Shown here piece by piece: positions 1-33,919 of a DNA stretch of 33,919 bases. The translations under genes were made by a program, and so were the position numbers. Within the stretch, counting starts at the first letter, position 1, and every line of letters starts with the position of its first letter. The DNA lies in assembly GCA_022750335.1 (NCBI GenBank), contig JAKIVX010000017.1, forward strand, positions 1 through 33,919, read 5' to 3'. The DNA comes from Thermoplasmata archaeon. GTDB taxonomy: Archaea; Thermoplasmatota; Thermoplasmata; Lutacidiplasmatales; UBA184. The notes beneath the pieces were generated by a model. It did not search any database. It saw only the letters and a program-made list of their open reading frames with translations, and was not told the DNA's origin.

Positions 1-79
1 AAAAGGCCGTCGGGCCGTGCCAGGGACTGCGGGAGGGCCGGCACTCGACGCCTAGGCGGGGTAAAGAGGAAAAGGGGAC

Positions 80-1300
80 GTGGGGTCGGTCGATCGAATG
101 GTTGACTGGGACCGCGTCGAGCAGCTGCGCTCCAAGGGCTGGGAGTGGGACGAGATCGCGGAAGACCCGAAGGTCGGGTTCACGGCCGACGCGGCGTCCG
201 GAGATCCGGGCCGCGCCCTGCGGGTCCTCTATCATCGTCGCCGGGGGAAGGCTCCGAAGAAGGACGACGAGCCCAAGAAGGGGCTCAAGAACGTCGATAC
301 GGCCGAGTCTCGATGGGGCCTCCTCCGGATCGGGTACCTCCTCGTCCCGGTGGTGGCCGTTTGGTTCGCCATCGCCTACCTCGCCCCCTCCCCGGTCGGT
401 CTCATCCTTCCCGCGATCCCGTACATCCTCCTCATCCTCGCCGGAGTGACCCTCCTGCTGATCTACGCCCTATTCCGAGCCGAGAAGCGGTGGTCGAAGG
501 TTTACCGAACCACCGTCATCGGTGCGATCGTGCTGGGACTGGTCTTCACCGGCGTGGTCGGACTGACGGGGTCCCTCCTGTTCGGGTGCCCCTACCTGCC
601 TCCGTCCTCGTCGCTCTCCGCACAACCCGCGCCCGGATGGACCGCGGGCACGATGACGCCCTGGCACGACGGTGGGAAAGTGGTGATGTTCTTCTACGGG
701 GCGTCGTGGTGCCCCTACTGCTCGGCCGGGAGCTGGACCATCTGGAAGGCGCTCCAGGAGTACGGGGTGACGTCGGGGAATGCCACCGGCTTTTCGAGTT
801 TAAGCGACGTCTACTCGGGTACCCCGGAGATGATCCTCGCCAACGTCCAGCTCTCCAGTTCCAACCTCTCTTTCCAGGTGAGCGAGGACACCTCGGGGGT
901 GGACGGCAGCTTCCCCGGAACGAGCAACTGCTACCAGGCGGCCTACGTAAGCGCCTATTCCGGGAGCGCCATCCCGTTCCTCGTGATCAACGGGCAGTCC
1001 ATCCATGCCGGTACCCCGATCATCAACCCGGCCACGCTCGGGGCCTACAACTACGCGAACACCAGCGGTTCGAACGGAGCGACCGGCGCGGGCATGATGG
1101 CGCATCAGGTCAGCGCGGAGTCCGGCTCGGGGTGGACGGCAGTCAGTACGCAAGCGTACTGGATCATGGCGTACATCGCCAAGGCGTGCGGCTCTACCAA
1201 CGCCCAGGGCGTGATCTGGCTGTCGAGCCACGTCGCTCCCCGACCGTGGTCGTCCTCGACCCAGACCGCGGTCACGAGCGACCTCCTCCAGATCACCTAG
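80..1300 (+). CDS. DUF929-type membrane-anchored thioredoxin-like protein
   Basis: A 406-residue protein in three parts. Residues 1-75 are a charged, probably cytoplasmic domain with a helix-turn-helix look (LRSKGWEWDEIAED) followed by a basic linker. Three membrane helices follow at about 83-101, 107-131 and 143-169. The rest is a thioredoxin-like domain with FYGASWCPYCSAGSW, so the redox pair CPYC sits at 211-214; two further Cys lie near the C-terminus. This matches the archaeal DUF929 family as I recall it. The gene is 4 bases upstream of a VKOR gene, so a role as the extracytoplasmic disulfide carrier recharged by VKOR is inferred. GTG at 80 follows AGGAAAAGGGG; ATG at 98 is an equally good start, because a weak TATA-like TAAAGAG at 61-67 would fit it better. 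The role of the N-terminal domain is unknown. Confidence 0.8.
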   Translation: MGSVDRMVDWDRVEQLRSKGWEWDEIAEDPKVGFTADAASGDPGRALRVLYHRRRGKAPKKDDEPKKGLKNVDTAESRWGLLRIGYLLVPVVAVWFAIAYLAPSPVGLILPAIPYILLILAGVTLLLIYALFRAEKRWSKVYRTTVIGAIVLGLVFTGVVGLTGSLLFGCPYLPPSSSLSAQPAPGWTAGTMTPWHDGGKVVMFFYGASWCPYCSAGSWTIWKALQEYGVTSGNATGFSSLSDVYSGTPEMILANVQLSSSNLSFQVSEDTSGVDGSFPGTSNCYQAAYVSAYSGSAIPFLVINGQSIHAGTPIINPATLGAYNYANTSGSNGATGAGMMAHQVSAESGSGWTAVSTQAYWIMAYIAKACGSTNAQGVIWLSSHVAPRPWSSSTQTAVTSDLLQIT

Positions 1301-1304
1301 GTCG

Positions 1305-1778
1305 ATGCGGACCCGCAGCTTCCGCGAACTCGTCTACTTCGGGGGCGGCCTCGGCCTCATCGCCTCGGTCTACGCGGCTGCGGAAGTCCACGACGCGAGC
1401 CTCTCGAAGGCGTGCTCGTTCAACGGGGTCGTCTCGTGCAACCTCATCCTCGAGAGCGGCAAGACGACCGTCCTCGGGATCCCCGATTGGTCGTTCGGGG
1501 TCGCCGGCTTCGCACTCATCCTGGTCGTCGGGGCGTTGGCCGAGTGGTACCGACGGGACCCCCGCGTGACCTACGCGCTGCTCGCGGTCACGAGCCTCGG
1601 CGTGGCGCTTGCGGCCTACCTACTCTACGTGGAGGTGTTCGAGATCGGAGGGATCTGCCCGGTCTGCGCGACCGCCTATTTCTTCGGGGTCGTCGCGTGG
1701 TGCGGGGCCGTCGGACTGGCGCGGAAGGCCTACCGTCGCGCCCACCGGACCCCGAGCGGGACCCCCGAACCGGGGTAG
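1305..1778 (+). CDS. VKOR family thiol-disulfide oxidoreductase
   Basis: A 157-residue integral membrane protein with about four helices. It has the VKOR signature: a loop Cys pair CSFNGVVSC (C37, C45) and the membrane CxxC centre CPVC (C118, C121), with the GIPDWSFG segment between them corresponding to the GIP-S-G region of the family. Archaeal and bacterial VKOR homologues take electrons from a DsbA-like thioredoxin and pass them to quinone, as DsbB does. The gene starts 4 bases after the DUF929 thioredoxin-like gene and surely shares its transcript, so the two form a disulfide-forming pair acting outside the membrane. The C-terminal 20 residues are basic, then Pro/Gly-rich. The family call is firm; the electron acceptor cannot be told from the sequence. 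Confidence 0.88.
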   Translation: MRTRSFRELVYFGGGLGLIASVYAAAEVHDASLSKACSFNGVVSCNLILESGKTTVLGIPDWSFGVAGFALILVVGALAEWYRRDPRVTYALLAVTSLGVALAAYLLYVEVFEIGGICPVCATAYFFGVVAWCGAVGLARKAYRRAHRTPSGTPEPG

Positions 1779-1846
1779 GCGAACCGACCGTCCGGGGGGC
1801 GACCATTCCCCCTCGACCGGAGGTCGAAAAATCGAGGTGGCTCGGG

Positions 1847-1854
1847 TTATATAC
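1847..1854 (+). promoter_or_regulatory. TATA box of the atpKEC operon
   Basis: TTATATAC is the most AT-rich spot in this intergenic region, preceded by a purine-rich stretch (GTCGAAAAATCG, 1824-1835). It lies about 36 bases before the atpK ATG, giving an expected leader near 10 bases. Confidence 0.65.
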
Positions 1855-1886
1855 ACGACCTATCTCGGCCCGCCCGGGTCGCTCCT

Positions 1887-2108
1887 ATGGTTTCCGATTA
1901 TGCCACGCTCGCCGCGGGTATCGCGATTGCCGGAGGACTGATCGGGACGGGCATGGCCCAGTCCGGGATCGGGGCTGCCGGTATGGGAATTATCGCCGAA
2001 AAGCCGGAGAAGTTCGGCCAGGTGCTGTTCTTCTTCGTCATTCCCGAAACCCTCTGGATCATCGGGTTCGTGCTGGGGATCATCCTCCTGCTCGGGATCA
2101 TCAGCTAA
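1887..2108 (+). CDS. atpK: A-type ATP synthase subunit K (proteolipid c)
   Basis: A 73-residue, two-helix hairpin that forms the rotor ring of the membrane sector. Helix 1 is glycine-rich (about residues 6-36), the polar loop is EKPEKFG (38-44), and helix 2 carries the ion-binding carboxylate in VIPETLW, with Glu54 after Pro53. It is a single hairpin, like the methanosarcinal form and unlike duplicated versions. Gln25 in helix 1 and Thr55 next to Glu54 occupy positions that are sodium ligands in known Na+-type rings, so the coupling ion is open. It is first in the K-E-C operon, with a TATA box 36 bases upstream and subunit E starting 15 bases after its stop. Confidence 0.92.
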   Translation: MVSDYATLAAGIAIAGGLIGTGMAQSGIGAAGMGIIAEKPEKFGQVLFFFVIPETLWIIGFVLGIILLLGIIS

Positions 2109-2123
2109 ACGGGTCTCCCGCTC

Positions 2124-2675
2124 ATGAGCCTCGAGTCGCTCGTAGCCGAGATCCGCAGCCGCGGAGAGACCGAACTCCGAACCATCGAGGTCGCCCGCGC
2201 CGCAGAAGCGGCCCGCATCACGGCTGAGCGGGACGCCCAAATCGCGGCGATCAGGGCGGAGGCGACACGTCTGACCGGGGCCGATGCCGCCCGGGAGCGC
2301 GCGCAGCGCCTCGCCGCGGCGAAGCTGACGGCCCGCAAACTGCTCTACGAAGCCCAGGAGGCTCGCCTCGAGCAGGCCCTCCGGGAGACGAGGGACCTGC
2401 TTCAGGAATACGCCGACTCGACCGACTACCCGGCTACGCTGAAGCGCATGTACGACGCGGCGACCGACCGTCTGGGAAAGCAGCTTCGTGTGACGGGCCG
2501 AGCGGCCGACGCCGCCAAGCTCAGCAAGGTCGCCGGCAAGGCCGCCGACCCGACTCCACTCCCCATTCTCGGTGGGATGGTCGCCGAGACGACCGACGGG
2601 AACCGCCGCCTGAACCTCTCGTTCGATGAGCTGCTCCGCCTGCATGAGGACCGGGTCCGCGAGCTCCTCTCCTAG
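2124..2675 (+). CDS. atpE: A-type ATP synthase subunit E (peripheral stalk)
   Basis: A 183-residue peripheral-stalk subunit. Residues 1-95 are a long, highly charged Ala/Glu/Arg-rich helix expected to coil with subunit H. The C-terminal domain (about 100-183) contains LGGMVAETTDGNRRLNLSF, typical of the family where 'GG-v----dG---vdnt' is conserved. Length matches the usual 180-200 residues. It lies between K and C, as in other archaeal ATPase operons, and ends 8 bases before subunit C. The partner subunit H is encoded on the opposite strand at 5983-6339, so the two stalk halves come from different transcripts. Confidence 0.9.
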   Translation: MSLESLVAEIRSRGETELRTIEVARAAEAARITAERDAQIAAIRAEATRLTGADAARERAQRLAAAKLTARKLLYEAQEARLEQALRETRDLLQEYADSTDYPATLKRMYDAATDRLGKQLRVTGRAADAAKLSKVAGKAADPTPLPILGGMVAETTDGNRRLNLSFDELLRLHEDRVRELLS

Positions 2676-2683
2676 GGGGCCCG

Positions 2684-3763
2684 ATGGCATCTTCCTCCTA
2701 CGCCTCCGCCCTTGGCCGACTCCTCCCGGAGTTCCCCGCGTTCCTCTCCAAGGAGATCTGGCCGACGCTGGTCGCCGCCCGCGACCCCGGCGAGATCGCA
2801 AAGATCCTCGAGGAGACAGCCTACGCCCCCGACCTGGATGCGGCCCGGGCGACGCACCAGGGGATCTCGTTGGTCGAGATCGCGATCAACCGCACCTTCG
2901 TCCGCCGGAATCGCCGCGCTTACGATGCAGCCCCGTTCGCGGGCCGCCCGGTGGTGGGCGCCTACCTCGCCCGGTGGGACGTCCAGAACATCGGTCTCAT
3001 ACTCGCGGCCAAGGCGCAGGGTCGACCCGTCCGCGAGACGGAGGAAAGTCTGGTCTCGAGTCGCGACATCCCGGCGGGACTCTACGCCGGCGTACTGACG
3101 CTAGACGACTACCGCAACCTCCTCGAGCAACCGACCGTCGAGGCGGTCGCGACCCAACTCGTCCGATTCAACGCCTACGGAACCACCATCCTCCCGCTGC
3201 TCGAAACCTACGCGCGCACGCGGGACATCTTCCCGATCCTTCATGCGCTCGAGGTCGAGTACTATCGCGAAGCGATCGCCGGGGTGCGCTACTTCCAGGG
3301 CGACGAGTGGGTCGTCCGCGAACTCCTGAAGAGCGAGATCGACGGGAAGAACGCCCTCCTTCTCTTCAAGGCCAGGGGCGCGAACCTCCCGCTCGAGGAG
3401 GTCACGGCGCGGTGGATCGACGGCGGCAACATCGCCGCCACGGAGTCCGCGGACCTCTACGGTGCCCGCGGGGTCCCCGAGCTCGCCGAGCGACTCGCCT
3501 CCCACTTCCCGTCGATCACGGAAGGGAACACCGAGTTCCTGGCCGGCGGCAGCCTCTCGGGGTACGAGGCCGCCATCGAACGGGACCGGGCGGTTCGGGA
3601 GTTGAAGCGGCTGCGGGCCTACCCGCTCTCCCTCGGCGTCATCTTCGCCTACCTCCTACGTGCCGAGGTGGAGCGGGACGACATCCGTCGCGTAACCTTC
3701 GGTCGCCTGTACGGCATCGCGCCGGAGCGGATCGAGCCGCTGCTCGTCTCCCCGCGCCTCTAG
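2684..3763 (+). CDS. atpC: A-type ATP synthase subunit C (central stalk socket)
   Basis: A 359-residue, mostly helical protein of the V-ATPase subunit d/AC39 family, which seats the central stalk on the K ring. Family-like stretches include VEIAINRTF, VGAYLARWDVQNIGLIL (the 'r-d--Ni--ilraK' region), and the C-terminal YPLSLGVIFAYLLRAEVERDDIRRV, which corresponds to the conserved PF-p-v-aYl--KE-Ei-nlR ending. The ATG follows subunit E by 8 bases. It is the last gene of the K-E-C operon; transcription meets that of atpI in the 172-base gap that follows. No irregularity was seen. Confidence 0.9.
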   Translation: MASSSYASALGRLLPEFPAFLSKEIWPTLVAARDPGEIAKILEETAYAPDLDAARATHQGISLVEIAINRTFVRRNRRAYDAAPFAGRPVVGAYLARWDVQNIGLILAAKAQGRPVRETEESLVSSRDIPAGLYAGVLTLDDYRNLLEQPTVEAVATQLVRFNAYGTTILPLLETYARTRDIFPILHALEVEYYREAIAGVRYFQGDEWVVRELLKSEIDGKNALLLFKARGANLPLEEVTARWIDGGNIAATESADLYGARGVPELAERLASHFPSITEGNTEFLAGGSLSGYEAAIERDRAVRELKRLRAYPLSLGVIFAYLLRAEVERDDIRRVTFGRLYGIAPERIEPLLVSPRL

Positions 3764-3935
3764 ACCGGCCCGACGCCGGCGACCTTTCAAGAGTCAGGAC
3801 GAGAGCCTCTACGACCGGTTCGCGCACTCCCGCCGGAGGTCCGTCGCGTTCCTCGTCGCGTCCGACGACGGGGGATCGCCGCCCGGTCCCAACGTAGCTT
3901 CGCGGGCGAGATCGGCGGAACCGAGCGGCCCCGGC

Positions 3936-5969
3936 TCAGGGCTGCGATGGGCCCTGGATGAACGGGCCCGGGACGCCGGAGGTCCCGGAGAGCGAGGAGA
4001 CGGTCCGCTTCCGCACGCCCCCGAAGGGCCGAAACGCCGTGCCGTTGCCCGTGTAGAATTTCGAGAAGTATTCAACGAAGATGAGCCGCGCCCCTTGGAT
4101 GCCGGGCTCGAACACGCCGAGGATGACGTTGAACGACTGGCCAACGATGATGATGAGGAGGCCCACGACGATCCCGAGCGTGAGCCCGACAGCGGTGCCC
4201 AGGACCCCCTCGGCGATCCCCCCGTGGATCAGCCCGACCGAGATCGAATTGATCACGACCGCGAGGATGACCGAGGCGAGCAGGATCCCCACGAGGCGCG
4301 TGTACGAGAGCACGTGGCTCAGCACTTCGATGAACTCGAGCATCGTCTGCTGGCCACCCTCCACGACGAAGATCGACACCGCGCCCACGCCGATCGCCGC
4401 GATTGAGCCCACGAAGACGGGATCGGTCGCCCGGTCCCAGCGGAAGATCAACGAGAGGCCGAGGAAGGCGACGCCCCAGGCCAGCACGATCGCCATCAGC
4501 TTGCCCACGACGCCTTTCGGGTGGTGGTGGAAGTACTCTTTGAGCGCACCGAGCAGGAAGCCGAACGTGACCATTCCGAGCCCCAGGAAGCCTGCGAAAA
4601 GGAGGAGCTTGCCGGTGTTGCGGACGGGATCGAGGAGGGGAACGTAGCCGAACAGCGCGCCGAACAGATGGTAGCCGAAGAACTCGTCCCAGAACAGGCC
4701 GAGCGCGATCGCCAACAGGCACCCGGGGATCAGCGCCCAGGCGAGCTGCTGCATCCCTTGGGGCCCCATGATGCTCTTGACGAACTTGCGGCCGAACTTG
4801 GGCAACTTCGACGCGCCGGGGAAGCCGGCGATCATCCACAAGCTGACCAGGAGGATCGTGAGCCCGTAGCCCCAGTCGCCGAGCATGAACCCGAAGAACA
4901 GCGGGAAGACGATCGCGAAGACAAACGTCGGGTCCCACTCGTCGGCCTGCGGCAGCGAGTAGAACCGGATGAAGAACTCGAAGCGCCGGAACCCCCTCGG
5001 GTTGTCCATCAGGGTCGGGGCCTCCGCCTTCGTGGCGATGCTGTAGACGTAGGCCCGGTCCTGGGCCACGCCCTTTAGGACGGTCTGCAAGCGGGCGACG
5101 TCGCGCTCGGGGACCCAGGCCTCGACCGCGAAGCTCAGCCGACCCGCGCCGAACTTTTGGAGCGCCTCGACCTTCCGGTTCTCGACCGTGAGCGCTTCGT
5201 CGATCGCCGCGATGAGCCCATACCACTCTCGCGAGACCGCGCCGAGGCGTTCCGCGATCCCGGCCCGGCGGCGGACGATCTCGGCCCGTCGGGCCGTGAG
5301 GCGAGCCCGTTCCTCGCTCGGGGTGCCCGACAGGTTCGGGACCGCGGTCAGGCGGACCCCGCTGTGGGTGGACGCCTTCGCGAGCGCGTCCGCGGCGGTC
5401 TTTCGGACGACCAGGATGAACCGGACCGAAACCTTCGGACCCGGGGCGGTGAGGAACGTCGCGTCGGTGGCGCTCGGCAGTTCGGCGCGCAGGGCCGAGT
5501 ACGAGTCCGACTCCGCTTCGCCGATGAACGAGAGGACGCTGGTGGCCCGGAGGTCGTCGAGGCGTCCCGCGTAGAAGGTGATCCGGTCGAGCAGGGCCAG
5601 GAGATCGTCGTTCGTCCGCTCCTCGGTCAGGAGGCGGTCGTCCTCGAGCTTGAGGGACCCCACCTCCGCATCGATCGGGACCGTCGCCGCGGCGGCGAGG
5701 ATCTGGTCGACGGAGTCGAACCGGTGGAGTGCCCCCGCCGGAAGCTCGGGCAGGGCGGACAGCAGACCGCGGAACCGCAGCGTCTCGTCGCCGATCCGCC
5801 GCTGGAGCTCGTTCCCCCGTTCGGGAGCGAGTTGGGCGAGAGTCTCGGGGGGCAGCGTCTCGATCTGGGCAACGCGCAGGTCGTGGAGCGCGGTGAGGAT
5901 CCTTTCGCGATCGTCCTTCAGGCCCAGGATCCCGACTCGGGTCATGCGGACAGGCCGGAGGATCCCCAT
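3936..5969 (-). CDS. atpI: A-type ATP synthase subunit I (a subunit, ion channel)
   Basis: A 677-residue stator subunit. Residues 1-330 are the soluble, partly coiled-coil stalk-binding domain. From about 345 onward there are seven or eight membrane helices, beginning with FVFAIVFPLFFGFMLGDWGYG, a hallmark of the family. The essential channel arginine is in SHVLSYTRLVGILLAS, at Arg558. It forms the two half channels against the K ring. It is the last gene of the F-A-B-D-x-H-I transcript: subunit H ends 13 bases upstream and GGGAG precedes the ATG. In most archaea I lies next to K, whereas here they are on opposite strands 1.8 kb apart. A Gly/Ser/Pro-rich tail of about 30 residues follows the last helix. 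Confidence 0.93.
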   Translation of the reverse strand: MGILRPVRMTRVGILGLKDDRERILTALHDLRVAQIETLPPETLAQLAPERGNELQRRIGDETLRFRGLLSALPELPAGALHRFDSVDQILAAAATVPIDAEVGSLKLEDDRLLTEERTNDDLLALLDRITFYAGRLDDLRATSVLSFIGEAESDSYSALRAELPSATDATFLTAPGPKVSVRFILVVRKTAADALAKASTHSGVRLTAVPNLSGTPSEERARLTARRAEIVRRRAGIAERLGAVSREWYGLIAAIDEALTVENRKVEALQKFGAGRLSFAVEAWVPERDVARLQTVLKGVAQDRAYVYSIATKAEAPTLMDNPRGFRRFEFFIRFYSLPQADEWDPTFVFAIVFPLFFGFMLGDWGYGLTILLVSLWMIAGFPGASKLPKFGRKFVKSIMGPQGMQQLAWALIPGCLLAIALGLFWDEFFGYHLFGALFGYVPLLDPVRNTGKLLLFAGFLGLGMVTFGFLLGALKEYFHHHPKGVVGKLMAIVLAWGVAFLGLSLIFRWDRATDPVFVGSIAAIGVGAVSIFVVEGGQQTMLEFIEVLSHVLSYTRLVGILLASVILAVVINSISVGLIHGGIAEGVLGTAVGLTLGIVVGLLIIIVGQSFNVILGVFEPGIQGARLIFVEYFSKFYTGNGTAFRPFGGVRKRTVSSLSGTSGVPGPFIQGPSQP

Positions 5970-5982
5970 CGACGCGATCTCC

Positions 5983-6339
5983 CTACTGGTCGGCGAACCC
6001 TTCGAGGACGGCGGAGAGGACCTCGTCCTTGCGATCGACCGGTTTGCGGCCCCTGCCGGAGTTGTCCTTCCGGGCAGCGACCTCCCCCTCGGCCACGATC
6101 TTCGCGGCCTCCTGGTCGGCGCTCAACCGGGCCATCTGCACCGCACTGGTCCGGTCTCGGTCGGCCGCCGCCCGCGCGGCCGCCACGGCGGCGCTCGCGT
6201 CGGCCCGCGACTGCGCGAGGGCCGCGTCCGCCGCCTTCCGGGCGGCCAGGATCTTGGCCTCCCAATCGGTCTCGGTCGCCTTGACGAGTTTCACCGCTTC
6301 CACCGAGCCCGAGGGGGCTTCACTCTCCGTCTGCGACAT
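5983..6339 (-). CDS. atpH: A-type ATP synthase subunit H (peripheral stalk)
   Basis: A 118-residue protein that is almost one continuous charged, Ala-rich helix (residues 15-85), as expected for the H subunit that coils with E to form the peripheral stalk. The C-terminus is lysine/arginine-rich, ending in KDEVLSAVLEGF. The ATG at 6339 is preceded by GGAGGATTCTG and shares its A with the TGA of the 38-residue membrane ORF upstream (TGATG), which argues for coupled translation. It is placed between that ORF and atpI. Sequence similarity among H subunits is weak; the call rests on composition, length and operon position. Confidence 0.8.
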   Translation of the reverse strand: MSQTESEAPSGSVEAVKLVKATETDWEAKILAARKAADAALAQSRADASAAVAAARAAADRDRTSAVQMARLSADQEAAKIVAEGEVAARKDNSGRGRKPVDRKDEVLSAVLEGFADQ

Positions 6340-6455
6340 CAGAATCCTCCAAGGAGCTTCACGACCGCAAACAGCAGGAGCGCCAGCGCGACGACCTTGA
6401 CGGCGAGGCTCACCTGCCAAACGAGCAGGAACCGGTGGACGGCCCCGTTACGCAC
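6339..6455 (-). CDS. 38-residue single-helix membrane peptide in the ATPase operon
   Basis: An ORF of 38 codons that fills the gap between subunits D and H. It starts with GTG at 6455, inside the last codons of atpD, after GGAGGGGAG; its TGA overlaps the ATG of atpH (TGATG). The product begins with a short polar segment (VRNGAVHRF) and is then one hydrophobic helix, about residues 9-32, containing WQVSLAVKVVALALLLF, ending KLLGGF. Overlaps at both ends and tight packing suggest it is translated. I do not recognise a family. By position it could be a small accessory subunit of the membrane sector, comparable in size class to small V-ATPase subunits, but this is inference. It could also be a chance ORF in a spacer. 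Confidence 0.6.
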   Translation of the reverse strand: MRNGAVHRFLLVWQVSLAVKVVALALLLFAVVKLLGGF

Positions 6456-7089
6456 TGACGGCACTCCCCTCCGCCTCCATCTTCCGCTTCACAGCCTTGA
6501 GCATCGAGAAAGCGTCCCGCTCCATCTCGTCGAATCGGAACTTGATGTAGCGTACTGTGTTCTGCAGGCGGGGGATGAGCACGTTCTCAATGGCGCTCGC
6601 CCGGCGCTTGGTCTTCTCGATCTCCTGGAGGAGTCGACGGAGCGCGTTCTCCTTCTCGGCGATGTCGAGGACGACCTGATAGATGCCCTGGAAGTGGCGG
6701 ACGGACTCGTAGACCGGGGCCGACAGGTCCAAGAGCGCGACCTCCGGGACGGCAGTGTAGCCGCCGCGGTCGACGCGCGGGGTCTGTACGCCCATCACAT
6801 TCTTGGTCGCCACGCCGACCGGTTGCACGTTCGGGAGGAGGGTCGAGATGCTCTCGAGGCGCGTCGGGCCCTCGCGCATCTCCGCGAAACGGATCGCCTC
6901 GTACCCCCGTGCGATGCGGGCCTTCAGGTCCCCGCGCAGGCGCATGGCCTCCTTGCTGATGTTGAAGAATTCGGCAATGAGGGCGGAGCGCTTCAGCTTT
7001 AACAGGTTGAGGCCCCGTTTGGCCACGACGATCCGCCGTCGGGTCCGCAGGAGCTCGAGTCGGGTCGGTCGAACGTTCTCGATCGCCAC
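6448..7089 (-). CDS. atpD: A-type ATP synthase subunit D (central shaft)
   Basis: A 213-residue rotor shaft protein. It opens with ENVRPTRLELLRTRRRIVVAKRG, matching the conserved 'v-PTr-eL--lk--l--a-rG-dLLk-Kr' start of the family, and ends in a second long helix with RRLLQEIEKTKRRASAIENVLIPRL, the other conserved half of the coiled coil. GTG at 7089 is chosen because CGGAGGACGATCCC lies just before it and because homologues begin a few residues before the PTR motif; the open frame upstream runs into atpB. It ends within the small membrane ORF start. Confidence 0.93.
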   Translation of the reverse strand: MAIENVRPTRLELLRTRRRIVVAKRGLNLLKLKRSALIAEFFNISKEAMRLRGDLKARIARGYEAIRFAEMREGPTRLESISTLLPNVQPVGVATKNVMGVQTPRVDRGGYTAVPEVALLDLSAPVYESVRHFQGIYQVVLDIAEKENALRRLLQEIEKTKRRASAIENVLIPRLQNTVRYIKFRFDEMERDAFSMLKAVKRKMEAEGSAVSA

Positions 7090-7112
7090 GGGATCGTCCT
7101 CCGGGAGGCGTC

Positions 7113-8534
7113 CTACGCCGGCGGCGCGGCCTTGCGCGGGCGGTACTTCTCCACCAACTCTGGTTTGATCCGCTTCAGTTCGGAATCCGGCAGGTCGGCC
7201 AAGATGTCCCACGCGATGCTCAGGCTCTGGTCGATCGTCCGGTCCTCGTCCGCCCGCTGGTTGACGAACTCGGCTTCGAACCGGTCGGCGGCGCGCAGGT
7301 AGAGCCGGTCGATCGCGCTGAGGGAATCCTCGCCGACGATCGCGGAGAGGGCCCGCTGGTCCTTCCCGGTCGCGTACGTCGCGAACAGTTGGTCCGCGAC
7401 GCCCCGGTGGTCTTCCCGCGTGCGGTCCTTGCCGATCCCCTGGTTCATCAGCCGGGAGAGCGAGGGGAGCACGTCGATGGGTGGGTAGATGCCCTTCCGT
7501 TGCAGGTCGCGGCTGACGTAGACCTGGCCCTCGGTGATGTACCCCGTGAGGTCGGGGATCGGGTGCGTCACGTCGTCCGCCGGCATCGTCAGGATGGGGA
7601 GCTGGGTGATGGATCCCTTGCGGCCGTGGATCTTTCCGGCCCGCTCGTAGAGGGTCGCCAGGTCCGTGTACATGTAGCCGGGGTAGCCCCGCCGTCCCGG
7701 CACCTCCTCCCGCGCGGCGGAGACCTCTCGGAGTGCCTCGCAGTAGTTGGTCATGTCCGTGAGCACGACCAGCACGTGGAGGTCCTTCTCGTAGGCGAGG
7801 TACTCGGCGCAGGTAAGGGCCATTCGCGGCGTCACGACCCGTTCCATGGACGGGTCGGAGGAGAGATTCAGGAACACGACCGCCCGCTCGAGCGCGCCGG
7901 TCGTCTCGAACTCCTTCAGGAAGTAGTTCGCCTCCTCGCTCGTGATCCCCATCGCGGCGAAGACGACCGCGAACCCTTCGTTTGAATCGCGAAGCTTGGC
8001 CTGGCGTACAATCTGGGCCGCAATTTGGTTGTGGGGCAGGCCCGCGCCGGAGAAGATGGGTAGCTTCTGGCCGCGGACGAGGGTGTTGTTGACGTCAATG
8101 GTGGAAATCCCCGTCTGGATGAACTCGCTCGGCTCCTCGCGCGAGTAGGGGTTCATCGCGTTCCCGACGATTTCGAGTCGGTTCTCCGAGACGATGCGAG
8201 GGCCGCCGTCGCGGGGCTCGCCGAGCCCGTTGAACACACGGCCGAGCATCTCATCCGAGACCGCGAGGCGGGCGACCTCGCCGAGGAACTTCACGCTCGT
8301 CTGCTCGACGTTCATCCCCATCGTGGGGCCGAACACCTGGACGATGGCGAGTCCCTTACGCGAGTCGAGCACCTGTCCCTGACGGCGCTCGCCGTTCGGC
8401 AGCGAGATCTCTACGATCTCCCCGTAGGCGGCGTTCTGGACGTCACGGACGAAGAGGAGTGGACCGGTGACTCGGTCGACCGTCCGATAGTCGATCGGGA
8501 CCTTCGACTCGACCCGGGCGGGCTTGGAGGCCAT
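7113..8534 (-). CDS. atpB: A-type ATP synthase subunit B (non-catalytic)
   Basis: A 473-residue non-catalytic nucleotide-binding subunit alternating with A in the head. It begins with the beta-barrel segment [15 protein letters not shown]. The Walker A position is replaced by [12 protein letters not shown], the typical altered P-loop of B subunits, which separates it from the catalytic A subunit. Other family blocks are [20 protein letters not shown] and [18 protein letters not shown]. The ATG at 8534 lies one base after the TAG of atpA, with a strong GGAGGTG at 8541-8547 inside the end of atpA. The length is normal. Confidence 0.96.
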
Positions 8535-8535
8535 C

Positions 8536-10293
8536 CTAGGCACCTCCCGTTGCGGTCGAGGCCACGGCGGCCGACATTTCGAGCTCGAGCGCGTCGAACT
8601 GGCTGGCGAGTTCGGCCTCGGGTATCCACTTCATGCGGGAAAGTTTGGTCCGGACCGGAAGCGCCTGGAGCTTGCCGACCTGGGCACCCTTCGCGATCGC
8701 TTCTTGCTCCCGACTGGAGAAAGTCAGGATCATGCGGAGCATCCGGTACTGCTTCTGAATCGAAGTGTATGTGTCGACGTCGTCGTAGGCGCTCTGCTGG
8801 AGGTAGTCCTCGCGGATCATCCGCGCGACGTCCAGAACGCCTTTCTCTCGTTCGGGCAGGGCATCGACTCCCACGAGTTGAACGATCTCCTGGAGCTCCG
8901 ACTCCTTCTGGAGCACCTCCAGCGCCTTCTGCCGGAGCTGGATGAAATCCTTGGCCAAGTTCGACCCGTACCACGGTTCGAGGTCGGAGATGTAGAGCGA
9001 GTAGCTCTGCAGCCAGTTGATGGAGGGGAAGTGGCGACGCTGGGCCAGCGCCGCATCGAGAGCCCAGAACACTCGCGTCACTCGGAGGGTGTTCTGGCTC
9101 ACCGGTTCCGACGTATCCCCGCCCGGGGGGGATACTGCGCCGACGACGGTGACCGAGCCCGTCCGACCGTCGGGGGAAAGCGTGACAACTCGGCCGGCGC
9201 GCTCGTAGAACTCGGCGACCCGTCGGCCAAGGTAAGCGGGGTAGCCTTCCTCGCCCGGCATCTCCTCGAGTCGACCCGAGATCTCCCGCATCGCTTCGGC
9301 CCAACGACTGGTCGAATCGGCCATGAGCGCGACATCATAGCCCATGTCCCGGTAATACTCAGCGATCGTGATTCCCGTGTACACGCTCGCCTCTCGCGCC
9401 GCAACCGGCATGTTCGAGGTGTTCGCGATGAGGACCGTCCGCTCCATTAACGGGCGTTTTGTCTTCGGATCCAGAAGTGTAGGGAAGGTGGCGAGCACCT
9501 CGGTCATCTCGTTTCCGCGCTCTCCACAACCGACATAAACGACCACATCCGAGTCGGCCCATTTCGCGAGTTGTTGCTGACAGACTGTCTTCCCGCTCCC
9601 GAAGGGCCCCGGGATGCACGCGGTCCCACCTTTCGCTACCGGGAAGAACGAGTCGATGACGCGCTGACCGGTGATGAGGGGAATGGTCGGCGGCAGTTTC
9701 TGTCGAACCGGCCGCGGGATCCGGACAACCCACTTCTGGGAAAGGAAGACGGGGGAGGTGCCCGCCCCAGTCTGGATCGAGCCGATCGGATCACGGATGG
9801 TGTACTTTCCGGCCTTCAGGTCCTTGAGCGTCCCCTGAACTCCGGGCGGGACCATAATCTTGTGCAGGATGAGGGGCGTCTCCTGTACGGTCCCGAGGAT
9901 CGTCCCTGGGGTGACGTCACTTCCGACCTTTGCGGTCGGGGTGAACTCCCAGATCGCCTTCTCGTCGAGCGGTGGTGCTACGAATCCACGGGTGATGAAA
10001 TCCCCGAGGCTCTTCTGGATGACGTCGAGCGGACGTTGGACGCCGTCGTAGATCGATTTCAGGAGACCGGGGCCGAGCTCGACCGAGAGGGCCTGTCCGG
10101 TGTTCTCGATGGGGTCGCCTGGCCGGATGCCGGTCGTGTCCTCGTAGACCTGGATGGTCGCGGCCCCGCCCACGAGCCGAATGACCTCGCCCACGAGCCC
10201 CAGCGAGCCGACACGGACGACGTCGAACATCTTCGCATCGTCGAGTCCGTCCGCGATGACGACCGGCCCCGACACCCGTCCGACGACTGCCAT
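8536..10293 (-). CDS. atpA: A-type ATP synthase catalytic subunit A
   Basis: A 585-residue catalytic ATPase subunit. Visible blocks are the N-terminal barrel ([13 protein letters not shown]), the A-type bulge domain (about 115-190), the P-loop GPFGSGKT at 229-236, the Glu-containing [13 protein letters not shown], and [30 protein letters not shown]. No intein interrupts the P-loop, unlike several archaeal A subunits. The ATG at 10293 gives the expected [10 protein letters not shown] start and follows AGGAAGG; subunit F ends 13 bases upstream. It is translated directly before subunit B, one base apart. Confidence 0.97.
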
Positions 10294-10306
10294 GTGAAAT
10301 CCTTCC

Positions 10307-10645
10307 TCAGTTGGGAACTGCGAGGGTGACACCGAGAACTCGCTTGGCGAGGTCATTGATGCTCTCGACCTCGAATTCCCCGCCGGGGGTCGGAACGAAC
10401 ACGACCAGCGGACGGAGGGACGCATCCGCGTGCGCCCGGGCCTGGTCCGAGAGCCGCGGGCGGATCGACTGACTGGCGATCACGAGATTGAACTCCCCCG
10501 ACGACATCACGTGCTCGAACTCAGCAACGGAGTTCTCCGGGGTGACCTCCCGGACATCCGGGAGACCGATCAGACGGAAGCCGATGGCGAGCTCGCGCTC
10601 CCCGAGTACGACCGTGCGACGGGCGGCGTCGGTCCTCTCGGCCAT
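10307..10645 (-). CDS. atpF: A-type ATP synthase subunit F
   Basis: A 112-residue central-stalk subunit of Rossmann-like fold. Family features are [16 protein letters not shown] (the conserved 'ti-GFrLaGi--v' strand) and [14 protein letters not shown] (the 'ialIlite-ia--i' strand), then [11 protein letters not shown]. The ATG follows GGAGGACGAC. It is the first gene of the minus-strand ATPase transcript, with a TATA box (TTAAATAC on the coding strand) only 27 bases before the ATG, so the leader is very short. The order F-A-B-D matches other archaea. Confidence 0.9.
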
Positions 10646-10668
10646 GTCGTCCTCCGCGGGGTCCCAGT

Positions 10669-10676
10669 GTATTTAA
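10669..10676 (-). promoter_or_regulatory. TATA box of the atpF-A-B-D-x-H-I operon
   Basis: TTAAATAC on the minus strand, centred 27 bases upstream of the atpF ATG. This predicts a start site at or next to the start codon, although GGAGG is also present in between. Confidence 0.65.
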
Positions 10677-10784
10677 GGCCTGCCGGGCGGGGTGTTTCGA
10701 CGGCCCGGGACCGGCGGAGAAACGGGGCCCCGACGCGCGAATCCCGGACTCCGGAGCCGGCTCGGGCGCCCGTTCCGACGGGGC

Positions 10785-11063
10785 TCATTCGTAGACAGAG
10801 AAGTGCACGTGGTTCTCGTCGTCCGTGATGAGGATGCACTCCCCTTCGCAGGAGAAGAGGCAGGCTTCGCAGACGATGCACTCCGGTCCGTTCACTGCGA
10901 GCGACTTCTCCCCCCGGAACTGGAACTTCGCGCCAACGGTCGCGTCGTCGATCACATCCGGGACCAAATCGCGGACGACCAGGTCGAAGACGTTCACGGG
11001 GCACACGTCCTTGCAGTGCGAACAGCCCGTGCACTTGGCAAGGTCGATGTCGACCTGGACCAT
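10785..11063 (-). CDS. Two-cluster [4Fe-4S] ferredoxin
   Basis: A 92-residue soluble electron carrier with two complete cluster motifs: CTGCSHCKDVCP near residues 11-22 and CIVCEACLFSCEGE near 62-75. The linker of about 40 residues between the two motifs is longer than in the classical 2[4Fe-4S] ferredoxins and contains RDLVPDVIDDATVGAKF. The second motif runs into Glu-Gly-Glu-Cys rather than Pro. It is monocistronic with its own TATA box 28 bases upstream of the ATG. The electron partners cannot be told; the neighbouring ATP synthase does not need it. Confidence 0.9.
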   Translation of the reverse strand: MVQVDIDLAKCTGCSHCKDVCPVNVFDLVVRDLVPDVIDDATVGAKFQFRGEKSLAVNGPECIVCEACLFSCEGECILITDDENHVHFSVYE

Positions 11064-11086
11064 CGGGGAAAGGTCGGTCGCGGTCG

Positions 11087-11095
11087 CCTATTAGG
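11087..11095 (-). promoter_or_regulatory. TATA box of the ferredoxin gene
   Basis: CCTAATAGG on the minus strand, centred 28 bases before the ferredoxin ATG, which fits a leaderless transcript. Confidence 0.55.
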
Positions 11096-11167
11096 ATTGT
11101 GCCGAGGGTGAACCGGTCCGGTCTCCGACCTTCATCCGAGACAGCGAACCCGGGCTCCGGCGCTCGG

Positions 11168-11701
11168 CTAGGCTGCGATGGGGGTCATCCCCCACGTGCG
11201 CACTCGCGTCCACGCGAAAACCCCGACGAGGGCCGTCACAACGAGCGCGGCGATCAACGCGTCGTAGAGCCAGGGGATGTAGCCGGTGGCGGCCGGAGAC
11301 GCGGTATCGAAGAGGTACATCACGAACTGGTTCATGTTGGGGAAACCGACCTGGCTCCACGTGAACACGATGGCGAGGTTGGCGAGAAGGGCGAGGATCA
11401 CCCAGACGAGACCGCCGAGCACGATGGCTTTCACCCGGCGCGGCCGCTGGGCCCACATGCTCGGCGCCAGCGCGTTCCCGATCACCGAGAACGCGACCAA
11501 CAGCGTCAAGATTCCCTCGGCCAGCAATCCATACCAGTGGGCGAAGTACGGTTTGGACGACCCAAAGTCGGTCTGGAGATTCTTGTCGGTCGCGAGCATC
11601 ACGACGATGAGGAGGAAGTCGACCAGGATCAGTAGACCGAAGATCACGATCCAGCTCCGGCCCGAGCGTACTCCCGTCGCGGAGGTCATGGAGTCCGACA
11701 T
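11168..11701 (-). CDS. Four-helix membrane protein of unknown function
   Basis: A 177-residue protein that I do not recognise. After a short Ser/Thr-rich N-terminus there are four hydrophobic helices at about 17-38, 56-78, 89-112 and 143-165. A basic loop (WAQRPRRVK) between helices 2 and 3 suggests that loop is cytoplasmic. The outer loop after helix 3 has WSQVGFPNMNQFVMYLFD. The start could be ATG 11701 or ATG 11689; neither has a convincing Shine-Dalgarno sequence. A possible leaderless 24-codon ORF ends 5 bases upstream (11707-11781). Confidence 0.75.
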   Translation of the reverse strand: MSDSMTSATGVRSGRSWIVIFGLLILVDFLLIVVMLATDKNLQTDFGSSKPYFAHWYGLLAEGILTLLVAFSVIGNALAPSMWAQRPRRVKAIVLGGLVWVILALLANLAIVFTWSQVGFPNMNQFVMYLFDTASPAATGYIPWLYDALIAALVVTALVGVFAWTRVRTWGMTPIAA

Positions 11702-11706
11702 GGTTT

Positions 11707-11781
11707 CTAGCGCGGCCCGCCCGCCGAACGATAGAGGGATACAGGGCCTGGGGCGTCCGTAGGTAACCCTCGGGGCAGCAT
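11707..11781 (-). other. Possible leaderless 24-codon leader ORF
   Basis: An ATG at 11781 lies exactly 27 bases from the centre of CCTAATAGC (minus strand, 11804-11812), the same TATA type and spacing as the ferredoxin promoter. The ORF (MLPRGLPTDAPGPVSLYRSA...) stops 5 bases before the ATG of the membrane protein. It may be a leader peptide for that gene or only a coincidental ATG in the mRNA leader. Confidence 0.3.
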
Positions 11782-11892
11782 GCGACCGTCGCAGAGACGC
11801 CCGCGCTATTAGGCCCTAGACCCGTCGCGTTGGGGTCCGTCCCGGGGCGCTTTCCGCCACGGGCCACGCTCTGGAACGCCCCCTCGGCAACC

Positions 11893-11900
11893 GTTAAAAG
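11893..11900 (+). promoter_or_regulatory. TATA box of LSm-eL37
   Basis: GTTAAAAG is centred about 31 bases before the LSm ATG, in an otherwise GC-rich region. Confidence 0.5.
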
Positions 11901-11927
11901 GGAGGCCCGGCCTCGCCGGCCTCCCCC

Positions 11928-12140
11928 ATGCGGCCCCTCGATGTCCTGCAGCAAAGCCTCCACAAGCGTGTTCTGGTGGAGATGAAGGGCGGACGCTCGT
12001 ACCGAGGGGTCCTCGACGCCTACGACCAGCATCTCAACTTGCTGCTCTCCGCGGCCGAAGAGGTCGTGAAGGACGAGGTCACTCCCCGGAGCGGCGTCAC
12101 GCTGGTCCGGGGCGACTCGATCGTCTACATCTCTCCGTAA
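11928..12140 (+). CDS. LSm/Sm-like archaeal protein (SmAP)
   Basis: A 70-residue Sm-fold protein that forms a ring binding U-rich RNA. Sm1 motif: KRVLVEMKGGRSYRGVLDAYDQHLNLLL, residues about 13-40, with the conserved Gly and the D-HxNLLL ending. Sm2 motif: LVRGDSIVYISP at the C-terminus, the usual 'iRG--Iv-I'. The length is typical of minimal SmAPs. It is followed 13 bases later by eL37, an arrangement common in euryarchaea, so the pair is one transcription unit devoted to RNA and ribosome function. Confidence 0.95.
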   Translation: MRPLDVLQQSLHKRVLVEMKGGRSYRGVLDAYDQHLNLLLSAAEEVVKDEVTPRSGVTLVRGDSIVYISP

Positions 12141-12153
12141 GAAGGTTCGAACC

Positions 12154-12315
12154 ATGGGAAAAGGAACACCGTCCCGCCGCGGAGGCAAGATCGTCCACGT
12201 CATCTGCCGACGCTGTGGCCGCCACTCCTTCCACCGCCAAAAGGCGGTCTGCGCGTCCTGCGGTTTCGGAGCGAGTCCCCGCCGGCGCGGCTTCGACTGG
12301 GCGAAGCTCAAGTAG
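12154..12315 (+). CDS. rpl37e: Large-subunit ribosomal protein eL37
   Basis: A 53-residue ribosomal protein, easily missed because of its size. It starts MGKGTPSRRGGK and has one zinc ribbon formed by CRRCGRHSFH and CASCGFG (Cys18, 21, 33, 36), ending in the basic RRRGFDWAK. These are the conserved eL37 features. It sits directly after LSm. Its last 8 bases overlap the end of the convergent AAG glycosylase gene. Confidence 0.95.
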   Translation: MGKGTPSRRGGKIVHVICRRCGRHSFHRQKAVCASCGFGASPRRRGFDWAKLK

Positions 12316-12907
12316 CGCGGCCCGCGGGCCGGGGTCGGGAGACCCACGGGTTCCCGGCGAGGCTGAACCGGAGCCGACGTTCCACGCCGCGCGAGATTCC
12401 GATCCGGGGCGTGGACCGGACGCGGAGCTTCGGATCCCGGGGATTGCCCACCGTCACCCACGCACGAGAACTCTGGATCGTATCGATCCCGTCGTCCGCG
12501 AGCGTGATCCCGAGGTACCGGCAGAGTCGACCGGGCCCCGACGGATTTCCGTCCGGCGGGTCGAGGGGAGCGCCCGCGCGGAAGAGGACCGCTTCGCCGG
12601 GGCGCGTGACGAGGTTCGCGCAGACGACCTGGTGGATGCGGAACACGTAGAGGGTTCCCGGAGGGAGGAACATCGAGCGATTGCGCGCCGTCGGCCCGCG
12701 GAAGGCGTGGCTGGCCGGATCGCGGGTGAGATACGCCTCCACCTCGACGAGCTGGACGGAGCGGGTCGCGTCCGGTCCCCGGACCTCGAACGTCCTACCC
12801 AGCAGGTCCCGCGCGACCTCGACCGTGGGCCGGGAATAGAACGACCGGCGGACGGGCCGCGCCGGATCAGGAGAGGAGTTCCCCACGGTCCACGAGCGGC
12901 GCACCAT
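12308..12907 (-). CDS. 3-methyladenine DNA glycosylase (AAG/MPG family)
   Basis: A 199-residue base-excision repair glycosylase that removes alkylated purines. Motifs: FYSRPTVEVARDLLGRTF at the start of the domain, the catalytic region LVEVEAYLTRDPASHAF with the active-site Glu in VEVEAY, and RNRSMFLPPGTLYVFRIHQVVCANLV, matching the family's RN--MF-pPG-lYVY-iyg-h---N. The domain runs to the C-terminus (GNPWVS). The start is uncertain: ATG 12907 or GTG 12886; both overlap the end of the M29-like gene and neither has a clear ribosome site, so it is probably read from the same mRNA. Its 3' end overlaps eL37 on the other strand by 8 bases. Confidence 0.9.
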   Translation of the reverse strand: MVRRSWTVGNSSPDPARPVRRSFYSRPTVEVARDLLGRTFEVRGPDATRSVQLVEVEAYLTRDPASHAFRGPTARNRSMFLPPGTLYVFRIHQVVCANLVTRPGEAVLFRAGAPLDPPDGNPSGPGRLCRYLGITLADDGIDTIQSSRAWVTVGNPRDPKLRVRSTPRIGISRGVERRLRFSLAGNPWVSRPRPAGRAT

Positions 12908-13979
12908 CCACCGCGACGGTCGCCTCCCCGATCGTCAGCCAGGAGAGGTAGCGGCAGGAGTTGGAACCGTCGTAGGCCGCGTTCCCTCCGATGGCCAGCG
13001 TGACCGTCCCGGCCGAGGCGTCTTCGGCCTGGGGCACTCCCGAGGGAAGGGCGGGATTGAGACCCACGGCGAAGAGACCGAGGATCTCGCGACCTTTGGG
13101 CGCCGTCGAGAACTCGATCTCGAACGCCTCCGAACCGCTCGTGTACCAGTATTCGGTGAGGCGGCCGCGCTCGAGGTCCCATTGGCCGCCGTCCGCCCGT
13201 CCTTGGGCGAGGAAGCTCGGTCGATCGGCGATCGCCGTCCCCTGGGCGGAGGTCTCGTCGACCGCGACCACGACCGTGCCGCCGGGGACGGTCGTGACGC
13301 TGGGGCGATGGAGCCGGTGCTCGCGACCGATGCGACCATCGTCGATCCACGGGGCGCGGTGGCGAAGCCGGAGCCGAACGTCGGTCCCGTTGGGGGCCGT
13401 GAGCCGGAGCTCGCGGCCCTTCGCGAGGATCCGGGCCGCCTTGGCTCCGGCCGCCCGCGTCGCGCGCGGGTCGGAGTCTACGATCGCTCGGATCATCTGA
13501 CTCCGCCAGAGCGCTCCCGGGATGTTCCACCGTTCGGCCTGGGCGTCCGAGGCGTACCCCAACAAGCACCGCACGCCCCGGACGTCGGCCTTCCGGCAGA
13601 GGGCCAGCCACGCATCATCCGAACCGTGGAACGGCGACCCGCGCGCGGGCGGCAGGGCGCGGAGCCGAGGTTGGTCGGCGGGCCCCGGGAAATAGATGAG
13701 GGCATCCGCCTCTTGAAGGGCCGCCCGGACGGAAGGAGAGATCCCGGACCACGCCCGCGTCGCGGGCGCGATCTCGACGCTGCGCCAGAACGTGCTCTCG
13801 TCCTCGAGCAGGAGGGTCGCTCGCGCTCCGAGCCGGCGCGCCTCGGCGACGCACGCGGTGGCCCACGCCAGCGTGTGGGTCCACGAAGCGACGACGAGCT
13901 CTTCGCCGCGCCGGAGCGCGACGGCCCGTTCGACGAGCGCCTTTCCCACCGCCGCGGGACTCGCGGCCTCTGACGGCAT
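12867..13979 (-). CDS. M29 aminopeptidase-like protein, apparently without metal ligands
   Basis: A 370-residue protein whose layout resembles leucyl aminopeptidase T/AmpS (COG2309, peptidase M29): an N-terminal domain with ALVERAVALRRGEELVVASW, a central domain with LTAPNGTDVRLRLRHRAP and VTTVPGGTVVVAVDET, and a C-terminal part with GLNPALPSG and VTLAIGGNAAYDGSN. In M29 enzymes the metal is held by Glu in the PGGE block and His/Asp in the later HIAxG and HxD blocks; here these read PGGT, TLAIGG and LSW, so catalysis as a metallopeptidase looks unlikely. ATG 13979 is chosen because a TATA box (GATAAATC) lies 27 bases upstream, fitting a leaderless start. The assignment to M29 is by eye and moderate. 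Confidence 0.6.
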   Translation of the reverse strand: MPSEAASPAAVGKALVERAVALRRGEELVVASWTHTLAWATACVAEARRLGARATLLLEDESTFWRSVEIAPATRAWSGISPSVRAALQEADALIYFPGPADQPRLRALPPARGSPFHGSDDAWLALCRKADVRGVRCLLGYASDAQAERWNIPGALWRSQMIRAIVDSDPRATRAAGAKAARILAKGRELRLTAPNGTDVRLRLRHRAPWIDDGRIGREHRLHRPSVTTVPGGTVVVAVDETSAQGTAIADRPSFLAQGRADGGQWDLERGRLTEYWYTSGSEAFEIEFSTAPKGREILGLFAVGLNPALPSGVPQAEDASAGTVTLAIGGNAAYDGSNSCRYLSWLTIGEATVAVDGAPLVDRGELLS

Positions 13980-14002
13980 GCCGATAGGCCAATCGAACCG
14001 CC

Positions 14003-14010
14003 GATTTATC
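14003..14010 (-). promoter_or_regulatory. TATA box of the M29-like gene
   Basis: GATAAATC on the minus strand, centred 27 bases before ATG 13979. It lies just inside the gap left by the end of the upstream glycosyltransferase-like gene at 14029. Confidence 0.6.
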
Positions 14011-14028
14011 GTGCGGGGGCCGGGACGG

Positions 14029-15291
14029 TTACGGGGGAAGGCCGGAACGCACGCGGGCCACGAGTTCCGTTGCTCGGGCCCCCTGACGGCCGAGCGCCCG
14101 AGCGACGGCCACCAGCAGCGCTCCCGCGTCGTCGAACGGCGGCGCGAACGTGGTCGTGTTCCAGCCCGACGGAAAATCGGACCAGCCATCCGCCCTCGTG
14201 GCCGCTCGTGCCACCACCTCCCTCACTCTCTGACCGCGCGCAAAGTCGGCAAGATCCCTCCGAAGAGGCCGTCCCATCCCGCCGCGACGGGCGAGGTCGA
14301 GCAGGGCCGCGAGCTTTTCCGGACGGTGGCGCCGAGTTCGCCCCCCGAGACCGAGGATGCCGTTGAAGTAGAGGAAGGGGCCGCCGAGCTCCATCGCCTC
14401 GAGGAGCGTGCGGCTCCCCGTGACGATCCGTAGGTCCGCGCGGGAGAATCGCCTCGCCCACACGCGGGCCTCCACCGGCCGCGCGATGAGAGTGGCCCGG
14501 TCCCCGGGGAGTGGAAGCGCCCAGGGGCGCGGCGCCAGGACCCAGAGGTACGGGACTGGCCGGACCGACTCCAATGCCTCGAGGACCGCGGGGGCGAGCC
14601 GCTCCGCGCTGGCAGGACTCGCATACCAGACCCATTCGGGACGGTCGCCGCGGGCCGGCGACCCGGGGCGCCGTCGATAGCGATCCGGCCAAAGCGGCCC
14701 AGTCTGGACCGCCTCCGGAAACTCCCGGGCGAACCCTCGGTCCCGCCGGAACGTGGCGAAGAGGTGGAGCACGTTCGGCCGGTCGAAGGCCCGGAACCTG
14801 CGGAAGGCGGTCCGGAACGTGGTGACCTCGCCGGCGTCCTGCGCTCGGCGGAGCCGGAGGCGCGACTCGCGCGCGGCCACACCGCCCTCGCGCAGCCGTT
14901 CCCGATTCTCCCGCACGTTCGTGAGCGTGCGGGCGAATTCCTCGAGGCTCGCGTGGACGAGGTGGTCGCCCCCGTACGCCGCCTCGAGCTCGGTCGCTTC
15001 CACTTCCCAGGGTCCGCCCCGTCCATAGGCCCCGGCGCGCGACGGCGCGGCGCTGATCCCCCAAGCCGGGGTCACGGTCAACGCCGCCGGCGCTCGCCGC
15101 TCGATCCGGTCGGTACGTTCGATGGGAGGCCAGTCCCACGGCCCCTCCACGGATCTCGGGAGTGGCCGACCTCGGGAACGGTAGAGTCGCAGCCGGAACC
15201 CGGCGCGCACGAGCCGCCGCCCGGCCGCGAGCGTCTCCTCGATGTCGCCGAGTCCACCGCCGACGACCGCCGGCATAAGGTAGATGTCCAC
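14029..15291 (-). CDS. Glycosyltransferase-like (GT-B fold) protein
   Basis: A 420-residue protein. The start MDIYLMPAVVGGGLGDIEETLAAGRRLVRAGFRLRLYRS looks like the N-terminal Rossmann half of GT-B enzymes (glycine-rich loop, then 'G--v--y'). The C-terminal part has WVWYASPASAERLAPAVLEAL followed by RADLRIVTGSRTLLEAMELGGPFLYFN, which resembles the donor-binding 'D-vvt-sG--tl-Ea---g-P-l' region of MurG/GT28-like enzymes. Between them lies an Arg-rich region of about 130 residues. The family is not certain, and acceptor and donor are unknown. GTG 15291 starts 22 bases after the GNAT gene; no clear Shine-Dalgarno sequence. Confidence 0.55.
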   Translation of the reverse strand: MDIYLMPAVVGGGLGDIEETLAAGRRLVRAGFRLRLYRSRGRPLPRSVEGPWDWPPIERTDRIERRAPAALTVTPAWGISAAPSRAGAYGRGGPWEVEATELEAAYGGDHLVHASLEEFARTLTNVRENRERLREGGVAARESRLRLRRAQDAGEVTTFRTAFRRFRAFDRPNVLHLFATFRRDRGFAREFPEAVQTGPLWPDRYRRRPGSPARGDRPEWVWYASPASAERLAPAVLEALESVRPVPYLWVLAPRPWALPLPGDRATLIARPVEARVWARRFSRADLRIVTGSRTLLEAMELGGPFLYFNGILGLGGRTRRHRPEKLAALLDLARRGGMGRPLRRDLADFARGQRVREVVARAATRADGWSDFPSGWNTTTFAPPFDDAGALLVAVARALGRQGARATELVARVRSGLPP

Positions 15292-15313
15292 GTCCGCCGC
15301 GCCGCGGCGGGTC

Positions 15314-16258
15314 CTAGGCGACGGGGCGGTAGAGCGTCCAGAGCGAGAGCGCGCCGTGGAACCCCTCCTTGTCGAGGGCCGCCCGTCCGGTCACGTTCGA
15401 GACCGGGACCTCCGTCGCGATCCGGAGGGCCTTGCGAGCGGCGCACCAGGCGCCGGCGGCGCGGACCATCTCCGCGACCAGCGCCGGGTCGGCCGTGGCG
15501 GCCACGATCGGGTCGCTGACGTGGGCCGCGTCCGTGTCCTGAGGGCGGATGGCGAGGATCGCGGCCTCCGCACCGTTCCCCCGGTCGACGACCCACGTCG
15601 CCCGCTCGGCCGGGAAGATCCGTTGTTCGATCCCGCCACCGCCGAGGCCCGTGGTCTTCCGGGGCAACACGCGGGCCACCTCGGCCGGCATCTGGCCCCG
15701 GACGATCGCGAGCAGCGCCGGCTCATCGGACTTCGCGTACGCCCGGATCCCCGGCGGAAGGGAGGAGCGTTCGGGGCCAAAGTCCGTGGGTCGGTCGTGC
15801 ACGACGAACGCTGTCTCCCGCAGAGGGACGTACCCCAGTTTCCCTTCGTAGAGGGCACGAGCCGGCGCATTGTCCGTGAGTACGTCGAGGACGAGGTACT
15901 GCCGCCCGAGCCCCCGCGCGACCTCGCGGGAGCGCTCGAGAAGGGAGCGGGCGTACCCGCGGCGGCGGGTCGCGGGGTCGGTCGCGACCATGCTGATGAA
16001 AACGGAGGGCCCCGGGAAGGTGAGGAGCGTGGTCGCGACCGCCGCGCCGTCCTGGTCCACGACGAGCAGGCGAAAGACCGGTCGACGGAACAGGCGCAGG
16101 AGCCCGATGAGGAGCCGGCTGTCCCAGCGGTAGACCCGGCGGACGACCTTGAAGAACCGATCCGGGTGCGACCCCAGGATCGATTCTTCGGCCGGGAATT
16201 CGGTCGTGAGGAAGCGAACGAGCGTCGGAGTATCGGACGGACGGAAGTCACGGATCAT
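15314..16258 (-). CDS. Tandem GNAT-family N-acetyltransferase
   Basis: A 314-residue protein. Residues 1-170 form a GNAT domain: FRPSDTPTLVRFL start, then VFISMVATDPATRRRGYARSLLERS, with the acetyl-CoA loop RRRGYA, and LDVLTDNAPARALYEGKLGYVPLRE, the usual C-terminal GNAT block. Residues about 180-314 look like a second, more degenerate GNAT domain (PGIRAYAKSDEPALLAIV start; GRAALDKEGFHGALSLWTLYRP end) without an obvious RxxGxG loop. The substrate is unknown. ATG 16258 overlaps the TGA of the HEAT-repeat gene (ATGA), so translation is coupled. Confidence 0.85.
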   Translation of the reverse strand: MIRDFRPSDTPTLVRFLTTEFPAEESILGSHPDRFFKVVRRVYRWDSRLLIGLLRLFRRPVFRLLVVDQDGAAVATTLLTFPGPSVFISMVATDPATRRRGYARSLLERSREVARGLGRQYLVLDVLTDNAPARALYEGKLGYVPLRETAFVVHDRPTDFGPERSSLPPGIRAYAKSDEPALLAIVRGQMPAEVARVLPRKTTGLGGGGIEQRIFPAERATWVVDRGNGAEAAILAIRPQDTDAAHVSDPIVAATADPALVAEMVRAAGAWCAARKALRIATEVPVSNVTGRAALDKEGFHGALSLWTLYRPVA

Positions 16259-17757
16259 CCGGAACTGTCCTCGTCGTAGGGAGTGGCCAGGGCGACTTCG
16301 AACAGCGAACGGAGCGTAGGTACGGGCCGGTCGTCGCCGACCTCCGGCAGCGGGAGTCGGGCGAGCCGGTCGAGCTCCTCGTCCGGAAGCCGGGCGCGCG
16401 CCGCGAGCAACGCCGCTTGGACCACCGGGTCGTCGCCCCCGTGGGGCATCCGGCCGAGGGCCTGGACGATCGCATCGAACAGCCGGCTCTCGGCGTCCGA
16501 GCGTAGGACGTCGTCCTCCGCTCCGGGGGCGGGACTGCTCTCGAGGCAGGGCCCGCTCCGCAGGAGGCGAACGAGCTCCTCTCGCGCCCCGTCGTCCCCG
16601 AGGCGGCCGACCGCCCACACCGCGGCGAGTCGGACCTCCGGGGCGGGGTCCGTGAGTTCCTCCCGGATCCGCGGCGCGGCGGCCGCCAGACCGAGGTGGC
16701 CGAGGGCGTACGTCGCGCCCCGCCGGGGCCAGGGGTGATTGTCCTCGAGGAGGTCGAGCAGGCGCGCGAGATCGTCCGAGATCCCCACCGCGCCGAGCGC
16801 GATCGCGGCCGCTCCGCGGACGGGCCATGCGACGTCCGTGAGACCGCGGAGGGCGACCGCCCGGGCCTCGTCCCCGCCCAGTTCTCCGAGTGCGTGGACG
16901 GCACAGACCCGGAGCCAGTGCTGTGGACTTTCAGCGGCCACGACGAGCGCCGGGACCGCCCCTCGGTCGCCGATGCGGCCGAGGGCGACGAGCACCGACG
17001 GTTTCTCCCAGGTCTCCTTCTGGCCGAGGATCTCGAGGAGGCGGGGGAGCGCGTCCCGGTCGTGGAGTCGGCCGGAGATGACGGCGGCCGCGGCCCGCAC
17101 CCGACGCGACGGGTCGTCCAACATGGAGCGGACCAGTCGAAGTACCTCGGGACGTCCGGCCCGGCCGAGGCCGAGCACAGACTCGCGACGGACCCGGTCC
17201 GAGGGGTCGGCGAGGAGTCCTTCGAGGGCGAGATGGGCCTCGGGGGTACCGATCCGTCCCAACGTACGAGCGACGGCCAATCGGACTTCCCACGTGAGGT
17301 CGAGCAGGCAGGTCTCGAGTGCCGCGACCGAGGCGGGATCGGCCGCACTCCCGAGGGCATCCGCGGCCTTTCGGCGTACGTGCGCGTCCGGGTCGGCGAG
17401 CGCGGACTCGAGGGCCGCGCGGGTGTCGGGCCGGCCGGCCGGGCCGAGCGCTTCCGCGGCGCTCCCGCGCACCGCCGGGTCCGGATCCTGCAGCGCCGCC
17501 GCCAGCGTCGTAGCGGCGCGAGGGTCCGCGAGCAGTCCGAGCGCGATCGCAGCGGTCTGCCGCACTCCCGGTACCGGATCGCTGAGGGCTACGAGGAGCG
17601 GCGTTAGGTCCTCGACCCGTCCCCGTCGGGCCGTCGCGCGGATCGCCGCGGCCCGCTCGGACGGCAGGAGCCCTCCCACGGTCCGGGTCGAACGGCGGGC
17701 GGCCTTCCGGCGCACCGACGGGCGAGGATGGGCCGGGCGACGAACGCGCGGGGCCAC
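16255..17757 (-). CDS. HEAT-repeat (PBS-lyase type) scaffold protein
   Basis: A 500-residue protein consisting, from about residue 45 to 430, of roughly a dozen HEAT repeats of about 31 residues, each with the pattern 'D-----VR--AA-ALG--G'. Examples are DPAVRGSAAEALGPAGRP and DRVRRESVLGLGRAGRP. Such E-Z type repeats act as protein-binding scaffolds; no catalytic domain is seen. The N-terminal 30 residues are very basic. GTG 17757 is chosen because a TATA-like CGTTTTAGC lies 26 bases upstream. It leads the operon HEAT-GNAT-glycosyltransferase, with an ATGA overlap to the GNAT gene. The partner is unknown. Confidence 0.85.
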   Translation of the reverse strand: MAPRVRRPAHPRPSVRRKAARRSTRTVGGLLPSERAAAIRATARRGRVEDLTPLLVALSDPVPGVRQTAAIALGLLADPRAATTLAAALQDPDPAVRGSAAEALGPAGRPDTRAALESALADPDAHVRRKAADALGSAADPASVAALETCLLDLTWEVRLAVARTLGRIGTPEAHLALEGLLADPSDRVRRESVLGLGRAGRPEVLRLVRSMLDDPSRRVRAAAAVISGRLHDRDALPRLLEILGQKETWEKPSVLVALGRIGDRGAVPALVVAAESPQHWLRVCAVHALGELGGDEARAVALRGLTDVAWPVRGAAAIALGAVGISDDLARLLDLLEDNHPWPRRGATYALGHLGLAAAAPRIREELTDPAPEVRLAAVWAVGRLGDDGAREELVRLLRSGPCLESSPAPGAEDDVLRSDAESRLFDAIVQALGRMPHGGDDPVVQAALLAARARLPDEELDRLARLPLPEVGDDRPVPTLRSLFEVALATPYDEDSSG

Positions 17758-17778
17758 GTCGGGTCCACTCCGGATGGG

Positions 17779-17787
17779 GCTAAAACG
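17779..17787 (-). promoter_or_regulatory. TATA box of the HEAT-GNAT-GT operon
   Basis: CGTTTTAGC on the minus strand, 26 bases before GTG 17757; fits a leaderless transcript. Confidence 0.5.
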
Positions 17788-17844
17788 TCCCCCCGGCCGC
17801 CGGAGTACGGCCGACCCGGGCCGGAGACCGGACGGGTCGGTCGG

Positions 17845-18354
17845 TTACCTCGTTCGGACCCGGCACTTCGGACAGGGCGGGGACATGATGTTTCCGGGCG
17901 CGACGAAGAACTGCACCCGCTCGGTCCCGTGGCGGAAGCAGACGAACAGCCGGAACACGGTGCCGTCCTTCTTTTTGAACGGGTAGAGCCGCCAGTAGAC
18001 CGTCGACACCGCCCGCGGGGGATGGACGCGCGCGAGGTACCGTTCCGCCTCGGCTCCCAGCTCCGGGCCGTGCCGCCGGGCGAGCCGTAGGTCGCGGCGA
18101 CGGACGAGGGTCGCGGGTGTGGTGTGGGCCCGGACGAACGGAAGAAGGCGCGCCGTGGGGTCGGCGTTCGACCACTCGGAGTACGTGATGACCGAGACGG
18201 CCCCGCCGGGACACGCGTACACGCACAGCCAACCCGGTGCGAGGGCCCGGAGGTTGTGTCCGCGCTGCGGGCGGTCGCAGTGCCGGTGGCAGTGCGGGGT
18301 GCGCGGAGCGAGGGCCCGGCGGAGCAGCGGAGGGACGACCCCCGTGCGCCTCAC
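17845..18354 (-). CDS. Cys/His-rich protein, end of the polymerase cassette
   Basis: A 169-residue protein that I do not recognise. The N-terminal third has a possible zinc site: HCHRHCDRPQRGHN then CVYACPGG (Cys22, 26, 44, 48 with nearby His). The middle is basic and helical. The C-terminal third is beta-rich: STVYWRLYPFKKKDGTVFRL, then a closing CPKC. This could be a nucleic-acid-binding protein, but nothing proves that. GTG 18354 overlaps the TGA of the thioredoxin-fold gene (GTGA), so it is coupled to that gene and hence belongs to the same operon as the divergent polymerase. It ends 87 bases before the HEAT gene start. Confidence 0.65.
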   Translation of the reverse strand: MRRTGVVPPLLRRALAPRTPHCHRHCDRPQRGHNLRALAPGWLCVYACPGGAVSVITYSEWSNADPTARLLPFVRAHTTPATLVRRRDLRLARRHGPELGAEAERYLARVHPPRAVSTVYWRLYPFKKKDGTVFRLFVCFRHGTERVQFFVAPGNIMSPPCPKCRVRTR

Positions 18355-18698
18355 CCGCTCGCTCCCCGGATGAGGGTCCGAAGCCAGGCGCTCCGCAACA
18401 GGTCCGCCCACGCGCGGGCCGTGCGCGGCACCTCCTCGGAGAATCCGGTGAGGAGGTGTTGGACGCGTCCGTCCGACCATTCGAGGAACACCTGGGGGAT
18501 GAGGTAATCCGGTGCGGAGTCCCCGTAGCGCCGCACGAGCCGGTCCGCTTCCTTCTCCTGGGCTGCGTGGTCGATGTCGAGCAGTCGGAGGGGGATCTTC
18601 AGGCGACGGGCGAGGCGGTTTCCCTCGGTCACGGACAGCGGTTCGCAGTGCGGGCACCACGGGGCGAGGACGATGGTCAACCGCTTTGGTTCTGCCAC
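18351..18698 (-). CDS. Thioredoxin/glutaredoxin-fold protein with CPHC
   Basis: A 115-residue protein with a thioredoxin-like fold: KRLTIVLAPWCPHCEPLSV gives the first strand and active site CPHC, then LKIPLRLLDIDH and DYLIPQVFLEWSDGRVQHLLTGF supply the remaining strands, with the cis-proline probably in YLIPQVF. It is cytoplasmic (no signal peptide). CPHC is the DsbA-type dipeptide, unusual for a cytoplasmic reductant. The start is GTG 18698, preceded by GAGGGAGGG; a longer version from GTG 18770 would overlap the polymerase stop (GTGA). Its function in the polymerase cassette is unknown; redox control of a partner is possible. Confidence 0.75.
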   Translation of the reverse strand: MAEPKRLTIVLAPWCPHCEPLSVTEGNRLARRLKIPLRLLDIDHAAQEKEADRLVRRYGDSAPDYLIPQVFLEWSDGRVQHLLTGFSEEVPRTARAWADLLRSAWLRTLIRGASG

Positions 18699-18766
18699 GG
18701 CCCTCCCTCGGACGGAACCGGGACGGCGCGCCTCCAGAAAGGTTCGCGGGGTCCCGAGCTGCTCCG

Positions 18767-21097
18767 TCACCCCGCCCCGTCGAGCGCCACCCCGTCCAGG
18801 ACCGACTGGGCCGTGCTCTCGGGAGATCGGTACGGGTCCCGGTCGACGCGTCCCCCGTACCCCCACCGCTCGAGGAGCCCGTCCCGCGCGACGCCGAACG
18901 GCCCGAGCAGCGTCTCCGCGGCCCGGGCGAGGATCTCGAGGTAGGCGTCGGGGTCGTACCGCTCGCCGCCGGTCAGTAGCTCCTCGGGGCGGACCCGCTC
19001 GCGGAAGGAGCGGCTCGTCCGGTCGAGGACGACGTACCGGACGACCTCCCCCGGCTGGCGCGAGGCACCGGCCTGCTCGAGCTGGCGGAGGGCCGCGACG
19101 GAGTCGGTGAACGTGACGAACGCGTCGCTCGCCTGCCCGATCCGGTGCGAGATGACCAGCTCCTCCACGGGCCAGGCGCCGGCCCGGACCTGCGAGGCGA
19201 ACCCGTCCGCCCGCCGGAGCGCGCGCGGGAGCCGGGCCCGGAACTCGTCCGGACCGGGGGCCGCGCGGAACAGGTCGAGCATCTCGGTCTCGAACCGGCG
19301 GACGAGCCCCGTCGTGTCGTGCCGTCGCCCCCCGATCCCCCGGAGCTTGAACTCGCCGCTCTCGTAGACCCCGTAGTACCGGTTCGGCACCCCGAGCCCG
19401 TGCGTCACCGCGGGGAGGAAGACGATCCAGCGGTACCGTCCCTCGTAGCCGAGCGGCAGGTCCGTGCGCGCGCTCACGCTCCGGGCGAACGCGTTCGGGT
19501 CGGGCGGATGGGCGGGGTCCGTCGGGGCAAGCCAGAGCGAATCGACGATCCCGTGGACGACCCGGTAGCCGACGCGCTCGGCCGCCGGGATGAGGTCGGC
19601 GAGCAGCTCGCGCGCGTAGGCGTTGATCGCCTCGTGGCACTCGATCCGGCCGAACCGGGCGTTCCGGTACCCCTGGTAGCCGAACGCCGTCACGAGGATC
19701 CACTTCAGCATCTTGACGCGTCCGGTGAGGCGCGCCCGCTCCTCGGCGGGGAGCGAGAGGTCCTTGGCGGCGGCCTTGTAGGCGATGCGCCGGGTGAGGA
19801 GCGGCTCGAGCGTCCGGGGGATGAGCCCGACCGAACGGGTGCACGAGCGGTAGCCGAGCCCGGGGGCGCGGATCGGGCTCGCCGGGCAGCATCGGCACTC
19901 GAGCGTCTCCGCCGAGAGGTTCTTCCGGACCATGATGTGGGGAAAGAGGCTCGCGAAATCGAACTCGTCCACCGGTCCGAAGACGCCGACGGGCGGGACG
20001 AAGATCACCCCGCCCCGGTCGGCGGCGACCAACCGGTCGGCGCGCCGGAACGATTCGGGGCGGTTCTTCTTCCACGGGACGTGGAGCCCGCGGCGCAGCG
20101 CCTCCGCCATCTCCATCGCGGTGAAGCATGTGCCCGGCGACTGGCGGGCGACGGTCGAGAGCGAGAGCCGGGAGAGCCGGGCTGCGTCGACGAGTCCCGC
20201 GAGGTCCGCGTCGTCGAAGAGGAACGAGTTCTCCCGGTCGAGGTGGAAGCGGCCGGGGAGCGGGTACGTGGCCGAACGGTACAGGATCCGGCCGTAGGTC
20301 TCGAACGAGCGGGCGGCGCGCGCGGGCCGGAACCCGACCGGTTCGCGTCCGAGGGCGAACTCCTGCGGACCGAGGCCGAGCGCGGCGGCCCGCCGGTACA
20401 GCCACGGCAGGTCGAGCGCGTCCCCGCCGTCCGTGAGGAGCACGTCCGGGTCGGTGCGCGCGAGCTCGCCGACGAGCGCCCGCAAGAGGTCCTCCTCGGG
20501 GCCCTCGAGCGTCGCGTCGCCGAGGCGGATCGAGGCGATCCGTCCCTCCGCGGGCGGCAGCCGCCCGTGGTGCGGCCCGTCCAGCGTGACCGCGAGCCGG
20601 GCGACCACGAGCGGCGGGGGCGTGTAGTGGACGGTCTCGGCCGGTTCGGTCGCGCGGATCGCGGCGCCGTGCCCGACGACCGGGGCGAACGGGTAGAGGT
20701 CGTGGGCGAGGTGGTAGAGCTGCGGCGGGGAGAGGTCGACGTCGAAGAGCGTGTAGCGGACGAACCCCCCGAGCTCGTCCACCGACCGGGCGAGGGAGCG
20801 GCGCGCAGCGTTCCGGGTCGGGATGACCTCGAGGACGGAGCGTGGGCGGTGGTCGAAGATGGACGGGCGGAGGACGACGCGTCGGACCCGCTCGACCGTC
20901 GCGCGCCCCTCCAGTCGGGGCCGGAGGTCGTCGAGGTCGCTCCGAGCTCCCACCACGAAGAACGGCGGCCGGTACTCGACCGCCGTGCGGTGCACGCGCG
21001 CCGTCGTCCGCTCCTTCGTCCAGAGGACGACCGAGCGTCCGTCCGGACTCTCCGTGATGTCGAGGAGCCACGCGTCCGGCGGCGGGGTTCCCGCCAC
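18767..21097 (-). CDS. Divergent family B DNA polymerase (PolB2-like)
   Basis: A 776-residue protein with the family B layout. Motif A is EFDFASLFPHIM (Asp380). Motif B is degenerate, KWILVTAFGY, keeping Lys465 and Gly473 but with Val-Thr in place of Asn-Ser. Motif C reads HGIVDS instead of YGDTDS, keeping the second, metal-binding Asp519 and losing the first. The 'KxRG' block is present (GEFKLRGIG). In the exonuclease domain (about 160-330) the Exo I Asp-x-Glu is not found (LAVTLDG) and Exo II is altered (LLTDGGDALDLPWL), so proofreading is probably absent. These traits fit the archaeal PolB2 group rather than a replicative polymerase. GTG 21097 follows the 84-residue gene by 2 bases. Synthesis activity is plausible, since both metal-binding Asp residues remain. 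Confidence 0.85.
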   Translation of the reverse strand: MAGTPPPDAWLLDITESPDGRSVVLWTKERTTARVHRTAVEYRPPFFVVGARSDLDDLRPRLEGRATVERVRRVVLRPSIFDHRPRSVLEVIPTRNAARRSLARSVDELGGFVRYTLFDVDLSPPQLYHLAHDLYPFAPVVGHGAAIRATEPAETVHYTPPPLVVARLAVTLDGPHHGRLPPAEGRIASIRLGDATLEGPEEDLLRALVGELARTDPDVLLTDGGDALDLPWLYRRAAALGLGPQEFALGREPVGFRPARAARSFETYGRILYRSATYPLPGRFHLDRENSFLFDDADLAGLVDAARLSRLSLSTVARQSPGTCFTAMEMAEALRRGLHVPWKKNRPESFRRADRLVAADRGGVIFVPPVGVFGPVDEFDFASLFPHIMVRKNLSAETLECRCCPASPIRAPGLGYRSCTRSVGLIPRTLEPLLTRRIAYKAAAKDLSLPAEERARLTGRVKMLKWILVTAFGYQGYRNARFGRIECHEAINAYARELLADLIPAAERVGYRVVHGIVDSLWLAPTDPAHPPDPNAFARSVSARTDLPLGYEGRYRWIVFLPAVTHGLGVPNRYYGVYESGEFKLRGIGGRRHDTTGLVRRFETEMLDLFRAAPGPDEFRARLPRALRRADGFASQVRAGAWPVEELVISHRIGQASDAFVTFTDSVAALRQLEQAGASRQPGEVVRYVVLDRTSRSFRERVRPEELLTGGERYDPDAYLEILARAAETLLGPFGVARDGLLERWGYGGRVDRDPYRSPESTAQSVLDGVALDGAG

Positions 21098-21099
21098 GG

Positions 21100-21354
21100 C
21101 TAGCGGTGGGCCGGCCGGGCCGTCTCGTCCGCCGGGAGGCGGCGGGCGAGGTCCAGGAGGACGGAGAGGAGGATCGACTCGAGGAGGTCGGGACTCCCGA
21201 CGTACGTCGCCTGGGCGACGTAGCGGCGGGCGCCGAGCCGGAGCGTCTCGAACGCCGCCCGTTCCTCGGGCGTCGTCAAGAGCCGCGCGAACTCGTCCCA
21301 GCGCTTCAGCCGCTCCTCGAGGGCCTGGCGGTACGTCGGGACGGTGCGCCCCAT
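21100..21354 (-). CDS. Small helical protein of the PolB2-like cassette
   Basis: An 84-residue, mostly helical protein starting MGRTVPTYRQALEERLKRW. As I recall, small archaeal proteins with the same MGRT-PTYR start and a W---RRAL-like helix are widespread in euryarchaea (for example haloarchaea) and uncharacterised; that memory could not be checked here. A second helical half (LLESILLSVLLDLARRL) follows. The ATG at 21354 has an ideal GGAGGTGAT 4 bases upstream and overlaps the end of the RadA-like gene by 49 bases; the stop lies 2 bases before the polymerase start. The tight packing suggests a stoichiometric partner of the polymerase or of the RadA-like protein. Confidence 0.8.
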   Translation of the reverse strand: MGRTVPTYRQALEERLKRWDEFARLLTTPEERAAFETLRLGARRYVAQATYVGSPDLLESILLSVLLDLARRLPADETARPAHR

Positions 21355-22175
21355 GCGATCACCTCCCCGGCGGCCCCGCCGCCGAACTCCTCGATCCCCC
21401 GCTGGCCCGGCGGCCGCGCGACGAGCGCGAGGCGGGCGTCGTCCCGGAGGGCCCGGAGGCGGAGCGCTCCCGGCCCGCGGGCGAAGGTGACGAGGTCGCA
21501 CCAGGGCGGCCCGGCGTCGTCGAGGCCGGGGAAGGTCGTCGCGCCGCTCGGGTCGAGGGTCAGGAGCAGCGGGACACGGAGCGATTCGGAGAGCTCGCGC
21601 AGCGTCCCGGCGACGTGGCGGAGGAGGGCGGCCCGCTCGTCCTCGGGGATGTCGTCGATCGAGAAGGCGGCGGGAAGGTCGTGGCCGACGAGGAGCGTCG
21701 GCGGGTGCCGTCGCGCCTCGGCCGACCAGGCATCCACGAGCGCGACCATCTGGTAGGCCGTGAACGAGCGGGCGAGGCGGATCCGTCGCAGGACCTCGGC
21801 CGCGTCCACGCCGAGCCCACGTCCGACCTCGCCGAGCCGGTACGGGTTGAAACGGTTCGACCCTTCGAGCAGCGAGATGCGGCCGCGGCCGAGCGCGTTC
21901 CCCGCGTAGAGGAGCTCGAGGACCGGGTCGATAGCGGCGCGCGCACCCGTCCAGAGCGTGAGTTGGCCCGGGGCAAAGCGACGGGCGAGCCAGGGAAAGA
22001 GCGCCGGGGACGACGGAAGTCCCACCCGAGTCCGGGCCCGGTGGAGGCGGGGAGCGAGGCGGAACCGGGCGGGAAGGCGCGGCGGTCGCCGGACCGAGGT
22101 CTCCTCCGCCGGGAACGGGACCGGCAGGGGCTCCTCTCCGAGGAGGTGTTCGGGGATCGCGAAGACATCCATCAT
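21306..22175 (-). CDS. RadA/RecA-like protein lacking Walker A
   Basis: A 289-residue protein. The core resembles RadA: FAPGQLTLWTGARAAIDPVLELLY aligns with the P-loop region, LLEGSNRFNPYRLGEVGRGLG matches RadA's 'vDsEgtFrpeRi----er-g', and EVLRRIRLARSFTAYQMVALV matches 'evl-nI--aRa-nsdhq--lv'. At the P-loop the GxxxxGK[ST] is missing (WTGARAAID), so ATP binding is doubtful. The N-terminal 60 residues are Pro/Arg-rich and unlike RadA. ATG 22175 (or 22172) is used because the frame upstream crosses a TATA-like CTTTAGAG. It is first in the operon with the small protein and the polymerase; by analogy it could play the part ImuA plays with DnaE2 in bacteria. Confidence 0.75.
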   Translation of the reverse strand: MMDVFAIPEHLLGEEPLPVPFPAEETSVRRPPRLPARFRLAPRLHRARTRVGLPSSPALFPWLARRFAPGQLTLWTGARAAIDPVLELLYAGNALGRGRISLLEGSNRFNPYRLGEVGRGLGVDAAEVLRRIRLARSFTAYQMVALVDAWSAEARRHPPTLLVGHDLPAAFSIDDIPEDERAALLRHVAGTLRELSESLRVPLLLTLDPSGATTFPGLDDAGPPWCDLVTFARGPGALRLRALRDDARLALVARPPGQRGIEEFGGGAAGEVIAWGAPSRRTARPSRSG

Positions 22176-22208
22176 CGACCGACCGGGACCGCTCGACGGC
22201 CGGGGCCG

Positions 22209-22216
22209 CTCTAAAG
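22209..22216 (-). promoter_or_regulatory. Probable TATA box of the polymerase cassette
   Basis: CTTTAGAG on the minus strand, about 37 bases before ATG 22175. It is the only AT-rich element close upstream, and an inverted repeat lies just beyond it (22234-22268). Confidence 0.4.
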
Positions 22217-22233
22217 CGACCGCTCGGGGGGCG

Positions 22234-22268
22234 TTGAAACGGCTCGGGAACGGGGCGTTTCCCTTCAA
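22234..22268. repeat. Inverted repeat upstream of the polymerase cassette
   Basis: Arms TTGAAACG (22234-22241) and CGTTTC-CC-TTCAA (22256-22268), perfect except for a 2-base insertion, with a 14-base spacer. It could be an operator for the RadA-like/PolB operon or a hairpin at the end of the upstream minus-strand gene (stop at 22350). Confidence 0.4.
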
Positions 22269-22349
22269 TCTCCTCTCGGGAGTCGACCTCGGGCTACTGT
22301 TCGCACAGCGGTGGCTCTGGCCAGAATGAGGGTCCGAGCGCCGCGGAGG

Positions 22350-22571
22350 TTACGGGTCAAGCGAAGGGGGCTCGCACTCCGTCACGGTACCGGCGGGGTC
22401 TATGCGGACCACGGTCTTCCAGCGCCGGGATTCGCCTCCCATGTGCCGATAGAAGGTGACCCGGCGTCGCCCGTCCGGCTCGGGCGGCCCCACCTCGTAG
22501 AGCTCGACGGCCCCCTCCGAGTCTTCCTCCAACCGATCCTTGATCCGCCGACGGAGGTAGGGGTCGGTCAT
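22350..22571 (-). CDS. Small protein of unknown function
   Basis: A 73-residue protein that I do not recognise. It starts MTDPYLRRRIKDRLEEDSEG, then has alternating strands (RRRVTFYRH, RWKTVVRIDP, GTVTECEPP), giving a small helix-plus-beta-sheet appearance. It is charged and has no membrane segment. The ATG at 22571 has a TATA-like GTTGAAAAC about 34 bases upstream. Codon use is like its neighbours, and it lies alone between DUF72 and the polymerase cassette on the same strand. It is probably real but could be a spurious frame. Confidence 0.5.
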   Translation of the reverse strand: MTDPYLRRRIKDRLEEDSEGAVELYEVGPPEPDGRRRVTFYRHMGGESRRWKTVVRIDPAGTVTECEPPSLDP

Positions 22572-22661
22572 GGGCCAAGCTCGGGAACCCACGGTGCGTC
22601 GGGTTTTCAACTTCGCCCTTGCGACCGGCTCGGGGGGAGCGGCCGACAGGAGCGCTTCGGA

Positions 22662-23426
22662 CTAGTCGAGACGCGCCCGGCCTGGGGGCAGTGGCAGGCC
22701 GAGCATCTCGGAAAGCGTGCGTGCGTTGGTCGCCGCGTCCCCCCGGAAGTGGTTGTTGAAGAACCCGTAGACCACGGGGACGTGCTCGGCGAGGGTACGC
22801 ACTTGCGGGGCCCACGCCTCGAGCTGGGCGGGAGAGTAGGTGTAGTCGTACCAAAGGGGCGAACCGTGACCATGCCATCGGATGTAGGCGAACGGCGCCG
22901 TGATCTCGAGCTGGGCGGGCAGGTGGGGCTCGTCGGCGACGACGTAGGCGAGTCCGAACTCGCGCAGGAGCTCGAACGATTCCGGGGCCACCCACGACCG
23001 CTCCCGGAACTCGACCGCGACCGGGAGGTCCCGTGGGAGCGTCGCGTAGAACGCCCGCACGGTCGCAACCTCGAACGCGAGCGAGGGCGGCAGCTGGAGG
23101 AGCGCGGCCGCGAACTTGCCGGCCCGTCGGATCGGCTCGAGGACGGCGAGGAACCGCGCGAGCTCGTCGTCCGTGCCGACCAGGCGGAGGTCGTGCGTGA
23201 TCGTCTGCGGAAACTTCGCCGCGAACCGGAATCTCGCCGGGGTCCGTCGTACCCAGCTGGCCGCCACGGCGGGCGGCGGGAGGCGGTAGAAGGTCGAGTT
23301 CACCTCGACGATCGGGTACAGCCCCGCGTAGTAGCGCAGCTTGTCCGACGTGCCGTGCTTGGGGTAGACCCGCCCGACCCACTCGGGGTAATCCCAGCCG
23401 CTCGTCCCCAGGAGGATCTCGCCCAC
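22662..23426 (-). CDS. DUF72 (YecE-like) TIM-barrel protein
   Basis: A 254-residue protein with DUF72 landmarks throughout: ILLGTSGWDYPEWVGRVYP at the N-terminus, YPIVEVNSTFYRLP, ARFRFAAKFPQTITHD, LPVAVEFRERSW, and YIRWHGHGSP, ending in VYGFFNNHFRGDAATNA. The family is a TIM barrel of unknown biochemical function found across bacteria and archaea; residues near SGW, NSTFY, K and the NNH motif form the presumed active pocket and are intact. GTG 23426 lies about 35 bases from GGACTTAACC, a TATA-like element. The neighbour upstream is a P-loop protein on the same strand, 53 bases away. Confidence 0.92.
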   Translation of the reverse strand: MGEILLGTSGWDYPEWVGRVYPKHGTSDKLRYYAGLYPIVEVNSTFYRLPPPAVAASWVRRTPARFRFAAKFPQTITHDLRLVGTDDELARFLAVLEPIRRAGKFAAALLQLPPSLAFEVATVRAFYATLPRDLPVAVEFRERSWVAPESFELLREFGLAYVVADEPHLPAQLEITAPFAYIRWHGHGSPLWYDYTYSPAQLEAWAPQVRTLAEHVPVVYGFFNNHFRGDAATNARTLSEMLGLPLPPGRARLD

Positions 23427-23479
23427 CGCCGACCCGTACTCCCGAGGAGCGGGGTCCGGTTAAGTCCTCGTGCGAGACG

Positions 23480-24166
23480 TCACGGAACACCCTCGCCGCG
23501 ACCGATCGCGTGCAGCACCCGCTCCATTGAGGGCGGTCGACCCGTCGCCCGGGGCCGAGCGAGGAGGCGCGCGACCCGCGCGGCGATGCGCTCCGGAGGG
23601 CCGCTCCCCGAGACAAAGGAGAATCGATGGCCGAACTCGGGCGCGACCACCGTCCGATACAGCCGCAGTTCGGCCGCGGCGACCCGACGGTGGCGGACCT
23701 GAAGCGATCGAGGATGACCGCCCGGGTCTCCCTCCGCTCGCCGGTGACGTTCCGCGACGGGCGTCCGGAGGTAGACCACCGCGTCGGGAAGGCCCCAGAT
23801 TCCGTCGGTGCGTAGCTCGTCCGCGAACGCGAGGAGTCCGGTCAGCGCGGACGGGGTTGCGAGTCCCAGGTCCACGAGCCCGGCGGTGTAGGTGATCGGA
23901 CCCAGGAAGCCGGTATCCGCGAGCACGGTCGCGCCGCTGTCGACGAGACGTCGCCCTTCCCGGAATCGGCGCGTCTCCTCCCGGAGCAGGCGGCGCTCGA
24001 GGCGGAGGAGTTCCGCGTCGGTCCGCCATGTCAACGATGGGCGGGGACGCAGTCGCTCGTACGCCTCCGGAATCGTGGTGAGCCCGAGCGAAGAGGCGAG
24101 CGCCGCCACCGTTCGGCTTTTCCCGGCGGCCGACGGTCCCTCGAGCGCGACCACTCTGCCGGACAT
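23480..24166 (-). CDS. P-loop nucleoside kinase-like ATPase
   Basis: A 228-residue protein with Walker A GPSAAGKS at residues 10-17 (VVALEGPSAAGKSRTVAAL), followed by TIPEAYERLRPRP and LERRLLREETRRF, then VLADTGFLGPITYTAGL (probable Walker B Asp) and PDAVVYLRTPVAERHRRAEGD, an Arg-rich lid. This is the layout of thymidylate-kinase-like or AAA_28-type small-molecule kinases; the substrate is unclear. ATG 24166 is preceded at 29 bases by CCTTTTCTC, a weak TATA element; longer starts would run into the divergent folP promoter. It shares its promoter region with folP. Confidence 0.7.
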   Translation of the reverse strand: MSGRVVALEGPSAAGKSRTVAALASSLGLTTIPEAYERLRPRPSLTWRTDAELLRLERRLLREETRRFREGRRLVDSGATVLADTGFLGPITYTAGLVDLGLATPSALTGLLAFADELRTDGIWGLPDAVVYLRTPVAERHRRAEGDPGGHPRSLQVRHRRVAAAELRLYRTVVAPEFGHRFSFVSGSGPPERIAARVARLLARPRATGRPPSMERVLHAIGRGEGVP

Positions 24167-24221
24167 CGGGACCGAGCGAAGGGCTCCCGGAGAAAAGGGA
24201 ATCGGGCGGGCCGGCCGGTGG

Positions 24222-24229
24222 CTTTTATC
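24222..24229 (+). promoter_or_regulatory. TATA box of dihydropteroate synthase
   Basis: CTTTTATC is centred about 25 bases before GTG 24251, which fixes that GTG as a leaderless start. Confidence 0.6.
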
Positions 24230-24250
24230 GGACCCGCCGTTCGGACGGTC

Positions 24251-25159
24251 GTGACGACCGAGGTGGATCCGGGAAGGTCGGTGTCCCCGTCGGACCCACC
24301 CCGCCCCTGGGTGGGCGCGCATCGATCACTCGTCCTGGGGGGCGGCCGCACGCTCGTGATGGGCGTCGTGAATCTCACTCCCGATTCGTTCTCCGACGGG
24401 GGCCTCTTCCGCGATCCGGGCGACGCGATCACGTGGGCGGAGGTGCTGATCTCCGAGGGGGCGGACCTCATCGACCTCGGAGGGGAATCCACCCGCCCCG
24501 GCGCCACCGCCGTCTCGGCGGAGGTCGAGTGGCAGCGCGTCGAACCGGTCCTGCGGGGCCTCGCCGGGCTGGTGTCGGTCCCGCTCTCGATCGATACCCG
24601 CCACCCGGAGGTCGCGGCCCGGGCGGTCGACGCGGGCGCGGACATCGTCAACGACGTGGAGGGGCTCCGGTCGGAGGAGATGCGGCGCGTCGTGGCCCGC
24701 ACCGGGGCCGCGGTCGTCGTGATGCACATGCGCGGCACGCCCGCGACGATGCAACAGGACCTCGACTATGCGGACCTCCAGGGAGAGGTGGCCGGATGGC
24801 TCAAGGACCGGACGGACGCCGCGCGCTCCGAGGGGATCGGCGCCGAGAAGATCGTGGTCGATCCGGGCCTCGGCTTCGGCAAGTCGGCCGCCCAGAGCGT
24901 CGAGCTCCTCGCCCACGCGGGAGAGTTGCATGCCCTCGGGTACCCGGTCCTCGTGGGGGCGTCACGCAAGTCGTTCCTGGGGTGGGCGACCGGCACGACC
25001 GACCTCGAAGACCGCCTTGAAGCGGGGATCGCGGCCGCCGTGATCGCCGCCCAGGCCGGCGTGGAGATCGTTCGGACGCACGACGTCGGCCCGACGGCGC
25101 GTGCGCTCGCGTTGGTCGCCGCCGCCCGGGGTCACCCCCCTCGGCCCCCTGGGGCGTAG
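24251..25159 (+). CDS. folP: Dihydropteroate synthase
   Basis: A 302-residue TIM-barrel enzyme joining p-aminobenzoate to the pterin diphosphate in folate synthesis. All signature blocks are intact: VMGVVNLTPDSFSDGG, ADLIDLGGESTRPGA, LSIDTRHPEVAARAV, ADIVNDVEG, KIVVDPGLGFGKS and VLVGASRKSFLG (with the KxR sulfonamide-site region), then EIVRTHDV. This is the bacterial-type FolP, which among archaea is known from only some lineages. GTG 24251 fits the TATA box at 24222 as a leaderless start; the first 20 residues are a non-conserved extension. No other folate gene is in the window. Confidence 0.93.
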   Translation: MTTEVDPGRSVSPSDPPRPWVGAHRSLVLGGGRTLVMGVVNLTPDSFSDGGLFRDPGDAITWAEVLISEGADLIDLGGESTRPGATAVSAEVEWQRVEPVLRGLAGLVSVPLSIDTRHPEVAARAVDAGADIVNDVEGLRSEEMRRVVARTGAAVVVMHMRGTPATMQQDLDYADLQGEVAGWLKDRTDAARSEGIGAEKIVVDPGLGFGKSAAQSVELLAHAGELHALGYPVLVGASRKSFLGWATGTTDLEDRLEAGIAAAVIAAQAGVEIVRTHDVGPTARALALVAAARGHPPRPPGA

Positions 25160-25188
25160 AGGGTCCGTTCGGGGTCAGGTTCGCTCGA

Positions 25189-25365
25189 TCACCGGAGCGG
25201 CTTTCCGGTGTCGTCCACTTCGATCTCGAGGACGAGCGCTCCCAGATAATCGCACTTGAGACAGCGGTAGACCGCGCCGGTGATGGAGGCGTTGGCCTGG
25301 ACGATCTGGCTCGAATTGCACTGAGGGCAGACGAGGATCCGTCTACCCCGGTGGCGACGTCGCAT
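25189..25365 (-). CDS. 58-residue zinc-ribbon protein
   Basis: A short protein, [20 protein letters not shown]..., with one zinc ribbon from CPQC (13-16) and CLKC (35-38) between a basic N-terminus and an acidic strand (LVLEIEVDD). Its ATG overlaps the last 23 bases of gyrA in another frame and is preceded by GGAGGACGACG, a strong ribosome site, so it is translated from the gyrA mRNA. Its function is unknown; nucleic-acid or ribosome binding is a reasonable guess for such small archaeal ribbons. Confidence 0.8.
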
Positions 25366-27952
25366 CGTCGTCCTCCTCGGTCTCGTCCTCGACCGGGCCC
25401 GCCTCGGGGTCCTCGATCTCGGTCGCCGGTTCGGGCTCGTCCGGGGCTGGGTCCGATTTTCCGTTCGACGCGTCGGGCGTCGCCGTCTCGTCCGGGACGG
25501 GAAGCACGACCGCGTCCCGCACCTCGTCGCCGTCGTCCAGGCGGATGACGCGGACGCCGAGCGTGTTGCGCGCCTGGGAACGGATCCCCTTCACGGTCAT
25601 GCGGATCGTGATACCGTTCTTGGTCGTCACGAGGATCTCGGAGGTGTCCGTGGTCGGGAGCACCGCGACGACCGAGCCGTTCCGTCCGCCGGTCTTGATC
25701 GTGCGGACGCCCATCGCGCCGCGCGCGGTCTTTCGGTAATCCTCGGTCGGGCTCCGTTTGCCGAAGCCGGTCGTCGTGAGCGAGAGGAGCGTCGGGAACT
25801 TCGAGCTGACCGGAGCCATCGCGACGACGTGGTCGCCCTTCTCTTTAGAGAGGCGGACCCCGATGACCCCGTACGTCGCCCGCCCGGTCGGCCGGACCTC
25901 GCTGAGCGGGAATCGAACGAGTTGCCCCGCGCGGGTCGCGAGCAGGATCTCCGTCGCCTCGTCCGCGACGAGCGCGATGTCCACGAGCTCGTCGCCCTCC
26001 TCGAGGAGGACCGCCTGGATGCCGTTCGTGCGGATGTTCTGGTACTGGTCGAGGGTGGTGCGCTTCACGAGTCCGCGGCGGGTCGCAAAGAAGAGCGAGC
26101 CCTGCCCCTCGAGGTCGTGGATCGGGAGCAGGGTCTGCACCCGCTCGCCGTCCTTGAGCTTCGGCAGGAGGTTGATCAGCGCCTTGCCCTTGGCCTGCCG
26201 ACTTCCCTCGGGGAGCTCGTAGGCGACCAGGCGGTAGACCCGACCGAGCGTCGTCAGGAACAGCACGTCATCGTGCGTCCGCGTGACGAAGGTGCGGATG
26301 ACGAAATCCTCCTCCTTGGTCTCGATCTGCCCGAGACCGCGTCCGCCGCGGCGCTGCCGCCGGTACTGCTCGAGGGGGAGGCGCTTCACGTAGCCGTCGC
26401 GGGTCACCAGGACCACGACGTCGGCGTCCGGGATGAGGTCTTCCAGCGTGCGGGCGGTGAACGCGGGGACGATGCGCGTGCGCCGGGCGTCCCCGTAGCG
26501 GTTCTTCATTTCCGTTAGTTCCTCGACGATGAGCCCGTCGAGCAACTTCGGGTCGGCTAGAATCGACTGCAGGTGGCGGGAGAGCGTCTCCTTCTCGGAT
26601 TTCTCGGTCTCGACCGCCTCGCGTTCGAGGGCGGTGAGGCGGGACAGGCGCATGTCGAGGATCGCTTTTGCCTGCTCGGTGGAGAGCAGGAACCGTCCCA
26701 TGAGGCTGCTCTCGGCGGCCGCGACGTCCTTCGAGCGACGGATGATCTTGATCACCTCGTCGATGTGGTCGATCGCGGTGAGGAAACCCTCGAGCAGATG
26801 GAGGCGTTCGGTCGCCTTGCGCAGGTCGAAGGTCGTGCGGCGGGTGAGCATGAGGCGCCGGTGTGCGAGGTGGATCTCGAGCAGGTCCTTCAACGGAAGG
26901 ACGCGCGGACGGTTGTCGACGAGACAGAGGTTGATCACGCCGAAGCTCGTCTCGAGCGGGGTGTGTTCGTAGATGCGGTTGAGGACGATCTCGGCGGGTA
27001 CGTCCCGTCGGAGCTCGAGCACGACGTGCGTCCCGTCGCGGTCCGACTCGTCCCGGAGGTCGGTGACGCCGTCGAGGCGTTTGTTCCGGACCAGGTCGGC
27101 GATGAGTTGGAGCAGCGAGGACTTGTTGACCTCGTAGGGGATTTCGGTGATGACGATCTCGTCCTTGCCGTCCCGCTCCCGGATCTCGGCGCTCCCCCGG
27201 AGGTGGATCGTCCCGCGTCCGGTGGCGTAGGCTTCCCGGATCCCTTCGGAGGAGAGGTAGCCGCCGCCCGGGAAATCCGGCCCCGGAATGACCTTCATCA
27301 GGGCGTCCAGGTCCGACTCCGGGTGATGGATGAGGAGGAGAAGGCCGTCGACGATCTCGTCGAGCCGGTGCGGCGGCATGTTGGTCGCCATCCCGACCGC
27401 GATCCCGGCCGAGCCGTTGACCAGCAGGTTGGGGACCTTCGAAGGAAGGACGAGCGGCTCCTTCAGGGAGCCATCGAAATTGTCGGTCCAGTCGACCGTC
27501 TCCTTCTCGAGGTCGGTCAGGAGTTCCTCGACGAGCGTGCTCAAGCGGGCTTCCGTATACCGCATCGCAGCCGGCGAGTCACCGTCGATCGAGCCGAAGT
27601 TTCCCTGACCGTCGATGAGCGGGTAGCGCAGGCTGAACGGCTGGGCCATCCGGACGAGGGCGTCGTACACGGAGAGGTCGCCGTGGGGGTGGTACTTTCC
27701 GAGGACGTCCCCGACCGTTCGGGCGCTCTTACGGTAGGCACGGTCGTGCGTCGCCCCGGACTCCCACATCGACCACAGGATGCGGCGCTGGACCGGCTTG
27801 AGCCCGTCCCGGCCGTCGGGGAGGGCGCGCCCGACGATGACGCTCATCGCGTAATCGAGGTAGGATTTGTGCATCTCCTTCTCGAGCGCGTGGTCGTTCA
27901 CCCGGTCGACGGGCTTGGGTTTGGGTTCGGCGGAGGACGGTGCGCCGGTCAC
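25343..27952 (-). CDS. gyrA: DNA gyrase subunit A
   Basis: An 869-residue type IIA topoisomerase subunit that introduces negative supercoils together with GyrB. It has the winged-helix core ([16 protein letters not shown]), the catalytic Tyr132 in [10 protein letters not shown], and a C-terminal six-bladed wheel including the GyrA box QRRGGRG, which marks a true gyrase rather than Topo IV. A 55-residue acidic tail ends the protein. In the drug-binding helix, the position of E. coli Ser83 is Leu93 ([10 protein letters not shown]). GTG 27952 overlaps the TGA of the DHH gene (GTGA). GyrB is not in the window. Gyrase is a bacterial acquisition found in several euryarchaeal groups. Confidence 0.97.
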
Positions 27953-29343
27953 GTTGCGCCTCGAATGCGGAGCTGCGCTGCGATGATCGGGTCGGCCGCG
28001 TCGAGGAAGCGGTCGCGTGTTCCGGGCGGGATCGTGGCCCCGCTCGCCACCTTGTGGCCGCCGCCTTCCCCGCCGACCGCCTTCGCCGCGGCCTGGAGCG
28101 CCGCCGAGAGGTCGAGGCCGTCGGCGACCAGCCGCAACGTCCCCCGGCCGCTGATCTTGAGGGACGAAGTTCCTTCGCCCGAGAAGACGATCACGGGCTT
28201 GTCGGGGGGCAGAAGGTAGCTCATCGCCATTCCGGCCTGGGTGCCCGCGAGGGGGGTCTCCCGGCTCTCGAACCAGCGAAGCGCCGTCCTCTCATTAACG
28301 CCCTGCTCCTCCAAGCGCAGTAGGGTCGAAAGGATGCCGGTCCGCCACCGGGTTTCCTCGACCTGGGCCCGTTCGAACGCCCGAGCGTCCCCGAGCGCCA
28401 TCGCGACCCCCAGGCTCGGCGTTCCCGCCCGGCCAGTCGCGCTCTGCAGGTTCGACAATTCCTCGGCGTCCCGGCCGAGCGAGGGGAGGAACCAGCGCTC
28501 CTGGTCGACTAGGGCTACGAACTCGGGCAGCACGCCGCCCGCCTCCAGACGGGCGCGCAGCGCGCCAACGAGGCGGTGGCGCGCCTCTTCGGGCAGTGTG
28601 AGGGGCGGAGTCTCGGGGTCGATCGAGAGCTCCCGAAGGAACGTGTCGACGGCCGGTCGTCGCCCCGAGAGGCGGCGGAAGTATGGGTCAATGCTGGTCG
28701 CGAGCGCCGCTCCGACGGTCGGGCCGAGGAGCGCGGCGCCGGGACGCCGCACGAGCGCCGAGCGTCGGATCGCCTCGTCCACCAGGATCGCGTTGAGGCC
28801 GTGGAACCCGCCGACGTGCTGCCGGTCCCCGATCGCTCCGGAGAGGGCCCACGGGGCGTTGTCCCAGTTGAGGGGGTCGAGAAAGATGGAGAAGAGCCAG
28901 GTGAGGGTCGCGGCGCACATTTCGCTCATCCCGTCGACGCCCCAGTCCAGAGGGTTGACGAACGCGACGTGCGCGGGGAGGTCCGGGGGGTGGGGAGCCC
29001 CGCGGTAGGTGTGGTGGTCGAGGACGACCACCGGGTGGGGGTGGGCCGGATAGAGGTCGGTCCAGCTCGATCCGGTGTCCACAATGAGGACGGGGCCCTT
29101 CGTGGCCGAAAGGAGTGTGTGCATCTTCTCCCGCTCGACGCCGATGAGGGGGGTCAGCTGGACCGGGTATCCCAGACGCCCGAATGCGCGGACCGCGGAC
29201 GACGCGCTCGCGATGCCGTCCGCATCGTAGTGGTAGATGACCCGCCAGCGCTGGGGATGGGCGAGGACGAGCCCACGGGCCCGCTCGAACTCTCGACTGT
29301 ACTGGGGGTCCGAAACAAACGAATCCGGACCCGAGGGCATCAC
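27949..29343 (-). CDS. RecJ-like DHH/DHHA1 single-strand exonuclease
   Basis: A 464-residue DHH-superfamily phosphoesterase of the archaeal RecJ-like/GAN type. Motifs: [18 protein letters not shown] (metal-binding DAD at 40-42), [23 protein letters not shown] (the DHH motif), and the C-terminal DHHA1 block [14 protein letters not shown]. These proteins degrade DNA 5'-3' and can associate with the replicative helicase in other archaea. Starts are GTG 29343 or ATG 29340, overlapping the TGA of uS15 (GTGATG); its own TGA overlaps the start of gyrA. The context joins translation, DNA repair and topology genes in one operon. Activity is not proven. Confidence 0.92.
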
Positions 29344-29795
29344 TCCACCTGGAGGGCCGCGCCCGCAGCAGAATACCGCCAGTTCTCAGGGAGGCGGCGG
29401 TGCTGCCGGTAGTACCGGGCCAGGCGGCGGATCCTCGACTCCATCAGGGCGAGGCCCCGACGGTTCGAGAGGTCCTTGGGGTGGGTCGCAAGGTGACGCT
29501 GAAGGTGGACGACCCGCTTGAGGAGCGCCTGGAGGTCGTCCGGGATCTCGGGGCGGACGCCGTGTTCGCTCAGGACGGTCGAGAGACGCTTGCCGGTGAT
29601 CGCACGCGTCGAGGGGATTCCGTGCTGGTCCCGGAGGGTGAGGCCGACGAGGGCGGACGAAAGGCCCCCCTTGGAGAGCGTGACGGCCTGCTCCACGACC
29701 TCTTCGGACGTGGCGGTGACCCACTCGGGCTTCGTCAGGGGGTACGGACGGTGGGAACCGGCCTTTCCCTTGTGTCCGGAGTGGATGCGCGACAT
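29340..29795 (-). CDS. rps15: Small-subunit ribosomal protein uS15
   Basis: A 151-residue archaeal/eukaryotic-type uS15. It begins MSRIHSGHKGKAGSHRPYP, the conserved 'MaRmhsg-kGks-S--P' start, then the N-terminal helical extension (EEVVEQAVTLSKGGLSSALVG, LRDQHGIPSTR), and the core domain LQRHLATHPKDLSNRRGLALMESRIRRLARYY. The end AAGAALQVE is slightly longer than usual. The ATG is 28-30 bases from a TATA-like TTAAGTAAC. It leads the uS15-DHH-gyrA-zinc-ribbon operon, in which every junction overlaps. Confidence 0.96.
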   Translation of the reverse strand: MSRIHSGHKGKAGSHRPYPLTKPEWVTATSEEVVEQAVTLSKGGLSSALVGLTLRDQHGIPSTRAITGKRLSTVLSEHGVRPEIPDDLQALLKRVVHLQRHLATHPKDLSNRRGLALMESRIRRLARYYRQHRRLPENWRYSAAGAALQVE

Positions 29796-29817
29796 GGCCT
29801 CGCGCCGACACTCGTCG

Positions 29818-29832
29818 GTTACTTAAGGTAAC
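29818..29832. promoter_or_regulatory. Palindromic TATA region of the uS15 operon
   Basis: GTTACTTAAGGTAAC: arms GTTAC/GTAAC around TTAAG, located where the TATA box of the uS15 operon should be (about 28-30 bases before the ATG). It could serve as promoter and as a binding site for a dimeric regulator. Confidence 0.45.
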
Positions 29833-29859
29833 GGGACGGACGGAGCACCGAGGTCCCCG

Positions 29860-30201
29860 TCAGGGGATCCGGTCGCTCGACTTCTGGACCTCGACGAGGA
29901 AGGCCTTGCCTTCGGCCGTGATCTGATAGACCGCCCGGGCGGGGGTCGGGTTCTGGGATGCGACGTTCGTCGACAGCCGGGCCTCCACGAGGCCGTTGCG
30001 CACGAGCAGTCCGAGCGCCAACGGGACCTGCACATGGCCCTGCTCGACGGCCCAGAATCGGGACAGTAGCCGCTCCATCTCGACGAGCTCGAGCGTCTGT
30101 TCGCGGCTCCGACCCTCGTTGATCGATTCGGCTCGGTTCAACTGTTGGAGGAGGGCCACCAACGTCGACCGAACCGGATCGGGCGCGTCCTCCGAGCCCA
30201 C
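29860..30201 (-). CDS. Winged-helix-like DNA-binding protein (paralogue 1)
   Basis: A 113-residue protein that looks like a small winged-helix regulator: helices STLVALLQQLNRAES and LELVEMERLLSRF, a third helix VQVPLALGLLVRNGLVEARL, then a wing and closing strand ARAVYQITAEGKAFLVEVQ, the usual end of PadR/MarR-like domains. The second minus-strand gene upstream (30258-30596) has the same length and order of elements, suggesting a duplication. GTG 30201 lies 30 bases from a TATA box (GATTTAAGT). The target genes are unknown. Confidence 0.65.
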   Translation of the reverse strand: MGSEDAPDPVRSTLVALLQQLNRAESINEGRSREQTLELVEMERLLSRFWAVEQGHVQVPLALGLLVRNGLVEARLSTNVASQNPTPARAVYQITAEGKAFLVEVQKSSDRIP

Positions 30202-30226
30202 GCGTCGTACAACGCTCGGTTCCGGT

Positions 30227-30235
30227 ACTTAAATC
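30227..30235 (-). promoter_or_regulatory. TATA box of winged-helix paralogue 1
   Basis: GATTTAAGT on the minus strand, centred 30 bases before GTG 30201. It sits in the short gap between the two winged-helix genes, so each can be transcribed separately. Confidence 0.55.
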
Positions 30236-30257
30236 ACGCCGGGAGCGGGCTTGCCGT

Positions 30258-30596
30258 TCATGCGATTCTCCCCGAACGTTCGTTCTTGAGCAGGAGGTAT
30301 TCCTTCCCGGGGAGGGCAAGCGTGTACCGGCGCCCGACGATCCGTCCCCGGTCCCAGGCATACTGGCTGTCCTCGAGCACCGAGACCATCCGGTTGCCGA
30401 GGAGGGTCGCGATCGCAGCGTCGAGTTCTTCGATCGTTACCGTGGCATGCGGGCCTCCGCGCAAGAGGGTGAACAGTTCGTGGTGCTCGAGTCCCTCGAC
30501 GGTGGACGCTTCCTCCTCCGACTTGTTGAGGAGCCGCAGGACCTCCAAGAGGATGACCCCGAGTTCGAGCGCACGCTCCTCCTGCTCTTCGTCCAT
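30258..30596 (-). CDS. Winged-helix-like DNA-binding protein (paralogue 2)
   Basis: A 112-residue protein with an acidic N-terminus (MDEEQEERALELG), helices LGVILLEVLRLLNKSEEE and HHELFTLLRGG, a helix VTIEELDAAIATLLGNRMVSVLED, and a closing VGRRYTLALPGKEYLLLK strand. The order L--LL--LN--E ... AL--LV-N--V ... R-Y-(I/L)---GK-(F/Y)L is shared with the 113-residue gene downstream, so the two are probably paralogues. The ATG at 30596 has no clear TATA box; a G-rich stretch (GAGGGGGGTCGGG) lies 8 bases upstream and may act as ribosome site. Its function as a regulator is inferred. Confidence 0.6.
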   Translation of the reverse strand: MDEEQEERALELGVILLEVLRLLNKSEEEASTVEGLEHHELFTLLRGGPHATVTIEELDAAIATLLGNRMVSVLEDSQYAWDRGRIVGRRYTLALPGKEYLLLKNERSGRIA

Positions 30597-30655
30597 GACC
30601 GTTCATCCCGACCCCCCTCATGAGTCCGCGGGACGGCCGGTCCGGCGCGGCGCCG

Positions 30656-30664
30656 ACTTAATAG
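30656..30664 (+). promoter_or_regulatory. TATA box of the Cys-rich protein/trpS operon
   Basis: ACTTAATAG is centred 32 bases before the ATG at 30692. Confidence 0.55.
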
Positions 30665-30691
30665 GGAGGTCCCGCACGTACCTCACCCTCC

Positions 30692-31000
30692 ATGACCTGC
30701 ACGTGCCGGAACCCGGCCCGATGCCCGGTCTGCAACCAGTCGGTCCGGGTGCCGCTCACCAACCTCGAGAACGCGACCGGCGGGGCGTTCCTGGTCGACC
30801 GGTTCGCTCGTCGGGATTCCTCGGCTTCCCGCGAGGGCCTGCGCCGGCTCATCCAGGGGTACGCGACGTGTCCGGCGTGCGGTCACACGATCTACCACGA
30901 CCACTCCCGCTCGTGCGTCGCGGATGCGTTGAGCTCGGCGGGGGTGCCGCTCCCCGAACGTGAGGCGATCCTCTCCAAGATCACGTTCCCCGAAGGGTGA
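30692..31000 (+). CDS. Cys-rich zinc-binding protein upstream of trpS
   Basis: A 102-residue protein that I do not recognise. It has two Cys clusters suitable for zinc: TCTCRNPARCPVC at the N-terminus (Cys3, 5, 11, 14) and ATCPACGHTIYHDHSRSC near residues 59-76. A helix (SREGLRRLIQGYA) separates them. A disordered or helical tail (LPEREAILSKITFPEG) ends it. It stops 10 bases before the trpS ATG, so both are on one mRNA. A role in RNA or tRNA work is suggested only by that neighbour. Confidence 0.7.
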   Translation: MTCTCRNPARCPVCNQSVRVPLTNLENATGGAFLVDRFARRDSSASREGLRRLIQGYATCPACGHTIYHDHSRSCVADALSSAGVPLPEREAILSKITFPEG

Positions 31001-31010
31001 GGCCGACCCG

Positions 31011-32159
31011 ATGGCTCCGCCCGATGATTTCGTCGTCACTCCGTACGAGGTCAAAGGGCGGATCGACTACCAGCGTCTGCGCGAGATGTTCGGCACGCAG
31101 GACCTGACGCCGGAGCTCCTCGCCCGCCTCCACCAAGTCGCGGGCGGGGACCTCCCGCCACTGCTCTCGCGGGGCGTCTACTACTCCCACCGGGACCTGG
31201 GGTTGCTGCTCGATCAGTACCAGAAGGGCTCTCCGTTCTTCCTGTACTCCGGGCGCGGACCCTCCGGCCCGCTGCATACCTCCCACCTCGTCTCGTTCGA
31301 CCTCTGCCGATGGCTCCAGAAGACCCTCGGAGTCTCGATGTACATCCAGATCACGGATGACGAGAAGTTCTGGGCCCGGTCCGGTCTCACCCGGGAGCAG
31401 ACCGCGTACTGGGGGATGGAAAATCTCTACGACATCCTCGCGCTCGGCTTCGATCCGAAGCGGACGCACGTCTTCTTCGATTCCAAGTCGATCGCCGCGC
31501 TCTACCCGCTCGCGATCCGCGTCGCACGGAAGATTCCCTACTCAACCGTGAAAGCGGTCTTCGGCTTCGAGCCGAGCACCAACATCGGTCTCGTGTTCTA
31601 CACGGCTCTCCAGACCGTCCCCTGTTTCTGGCCGTCGTGGGCCGAGGACCGGGCGGTCCCCTGCCTCATCCCGTGCGGGATCGACCAGGACCCCCACTTC
31701 CGGGTGACGCGGGACATCGCAGAAAGTCTCGGGTACCCGAAACCGTCGTTGATCCACAGCCAGATGCTCCCCGGCCTTCTCGGCGAGAATGCGATGAGCA
31801 CGACCGGGGACCGGGAGGACAACGCCCTGTTCCTCAACGACTCGGCCGCGACCGTCGATCGGAAGGTGCGCGGGGCGTTCACCGGTGGCCGGGCGACCGT
31901 GGAGGAACAACGCCGCTTGGGGGCGACGCCTGAGATCTGCTCCGTCTGGGCTCTGTGGCGCACCCGCTTTGCGAAGGACGACCAGGAGTTCGCGTCGGTC
32001 ACGCGCGATTGCCGGTCGGGCGCGCTCCTGTGCGGCGAGTGCAAGGGGCGGGTCCTCGAGCGGATCCACGCGTTCTACGCGACCCATGCCGAAGCCCGGA
32101 TCAAAGTCCAGGACTGGGCCGAGTCCACCATCGTCACCGAGGCTCCGAAGCCAATCTGA
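31011..32159 (+). CDS. trpS: Tryptophanyl-tRNA synthetase
   Basis: A 382-residue class I synthetase of the archaeal/eukaryotic type. The N-terminal extension FVVTPYEVKGRIDYQRL is typical of that branch. The HIGH motif is GPLHTSHL (86-93), followed by YIQITDDEKFW, and the tryptophan-site region PCLIPCGIDQDPHFRVTRDIA is well conserved. The KMSKS loop is unusual: LGENAMSTTGD (AMSTT at 261-265) lacks the lysines, where related enzymes have KMSAS or KMSSS. The C-terminal helix with CGECKGRV is normal. The ATG follows the Cys-rich gene by 10 bases. Confidence 0.95.
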   Translation: MAPPDDFVVTPYEVKGRIDYQRLREMFGTQDLTPELLARLHQVAGGDLPPLLSRGVYYSHRDLGLLLDQYQKGSPFFLYSGRGPSGPLHTSHLVSFDLCRWLQKTLGVSMYIQITDDEKFWARSGLTREQTAYWGMENLYDILALGFDPKRTHVFFDSKSIAALYPLAIRVARKIPYSTVKAVFGFEPSTNIGLVFYTALQTVPCFWPSWAEDRAVPCLIPCGIDQDPHFRVTRDIAESLGYPKPSLIHSQMLPGLLGENAMSTTGDREDNALFLNDSAATVDRKVRGAFTGGRATVEEQRRLGATPEICSVWALWRTRFAKDDQEFASVTRDCRSGALLCGECKGRVLERIHAFYATHAEARIKVQDWAESTIVTEAPKPI

Positions 32160-32238
32160 GGAGTCGTCGGCAGGGACCCTGCTCCCGCCTTCGGCCCTTC
32201 CCCCAGCCGACCTGCGGTCAACGGGGGGATCTTGAGCT

Positions 32239-32712
32239 CTAGAGGAACCGAGCCCCGCAGGATTGGCAGTATCGACTGGACGAGGGACTGGGCCGCCCGC
32301 AAGCCGGGCAATATTTCATGCCCGAGATCGGCGCCGGTGGGTTCCACGGCGGCGTGACGTCCGTCGTCTCGTCGATCGCGTCTCCCAACTTGGAGTAGGC
32401 GACGAGATAGAGGATCCCCGAGATGAGCCCCAATCCGAGCAGCGACAGGATGCCGAACACCAGGGTCGGGGTCCGGGCACCCTCGTAGTCGCCCTCCTCG
32501 GTCCGACGGTAGGAGAACGAGTAGACGAGCACGATCCAGAGGATCCCGATCGCGGCGGCCCCGAAGATGATCCCCCCGAGACCGGGGGCGAGCACCACGA
32601 GAAATCCGATCCCGAGGACGATCGCGACCTGGATCCCCTGGAGGATCAGTCCCACGAGGATGAGCGTGTGGGCGGTTTCCCCCGACGCACTGGTCGTCAG
32701 GCCCGCGCTCAC
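32239..32712 (-). CDS. Membrane protein with C-terminal zinc ribbon
   Basis: A 157-residue protein with three or four membrane helices (about 16-43, 46-66, 84-106) and a C-terminal zinc ribbon, KYCPACGRPSPSSSRYCQSCGARF, of the common 'CPxCG...CxxCG' type. The linker between them is Pro-rich (TPPWNPPAPISG). The function is unknown; many small archaeal membrane proteins carry such a ribbon on the cytoplasmic side. GTG 32712 is fixed by a TATA box (CGTAAATAG) 26 bases upstream, so the mRNA is leaderless. It converges with trpS across a 79-base gap. Confidence 0.8.
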   Translation of the reverse strand: MSAGLTTSASGETAHTLILVGLILQGIQVAIVLGIGFLVVLAPGLGGIIFGAAAIGILWIVLVYSFSYRRTEEGDYEGARTPTLVFGILSLLGLGLISGILYLVAYSKLGDAIDETTDVTPPWNPPAPISGMKYCPACGRPSPSSSRYCQSCGARFL

Positions 32713-32733
32713 AAATCGGGAACGATGCAGCCC

Positions 32734-32742
32734 CTATTTACG
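32734..32742 (-). promoter_or_regulatory. TATA box of the zinc-ribbon membrane protein
   Basis: CGTAAATAG on the minus strand, centred 26 bases before GTG 32712. Confidence 0.6.
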
Positions 32743-32800
32743 CGCGGTTCGGTCGACGGGTTCGAGCCGGGCCCGAACTGGCGCCAGGTCCGGGAGTGAA

Positions 32801-33589
32801 CTAGAGGATCTCGGGCCGTCGGTCGAGTCCGAGCAGCTTGGGTCGGGGGGCGGGGAGCTCCTCCTCGCCGGGGTCGGGACCCCCCTCCACGGCCGTGACG
32901 AGCCGCAGCATCGGTCGGAACAGCGAGCTCTGGGCTCGCGTGGGGTCGAGCGTGTACGCCCGCTCGTAGGCGGCGACCGCGGCGTCCTCGTCGCCCAGGC
33001 TCAGGAGGGACAACGCGAGGTCGATCCAGCTCTTCGCCTCCCGGGAACCTTCCCGTGCGCCGGCCTCCTCGACGTGGTCGTCGAAACGAGGGCGGGGCGG
33101 GCGGAGGTCGTTCTCGTCCGTCGGGATCGAGCGGGAAAGCACGAGGGCCCGTTCGAATGCGGCGGAGGCCCCTGTCTCTTCGCCCGACTCGGCGAGGGCG
33201 ACCCCGAGTCGATGCCAGGCGACCATGTCCTCGGGAGCGAGGGCGACCGCGCGACGGTACGCGCTGGCGGCGTCCTGCCACTCCTCGCGGAGCGAACGGG
33301 CCACGCCGAGATGGAACCAGGCCTCCCCGTTGGCCGGTGCGAGCTGGATGGCCCGGGCGAGGGCGGATTCCGCCTCCGCGGCCCGGCCGATGTGGGCGAG
33401 ACTGATCCCATAGTAGGACCAAGCCGAGGCGTCATTGGGTTCTTCTCGGATTACATCCAAGAACGACCTCACGGCGCGGTCGTACTCCCCCCGAAGGAGA
33501 TAGTGAACCCCAAGGTCGGCGCGTTGGTTCACACCCGGTCCGGACCGCCGAGAGCCGGCCGGGCCAAAAGCCTGTTGCCGGAGCCGCAC
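32801..33589 (-). CDS. TPR-repeat protein
   Basis: A 262-residue protein containing at least four tetratricopeptide repeats: YLLRGEYDRAVRSFLDVI, SYYGISLAHIGRAAEAESAL, HLGVARSLREEWQDAASAYR and HRLGVALAESGEETGASAAF, then, after a charged insert, SLLSLGDEDAAVAAYERAY. The repeats follow the W-LG-Y-G-Y-A-F-A-P pattern (for example RAIQLAPANGEAW). It is likely a cytoplasmic scaffold; the partner is unknown. GTG 33589 is chosen as the first in-frame start after the expected transcription start of the TATA box at 33644-33656 and because GGAGGGC lies just before it; GTG 33532 is an alternative that still contains all repeats. Confidence 0.8.
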   Translation of the reverse strand: MRLRQQAFGPAGSRRSGPGVNQRADLGVHYLLRGEYDRAVRSFLDVIREEPNDASAWSYYGISLAHIGRAAEAESALARAIQLAPANGEAWFHLGVARSLREEWQDAASAYRRAVALAPEDMVAWHRLGVALAESGEETGASAAFERALVLSRSIPTDENDLRPPRPRFDDHVEEAGAREGSREAKSWIDLALSLLSLGDEDAAVAAYERAYTLDPTRAQSSLFRPMLRLVTAVEGGPDPGEEELPAPRPKLLGLDRRPEIL

Positions 33590-33639
33590 GCCCTCCTCGA
33601 TCGGTCGAGGAGGGTCATTCGGCCGCCGCCCACCCCGGT

Positions 33640-33660
33640 CGAGCCCTTTATATGGGCTCG
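33640..33660. promoter_or_regulatory. Palindromic TATA promoter of the TPR gene
   Basis: A 21-base hyphenated palindrome: CGAGCCC (33640-33646), spacer TTTATAT, GGGCTCG (33654-33660). The spacer is the strongest TATA sequence in this region. It can drive the TPR gene (-), and its symmetry also allows transcription to the right towards the single-strand-binding protein gene. Confidence 0.55.
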
Positions 33661-33721
33661 GTTTCCATGCGCCGCCAGAGGAATCCGCGAGCCAGTCCCA
33701 ATCGAGCGTCCCGCCCGTCCT

Positions 33722-33729
33722 ACTTTTAC
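33722..33729 (+). promoter_or_regulatory. Possible TATA box of the OB-fold protein gene
   Basis: ACTTTTAC lies about 82 bases before the ATG at 33808, predicting a leader of about 55 bases. It is a weaker match than the palindromic element at 33640-33660. Confidence 0.35.
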
Positions 33730-33807
33730 GACGAGTGTTCGCGAGACTGAGTCTAGCTCCAAGGTTCCCACGCAACGCGAAACGCGAAGCAGAAGAAGGC
33801 GAGACCG

Positions 33808-33919
33808 ATGGTGGACAAACCCCTGACTAAAGTGCGAGACCTGACGCCGAACTCGAAGCAAGTGAACGTGCTGGCTAAAGTGATCAGCATTGGAGAGCCG
33901 AAGGAAGTAATGGGCAAGT
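33808..33919 (+). CDS. RPA-like single-stranded DNA-binding protein (5' end only)
   Basis: The first 37 codons of a gene cut by the window end. MVDKPLTKVRDLTPNSKQVN followed by VLAKVISIGEPKEVMGK matches the start of archaeal OB-fold single-stranded DNA-binding proteins ('--i-dL-p--k-vnv-akVv-i-epreV'). The codon use is visibly less GC-biased than that of its neighbours (AAA, AAG, ACT, GTA), as often seen in highly expressed genes. A weak AAGGCGAG precedes the ATG at 33808. Confidence 0.75.
   Translation, partial: MVDKPLTKVRDLTPNSKQVNVLAKVISIGEPKEVMGK

Follow-up and report, generated by a model that had tools for sequence, protein, structure and literature searches.

A PolB2 mutasome operon of a Thermoplasmata archaeon and a candidate operator box in common with ribonucleotide reductase

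Described mutasomes and the cassette of the window

The PolB2 mutasome, which comprises the polymerase PolB2 (Dpo2), the inactive RadA homologue iRadA and the small protein PPB2 (arCOG07300), has been described by Timinskas et al. 2025 (PMC11791011) and Makarova et al. 2014 (PMC4104785), the latter also giving the operon marks of the system. Its further published marks are a family B polymerase without DxD at motif C, a D(K/R) motif before the palm, a degenerate exonuclease site and an adjacent co-directional RadA homologue that lacks an ATPase site. PPB2 was described as a helical protein of about 90 aa with an N-terminal MGRT and R9, its trimer and its binding to iRadA are published models, and only a fraction of the members carry a clamp-binding motif in iRadA or PolB2 (PMC11791011). 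DUF72 genes have been published as enriched near polB2. Dpo2 of S. islandicus is described as an extender polymerase that elongates mismatched ends beyond lesions; it copies undamaged DNA accurately, yet is held solely responsible for targeted mutagenesis (PMC7390963, PMC8764526), and damage-inducible expression together with targeted mutagenesis has been reported for Sulfolobales (PMC11791011, PMC7390963/PMC8764526). The E. coli Pol V mutasome (UmuC, UmuD'2 and RecA) is similar in that a RecA-family protein and a small oligomer hold the polymerase (PMC11791011). It differs from the PolB2 mutasome in its Y-family polymerase and its active RecA. The bacterial ImuA-ImuB-DnaE2 cassette likewise places a RecA-like protein and a specialised polymerase in one operon, as the cassette examined here does, but its polymerase is of family C, its ImuB is Y-family-like and it is not known to include PPB2.

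The window, a stretch of 33,919 nucleotides, is contig C19 of a 1.6-Mb genome that is 72% complete, and its nearest named relatives among the best 80 loci are MAGs named 'Thermoplasmata archaeon'. Three genes on its minus strand were identified as iRadA, PPB2 (arCOG07300) and PolB2, and they almost certainly constitute a PolB2 mutasome. Membership was judged by the marks given in PMC11791011 and PMC4104785, namely motifs, gene order and profiles. The cassette has the same three genes in the order iRadA-PPB2-PolB2, the MGRT arm, an inactive RadA, an altered motif C, a DUF72 neighbour and a clamp-binding-like motif in iRadA; it is therefore one more case of a described system and not a new candidate. 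The earlier note's reading of a mutasome is supported, with corrections; its likening of the cassette to ImuA/ImuB/DnaE2 holds at most as an analogy, since DnaE2 is by definition a C-family polymerase whereas the window polymerase belongs to family B and the small protein is PPB2. Compared with the mutasome as published, the window has in addition a thioredoxin-like gene, probably inserted locally, and a promoter box that also precedes ribonucleotide reductase (RNR); the words 'promoter', 'HEAT' and 'thioredoxin' do not occur in the accessible text of PMC11791011.

The three proteins, their order and their neighbours

The iRadA gene (21306..22175, minus strand) encodes a RadA/Rad51 homologue of 289 aa from its ATG. 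It scored barely above the cut-off of the Pfam Rad51 profile (22.2 against 22), it aligns with DMC1/RadA chains, and its predicted model has a RadA/Rad51 fold (pLDDT 83) with Dmc1, RadA and Rad51 as the top PDB matches. A Walker A pattern was found in none of the 63 iRadA proteins (the window and 62 relatives), which, together with the Rad51 match, agrees with the RadA-like protein lacking a P-loop that had been noticed beforehand. Near the C-terminus, the window protein carries QRGIEEF, which resembles a PCNA box by pattern only, and a PIP-like QxxLxxF is present in 59 of the 63 family iRadA tails, against 0.4 expected from shuffled tails. An alternative, longer start exists at TTG 22268; it would fall upstream of the promoter element described below, and the ATG at 22175 or the next codon is therefore preferred.

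The PPB2 gene (21100..21354, minus strand) encodes 84 aa that gave no match in Pfam or NCBIfam and are predicted to form three helices (pLDDT 80). Its N-terminus, MGRTVPTYR, matches the motif described in PMC11791011, a comparison with the motif and not an alignment to a published PPB2 sequence. In the family, GRT[VAS]PTY opens PPB2 in 64 out of 64, and in 30 alignment rows M1, G2, R3 and T4 are invariant and R9 nearly so.

Gene order was assessed in a family set of 70 loci, the window included, in which the genes were sought by tblastn (E 1e-3). PolB2 was detected in 70, PPB2 in 64 and iRadA in 63, and the order iRadA-PPB2-PolB2 on one strand is kept in 63 of the 70, which excludes chance and bears out the view that the three genes form one unit. 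Profile searches recognised PPB2 in four further loci, all from genus g4; the locus L059 lacks iRadA because its contig stops at that point, and in genome G001 (L033) the operon is split, PolB2 being encoded on a different contig from PPB2 and iRadA. The 49-base overlap of iRadA and PPB2 (21306-21354) and the 2-base gap between PPB2 and polB2 (21098-21099), both given in the earlier note, are exact, and the overlap measures exactly 49 bases in 52 of the 63 ordered family loci, so that the start of PPB2 and the tail of iRadA are encoded by the same DNA. A family match was obtained in 98 of 101 genomes, a count that includes genomes in which nothing but a weaker hit to a family B polymerase was seen. 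Across the phylum, PPB2 is present in 80 of 243 genomes. A total of 74 PPB2 loci were fetched, 73 from 72 out-of-family genomes and one from within the family, with loci cut by contig ends retained in the counts; within about 4 kb, 57 of them have PolB2, 61 have iRadA and 52 have the two together, which, beside the 63 ordered family loci, is the co-occurrence and adjacency that it had been proposed to look for. In 20 of these 52 loci, iRadA lies downstream of PolB2 and is encoded by the other strand. Upstream of the window operon is a DUF72 gene (22662..23426, minus strand; PF01904 3e-64), and 38 of the 70 loci have DUF72 close to polB2, a count taken with many flanks of 1.5 kb and with the window's own locus, L003, too short to show DUF72. 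A HEAT-repeat protein recognised by Pfam (16255..17757, minus strand) is frequently encoded by the next gene after polB2 in the family, and such a gene is near polB2 in 41 of the 70 loci.

The polB2 gene (18767..21097, minus strand) encodes 776 aa and matches DNA_pol_B (PF00136) with 58 bits against a cut-off of 23. Its best NCBIfam match is a PRK05761-type archaeal type-B model (5e-122, 408.5 bits), below that model's own cut-off of 692. Motif A is kept as DFASLFP, whereas motif C, with GIVDS, has lost the first Asp of DxD and kept the second. Among the family PolB2 (n = 70), motif A was found in 68, xVDS at motif C in all 70 and DxD in none. D360 and R361 before the palm are invariant in 18 of 18 rows (alignment A3), presumably in register with the DK motif of S. 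islandicus. One stretch of the exonuclease region was aligned, TDGGDALD against TYNGDNFD, with the Asn replaced; we take this stretch to be the region aligned with Exo II.

The loss of the first Asp in 70 of 70 would suit the role once proposed for the group, in which an inactive polymerase serves a structural purpose or the initiation of replication, and PMC4104785 (2014) put forward inactivation with a possible link to origin recognition. Yet the Asp of motif A, the lysine of motif B and the second Asp of motif C are retained, and S. islandicus Dpo2, which is also without DxD (PMC11791011), is robustly active (PMC7390963/PMC8764526), making a dead window PolB2 very improbable. The polymerase had also been called error-prone, which stands insofar as the homologous Dpo2 causes targeted mutagenesis and fails insofar as Dpo2 copies undamaged DNA accurately (PMC7390963, PMC8764526). 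The two further same-strand genes that had been noticed downstream were confirmed. They are a thioredoxin-like protein with CPHC (18351..18770, minus strand; PF00085 E=0.016, below the cut-off) and a small ORF of ~100 aa at about 17845..18150 on the minus strand, with an uncertain start and no Pfam match above the cut-off. Both belong to the non-conserved part of the locus, as they were detected by tblastn in one of the 70 family loci, the window itself, and in none of the other 69; they are therefore probably a local insertion. A 4-base overlap with the polB2 ORF, stop codon included, could speak for the thioredoxin-like gene as a fourth mutasome component, but its occurrence in the window alone among 70 loci (tblastn, E 1e-3) renders this scarcely credible, and the gene was rejected as a mutasome part, the proposal being largely refuted.

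The promoter box at the operon and at ribonucleotide reductase

A candidate operator box, the inverted repeat GAAAC-N16-GTTTC, is an exact match in the window at 22236..22261 (minus strand), and 18 bases after it comes a TATA-like element, GCTTTAGAGC (22208..22217, minus strand), 32 bases before the iRadA ATG. The conserved block upstream of iRadA in the family reads GAAAC-N14-18-GTTTC, then ~20 bases, then CTTTAGAG or CTTAA. Sufficient iRadA sequence was available in 61 family loci, and of these 33, 51 and 52 have the box at up to 0, 1 and 2 mismatches, against 0.04, 0.96 and 8.38 expected from shuffled upstream regions; the ten loci without a box at one mismatch comprise 5 of 49 from the same genus and 5 of 12 from other genera. 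The combined pattern GTTTC-N14-19-GCTTTAGAGC occurs in 12 of the 49 genomes, of which 11 have a single match, at this operon, and the twelfth (G050) has a second site that precedes another iRadA-like ORF. In G001, with its split operon, a box stands before all three genes, 52 bases before PolB2, ~65 before iRadA and 174 before PPB2; the box on the PPB2 side is 41 bases from a divergent ABC-ATPase-like ORF (named by eye), which is nearer than PPB2. Outside the family, the box with exact arms and spacers of 10-22 was found in 0 of 73 PPB2 loci, at least five of which had <170 bases of upstream DNA.

In the window genome, the second credible box precedes a class II RNR (PF02867 1.9e-84, PF08471 2.1e-12). 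The RNR promoters were examined in the best-scoring 30 of 48 genomes, of which 28 belong to the same genus as the window and two to g5, and at up to 0, 1 and 2 mismatches the box was present in 16, 23 and 29 of the 30, against 0.02, 0.54 and 4.88 expected; this sample thus describes mainly one genus. An exact RNR box was also found in three g6 genomes and in none of the 11 genomes of g2, g3, g4 and g7, so the sharing is confined to part of the family. Six of the six two-mismatch RNR sites are changed symmetrically (GGAAC/GTTCC or GCAAC/GTTGC), as would be expected of a dimer site, and an RNA helix would do the same. G010, G037 and G045 have such changed arms at RNR (GCAAC/GTTGC or GGAAC/GTTCC), with the operon box still GAAAC/GTTTC. 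As control genes, radA has an upstream box at 0, 1 and 2 mismatches in 1, 1 and 1 of 30 loci, and gyrA in 0, 0 and 2 of 29, one locus with short upstream DNA having been dropped; on this count of 1 in 30, the idea that radA generally belongs to the box regulon was rejected. The AT content following the box peaks at offsets 20-22 at the operon (51 loci) and the RNR promoters alike. Three consecutive A/T occur between offsets 14 and 25 in 47 of 51 promoters of the operon and in 25 of 29 of RNR, whereas between offsets 28 and 39 the corresponding numbers are 6 and 3.

The literature searched, which consisted of open-licence papers, contained nothing relevant on the box or on a Thermoplasmata damage regulon, and PMC11791011 was the one paper in it on iRadA with PPB2. 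The new part is thus the box and its sharing with RNR, which are absent from the literature searched.

Readings of the box and its occurrence in whole genomes

From its sequence and placement, we read the box as the operator of a small, lineage-limited regulon, perhaps a damage-responsive one. With about even confidence, we propose an SOS-like regulon in which a dedicated regulator would bind GAAAC-N14-18-GTTTC by the TATA element of the mutasome and, in part of the family, by that of class II RNR, coupling dNTP supply to translesion synthesis, with radA or a Cas4-like nuclease perhaps also included in single genera. The box may have a role in the damage response, for which the single radA box among 30 is odd if a full damage regulon is meant. 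Archaeal damage regulation is also known from Orc1-2 of Saccharolobus, which binds the DDRE ANTTTC (PMC9738581); the DDRE and the box arm GTTTC have TTTC in common, but the former is a single hexanucleotide and the latter part of a spaced inverted repeat, so we treat the common letters as a lead and not as evidence of homology.

The box might instead control dNTP synthesis or growth, the mutasome being simply coupled to it, which we regard as possible but rather doubtful. The most extended palindromes are found among the RNR boxes, and no box at one mismatch was seen in 29 of 30 radA and 29 of 29 gyrA loci, as such control would have it. On the other hand, genus g7 and G001 have operon genes with a box and an RNR without an exact one, and it would be unusual for dNTP levels alone to govern a mutasome. 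NrdR boxes are a palindromic element before RNR genes and in this resemble the box, but a search for NrdR (TIGR00244) gave no hit in any of the 49 family genomes, against hits in 9 of 14 control genomes, which also speaks against dNTP control; NrdR was rejected as the regulator of the box. It is improbable that the inverted repeat acts as a transcription terminator or an RNA hairpin and not as an operator: predicted RNA folding of the window genome sites yields -5.8 (operon) and -14.7 (RNR) kcal/mol, and the symmetric arm changes are compatible with either a helix or a dimer site, yet the box precedes three separate genes in G001 and stands upstream of an AT-rich, TATA-like element at an equal distance at both kinds of promoter, which favours a DNA operator upstream of TATA over a transcribed hairpin.

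In the mechanism that we propose, primer extension past lesions would be the task of PolB2, which iRadA would hold via an interface of Rad51 type; the tail of iRadA would bind PCNA, and the MGRT arm of PPB2, a trimer by the published model, would occupy the cleft bounded by PolB2, iRadA and DNA. The regulator would act beside the TATA element in this family of Thermoplasmata and, where it controls the mutasome and class II RNR together, dNTP supply and lesion bypass would rise jointly, most simply after DNA damage. Gene identity, the family marks, the conservation of order and overlap and the promoter box are taken from this analysis, while the assembly (as models), the translesion role and damage induction in Sulfolobales come from the literature on homologues. 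The cassette is kept across a family of Thermoplasmata MAGs, and through the box the question of how mutagenic repair is switched on in archaea other than Sulfolobales becomes testable. The box could serve as a precise DNA bait with which to find the regulator, and from it one would predict that RNR and the mutasome are induced together in the genera with both boxes; being common to the mutasome and a gene for DNA building blocks, the box may be an archaeal damage-response switch.

Whole-genome scans gave 195 exact sites against 54 of the reversed pattern in the 49 genomes, and 136 against 17 in the 31 genomes of the window's genus, an excess that is overstated because the reversed words are much rarer than GAAAC and GTTTC; the reversed-pattern control was abandoned as unfair for this reason. 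Independent halves predict ~0.75 pairs/Mb, or ~43 in the ~57 Mb of the 31 genomes, an estimate that uses box-carrying loci. Genus g4 has no excess over the reversed pattern (11 against 19). Many of the exact whole-genome sites are unlike promoters, and in the window genome, with five sites against three in the control, only those at the operon and RNR are credible. As a separate observation on words upstream of the operon, the count for 8-mers (31) was barely above the shuffled maximum of 26-27, and those for 10-mers (26 against 8-10) and 12-mers (22 against 3-4) were clearly above it, some of the words being DUF72 coding DNA.

Inverted repeats near RNR and other genes

A perfect inverted repeat with 11-base arms lies upstream of the class II ribonucleotide reductase (RNR) gene in the window's own genome, G000 (contig C20, positions 29537-29563; loci L179 and L244), and this RNR-promoter repeat is the same kind of box, GAAAC-N14-18-GTTTC, as that of the mutasome operon. 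An exact box was also observed 35 bases upstream of the radA start in genome G005 of genus g5 (loci L220 and L274), while none was found at the other 29 radA loci tested. In three genomes of genus g7 (loci L215, L218 and L219), the box is located between a VOC-like gene, assigned by eye, and a PD-(D/E)XK/Cas4-like gene; at L218, two overlapping frames hold the nuclease match and, separately, what is likely the N-terminal part of the nuclease.

Gene neighborhood and orientation of the mutasome operon

A gene encoding a HEAT-repeat protein (window positions 16255-17757) was detected near polB2 in 41 of the 70 family loci, and the term 'HEAT' is absent from the accessible part of the text of the 2025 paper on the PolB2 mutasome (PMC11791011). 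A convergent arrangement, with iRadA downstream of PolB2 on the opposite strand, was observed in 20 loci from two of the phylum's families, f22 and f30 (L115, L117, L127, L128, L130, L133, L146, L148, L154, L156-L158, L160, L162, L164, L167-L169, L171 and L174). The mutasome operon lies approximately 17-25 kb from RNR on the same contig in G042 (C21), G036 (C56), G046 (C7), G033 (C20) and G004 (C14).

Possible duplicate copies

One contig harbors two tail-to-tail polB2 copies (locus L030; G065, contig C153, positions 6071-10654), though this pair may have arisen through misassembly. One genome, G050 (contig C83; locus L243), carries an additional iRadA-like ORF preceded by the same promoter as the mutasome operon; this ORF could be a paralogue or contamination of the metagenome-assembled genome.
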